Below, in pieces: positions 1-20,540 of a stretch of DNA of 20,540 nucleotides. The notes beneath the pieces are model-generated. The model made no database searches. It was not told the origin of the DNA and saw only the letters and a list, made by a program, of their open reading frames with translations. Origin of the DNA: a virus; the IMG/VR virus record IMGVR_UViG_3300032093_001035, positions 1 to 20,540 of that record; one strand, 5' to 3'. How positions within the stretch are numbered: the first letter of the stretch is position 1; every line of letters starts with the position of its first letter. The position numbers were made by a program, and so were the translations under genes.

Positions 1-27
1 AAAACGGACTTTGACATCTTCGCATGA
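1..27 (+). CDS. 3' end of an upstream gene (partial)
   Basis: The frame starting at base 1 reads K-T-D-F-D-I-F-A and then stops at TGA 25-27. This stop overlaps the next start codon in an ATGA arrangement (24-27), which is typical of translationally coupled phage genes. Only eight codons are visible, so neither product nor family can be named. By T7 gene order it could be any gene upstream of the pre-portal cluster. Confidence 0.4.
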   Translation, partial: KTDFDIFA

Positions 28-545
28 TGCCCAACGCTGACATAATCCGTAGTGCAAACTTCCCGGACCACTACGAAATCAAAGAGTTTCATGTGAAACA
101 CATCCGCGCCATGCGTTTGTGGCAAGCCGATATGAATACTATCGCAGCCTATGATGACTTCGATACCATCATCTCGGAATATGCGTCACGGTTCTTCTCA
201 TTCACCGTCTTCGACGGAGAGAAACCTATCCTTTGCTATTTATTTTTCCCGCTCTGGCACGGGAACTGGGAAGTGACAGTTTTTAAAGATGCCGATTATG
301 TGACGAAAAAGCCAGTTGAGATGACGAAATGTAGTAAAAACATGATAAAATTTATATCTAACATGACATTTGTAAGGCGTTTGCAGATAACTGTAAGAAA
401 TGATAATCCTAGAGCGGTTCGGTGGGCCAAGACGATTGGGTTCACCAGAGAGGCTTTTTTACGGTCTTATGCGTCTGACGGTTGTGACTGTCACATATTT
501 GCGAGGTTGAATCATGGGTTTCATAGCACAGGCTCTCGGTCTTAG
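24..545 (+). CDS. GNAT-like (N-acetyltransferase fold) phage protein
   Basis: A 173-residue protein. The C-terminal part (about residues 126-162) carries the pattern seen at the end of GNAT acetyltransferases: N-x-x-A-x-R-x-A-x-x-x-G-F, then an E-x-x-x-R step and a final beta strand. The N-terminal half is less typical, and I cannot pick out a clear acetyl-CoA Q/R-x-x-G-x-G/A loop, so catalytic activity is uncertain. Some T7-like phages carry a GNAT-fold protein in the structural region, annotated as a gp13-like virion or assembly factor; that is the most likely role, but it is inferred. Two adjacent ATG codons (24 and 27) could start it. I chose 24 because it makes an ATGA overlap with the gene before. 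No strong ribosome binding site is visible, which fits coupling. Its 3' end overlaps the next gene by 32 bases. The middle (about 280-420) is AT-richer than its neighbours. Confidence 0.6.
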   Translation: MMPNADIIRSANFPDHYEIKEFHVKHIRAMRLWQADMNTIAAYDDFDTIISEYASRFFSFTVFDGEKPILCYLFFPLWHGNWEVTVFKDADYVTKKPVEMTKCSKNMIKFISNMTFVRRLQITVRNDNPRAVRWAKTIGFTREAFLRSYASDGCDCHIFARLNHGFHSTGSRS

Positions 546-756
546 CGGCGGCGGAGGCGGTTCTTCGGCTGCACAAGAGAAGCAAGTTGCACTGCAACAA
601 CAGCAAGAGCAGCGCATTGCGGCTCAAGAAGCGGCTGCCGGTCAGCAAATGGCCGCATCAATCCGCGCTCGCACACGCGGTGGCTATCGTCAGTTGCTTT
701 CGCCAGAACGTATTGCTCCTGAAACTGGTCTGCCAACCAAACTCAGTGGTCTTTAA
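514..756 (+). CDS. Small Gly/Gln-rich protein, possible gp7.3-like virion assembly protein
   Basis: An 80-residue protein. It has a short hydrophobic start, a run of five glycines at residues 12-16, an Ala/Gln-rich probably helical middle, and a basic C-terminus with R-T-R-G-G-Y-R-Q-L-L-S followed by a T-G-L and a terminal L-S-G-L. Short proteins with an arginine/glycine 'RGG-x-x-LL' tail end are common just before the portal gene in podoviruses. T7 gp7.3, a small tail/host-range assembly protein, sits in the same place. The role is inferred from position and composition, not from a catalytic motif. The start at 514 is supported by a GAGG Shine-Dalgarno about 7 bases upstream, inside the end of the GNAT-like gene. 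The stop TAA overlaps the next ATG by one base. Confidence 0.7.
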   Translation: MGFIAQALGLSGGGGGSSAAQEKQVALQQQQEQRIAAQEAAAGQQMAASIRARTRGGYRQLLSPERIAPETGLPTKLSGL

Positions 757-1061
757 TGGTCGCTAAGAGATACCAGAACCCGCAAGGTGGCCTGAACGCA
801 GCCGGTCGCGCTTACTTCAAGCGTAAAGAAGGCTCGAACTTAAAGCCGCCGGTAAAGGGTGCGCCTCAATCGCGTGAGCAACTCGGTCGTAAGGCCAGCT
901 TCCTAGCGCGTATGGCGGGTGTCAAAGGTCCAGACTACGACGAGAAGGGCAAGCCAACTCGCAAACTGCTTGCACTACGGGCTTGGGGAGCCAGTTCTAC
1001 GGCTGATGCCAAGAAGAAAGCGGCTGCTCTCAGCGAACGCATCAAGAAGATGAAGGACTGA
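756..1061 (+). CDS. Small basic phage protein (DUF6321-like)
   Basis: A 101-residue, strongly basic protein. Recognisable conserved blocks are N-P-Q-G-G-L-N-A-A-G-R near residue 8, then N-L-K-P-P-V-K-G, then R-K-A-S-F-L-A-R-M-A-G-V, and K-P-T-R-K-L-L-A-L-R-A-W-G. I recall this pattern from a family of unknown function found in many environmental tailed phages (DUF6321). No enzyme motif is visible. The high Lys/Arg content suggests nucleic-acid or virion binding, but this is inference. The start codon overlaps the previous stop (TAATG at 754-758). It belongs to a run of small genes leading into the portal gene. Confidence 0.8.
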   Translation: MVAKRYQNPQGGLNAAGRAYFKRKEGSNLKPPVKGAPQSREQLGRKASFLARMAGVKGPDYDEKGKPTRKLLALRAWGASSTADAKKKAAALSERIKKMKD

Positions 1062-1063
1062 AC

Positions 1064-1237
1064 ATGAAAGAAGTATGGGATAAGCCTCGTCCGAAGTCTC
1101 TCGGCAAGAGCAAGAAGCTTACCGCAGAGCAAAAAGAACACGCTAAAGAAATGGCAAAGAAAGCCGGTCGCCCCTATCCCAACATGATCGACAATATCAG
1201 GGCCGCAATGCGGAAGGAGAAAAAAGATGCCTCTTAA
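1064..1237 (+). CDS. Small Lys-rich conserved phage protein, unknown function
   Basis: A 57-residue reading frame. It begins [15 protein letters not shown], continues with a Lys/Glu/Ala-rich helix, and has [11 protein letters not shown] near residue 34 before a Lys-rich end. The [11 protein letters not shown] opening and G-R-P-Y-P-N block look conserved: I recall similar small genes near the portal in environmental podoviruses. The start is supported by AAGGA at 1053-1057, six bases ahead of the ATG, and follows the previous stop by two bases. The last four codons overlap the next gene's start at 1227. Function is unknown. A small DNA-binding or packaging-associated protein is possible from charge alone. 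Confidence 0.75.
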
Positions 1238-1358
1238 GAAAGGTTCGTCCCAGAAGGTTATCTCTCAGAACATCAAAACCGAGATGAAAAGTGGTAAGCC
1301 GATGAAGCAAGCAGTAGCGATTGCTTTGTCGAAAGCTGGCAAGTCAAAGAAGAAGTGA
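1227..1358 (+). CDS. Very small basic phage protein (DUF6496-like)
   Basis: A 43-residue reading frame. It has [13 protein letters not shown] near the start, a middle with [11 protein letters not shown], and a terminal run of lysines. This matches my memory of a widespread family of tiny phage proteins (DUF6496), in which G-x-S-x-x-x-I-x-x-N-I and Q-A-V-A-I-A-L are conserved. The start has a strong AAGGAG at 1214-1219, seven bases before the ATG. It overlaps the end of the 57-residue gene by 11 bases and stops 7 bases before the portal start. Function is unknown. The helix plus basic tail would suit nucleic-acid binding. Confidence 0.78.
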
Positions 1359-1365
1359 GGTTACT

Positions 1366-2940
1366 ATGGCCAAGATGAGTATAGAAAACGTAATTAAACG
1401 CGCTAGCTTGGCCTCCTCCAAGAAAGACCAGTGGCGCACGATTTATCAGGAGTGCTACGAATACGCACTTCCACAGAGAAACCTTTATGATGGTTTCTAC
1501 GAAGGCGGTGTGCCGGGCCAAAAGAAGATGAGCAAGGTCTTCGATTCGACCGCCATCCATTCGACCCAGCGTTTCGCTAATCGTATCCAATCCAGCCTGT
1601 TTCCACCCTACCGTGCTTGGTGCGCCCTGCAAGCCGGTAATGAAATTCCTAGAGAACGCCGCGCTGAAATTCAGCAAGTTCTGGATTTCTACCGTGAACG
1701 GATGTTCAACACGCTGCGTCAAACGAACTTTGACCTGTCTATGTCAGAGTTCTTGCTTGATCTTGCAGTCGGCACGGCAGTCATGCTGATCCAGCCGGGC
1801 GACGAAGACTCACCTATCCGCTTCACCGCAGTGCCGCAGTATCTCGTGTCTCTCGAAGAAGGGCCGCACGGGACTGTCGATAATGTTTATCGCAAGATGC
1901 GTCTCAAGGGTGATGCGATCTCATTGCAATGGTCGGATGCCAAGATACCGCCAGTCTTGCAAGAGCAGATCAATCGGAAGCCGACAGAAGAAGTCGAACT
2001 TCTCGAAGCCACCGTCTATAACAAGGATGATGCAACCTATTGCTACCATGTGATCCATGAGAAAATAAAGGCAGAACTCGTCTATCGGACGATGAAGGTA
2101 TCGCCTTGGATCGTGACCCGTTACATGAAAGTAGCTGGCGAGGTCTATGGCCGTGGGCCGCTCATCACGGCTATGCCAGATGTTAAGACGCTCAATAAAA
2201 CGCTTGAACTCTTGCTTAAGAACGCTGCTCTGGCGGTGTCCGGTGTCTATACAGCGGCAGATGATGGTGTAATCAACCCGCAGAACATCCGTATCGAACC
2301 GGGTGCTATTGTGCCTGTGGCTCGTAACGGTGGTCCTCAAGGTCCAAGCCTACAGCCGTTGCCGAAAGCATCTGACTTCAACGTAGCCCAGATCGTCATC
2401 AATGATGTCCGTATGAACATCAAGAAGATGCTTCTGGATGACACGCTTCCACCTGACAATATGTCGGCTCGGTCGGCTACCGAAGTTGTGCAGCGCAGAA
2501 ACGAACTGGCTCAAAACCTTGGTGCCGCCTTTGGTCGTCTTATTACCGAGGCTATGATCCCGATTGTGAAGCGCGTTCTCTTTATCATGGATCAGACTGG
2601 TCTGATTGATATGCCTCTCAAGGTTAACGGTGGAGAGGTCAAGATCGTCCCAATCTCCCCACTTGCCCAAGCGCAGAATATGGATGAACTGAACGATGTC
2701 ATGCAGTTTGCTCAAATTGTGGCTGGAATGGGACCAGAAGCCATGATTACGATCAAGCGTGACGAGATTATTGACTATGTAGCAGAACGCCTAGGCATCC
2801 CGGCAAGATTGCTTACGACTCAAGACGAGCGTGAGCAGATTGCACAACAGGCCGCACAGGTTCAAATGGCTGCACAGCAACAACCAATGCAGCCGCAACA
2901 AGCCGGTAATCAGGAAGCACTGATGAGGGCAATGCAATGA
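1366..2940 (+). CDS. Portal / head-tail connector protein (T7 gp8-like)
   Basis: A 524-residue protein of the podovirus head-tail connector family (T7 gp8 is 536 residues). It forms the dodecameric ring at one capsid vertex through which DNA is packaged and ejected. Visible family marks are a helical start, the V-F-D-S-T-A-I-H-S-T-Q-R-F-A-N-R-I block (residues about 58-74) followed by L-F-P-P near 78-81, a W-x-x-x-R-Y segment around residues 245-250, and a helical region about 370-410 rich in R-S-A-T-E. The C-terminus is Gln/Ala-rich and probably disordered. I chose ATG 1366 over in-frame upstream alternative codons because GAGG at 1357-1360 sits five bases ahead of it. Another in-frame ATG at 1375 is less well placed. 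The gene lies directly before a Bbp19-like gene and the scaffold. Confidence 0.93.
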   Translation: MAKMSIENVIKRASLASSKKDQWRTIYQECYEYALPQRNLYDGFYEGGVPGQKKMSKVFDSTAIHSTQRFANRIQSSLFPPYRAWCALQAGNEIPRERRAEIQQVLDFYRERMFNTLRQTNFDLSMSEFLLDLAVGTAVMLIQPGDEDSPIRFTAVPQYLVSLEEGPHGTVDNVYRKMRLKGDAISLQWSDAKIPPVLQEQINRKPTEEVELLEATVYNKDDATYCYHVIHEKIKAELVYRTMKVSPWIVTRYMKVAGEVYGRGPLITAMPDVKTLNKTLELLLKNAALAVSGVYTAADDGVINPQNIRIEPGAIVPVARNGGPQGPSLQPLPKASDFNVAQIVINDVRMNIKKMLLDDTLPPDNMSARSATEVVQRRNELAQNLGAAFGRLITEAMIPIVKRVLFIMDQTGLIDMPLKVNGGEVKIVPISPLAQAQNMDELNDVMQFAQIVAGMGPEAMITIKRDEIIDYVAERLGIPARLLTTQDEREQIAQQAAQVQMAAQQQPMQPQQAGNQEALMRAMQ

Positions 2941-2947
2941 GGAATGA

Positions 2948-3175
2948 ATGGCTGACGAAAATAATGGACCGAATAAACAAAGAGATTTGGACACCCTTTA
3001 CGCTCTGGTGTTCCAAAGCGAAGCTGGCGCTAAAGTTCTGGCTGACCTACGACAATCGTATCTAGACCAACCGACTTGGTTTCCGGGTGATGATGCGTCT
3101 CATGGCTTCCACCGTGAGGGTCAGAACAGCGTTGTTCGTCAAATTGAAGGGCGTATCAAACGAGCGAGGACTTAA
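2948..3175 (+). CDS. Bbp19-like small phage structural protein
   Basis: A 75-residue protein with the layout of the Bbp19-like phage domain: F-x-S-E-x-G-A-x-V-L-A-D-L near residues 22-34, an aromatic segment containing F-P-G-D, then R-E-G-Q-N-S-V-V-R-Q-I ahead of a basic end. The family is named after a Bordetella phage BPP-1 protein and is usually found between portal and scaffold/capsid genes in podoviruses. Its exact role is unknown; a minor head or connector-associated part is likely. TGAGGA at 2938-2943 (overlapping the portal stop) serves as ribosome binding site four bases before the start. The stop TAA overlaps the scaffold ATG by one base. Confidence 0.75.
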   Translation: MADENNGPNKQRDLDTLYALVFQSEAGAKVLADLRQSYLDQPTWFPGDDASHGFHREGQNSVVRQIEGRIKRART

Positions 3176-3981
3176 TGACGGAAGATCAGACAACTCAGGC
3201 CGGTGAAGCCGATGGCCAAGCCGACAACCAGAGCCTGTTAACTCCTGAAATTGATAAGGTTGAGACGAAAACTGAGGTAGAAATCCCACATCGGGAACTT
3301 ACCGATGAAGAAAAAGCGGCTCAACAACCGGAAGAAGACGAGAAACTGGAGCGTCCAGACTATTGGCCAGAGAATTTCTGGTCGGATGCAGACGGTCCAG
3401 ATGTCGAAGCCCTAGCAAAGTCCTATACTGAACTCAGGGCGAAGTTCTCTCAGGGCCAACACAAAGCCCCAAAGGACGGCAAATACAATACAGAGACATT
3501 TAAGGCGGCTAATGTGCCTGATGATGACCCTGTTTTGCAAAGCTATCTCGCAACTGCAAAAGAAATCGGACTATCTCAGGATGCGTTCGAGAAGATTGCC
3601 AAGTCGTATCTTGATAACGTGACCGGCGCACTTGAGAAAATCCAAGTAGATCGGGAAGCGGAACTCAAGAAACTCGGCAATCGTGCTGATGACATTATTA
3701 AGGCGAACAACCAATGGCTCGGCAAACTTGGCCGGTCCATACTGAACGAAGCAGAATTGAACGCTGTCGCTCAAGCCTCTACATCGGCGGCTTTTGTGTC
3801 GGCTCTCAACAAAATTCGTCAGGCATCTGGTGAAATGGCCATCCCGACTGCCGGTGTTGCAACTGACCAGTCTGTATCACGGGATGATCTCTATGCCATG
3901 GTTGGAGACCCTAGATATGGTAAGGATATGGCGTTCACACGCAAGGTAGAGCGTATGTTCGCCGAAGCCATCCCGGGTTAA
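3175..3981 (+). CDS. Scaffolding / capsid assembly protein (T7 gp9-like)
   Basis: A 268-residue protein. Its N-terminal third (residues 1-65) is very acidic and Gln/Glu-rich and probably disordered. A helical middle includes P-D-Y-W-P-E-N-F-W near residue 61 and L-A-K-S-Y-T-E-L-R-A-K-F near 80. The C-terminal segment contains D-P-R-Y-G-K-D-M-A-F-T-R-K-V near residue 245. This is the organisation of podovirus capsid assembly proteins: the 'L-x-x-S-Y-x-E-L' helix and the 'D-x-R-Y' element close to the end, which contacts capsid protein. Length (T7 gp9 is about 307 residues) and position between portal and capsid agree. It would act inside the procapsid and leave before maturation. Its start overlaps the previous stop (TAATG at 3173-3177). 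A 152-base structured gap follows it. Confidence 0.88.
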   Translation: MTEDQTTQAGEADGQADNQSLLTPEIDKVETKTEVEIPHRELTDEEKAAQQPEEDEKLERPDYWPENFWSDADGPDVEALAKSYTELRAKFSQGQHKAPKDGKYNTETFKAANVPDDDPVLQSYLATAKEIGLSQDAFEKIAKSYLDNVTGALEKIQVDREAELKKLGNRADDIIKANNQWLGKLGRSILNEAELNAVAQASTSAAFVSALNKIRQASGEMAIPTAGVATDQSVSRDDLYAMVGDPRYGKDMAFTRKVERMFAEAIPG

Positions 3982-3982
3982 T

Positions 3983-4011
3983 TTGACACTTTTGGGCGGG
4001 TGGACTAAATA
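3983..4011 (+). promoter_or_regulatory. Candidate sigma70-like promoter before the capsid gene
   Basis: A perfect TTGACA (3983-3988) is followed, after exactly 17 bases, by TAAATA (4006-4011). The -35 match and spacing are ideal; the -10 box is weak (three of six positions match TATAAT). It lies just after the scaffold stop and would start transcription near 4017, giving extra transcription of the capsid gene. The -10 box falls exactly in the loop of an inverted repeat, so the region may instead be an RNA hairpin, or a promoter with a symmetric protein-binding site. In a T7-like phage, late genes are normally read by the phage polymerase, so a host-type promoter here would be unexpected. Confidence 0.4.
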
Positions 4012-4022
4012 TTCACCCGTCC
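3994..4022 (+). promoter_or_regulatory. 11-bp hairpin in the capsid leader
   Basis: The arms GGGCGGGTGGA (3994-4004) and TTCACCCGTCC (4012-4022) pair without a mismatch over 11 positions, two of them G-U, around the 7-base loop CTAAATA. No T-run follows, so it does not look like an intrinsic terminator. Possible roles are an mRNA processing or stabilising hairpin ahead of the capsid message (T7 uses RNase III hairpins for this purpose) or a symmetric operator around the overlapping -10-like box. The pairing is seen directly; the role is inferred. Confidence 0.65.
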
Positions 4023-4033
4023 GATAACCGAAA

Positions 4034-4096
4034 GGCCGGGCATCATGGTTGGGGAACCACAAAATCCCAAGTAAACGGCCCGTAAGGATAACCGTT
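4034..4096 (+). promoter_or_regulatory. Candidate pseudoknot and nested hairpins in the capsid 5' leader
   Basis: The hairpin TGGTT (4046-4050) / AACCA (4055-4059) closes a GGGG loop (4051-4054). That loop can pair with TCCC at 4065-4068, across the A-rich linker CAAAA (4060-4064), giving an H-type pseudoknot shape; one closing pair may have to open to supply loop length. Outer pairing is possible between GGCCG (4034-4038) and CGGCC (4076-4080). A further hairpin can form between AACGG (4074-4078) and CCGTT (4092-4096), competing with the outer stem. An 8-base direct repeat GATAACCG occurs at 4023-4030 and 4087-4094. The capsid ribosome binding site (GGAG, 4122-4125) follows about 25 bases later, so translational control of capsid is one possible role. 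I judged the fold by eye only. Confidence 0.4.
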
Positions 4097-4133
4097 GCGT
4101 GAGTAAACCTTAACCTCGAACGGAGCGATCCAA

Positions 4134-4976
4134 ATGGCACAGTTAATTTCTAATGCCTTTGTTACGCTGTTCGACGCGGAAGTAAAGCAAGCCTATCAAG
4201 CGTCACGCGCTTTGGCTGGCCTCGTCCGTGAGCGCAACGGTGTCGAAGGTTCTACAGTAAAGTTCCCGAAAATCGGCAAGGGTTCGGCCACAATCCGTGT
4301 CCCGCAGACCGATGTTTCGCCGCTTAACGTCAGCTATTCCCAAGTCACCGCTACGATGGCTGACTGGAACGCTGCCGAATACAGCGACATCTTCCATCAG
4401 CAAAAAGTCAACTTCGACGAGCGCCGTGAACTTGTTCAGGTCGTGTCGAACGCGATTGGCCGCCGTATGGACCAGATCATCCTCGACGCGCTTGCAGCTT
4501 CAAGCACATCGTTGACGGTCTCGAACGACATCGGTGCAGCGGACAGCAACCTTAACGTTGCAAAACTCCGCCGTGCTAAGAAGTTGCTCGATGCAAACAA
4601 CGTCCCAATGGACGGTCGTTGCATGATTATCTCGGCTTCGGGCCTTGAAGGTCTCCTCGGTGAAACTCAGACGACATCGGCTGATTTCAACTCAGTCCGC
4701 GCACTCGTCTCGGGCGAAATCGACACCTTCCTCGGCTTCAAGTTCGTGACGATTGGTGACCGCTCAGAAGGCGGCTTGCCGATTGACGGTTCTCTTGACC
4801 GCACCTGCTATGCGTTCCACCGCGATGCAGTCGGCATGGGTATCGGCATGGGCCAGCGCACCGAGATCAACTATGTCCCTGAAAAGACATCGTTCCTCGT
4901 AAACTCCATGTTCTCTGCCGGTGCAGTCGCCATTGACGACGAAGGCATCGTCAAGATCACCTGCCGCGAATCGTAA
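4134..4976 (+). CDS. Major capsid protein (HK97 fold, T7 gp10-type)
   Basis: A 280-residue major capsid protein of the podovirus capsid family, which builds the icosahedral shell. Order of elements: an N-terminal arm (1-40), an E-loop-like beta region (41-90), then the long 'spine' helix with F-D-E-R-R-E-L then G-R-R-M-D-Q-I-I-L-D-A-L (about 94-120). A P-domain helix L-R-R-A-K-K-L-L-D (145-153) leads into the strand R-C-M-I-I-S-A-S-G (162-170). The C-terminal beta part ends at S-A-G-A-V-A-I-D-D-E-G-I. It is shorter than T7 gp10A (345 residues) and has no C-terminal Ig-like decoration. I saw no sign of a programmed frameshift. GGAG at 4122-4125 lies eight bases before the ATG. Base composition is GC-rich (36 of 60 bases in 4441-4500), as expected for a highly expressed gene in this genome. 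Confidence 0.93.
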   Translation: MAQLISNAFVTLFDAEVKQAYQASRALAGLVRERNGVEGSTVKFPKIGKGSATIRVPQTDVSPLNVSYSQVTATMADWNAAEYSDIFHQQKVNFDERRELVQVVSNAIGRRMDQIILDALAASSTSLTVSNDIGAADSNLNVAKLRRAKKLLDANNVPMDGRCMIISASGLEGLLGETQTTSADFNSVRALVSGEIDTFLGFKFVTIGDRSEGGLPIDGSLDRTCYAFHRDAVGMGIGMGQRTEINYVPEKTSFLVNSMFSAGAVAIDDEGIVKITCRES

Positions 4977-4991
4977 GAAGGAGATTGAACT

Positions 4992-5264
4992 ATGGCTTTT
5001 GATTCTGCTGGCTGGAACACTATCGCAGCTAACAAGGCCGGAAATGCTCCGTCTTTGTATAGCTACAAGTCCGCCGATACACAGGCTACAATGAACACGG
5101 CTGCATACTTCAATTCAGTCGCGTCCATCGTAAAAGTCGGTGACGTTCTTTTTCTCTACGACACGACGACACCTTCGCTCGTCATCTCGTATGTGAATTC
5201 GAACAATGGCACGACCGTCGACATTGCTGACGGCACGACCATCTCGGCGACCGATACTGACTAA
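4992..5264 (+). CDS. Small capsid-associated protein (probable decoration/head accessory)
   Basis: A 90-residue protein without Cys and with few charged residues. It is probably all-beta. Recognisable blocks are A-G-W-N-T-I-A-A-N near the start, an A-x-Y-F-N-S-V segment around residues 38-44, V-G-D-V-L-F-L-Y near 49-56, and an end I-A-D-G-T-T-I-S-A-T-D-T-D. Similar short proteins ending in 'D-G-T-T-I-x-A-T-D-T-D' are, as far as I recall, frequent directly after the capsid gene in diverse phages. A capsid decoration or stabilising protein is therefore the best guess, but this is inferred from position and composition. AAGGAG at 4978-4983 is a strong ribosome binding site eight bases from the ATG. 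It ends 25 bases before the terminator, so it shares the high-expression capsid message. Confidence 0.75.
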   Translation: MAFDSAGWNTIAANKAGNAPSLYSYKSADTQATMNTAAYFNSVASIVKVGDVLFLYDTTTPSLVISYVNSNNGTTVDIADGTTISATDTD

Positions 5265-5288
5265 TCCAGTGTCCTTTTGAGTATTGAG

Positions 5289-5327
5289 AGCCCCGATTTG
5301 GTCACCCGAGTCGGGGCTTTCTTCTTT
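5289..5327 (+). terminator. Intrinsic terminator after the capsid genes
   Basis: The arms AGCCCCGA (5289-5296) and TCGGGGCT (5311-5318) pair perfectly over eight bases around a 14-base loop, and the T-rich tract TTCTTCTTT (5319-5327) follows at once. This is a standard intrinsic terminator shape. T7 places its T-phi terminator at the same point, between gene 10 and gene 11, to give abundant capsid message and reduced read-through into the tail genes. The same use is likely here. Confidence 0.85.
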
Positions 5328-5369
5328 GAGCAACTCATAATATAAATATCGCAGCTTCGGAGTTCTCGA

Positions 5370-5984
5370 ATGGCAACCGGCGATACCAAACTTAAAATCT
5401 GTAATGACTCCCTTATTATGTTGGGAGCCAACATTATTACCAGTTTCAGTGACGGTTCATCGGCTGCACAGATCACCGACCGTCTTTATGACGATATTAA
5501 GGTTATGCTCCTGTCGATGTATCCTTGGTCTTTCTCGATGAAGAAGGTCCAACTGGCTCGGCTGGAAACAACGCCTGTTACCGAGTGGAAGTATGAATAC
5601 GCTTTGCCGGGCGATCTGATTGCCGGGGCTCGTGCGCTATTCATCACGACATCAGCCGGTGGTCGTCCGGTAACGGGCTGGGAAAAGATTGGTAACAAGA
5701 TACAGACGAACTACGAGTCAATCTGGATCGACTATCAGTATGATGTGTCGGAAGATGCCTTGCCTCAGTATTTTGTCCAACTGCTCAAGTATTTCCTGTG
5801 CTGGCACTTTGCGGAGCCGGTGACTGACCAGATTTCCAAAAGCCAGTATTGGTCAAACATGGCGGTCGGTTCGGCAATGGATAATGGTCGTGGCGGATAC
5901 TTCCGTCAGGCAAGCATGATTGACTCGCAGAACCAGCCTAACCAAGTGATTGAGGACTATTCTCTCGTCGCCGTGAGGTATTGA
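5370..5984 (+). CDS. Tail tubular protein A (T7 gp11-like gatekeeper/adaptor)
   Basis: A 204-residue protein of the T7 gp11 family (T7 gp11 is 196 residues). It forms the dodecameric adaptor ring between portal and nozzle. The N-terminus has a helical I-C-N-D-S-L-I-M-L-G start, an I-T-D-R-L-Y-D-D-I helix (35-43), the conserved M-Y-P-W-S-F (50-55), and W-K-Y-E-Y-A-L-P-G-D (73-82), all hallmarks of the family. The C-terminal part is helical (L-L-K-Y-F-L-C-W-H-F-A-E-P) and ends in a beta-type tail. GGAG at 5359-5362 is seven bases before the ATG. It is the first gene after the capsid terminator. Its stop overlaps the next start (TGATG at 5982-5986). Confidence 0.9.
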   Translation: MATGDTKLKICNDSLIMLGANIITSFSDGSSAAQITDRLYDDIKVMLLSMYPWSFSMKKVQLARLETTPVTEWKYEYALPGDLIAGARALFITTSAGGRPVTGWEKIGNKIQTNYESIWIDYQYDVSEDALPQYFVQLLKYFLCWHFAEPVTDQISKSQYWSNMAVGSAMDNGRGGYFRQASMIDSQNQPNQVIEDYSLVAVRY

Positions 5985-7966
5985 TGACTAGAATCCTCAA
6001 CATCCAGACCAACTTTACAGTCGGAGAGGTCGATCCGCTTCTGCGTGGCCGTATTGACCTTAACCAATACTACTCCGCTTTGAAGACGGCTGAGAATGTT
6101 GTTGTCATCCCGCAAGGTGGTGTTCGTCGTCGCCCGGGTCTTAAGTTCATCTACGATCTACCGGCCAGCGCAGCCAACGGTGTGTCTCTAGTGCCGTTCG
6201 AGTTTTCTGTTGCCGACTCTTATATGTTCGCAATCGTCAACCAGCGCATCTATATCTTTAAGAATGGCGTGTTAATTACAAATATTAATGGTTCAGGTAA
6301 TGCTTATCTAGCCGCCTCTACGCTGACATCGGCTATTTTACCTAATCTAAAATACGCTCAGTCGGCTGACACGATGATCTTTGTGCATGAAGACTTAGAG
6401 CCATTAAAGCTAGTCCGTGGCGCAAACGACTCATCTTGGACATTGAGCGCGATTGCGTTCACTTATAAGCCGCACTATGCGTTTTCAATTACAACAAGTA
6501 GCCCATCGACTACACTTACAGCATCAGCTTCTACTGGATTTATTGAACTGACCTGTGCTGGTGGCACATTCGCATCAACTGATGTCGAGCAGTATATCAA
6601 TATTAAAGACGGTTACGGATATGGCCGCGCTCGTATTGTTACCTATGTAAGCACGACTAAGGTAAAAGCCGTAGTAGAAATTCCGTTCAGCCAAACATCT
6701 GCTTATGCTTCCGGTGAATGGGAGATTGAGCGTGGGTATGAACACGTATGGTCTTCAACAAAAGGGTGGCCTCGTAGTGTTACATTCCACGAGGGGCGGC
6801 TATTCTTTGGCGGCTCTAAGTCCAGACCATCGACGATCTGGGGCAGCCGCGTAGGTGACGTATTTAACTTTGACAAACAACAAAGCAACGATGATGACGG
6901 GCTGGAAGCCACGTTAGATGTCGATCAGTTCAATGCTGTCATTGATATTTATTCTGGCCGCGACTTGCAAATCTTTACGACTGGCGCTGAGTTCTACGTT
7001 CCGCAGGGTCTAGGTGATCCGCTCACTCCAACTGCATTTGTGGTTCGTGTGGCTACTAGAAACGGTATGCTTGAAGGTGTGCCTCCTGTAGGTCTTGAAG
7101 CTGGAACGCTCTATGTGCAGCGCGGTGGTAAGACCGTAAAGGAGTTTATCTATACGGATGCTCAGGCTACCTACATCTCTAATAATATCTCTGTCCTATC
7201 AGGTCATCTGATTAACACGCCGATTGATCTTGCCTTGCGCCGTGCAACTGACACTGACGAAGCTGACTTGCTTATGTTGGTGAACAATGATGGTTCATTC
7301 ACGGCTTACTCAGTTCTGCGTTCTCAGGATATTATTGCTCCCTCTAGGTTTACGACAGATGGCTTATTCAAGGCGGTCGCAGTCGATGTCGATACTATAT
7401 ATGTTGTCGTCCAGCGAACGATTAATGGCTCGACTAAATATCATGTCGAACAGTTTGATCGTAGTATTACTCTCGATAATGCTGTCAGCGGCGGCGCTGC
7501 TGCATCTGTAACGGCAAGCAATCTGGCTGCCAAGACGGTCAAGGTCATTGCGGACGGTGTGCTTTTATCGAATGAAACGGCTTCGTCGGTTGGCCTGATT
7601 ACGTTTGATCGCTCATCTTCTACATCATTTACTGTCGGCGTAGATTACACTGTTACCGTTGCAACAATGCCACTTGAACCTCGTCTTAACACCGGCAATC
7701 TGCGTGGCTTTAGGAAGCGCATCATTGAGGTGGCGGCAGAGTTTTATGAGACTCAAAATGCCAGCATCGGTGGCGTAGAGATACCATTCAGAACATTTGA
7801 TACAAACGTCCTTGATAGTCCTGTCGATGAGTTTACCGGCTTAAAACGAGTTGGTCCATTGCTCGGATATGACTATGAAGGGTCTGTTACTGTAACGCAG
7901 ACAGCGCCATTAAAGATGACGCTTCTATTCCTAGATTATCGCGTAAGCGTTCCAATGGGGCAATAA
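5984..7966 (+). CDS. Tail tubular protein B / nozzle (T7 gp12-like)
   Basis: A 660-residue protein of the T7 gp12 family (T7 gp12 is 794 residues). It forms the hexameric tail nozzle and fibre attachment platform. The N-terminal family signature is clear: F-T-V-G-E-V-D-P-L-L-R-G-R-I-D (11-25), then Y-Y-S-A-L-K-T-A-E-N (29-38), then G-G-V-R-R-R-P-G-L (45-53). A second hallmark is W-P-R-S-V-T-F-H-E-G-R-L-F-F-G-G from about residue 262, followed by S-R-P-S-T-I-W-G-S. The rest is beta-rich. I chose ATG 5984 rather than the TTG one codon earlier because it overlaps the previous stop by one base and GAGG at 5975-5978 is five bases upstream. The next gene begins two bases after its stop codon. Confidence 0.92.
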   Translation: MTRILNIQTNFTVGEVDPLLRGRIDLNQYYSALKTAENVVVIPQGGVRRRPGLKFIYDLPASAANGVSLVPFEFSVADSYMFAIVNQRIYIFKNGVLITNINGSGNAYLAASTLTSAILPNLKYAQSADTMIFVHEDLEPLKLVRGANDSSWTLSAIAFTYKPHYAFSITTSSPSTTLTASASTGFIELTCAGGTFASTDVEQYINIKDGYGYGRARIVTYVSTTKVKAVVEIPFSQTSAYASGEWEIERGYEHVWSSTKGWPRSVTFHEGRLFFGGSKSRPSTIWGSRVGDVFNFDKQQSNDDDGLEATLDVDQFNAVIDIYSGRDLQIFTTGAEFYVPQGLGDPLTPTAFVVRVATRNGMLEGVPPVGLEAGTLYVQRGGKTVKEFIYTDAQATYISNNISVLSGHLINTPIDLALRRATDTDEADLLMLVNNDGSFTAYSVLRSQDIIAPSRFTTDGLFKAVAVDVDTIYVVVQRTINGSTKYHVEQFDRSITLDNAVSGGAAASVTASNLAAKTVKVIADGVLLSNETASSVGLITFDRSSSTSFTVGVDYTVTVATMPLEPRLNTGNLRGFRKRIIEVAAEFYETQNASIGGVEIPFRTFDTNVLDSPVDEFTGLKRVGPLLGYDYEGSVTVTQTAPLKMTLLFLDYRVSVPMGQ

Positions 7967-7967
7967 G

Positions 7968-8498
7968 ATGGGTTTTAGCGTTCCAATCCTCTTAGCGGCT
8001 GCATCATCGGCGGTGAGTGCTGTCGGTGCTATTGCTGCGGGTGAATCGCAAAGACAGACTGCCTATGCACAGGCTCGTCAGTCAGAGTTACAGGCTAAGT
8101 CGGAAGCCCTGCGGTATCGTCAGCAAGGCGTAGAAGTGATGAATAAGACGCTTGCTACTGCGGCTACAATCCGGGCTCGTGCTGCGGCTGGTAGCGTCGA
8201 TCCGTTTGGCGGTTCTGCACTGGCATTGACTCAGTATGCGTTCGGTCAAGGTCTTGAAGAAAAAATGATGACGGAAGACAACGCTACATTGTCCTTGCTC
8301 GGCGGTGAAATCAACGCGACTGAGATGCGCCGTCAAGGTGATGCCGCTGCACAGGCTGGTTATATCAAGGCATTTGGCACATTGCTTTCGACTGGTTCTC
8401 AGATTGGACAAATCGGCGGGCCTCCTACGGGCACTGCGCTTGGTAGTGGTTCATTGAACTTAAATAATGCACGGTTTAAAAGTCTTAACGGATATTAG
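7968..8498 (+). CDS. Internal virion protein B (T7 gp14-like)
   Basis: A 176-residue protein. It has an Ala/Ser-rich hydrophobic N-terminus (residues 5-26), then a long Gln/Ala-rich helix, an R-A-R-A-A-A-G-S-V-D-P-F-G-G-S-A block (about 67-82) and a Gly-rich C-terminal tail. This matches the gp14-type inner core protein, which T7-like phages eject first to form the pore in the outer membrane. T7 gp14 is 196 residues. Position (after gp12, before a gp15-like gene) is the expected one apart from the missing gp13, whose role may be filled by the GNAT-like gene at the start of the window. GGGG at 7958-7961 is a fair ribosome binding site. Confidence 0.82.
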   Translation: MGFSVPILLAAASSAVSAVGAIAAGESQRQTAYAQARQSELQAKSEALRYRQQGVEVMNKTLATAATIRARAAAGSVDPFGGSALALTQYAFGQGLEEKMMTEDNATLSLLGGEINATEMRRQGDAAAQAGYIKAFGTLLSTGSQIGQIGGPPTGTALGSGSLNLNNARFKSLNGY

Positions 8499-8506
8499 GA
8501 TTTAAC

Positions 8507-10933
8507 ATGGCCCAACTTCCTCGTTATCAGTCCAGCGGAATTGCGGTAGGGACACCGCAGGGTCAGTTCCGTGATGTCTCTGCACCGCTTGACCAGTTGT
8601 CTGCTCAGATGGACCGGATGACAGGTTTTTATATTCAAGAAGCAAAGGTTCAGGCGGTAGCTCAGGCGGAAGAATATGCCGCAGATAAAGCGCCTACGAT
8701 CCAGCAAATTGAAGAAGCGCGTCTGTATAACAAACCGCTAGAGCCTATCGCTGACAAGACAACCATATTCGGTCGCGCAGCTAATGAAGCGCAAAGCCGT
8801 ATTCTCGCCAAGAATGTTGCCGCTGCCGCTGATATGCAGATGGCGCAACTTCAGCAAGATGTGTCTGCCGGTAAGATTCAAATTAATGATATTGCCAACC
8901 AAACCAACGCTTTGATTAAGGGGTATTCGTCGGCGCTTGCTGATGTTGACCCTATGATTGCTCGATCTCTTGAAGCTGATCTAGCCTTGTCTGGTAATCG
9001 TCTATTTGTTTCCGCAACTAAGGCAGCAGCATCCGAGGCTTTGGAAAAACAAAAATTAGCCATAGCGGAAGCCAATAAAGTTGGCGTTACAAACGGCATT
9101 GTGCAGATTTTTGCAGCCGGTCCTATTGTCGTAGATGACATGGGTAAAAAATTTAAAATTGATGAAGCTGCACAAATCCAGTCATTATATGAAAAGGCAA
9201 AAGCTAGAGCAGATGCGCTCCCAGTAAAAGAGCGTAAGGCGGCCTATAAAGACATTCAAACTTCTTTGAAAGAAGGAGCGGAACGTTATGGGCAAGAAGT
9301 GGTTATTAAAGGTGGCTTGAACGATCTTAAAGTTCTTGATTTACAAATTCGGTCAGGTAAATTTGATTTTGCTATTACTGATCCAAAAGATCGTATTGAG
9401 TTATTGTCAAAAGTTAAAACAAGAATTGACCATCTTGAAACAATTCCTAATCGCCAAATAAAAATTAACCAACAAATTATTGACCAGCAAATGAAAGACG
9501 CTAAAGCGGCAATTTCGGCTGGAAATAGAATAACATCAATTCCTACAGAAGATGAAATTAACGCTTCTTATCCAAATCCAGAAGATGAGTTAAAAAGACA
9601 ATTAGCGTTAAGAGAGCGTGCATCATTAAATTTAACGTCTCAAATTACATATGAAATGATGTATCAATCAAAAAAAACGCGAGATGAATTATTAGATCAA
9701 TCAAAAAAACAAGCTGTCGATGAAGACGGGCTGGCTCGATATAATGCAATTAAATCTGTAAATGACAATATTGAGCAGCAAGTTAAAAAAGATTCGGCCG
9801 ATTATTCTATGAGGTTTGCAGAAGTTAATACTGCTTGGACAAACGCATTAGAAAAGAAAGCACAAGAATCTGCAAAATTAAATGAAGGGAAAACTTCTGA
9901 TCCATCTATAGTTGCTGGCGCAATGTCAGAATACATAGAGGCTACGAAACAACGTCAGATTGAAGCTGGTGTATTGCCGGGGGATGTTAATTATTTTCCA
10001 AAAAATTGGGTAGAAACTTATAGAGATGTATTTAACAATCAGTTAAAAAGTGGCGTAAACGCCGCAGACTTTTTTATGAACGAGTCTCAATTCTGGGGAG
10101 GCGTTTGGCCTGACCTTGTTAAAGAAATGAAACTGGGAACTGAATTGTTAATTATTTCCAATATGTCATCATCATTGGAAACTCGCCGCGCTGCCCAAGT
10201 TTTGGCGCAAGCAGCGCAACCTGAAAATAAAAAAGCATTGATGGAAGTATATTCAGGCGAAAAGAAAAACATTGTAAGCCGCGTTTCCGGTTTAATGGAA
10301 GATTTTAGACTGTCTTTACGGTCCCCGGCAATTAAGGACGGCGCTGCTATTGAACAGTCTGTATTAGACTCAACTGTTTTGCTTACAATGGCTTATATGC
10401 AACAAGGCATGGGTGAAGCAGACGCATCACAAAAAGCATATGGGAGCATAATTGAAAATCAATATGGATTTGCGGCGGGCTTCCGTGTTCCTAAAACATT
10501 AGGAATAAATTTGCCAACTCAAATTATTGAAGAAAATGCTAATCTTATTAAAGCAAACATTGATTTCTTTAGAGATCAAATAATGATTCCTCAGGGGCTA
10601 ACTAGCAAGTCACAGGGATTAACTGTCGATGAAGAAGCTGATATATATTTTGATAGCCTGCGATCAAGCGGCGGGTTTGTAAACACAAGCGATGACCGCT
10701 ATGGCGTAAGAATGATAGATGCTACTGGAAAACCAGTTCGGTTTAAAGACGGTTCTATTTTTGAAATTACATGGGATCAATTAAATAAACCAGCCATTGC
10801 AGACCTACCGTCAGAAGTTGAAACAAGAAATGAGGCGCAAAAAGCAAATTATATAAAGATGAGAGATAGGATACTCATTAGTTATAATATTAAATCTAAA
10901 GATTATTTGCGTATGAAGTTAATAAAGGAATAA
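8507..10933 (+). CDS. Internal virion protein C (T7 gp15-like)
   Basis: An 808-residue, largely helical protein (T7 gp15 is 747 residues). The N-terminus L-P-R-Y-Q-S-S-G-I-A with G-Q-F-R-D-V shortly after is a common opening of gp15-like ejection proteins. These span the periplasm and form the tube through which DNA enters the cell. Long stretches rich in Gln, Lys and Ala without Cys suggest an elongated helical assembly; I see no enzyme motif. AGGA at 8498-8501 precedes the ATG by five bases. There is a striking change inside the gene: up to about 9030 the composition resembles the head genes, whereas beyond it the DNA is AT-rich (16 of 60 G+C in 9361-9420). Confidence 0.82.
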   Translation: MAQLPRYQSSGIAVGTPQGQFRDVSAPLDQLSAQMDRMTGFYIQEAKVQAVAQAEEYAADKAPTIQQIEEARLYNKPLEPIADKTTIFGRAANEAQSRILAKNVAAAADMQMAQLQQDVSAGKIQINDIANQTNALIKGYSSALADVDPMIARSLEADLALSGNRLFVSATKAAASEALEKQKLAIAEANKVGVTNGIVQIFAAGPIVVDDMGKKFKIDEAAQIQSLYEKAKARADALPVKERKAAYKDIQTSLKEGAERYGQEVVIKGGLNDLKVLDLQIRSGKFDFAITDPKDRIELLSKVKTRIDHLETIPNRQIKINQQIIDQQMKDAKAAISAGNRITSIPTEDEINASYPNPEDELKRQLALRERASLNLTSQITYEMMYQSKKTRDELLDQSKKQAVDEDGLARYNAIKSVNDNIEQQVKKDSADYSMRFAEVNTAWTNALEKKAQESAKLNEGKTSDPSIVAGAMSEYIEATKQRQIEAGVLPGDVNYFPKNWVETYRDVFNNQLKSGVNAADFFMNESQFWGGVWPDLVKEMKLGTELLIISNMSSSLETRRAAQVLAQAAQPENKKALMEVYSGEKKNIVSRVSGLMEDFRLSLRSPAIKDGAAIEQSVLDSTVLLTMAYMQQGMGEADASQKAYGSIIENQYGFAAGFRVPKTLGINLPTQIIEENANLIKANIDFFRDQIMIPQGLTSKSQGLTVDEEADIYFDSLRSSGGFVNTSDDRYGVRMIDATGKPVRFKDGSIFEITWDQLNKPAIADLPSEVETRNEAQKANYIKMRDRILISYNIKSKDYLRMKLIKE

Positions 10934-10940
10934 TAGATTA

Positions 10941-12716
10941 ATGCCTTTATACACAACCCTTGATGACGGCCAATCATTCTTAGAAGAATTGCCATCTTCT
11001 TTGAGTCTAGCTACACGTGTAACGGCAGAAAAAACATTTATGGAAAATCCAACACCGGCTTTGCGTCGAGTTGTTGGAAATTTTATTGAGGGGCAAACAA
11101 GTGATGCCCCATTGGTTCCTAAATCTGAACTTATTACACAATTAAAAGATTTAGAGCTTGAGTTAGATGTTCCAGAGCAAGGATTAACTCAAAATCAATT
11201 TGATTATCTGGTCAAAATACAACAAAATCAAAATAGATATAATGCAGTTTTGGCAAGAGCGCCTGATGGATTTGCGTCAAAGGCCGCATTGCTTGGAACT
11301 TCTTTTGCCGTAGCTGCATTAGACCCATTGAATATAGCATCAGGTTTTATTCCATTTTACGGCGAAGCAAGATATTCAGCTTTGCTAGCAAATTCAGTCG
11401 GACGGTTTGGTAGAGCGGCTGCAAGAGCCCGTGTAGGTTTTGTAGAGGGCGCTGCTGGTGCTGCATTACTTGAACCAGCTAATTATGGACTTTCTCTTTA
11501 TGAACAAAGAGACTATACATTAGGAAATGTATTAGAAAATATTATGTTTGGCGGTGTATTGAGTGCCGGTCTTCATGCTGGAGTTGGCTCATTACATGAC
11601 GTATTAATGAAAAATAAGCCAATACAACTTGCCGAACCAGTGGATGGCAACGGAAAAATTTTAACAAAAGTTAATCCTGATTTAAGAAACGCAGCTTCTA
11701 AAGTTGCCATTGGTCAGGTAATGAATGGTTATCTTCCAAATGTTGAAAGTATATTAAAACTTGATCCAAATTATGAAATTTTAAATCGTCAATGGAACAC
11801 AATATTACATACAAATAGTAATTTAATTGACCCGACAAAACAGATTACAGTAACGGGGCGTGAAGTAATTCCGTTTGACCCACTATCGCCGCCAGTTCTG
11901 ACAATTAAACCAAACGAACCCGGGCCAGAAATAGCTTCAACAGCAAACCCAAGATCATTGTCGTCATTAACTCTTGCTCCTAGTTTAACCGGGACTGGTG
12001 AATTTAGGTCATTTGTTTCTCGTTCTGAGGCTGAAAAAATACAATCAACTATTTTCCGCCGGACAGGAGAAGTGCTGGCAATTAAACAGACGGGCGATGG
12101 AAGGTTTGTTTTACTTCGTGAATTTGCCGATAAGCCACTGCGTGACGGCAATGGTAGCATTATTGCATTTGATACAGAACGAGCAGCTAAAAAAGGCATC
12201 AAGTCAATCACATCATTAAAAGATAGAAACATTACGCCTGTTCAATTTTTACAAGATGGAAAATTAAAATTTGCTTTGTTTGAAAACCCTGATCCAAGAT
12301 TTTTGGAAGCAGTAAAATCAAACCCCGATTTCGTTGAATTTGAATTAAACCAACGCAATACAACGCAAACTATACCCTTAACCGAACCAAACGCAGAACA
12401 GATTGCTGCAATTCAAAAAGCAGCGCAAGAGCAAGTGCAAATTAGCCAGATGCGTCTTGCCGATTTAGAGACAGTTAAAAGGGCTGATGAAATATTTAAA
12501 TTGGTTAGCAAGATGGAAGACAGAAATATAGATATGCCAACTGCACAAAAAGAAGCTACAGAATATGAGCAAATGATACGGTCAGATTACGTTCGTCGCG
12601 GGCTTGAAGGCGACTTAAAAGAGTTAGATCAAATTGATAATTTGGTAACGGAAGCTGACAATTTTTCAAAAGCTATTGAGTCCGCATTTAACTGCTCTGT
12701 AAGGAAGGGAATATAA
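10941..12716 (+). CDS. Internal virion protein, N-terminal half of a gp16-like ejection protein
   Basis: A 591-residue protein. The region of about residues 113-221 is hydrophobic and Gly/Ala-rich, with A-L-D-P-L-N near the front and G-F-V-E-G-A-A-G-A-A-L-L-E-P further on. This resembles the membrane-active part of gp16-like ejection proteins. A later region (about 360-425) looks like a small alpha/beta module. The C-terminus is a charged helix ending S-A-F-N-C-S-V-R-K-G-I. T7 gp16 begins with a lytic transglycosylase; I find no such domain here. The stop overlaps the next ATG (TAATG at 12714-12718), so the two proteins are probably made in equal amounts and may together replace one long gp16. 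AT-rich throughout. No convincing ribosome binding site precedes this start: the upstream bases are AT-rich and follow the previous stop by 7 bases. Confidence 0.7.
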   Translation: MPLYTTLDDGQSFLEELPSSLSLATRVTAEKTFMENPTPALRRVVGNFIEGQTSDAPLVPKSELITQLKDLELELDVPEQGLTQNQFDYLVKIQQNQNRYNAVLARAPDGFASKAALLGTSFAVAALDPLNIASGFIPFYGEARYSALLANSVGRFGRAAARARVGFVEGAAGAALLEPANYGLSLYEQRDYTLGNVLENIMFGGVLSAGLHAGVGSLHDVLMKNKPIQLAEPVDGNGKILTKVNPDLRNAASKVAIGQVMNGYLPNVESILKLDPNYEILNRQWNTILHTNSNLIDPTKQITVTGREVIPFDPLSPPVLTIKPNEPGPEIASTANPRSLSSLTLAPSLTGTGEFRSFVSRSEAEKIQSTIFRRTGEVLAIKQTGDGRFVLLREFADKPLRDGNGSIIAFDTERAAKKGIKSITSLKDRNITPVQFLQDGKLKFALFENPDPRFLEAVKSNPDFVEFELNQRNTTQTIPLTEPNAEQIAAIQKAAQEQVQISQMRLADLETVKRADEIFKLVSKMEDRNIDMPTAQKEATEYEQMIRSDYVRRGLEGDLKELDQIDNLVTEADNFSKAIESAFNCSVRKGI

Positions 12717-15214
12717 TGGCTACAAATCCTTGTATAGCAGAAGCATCTCAAGCGCTTGGTCGTGAATTAACGGATGACGAGGCAATTACATTATTTGAAG
12801 ACGTGCAAAAACGTGTAAGAGAAGCGGAAAATGCTTCTGGGCCTTATGATGAGGCTATCCGTCGGTCCAAAGAACGTATGATACTTGAGAAAAAAACTGC
12901 GGCATTTATTGAAAAACGCAATGCTTATATTCAATTTAAACTTCGCAATGAAGCTGTAGATTTTATAAAAACACAATTTCCTGACAACCCAGCCCTTGGG
13001 ATTGAGGCGCTATTGGTCGGCGTCAATAAGGCTAAAATGGGGTCTCGATTTAGTGCCGCTGCAATTTCCAAAACGTTATTTAATAAATATGCTGGTGGGC
13101 TTGTAACAGAACTCCAAACAAGAAATTTAAATTCTATATTAACAAGCGGTGATTTTGACCGTGAGTTGTATCGCGCTCTATTTGCAGTAAATCGCAAAGA
13201 AGAATTACCATATAACGGCTCAAAAGAAGTATTGGAAACGTCAAGAATTATTAAGAAATATTTTGAATTAATGCGTCATGATTACAATGTGTCAGGTGCC
13301 AATATTGATATGCTTGAAGGATATATGGGCCGCCAGTCACATGATTCTGGGCGCATTGAAAAGGCTGGGCTTGAGGCTTGGATAGATTTTATTTTGCCAA
13401 AGTTAGATATTGATAGAACATTTGAGGGTGAAAAGCCGCGTGAAGTGTTGGCTAAAATATATAATAATTTTATAAGTGGAATACATTTAAAAACATCAGA
13501 AAATGTTACAGGGTTTAAAGGCGGAACTGCTAACCTTGGGAAGAAAGCAAGCCAAGATCGTGTGTTGCATTTTAAAGATGCCGACTCTTGGTATGAATAT
13601 AACCAGCAATTTGGCACTGGTAGCCTGTCTGAAACAATTATTAGACAGATGAGCGTAACGTCTCAAAACGTAGGATTAATGCGTGTATTTGGTCCAAATC
13701 CTAAAGATAACTTTAACCGCATTACTGGAATGATTTTAAATACATTGGACGGTAAGGCTAAGGGCGACTTTGATAATGCTGTAAAAGGATTTTTATCTAA
13801 TAGGTTTGCAGAAGTTGATGGGACAACAAGGGTCCCAATCAATGATCTTATGTCACAAGTTTCATCTGGTGTTCGTGCTATTCAAACAATGGCTGATCTT
13901 GGTGGCGCGTTATTGGCATCGGTAACAGACTTGGCTGCAATTATGACTGAATTGCGCTACCAAGGCTTTGATATGTTTGATGGCCTAACAGAGTCACTGG
14001 CTGGCTTGGCAAAAGGCCGTAGCGCTGAAGAACTTGCAGAAATTGACGCGGCAATCGGCGTTATATTCCCGTCGTTAATTGGAGAAATGCACTCAAGATT
14101 TATTTCTCAAGACGGGGCTCCGGGTGCAATTTCAAAAGGTATGCAGTTATTTTTTAAATTAAACGGCATGTCTTATTGGACAGAGGTTCTTAAGGCAACA
14201 GTGTCAAGAACTATGTCTCATATGGCTGCAATTAATAAAGGAAAAACATTTGATGAATTAAATCCAGATACAAGGCGAGTATATAGTCTTTATGGTATTG
14301 ATTCAGATAAATGGGATATGTTCCGTCAAACTGGTAAAATTGGTGCTGATGGCAAAGAATATTTGCTGCCAAATAAAATTGCTGATTTGCCAGATCAAGT
14401 ATTTGCCGACTATCTAACAAAACGAAATGTAAAGCCTAGCGATACAGCTATTGCTGAATTAAAGCGTGAAGTTGAAACACAATGGCGCACATATTTTACT
14501 GACCGCGCTGAATATGCCGTTCTTGAACCGGATGCCAGAACGCAATCTATTATGAACCAAGGGCATCAACCGGGGACGGTGCTTGGTGAGGTGTTAAAAT
14601 TTGTAGGACAATATAAATCGTTTCCAATAGCGTTTGTTCAAAAAGTTTTGGGTCGTGAAATTTATGGTCGCGGCTCCGACACTCTTGGGCAAGCACTTAG
14701 AAACGGCAACGGAGAAATGACCGGACTTATGCAAGTGATGGTTTGGTCAACTATCTTTGGTTATGGCGCAATGAACGCTAAGGCTATCTTGGCTGGTAAA
14801 GAGCCTCGCAAGCCAGAGGATGCCAGAGGTTATCTTGAATTAGTTAAAGCTGCTATGTTGCAGGGCGGCGGAGCCGGTATTTACGGCGACTTCCTGTTCG
14901 GCGAGATGAAGTCGAGATATGGCGCTGGTCCTCTCGAAACATTTCTTGGGCCGACATTCTCCAATTTGTCATCCTTGGCTGATCTTTATGGCAGAGCAAT
15001 GAAAGGGGACGATGTGGCTGGGTCGGCTGTAAAATTTGTCATCAATAATACTCCCGGCAATAACATATGGTGGGCTAAAACCGCTTTAGATTATGGTGTG
15101 ATTTATAGGCTACAGGAGGGCCTAAACCCGGGCTATTTGAAGCGAATGGAGCAGCGGATTAAAAAAGAACAAGATCAATCGTTCATTTTCCCGCCGTCTC
15201 AGGTCATTCGATGA
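12716..15214 (+). CDS. Internal virion protein, C-terminal half of a gp16-like ejection protein
   Basis: An 832-residue protein. It opens with M-A-T-N-P-C-I-A-E-A-S-Q-A-L-G-R, then a helical region. A block E-G-Y-M-G-R-Q-S-H-D (about 200-209) and the segment L-H-F-K-D-A-D-S-W-Y-E-Y-N near residue 283 are typical of very large podovirus core proteins. The C-terminal 210 residues hold further conserved elements: a Q-Y-K-S-F-P helix (about 630), G-G-G-A-G-I-Y-G-D-F (about 718), and N-P-G-Y-L-K-R-M-E-Q-R near 812. These are known from phage inner-membrane ejection proteins. I infer it forms the inner-membrane part of the DNA channel. AAGGAAGGGA just before the ATG is a strong ribosome binding site. 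The gene is AT-rich until about 14840, after which it returns to the composition of the head genes. Confidence 0.72.
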   Translation: MATNPCIAEASQALGRELTDDEAITLFEDVQKRVREAENASGPYDEAIRRSKERMILEKKTAAFIEKRNAYIQFKLRNEAVDFIKTQFPDNPALGIEALLVGVNKAKMGSRFSAAAISKTLFNKYAGGLVTELQTRNLNSILTSGDFDRELYRALFAVNRKEELPYNGSKEVLETSRIIKKYFELMRHDYNVSGANIDMLEGYMGRQSHDSGRIEKAGLEAWIDFILPKLDIDRTFEGEKPREVLAKIYNNFISGIHLKTSENVTGFKGGTANLGKKASQDRVLHFKDADSWYEYNQQFGTGSLSETIIRQMSVTSQNVGLMRVFGPNPKDNFNRITGMILNTLDGKAKGDFDNAVKGFLSNRFAEVDGTTRVPINDLMSQVSSGVRAIQTMADLGGALLASVTDLAAIMTELRYQGFDMFDGLTESLAGLAKGRSAEELAEIDAAIGVIFPSLIGEMHSRFISQDGAPGAISKGMQLFFKLNGMSYWTEVLKATVSRTMSHMAAINKGKTFDELNPDTRRVYSLYGIDSDKWDMFRQTGKIGADGKEYLLPNKIADLPDQVFADYLTKRNVKPSDTAIAELKREVETQWRTYFTDRAEYAVLEPDARTQSIMNQGHQPGTVLGEVLKFVGQYKSFPIAFVQKVLGREIYGRGSDTLGQALRNGNGEMTGLMQVMVWSTIFGYGAMNAKAILAGKEPRKPEDARGYLELVKAAMLQGGGAGIYGDFLFGEMKSRYGAGPLETFLGPTFSNLSSLADLYGRAMKGDDVAGSAVKFVINNTPGNNIWWAKTALDYGVIYRLQEGLNPGYLKRMEQRIKKEQDQSFIFPPSQVIR

Positions 15215-15268
15215 CGTTGAGGATTAGGGTCGTGTCGTGTATAAAGGTGCAAATCGTAGGGGTTCGTC

Positions 15269-16900
15269 ATGTCTGACTATTCAATTACCGCAGTAACAAG
15301 GCGCGTTGTTTACACGGGGTCAGCCGGGGTTGGGCCTTATGCCTTCTCCTTTCCTGTTCTGACGCAAACCGATCTTGCGGTCTATAAGAACGCGACAAAA
15401 CTGACGCTGACGACTGACTACACCGTATCTATCAGCGGTGTGAACGGCACTGGCTCGATTACCCTCGTTTCCGCTGCTACCGGTTCTGACCGTATTACGA
15501 TCATCGGGGCTCGGACGATTGAGCGCACGACTGACTTTGTGACTGCCGGTGACTTGAAGGCATCCTCGCTCAACGAGCAACTGGATAGCCAGATCATCAT
15601 GATCCAACAGCTTGCCGAGGAAAACAAGCGCACACTCAAGGCTCCTCAGTATGACCCTGCGGCTGTCGAAGATGGCGGTTCGGTTAACATGGTGCTTCCG
15701 GTGGCGGCTTCCCGCGCTGGCAAGACACTAGCTTTCGACTCATCCGGTAACCCTGTCGTCGGTGAAGACATCGGCAACTGGCGCGGTAATTGGGCGGCTG
15801 GAACCGCCTATACAGTCCGTGACTTGGTTAAGGACGGATCGAACGCGAACGTCTATCGGGCTAACACGGCTCATACCTCAACTGGCACAACCCCGATCTC
15901 CAGTAATGCTGATTCGGCCAAGTGGGACTTGGTGGTTGATGCGGCTTCGGCAGCGGCTTCAGCGGCAGCGGCAGCGGCATCTGAGGCAGCGGCTTCGGCT
16001 TCGGCGGCCCTCGCTAATGATTGGGCCACCAAGACATCCGGCCCTGTCGCTGGTGGTGAATACTCGGCCAAGTATCACGCGACCAATGCGGCTTCCTCGG
16101 CTTCTACGGCCTCGACAGCGGCTACCAATGCCAGTAACGCCCAGACTGCGGCGGAGGCGGCTAGAGACGCTACGCTGGCAGCGTATGACAGCTTCGACGA
16201 CCGTTACCTTGGAGCCAAGACTTCGAACCCGACGCTCGACAATGACGGGAATGCACTCGTTGCTGGTGCGTTGTATTTTAATACAGTCGTCCCAGAGATG
16301 CGGCTCTACACTGGCTCGGCTTGGGTAGCGGCCTACGTCAGTGGCGCATCCTATCTTCTGACATCGAACAACTTGAGCGAGTTGACGGCTACGGCAGCAA
16401 CCGCTCGGACGAACCTTGGCTTGGGTTCGATTGCGACTCAGGCAGCAAGCAATGTCGCTATCACTGGTGGCTCGGTCAACGGCACAACGGTCGGCGCATC
16501 TACCCCGTCCACTGGTGCATTTACCACATTGTCGGCTACAGGAACGGCAACTTTCTCAGGTGCGATGTCGGCTACGGCTAATGCCTATATGCAGATCGAC
16601 GCTCTGACAGATGCTTCGACGATTGCTGTCGATATGTCAGTCGGTAACAATTTCTCGGTAACGCTTGGCGGCAACCGGACGCTTGGCAATCCGACAAACC
16701 TGACGGCTGGTCAGTCTGGTGTGATCTTCATCACTCAGGATGGCACAGGCTCTCGGACGCTGGCTTACTCATCCTATTGGGATTTCCCGTCTCAGACGGC
16801 TCCTACGCTTACGACAACGGCTAATGCGGTGGATGTGTTGGTTTATACCGTCCGTTCATCGACAAGCATTGCGGCTCAACTTCTGACCAATATCGGGTGA
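15269..16900 (+). CDS. Tail fibre protein with T7 gp17-type anchor
   Basis: A 543-residue protein. Residues 1-115 match the T7 tail-fibre N-terminal domain, with an early Y-S-I-T-A-V-T-R-R-V-V-Y-T-G and F-S-F-P-V-L; this domain binds the tail nozzle. Around residues 170-220 is a carbohydrate-binding-like module (W, then A-Y-T-V-R-D-L-V, then Y-R-A-N-T-A-H-T-S and a later K-W-D). A region of Ala/Ser repeats (about 221-250) forms a low-complexity stalk. It is followed by a D-R-Y-L-G-A-K module, a 'L-S-E-L-T-A' plus 'A-R-T-N-L-G-L-G' linker, and a beta C-terminus. I see no endosialidase or depolymerase motif, so it looks like a binding fibre, perhaps a short connector for the next protein. An AGGGG site precedes the ATG. 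Confidence 0.88.
   Translation: MSDYSITAVTRRVVYTGSAGVGPYAFSFPVLTQTDLAVYKNATKLTLTTDYTVSISGVNGTGSITLVSAATGSDRITIIGARTIERTTDFVTAGDLKASSLNEQLDSQIIMIQQLAEENKRTLKAPQYDPAAVEDGGSVNMVLPVAASRAGKTLAFDSSGNPVVGEDIGNWRGNWAAGTAYTVRDLVKDGSNANVYRANTAHTSTGTTPISSNADSAKWDLVVDAASAAASAAAAAASEAAASASAALANDWATKTSGPVAGGEYSAKYHATNAASSASTASTAATNASNAQTAAEAARDATLAAYDSFDDRYLGAKTSNPTLDNDGNALVAGALYFNTVVPEMRLYTGSAWVAAYVSGASYLLTSNNLSELTATAATARTNLGLGSIATQAASNVAITGGSVNGTTVGASTPSTGAFTTLSATGTATFSGAMSATANAYMQIDALTDASTIAVDMSVGNNFSVTLGGNRTLGNPTNLTAGQSGVIFITQDGTGSRTLAYSSYWDFPSQTAPTLTTTANAVDVLVYTVRSSTSIAAQLLTNIG
15941..16012 (+). repeat. Ala/Ser low-complexity repeat in the tail fibre
   Basis: A run of GCGGCTTCG- and GCGGCAGCG-like units, imperfectly repeated, encodes mostly Ala and Ser. 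Such stretches form the flexible or coiled stalk of phage fibres. The unit repeats could change length by slippage or unequal recombination. Confidence 0.7.
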
Positions 16901-16903
16901 CAA

Positions 16904-19900
16904 ATGGGATTACCTGTCGAAGTCAATAACTTAATGATGGGTTCATTAGGTGGCTATACTATAGGTCGTAGCTTGCGCTTCCGCTCGTCTGCGAGTGCGT
17001 ATTTGAATAGAACAGCAGGAACTCCTACAAATGCAAATATTTGGACTTGGAGCGGATGGGTTAAAAGATCATCATTAGGCGTTCTTAATACGCTTATGTG
17101 TGGCGGATCAACAAACGTCAATTATATCACATTTAATGATACTGGCACGACTGATTATTTTGGCCTGACGTATGCTAATTCCCCTTCTTCATTAGTAAAC
17201 GTAATGACAGCGCAAGCATTTCGTGATCCATCGGCTTGGTATCACTTAATGGTTGTGTATGATTCAACAAGCGCAACCTCAACAATTACTGGCTCTGCAA
17301 CAGACAGAGTTCGTTTATATGTAAACGGCATCCAAGTAACGGCATTTTCTGCTACAAGCGGCCCATCACAAAATGCAGCGGTTAATATAAATTCTGCGTC
17401 AGCCGTCCTTAATATTGGCAGAAGAAACACCGCAACTCCAAATGGTTATTTCGACGGCTACCTTGCCGAAGTAAACTTCATCGACGGCCAAGCCCTCACG
17501 CCATCCTCATTCGGTGCCTACGACACGAACGGCGTATGGCAACCAAAGAAATATACTGGCACATACGGCACGAATGGTTTCTATCTGCCGTTCTCGTCAG
17601 GTTTTAATACGACACAGACTTACGCTGGTAGCTTCAATGGAAGCAGTCAGTTTTTGTCTGTTGCAAGTTCAGCGTCTTTATCGGCTGGAACTGGTGATTT
17701 TACAGTAGAGGCTAATATTTATTTTAATGCTTTGCCTTCTGCTAGTGGGTATCAAGGCATTTTTGAAAATCAAATTGCCACTACTGCCGCAACATCTGAT
17801 AAGTTTTGGTGCGGTTTATATAATAGCTCTGGAACCTATCAATTAGGTATTGGACAACATAATACAGCAAATAGAGCTTATGCAGTTTGGACACCAACTG
17901 TCGGAACTTGGTATCATGTTGCATTGGTTAGACAGTCTGGGACAACTTTAGTTTTTGTAAATGGTGTTCAGCAAACAGTAACAAATAGCACGGTATTAAA
18001 TGGCGCTAATTTTTCTCAAAATGGTGCATCATTCGGCGCGGCATCAAATACTGGTGCCCCTGCATATTTTAACGGCTATATTTCGAACGCACGTTATGTT
18101 GTTGGTTCTGCCGTTTACACAACTGGCTTTACTCCGCCATCAGCAAATTTGACGGCTGTAACTAATACTCAATGGCTTACGCTCCAAAACTCTACGATCA
18201 TTGATAATAGCACTGCGGCTCGAACGATTACTAATAACGGTTCTTTGTCTGTATCATTGCAATATCCGTTTCAATATACGCTTGCATCTGTCGGCTCTGA
18301 TTATTCTGGCAACAGCAATAACTGGACGCTCAATAATATTAACTACACAATCCTTGGCACGACATACGACAGCATGATTGACTCGCCTACGGTGAGTGCG
18401 GATGGCACCGCTTATGGGAGGGGAAATTATCCTACTTGGAATCCGTTAGATAAAGATTCTGGTTATTCCATATCAAATGGTAATTTGACACTTGTTGCTT
18501 CATCAGCTTCACGCGCGAAGACAAATATGGCTATTCCTGCGGGAAAATGGTATTTAGAAATTAAAATTAATGATCTCAACAACGGCGGAACTGTTGGGGT
18601 AATTCCTCAAAATAAACCACTTGGAAGAAGTGGCGGCTCAAACGACATTGGGACAGATTCAAACGAGTACGGAATTTTTGTTCAATCTGCAAATGGCAAT
18701 AAATATAATAACAGTTCAAGAACGGCATATGGCGGCGCATTGGCTACTGGCGATGTCATCATGATCGCACTTGATTTTAGTGGGGCAGATGGAAGCAAAG
18801 CTATATATTTTGGTTTAAATGGAAACTGGGCAAATGGCTCAGGGAGTTGGAATCAAACTTGGGCTACAGCTTCAGCCGCATTTAATACAATATCTGGGTC
18901 AAACTATGTTGTAGCCGCTGGTCAGGGTGGGGGAACAACTCAGTCATTAAATATTAATTACGGACAACAGCCATTCTCCTACACCCCGCCAACTGGCTTC
19001 AATGCGCTAAACACCTACAATCTCCCATCTGCTTCCATCCCAGCGGGGAACAAGCATTTTGATGTATCGCTTTGGACAGGAACTAATATAGCGGCATCAA
19101 GGACTATTACTGGATTAAATTTTGCACCAAATCTTATTTGGTCAAAAGCAAGAAACCAAGCATATAGTAACCAATTATGGGATATAGTTCGCGGCACTGG
19201 AAAAGAATTAGTTAGCAATTCTACAGCGGCCGAAGTAACTAATAATCAATATGGATATATTTCCGCATTTAATTCTGATGGATTTACAGCATCACCCGGC
19301 TCTGTTGACAATGGATTTTTTAATCAGTCTGGAGCTACTTATGCAGCTTGGCAATGGAAAGGCGGCGGCACAGGCGTAACTAACAACTCTGGCACCATCA
19401 CATCTACCGTGTCGGCTAATACGTCGGCTGGTTTTAGTATTGTGACTTATACGGGTAGTGGTGCGTTAGCTACAGTTGGTCACGGGCTCGGCGTTGCTCC
19501 AAATATGATTATTTGGAAAAACAGATCGGCTGTTCAAAATTGGGTTACATATCATTCTTCTCTTGGGGCAACTGGCAACGTTTATCTTAATTTGACAAAT
19601 GGATATTCGGCAGACTCAACAACTCAAAATAATACCGCACCAACATCTTCAGTATTTACCGTTGCTACATCTGGTGCAGTAAATGGATCAACCAATAACT
19701 TGGTCGCCTACTGCTTCGCCGCTGTCGATGGCTATTCTGCCTTTGGTAAATACACTGGCAATGGCAGCACGGATGGTCCGTTTATTTTCACTAATTTCAG
19801 ACCAAGATATATTCTTTGGAAGTCAACCGGAGTTGGGCAGTGGTTTATCCACGATACATCACGATCACCTTATAATTATTCAGATTTGGAATTAGCAGCT

Positions 19901-20074
19901 GAAACAAGTGCCGCTGAATATAGCGCAAGTGGGGCTGGTGCAGGTCAGCGCATGGATATTAATAGCAATGGATTCAAGGTTCGAACATCCAATGCTGCGA
20001 ATAATCAAAGCGGTGTTACATATATCTATGCCGCTTTCGCCGAACACCCATTCAAATACTCACGCGCTCGATAA
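16904..20074 (+). CDS. Large receptor-binding protein with two LamG-like domains and a SPRY-like domain
   Basis: A 1056-residue protein, probably extracellular on the virion. Two concanavalin-like (LamG) domains are visible. The first is at about 22-215 (W-T-W-S-G-W-V, W-Y-H-L-M-V-V-Y-D, R-L-Y-V-N-G-I-Q-V, G-Y-F-D-G-Y-L-A-E-V). The second is at about 243-410 (F-T-V-E-A-N-I-Y-F, W-Y-H-V-A-L-V-R, N-G-V-Q-Q, F-N-G-Y-I-S-N-A-R). A SPRY/B30.2-like region follows at about 535-705 (G-K-W-Y-L-E-I-K, I-M-I-A-L-D-F, I-Y-F-G-L-N-G-N-W, P-P-T-G-F). The last 340 residues resemble a phage-specific domain of unknown function (DUF7483 type, ending A-A-F-A-E-H-P-F-K). All are sugar- or ligand-binding folds, so I infer host-surface recognition. 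There is no T7-type anchor and no hydrolase motif. Only a modest GGGTGA lies before the ATG. Base composition is mosaic: GC-richer linkers and AT-richer domains. Confidence 0.8.
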   Translation: MGLPVEVNNLMMGSLGGYTIGRSLRFRSSASAYLNRTAGTPTNANIWTWSGWVKRSSLGVLNTLMCGGSTNVNYITFNDTGTTDYFGLTYANSPSSLVNVMTAQAFRDPSAWYHLMVVYDSTSATSTITGSATDRVRLYVNGIQVTAFSATSGPSQNAAVNINSASAVLNIGRRNTATPNGYFDGYLAEVNFIDGQALTPSSFGAYDTNGVWQPKKYTGTYGTNGFYLPFSSGFNTTQTYAGSFNGSSQFLSVASSASLSAGTGDFTVEANIYFNALPSASGYQGIFENQIATTAATSDKFWCGLYNSSGTYQLGIGQHNTANRAYAVWTPTVGTWYHVALVRQSGTTLVFVNGVQQTVTNSTVLNGANFSQNGASFGAASNTGAPAYFNGYISNARYVVGSAVYTTGFTPPSANLTAVTNTQWLTLQNSTIIDNSTAARTITNNGSLSVSLQYPFQYTLASVGSDYSGNSNNWTLNNINYTILGTTYDSMIDSPTVSADGTAYGRGNYPTWNPLDKDSGYSISNGNLTLVASSASRAKTNMAIPAGKWYLEIKINDLNNGGTVGVIPQNKPLGRSGGSNDIGTDSNEYGIFVQSANGNKYNNSSRTAYGGALATGDVIMIALDFSGADGSKAIYFGLNGNWANGSGSWNQTWATASAAFNTISGSNYVVAAGQGGGTTQSLNINYGQQPFSYTPPTGFNALNTYNLPSASIPAGNKHFDVSLWTGTNIAASRTITGLNFAPNLIWSKARNQAYSNQLWDIVRGTGKELVSNSTAAEVTNNQYGYISAFNSDGFTASPGSVDNGFFNQSGATYAAWQWKGGGTGVTNNSGTITSTVSANTSAGFSIVTYTGSGALATVGHGLGVAPNMIIWKNRSAVQNWVTYHSSLGATGNVYLNLTNGYSADSTTQNNTAPTSSVFTVATSGAVNGSTNNLVAYCFAAVDGYSAFGKYTGNGSTDGPFIFTNFRPRYILWKSTGVGQWFIHDTSRSPYNYSDLELAAETSAAEYSASGAGAGQRMDINSNGFKVRTSNAANNQSGVTYIYAAFAEHPFKYSRAR

Positions 20075-20083
20075 GGAGTAATC

Positions 20084-20527
20084 ATGTTTCTTCTCAACGG
20101 TTCACCACTTCAAGTCGATGTAGCGTTTAGCTACAATGGCGTATCTTATCCAAGCAACTGGCTTCGGCTCACAACGCTTGCCGAGAAAGAGGCTATTGGC
20201 ATCACAGAGGTTCCTGATCCAGAACGGTATGATGACCGTTTTTATTGGAACTTCGGTCTTCCTAAAGACTTAGGCGATCTCAAAAAGTCATGGAGCCAAC
20301 AGGTCGATAACATGGCCTACACCATGCTCTTGCCTAGCGACTGGATGGTAGTCCGTAAGGCCGAGGCTGGCACAGATATTCCCGCTGACTGGGTTGCCTA
20401 TCGCGCTGCGGTTCGCACTAAGGCTGCCGAGCATAAGGCTGCATTGAACGCGGCTACCACGATAGAGGCTTTCATCGCGGCAGCAACTTCGCTAGATTGG
20501 CCTAAAGACCCCAACGCGCAAATCTGA
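20084..20527 (+). CDS. Tail fibre assembly chaperone-like protein
   Basis: A 147-residue protein. The first 55 residues hold F-S-Y-N-G-V-S-Y-P-S-N-W-L-R-L and an acidic Y-D-D-R-F-Y-W end, a pattern I know from short proteins encoded after phage fibre genes. Residues about 82-121 contain L-P-S-D-W-M-V-V-R followed by W-V-A-Y-R-A-A-V-R, the signature of phage tail assembly chaperone proteins (Phage_tail_APC type). The rest is helical and Ala-rich. It probably helps fold or attach the preceding adhesin; this is inferred from position and motif. A strong AAGGAG overlaps the stop codon of the adhesin gene, six bases before the ATG. Confidence 0.72.
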   Translation: MFLLNGSPLQVDVAFSYNGVSYPSNWLRLTTLAEKEAIGITEVPDPERYDDRFYWNFGLPKDLGDLKKSWSQQVDNMAYTMLLPSDWMVVRKAEAGTDIPADWVAYRAAVRTKAAEHKAALNAATTIEAFIAAATSLDWPKDPNAQI

Positions 20528-20537
20528 TAGGTGACCT

Positions 20538-20540
20538 ATG
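20538..20540 (+). other. Probable start codon of the next gene (window edge)
   Basis: The last three bases are ATG. AGGTGA at 20529-20534 sits four bases earlier, a good ribosome binding site, and the previous gene stops at 20527. A further gene of the same operon very likely begins here, but no coding sequence can be read. Confidence 0.45.

Follow-up and report, generated by a model that had tools for sequence, protein, structure and literature searches.

The capsid locus and its transcription unit

The window analyzed here, i.e., the whole stretch of 20,540 nucleotides from the IMG/VR record IMGVR_UViG_3300032093_001035 (positions 1 to 20,540), derives from a podovirus-type phage in which a head-tail connector, a scaffold, the capsid and a small gene are followed by the tail genes. 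The scaffold gene occupies 3175–3981, the major capsid protein gene 4134–4976 and the small gene 4992–5264. The capsid gene, which lies on the plus strand like the promoter, the ribosome-binding site and all RNA features described below, is recognized by its match to PHROG 3437 (major head protein, E 4.8e-59) and by tblastn to annotated capsid genes; among cultured phages, MEP301 of the Methylophilales has the nearest capsid (72.5%). No phage protein is made in larger amounts than the capsid protein, and in front of its gene there is, as the original prediction had it, a gap of 152 bases between the scaffold stop, which ends at 3981, and the capsid ATG at 4134. This gap holds a sigma70-type promoter (3983–4013) and then a leader RNA of about 115 nt, near the end of which the ribosome-binding site GGAG (4122–4125) and its spacer (together 4122–4133) lie outside the conserved fold, judging from sequence and an accessibility test. 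A capsid search of viral contigs recovered 80 loci, whose scaffold-capsid gaps, mostly 130–270 bases long, contain a promoter followed by a leader in which certain motifs recur. A leader-peptide attenuator was considered and rejected, as the 9-codon frame at 4045–4074 loses its ATG (which becomes CTG) in the close relative L002.

The capsid gene has its own transcription unit, usually with either a terminator or an inverted repeat (P0, described below) in front and a strong hairpin behind. In the relatives, intrinsic terminators cluster 150–200 nt 5' of the capsid start, and a scan of their leaders found no terminator between leader and capsid gene. In the source phage the unit of capsid and small gene is closed by a strong terminator-like hairpin at 5286–5321. 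A 3' hairpin occurs within 550 nt of the capsid stop in 55 of 68 relatives, whereas the adjoining stretch, taken as control, has one in 4 of 68; it is most often found 290–350 nt past the stop, behind the small gene, and its U tract is poor in many of them. At seven of the loci (L013, L016, L017, L021, L024, L028 and L223), a -35 box TTTACA was seen inside the loop of the upstream terminator hairpin, about 150 nt 5' of the capsid start.

Twin hairpins and a pseudoknot in the leader

The leader carries two conserved hairpins, neither of which figured in the original prediction: hairpin 1 at 4019–4041 (GUCCG-[AUAA]-CC-GAAA-GG-[C]-CGGGC), which is supported by covariation in the alignment A2, descriptor scans and the model R1, and hairpin 2 at 4074–4096 (AACGG-[C]-CC-GUAA-GG-[AUAA]-CCGUU), supported by covariation and an exact-pattern scan of viral contigs. 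Common to both is an asymmetric internal loop of four nucleotides opposite a single C, with the order of the strands swapped in hairpin 2. The general plan of hairpin 1 thus runs from a stem through a four-base strand, a stem, the loop and a stem to the single C and a final stem; the four-base strand takes the form ACAA, AUAA, CAUA, CUUA and others, with A or C first and A nearly always last. The 8-base repeat GATAACCG that had been noted earlier is indeed present at 4023–4030 and 4087–4094, and it corresponds to the long internal-loop strand of each hairpin with its flanks. The least variable part of the element is made up of the unpaired loop bases and their closing pairs. In L092, L093, L113, L127 and L137, the first hairpin has the same loop in the orientation of hairpin 2. 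A second module is seen in 6 of 26 pattern loci versus 6% of shuffles, a modest enrichment.

Between the hairpins, at 4046–4068, lies an H-type pseudoknot, which the original prediction had placed correctly in both its stems: UGGUU (4046–4050) pairs with AACCA (4055–4059) and GGGG (4051–4054) with UCCC (4065–4068), with a CAAAA linker and with AAGU (4069–4072) coming next. Most leaders have such a pseudoknot between their hairpins, with an A-rich linker and then AAG followed by C or U, and its helices covary across classes: both are rebuilt in class B (ACG/CGU with GCUGC/GCAGC) and again in class C (CGCU/AGCG with GGGCGU/AUGCCC). As the MAFFT cross-class alignment A3 set the pseudoknot pairing columns out of register, this feature was tested by direct enumeration with shuffles; taken singly, 24 of the 40 distinct leaders rank above 95% of shuffles in this respect (p ~0.02 for the source leader). 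It is missing, with little sequence between the hairpins, from L005, L009, L010, L015, L062, L067, L072, L222 and the Vibrio phage CKB-S2, and since some leaders thus do without it, the two hairpins are the core of the element.

A two-hairpin descriptor recognizes 59 of 67 distinct close-relative leaders, while its hits number 9 in 1340 dinucleotide shuffles and 22 in 2572 windows taken from elsewhere on these contigs. The eight leaders that it missed are also positive, six by covariance model, L004 by its inclusion in A2 and L006 by being nearly identical to L002, so that the element is present in all 67; these leaders are related and the counts are therefore not independent. Alignment A2, comprising 21 leaders of classes A and C plus that of CKB-S2 and made without structural input, has 97.2% of its cells paired, while slid controls reach at most 44%; 49 cells are changed on both sides, and two-sided changes are seen in 8 of its 12 pairs. 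Alignment A1, of 36 class B leaders, has 95.7% of its cells paired, with 65 double changes and two-sided changes in 12 of 18 pairs. RNAalifold, run unaided on A2, returned the same two hairpins including their internal loops. In contrast, the folding energy offers no clear excess: z is -1.8 for 3960–4150, 0.0 for the predicted transcript at 4019–4153 and on average -0.1 over 60 related leaders. As a thermodynamic excess is absent, the case is made by covariation. Both the descriptor and the covariation lie far above chance, and the proposal that a conserved and structured leader RNA precedes the capsid gene is borne out; asked whether base changes in relatives are compensated or break the stems, the leaders answer strongly in favor of an RNA element through abundant compensatory changes. 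On these comparative grounds, it is almost certain that a conserved structured RNA exists here.

Promoter, predicted transcript start and an overlapping inverted repeat

The sigma70-type promoter at 3983–4013 beats about 99% of shuffles at this position. Its -35 box TTGACA (3983–3988) can be combined with either of two -10 boxes, AATATT (4008–4013, 19-nt spacer) or TAAATA (4006–4011, 17-nt spacer). Wherever a leader has a clear promoter, the best -10 box nearly always ends 9–12 nt 5' of the long loop strand, and because this distance is constant the start of transcription is predicted at the foot of hairpin 1, which in the source leader is approximately G4019, the first base of the hairpin 1 stem.

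Overlapping the promoter is the inverted repeat P0 (3992–4024), whose arms at 3994–4002 and 4014–4022 pair better than in shuffles (p ~0.005). The original prediction had an 11-bp hairpin here, and the pairing is there, reaching 11 bp if extended and with G-U pairs included. However, it straddles the promoter and is probably no main part of the mRNA structure, as its 5' arm falls within the spacer that separates the -35 from the -10 box and is therefore probably absent from the mRNA. P0 would form only in read-through RNA, where it would capture the 5' strand of hairpin 1. In the source leader, the closing probability of hairpin 1 falls from 0.21 to 0.00 once the P0 arm is included; across leaders, added upstream sequence takes hairpin 1 down to a probability near zero where the arm is present, and leaders lacking the arm show no consistent change. 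The arm is found in 1 of 29 leaders with an upstream terminator versus 10 of 17 without one (Fisher 4e-5, uncorrected for the relatedness of the sequences), so that terminator and P0 are close to mutually exclusive.

Distribution across phages

A scan of viral contigs for the core of hairpin 2 (CGGCCCGNAAGGAYAACCG) returned 48 contigs. In 27 of these, the next gene encodes a relative of the source capsid family, with identities down to 22–35%; in L103, L105, L110, L116, L120 and L131, it encodes a T7-like capsid (L105 by PHROG 267, the others by inspection); and in several further contigs it encodes an acidic scaffold-like protein with no PHROG match. Among the loci where the element precedes such acidic scaffold-like proteins and not the capsid gene are L127, L128, L137, L091 and L093, with none of the four tested matching a PHROG. 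The hits in L117, L122 and L130 lie within genes and may have arisen by chance. Outside its building set, model R1 matches L223 (1e-13), L222 (2e-9), L128 (7e-8) and L220 (1e-6). With models R1 and R2, the element is found once per phage record searched, with one weak extra match in G001 (E 0.01). Among 297 genomes of one bacterial order there is one clear match, the known one; a weak partial match in G234 was dismissed as chance, for it adjoins cell genes with no capsid gene.

The contigs that bear the element come from many bacterial groups, and its carriers infect aquatic bacteria; among them are a Vibrio phage and a cultured phage of the Methylophilales (OM43-type). The twin hairpins were not found in the capsid relatives HTVC010P, Vibrio phages 1.138 and 1.257, ZCVPP1 and the SI2 group; by inspection, the two Vibrio phages and L138, a relative of CKB-S2, apparently have short hairpins instead. 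A short-core search of 50,697 phage isolates yielded only 17-base matches to Pseudomonas phages, with E of about 3, which were taken as chance.

Comparison with known RNAs

We know of no structured RNA family tied to the capsid genes of tailed DNA phages. At curated thresholds, Rfam release 15 gave no match in the source sequence or in 20 related loci, and at E up to 10 no meaningful match was found for the source, MEP301 or class C leaders, in keeping with the original prediction, which could match the leader to no described family. The Rfam family freshwater-2 (RF02980) was set aside as a chance match to the MEP301 leader, where it reaches 16 of the 49.9 bits set as threshold (E 2.5), mostly over the ribosome site. 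The literature searched describes no such leader, though an unnamed entry in the large catalogues of candidate structured RNAs is possible. Thus, the twin-hairpin capsid leaders appear to be an undescribed family.

Parallels might nevertheless be struck with three known systems. In the T4 genes e and soc, a hairpin spanning the promoter forms only in read-through RNA and masks the ribosome site. P0 likewise spans the promoter and is predicted to form only in read-through RNA, but in place of masking the ribosome site it would capture the 5' strand of a leader hairpin.

Like the capsid mRNA with its predicted start, the mRNAs of ompA, papA and aprE are highly expressed, begin directly in a structured region and leave the ribosome site free; however, their leaders are simple stem-loops, whereas the capsid leader is complex, shared by distant phages and most conserved in its unpaired loops. 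That 5'-terminal pairing protects mRNA is attributed to Bouvet & Belasco 1992, Emory et al. 1992 and Arnold et al. 1998 in a passage of PMC3997798.

The putL RNA of phage HK022, of about 70 nt, begins 3 nt from the start site, folds into two bulged stem-loops and binds RNA polymerase, its active form arising only through synthesis by the host polymerase (PMC9378689); put acts in cis (PMC9378689). The likeness lies in a promoter-proximal pair of bulged stem-loops with the first stem at the transcript start, which in the capsid leader is a predicted one. In contrast to put, the capsid leader adds a pseudoknot and an internal loop common to both hairpins, and it occurs once, before head genes, whereas put occurs twice per genome, in early operons. 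Neither model R1 nor R2 matches the HK022 genome at E up to 10. Homology to putL or putR was accordingly rejected in the face of no sequence or structure match, with the architecture alone in common.

Candidate functions of the leader

The domain is placed so as to form from RNA begun at its own promoter, and a function at the 5' end therefore fits best. If transcription starts at the foot of hairpin 1, as predicted, the mRNA 5' end would itself be paired into the fold, and the domain would work only as a true mRNA 5' end. The fold might then shield that end from decay, so that the capsid mRNA stays abundant, with the invariant internal loops and the pseudoknot making the fold compact or offering a site at which some common cellular factor docks; read-through RNA would either be stopped by the upstream terminator or have its hairpin 1 unfolded by P0. 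By analogy with the precedents cited above, mRNA shielding is the simplest 5'-end function. Our tentative preference, at somewhat short of even confidence, is accordingly for a 5'-end domain that maintains a high level of capsid mRNA, most likely through protection from decay. The mRNA stabilizer of the original prediction thus survives as the leading reading, its mechanism being conjectural, but a simple stabilizer needs neither an invariant loop nor a pseudoknot, and the invariant loops suggest specific recognition. A bare 5' stem would also be weak, as standard energy rules do not favor the fold (the mean z of -0.1 given above), and a further point against a stabilizer is that some capsid relatives manage without the element.

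These same features can be read in another way, namely that, as with put, which suppresses termination through the beta' zinc-binding domain of the polymerase, the nascent leader folds on its own polymerase and alters pausing or termination downstream, ensuring complete transcription of the capsid gene and those behind it. This we consider rather unlikely. It would account for two bulged hairpins at the predicted transcript start, for loops that are invariant while the stems change freely and for a fold that energy rules do not predict, and the spread of the contigs over many bacterial groups suggests a universal partner; yet the HK022 genome is matched by neither model, the single copy before head genes departs from the paired early-operon arrangement of put, and a strong terminator-like hairpin usually closes the unit, contrary to what a strong antiterminator would call for. 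Alternatively, a protein of phage or host origin, or else a small molecule, might bind both internal loops and the pseudoknot and thereby raise or lower capsid expression. A single asymmetric loop that occurs twice, each time with invariant closing pairs, does resemble paired binding sites, to which the pseudoknot would add a specific fold, and weak intrinsic stability suits a fold completed by its partner. In the source leader alone, the twin fold frees the ribosome site (accessibility 0.32 to 0.64). However, no general expression platform emerges: across 61 leaders, ribosome-site accessibility is independent of the fold (0.41 free, 0.46 with the twin fold forced and 0.46 shuffled), and there is no terminator between leader and gene. 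For the family as a whole, a riboswitch or translational operator masking the ribosome site was rejected on these two grounds. As the element precedes very different capsid proteins and putative scaffold genes, a single phage protein is an unlikely partner, the capsid protein included, and the capsid-responsive translation switch that had been suggested finds no general support. Control by a bound ligand or protein thus seems unlikely overall, a shade more so than an action on the polymerase. Finally, the region might be an ordinary promoter, with hairpins that arose by chance or serve as DNA operators; the unremarkable folding energy and the passage of the P0 repeat across the -10 box, as would be seen in a DNA operator, are in line with this, but it is contradicted by compensatory changes alongside conserved unpaired loops, recovered in A2 without structural input, and by the clear matches of the model to L223, L222 and L128 outside its building set, and is highly improbable.

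Returning to the preferred reading of a 5'-end domain, the element looks like a new RNA element controlling capsid production in many distantly related aquatic phages. A broader proposal, whose chances we place only just below even, is that these leaders are an undescribed, widespread phage RNA family constituting a portable control module for head genes, which would act on universal host machinery (RNA polymerase or the decay apparatus) from an authentic 5' end only and be off in read-through RNA. The element may reveal a target common to distantly related phages, and should it increase the yield of mRNA in cis across many hosts, it would be a candidate portable expression leader. Its presence in a cultured Methylophilales phage and a Vibrio phage makes it testable in the laboratory.

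Other leaders and loci

An SI2-based search for the twin leader mostly returned a different conserved leader. In phages with SI2-like capsids, the capsid leader follows its own terminator and promoter and displays the strongly conserved motifs GATGCAGACCCGCGAGG..CGGCACCCGGC..AGGCCC..GGCCCTCGATC..GATTGAAACCTTGAAGGAG; it is found at L083:800–1018 and, in the 200 nt 5' of the capsid start, at L140, L145, L153, L159, L165, L172, L176, L179 and L185. It is possibly a second unexplained leader RNA. The contig L220 (JAIXTP010000026.1, 186,520 bases), which belongs to a Hyphomicrobiales genome bin, carries a capsid gene 82% identical to that of the source phage behind the same leader, which points to a possible prophage and a clue to the host.
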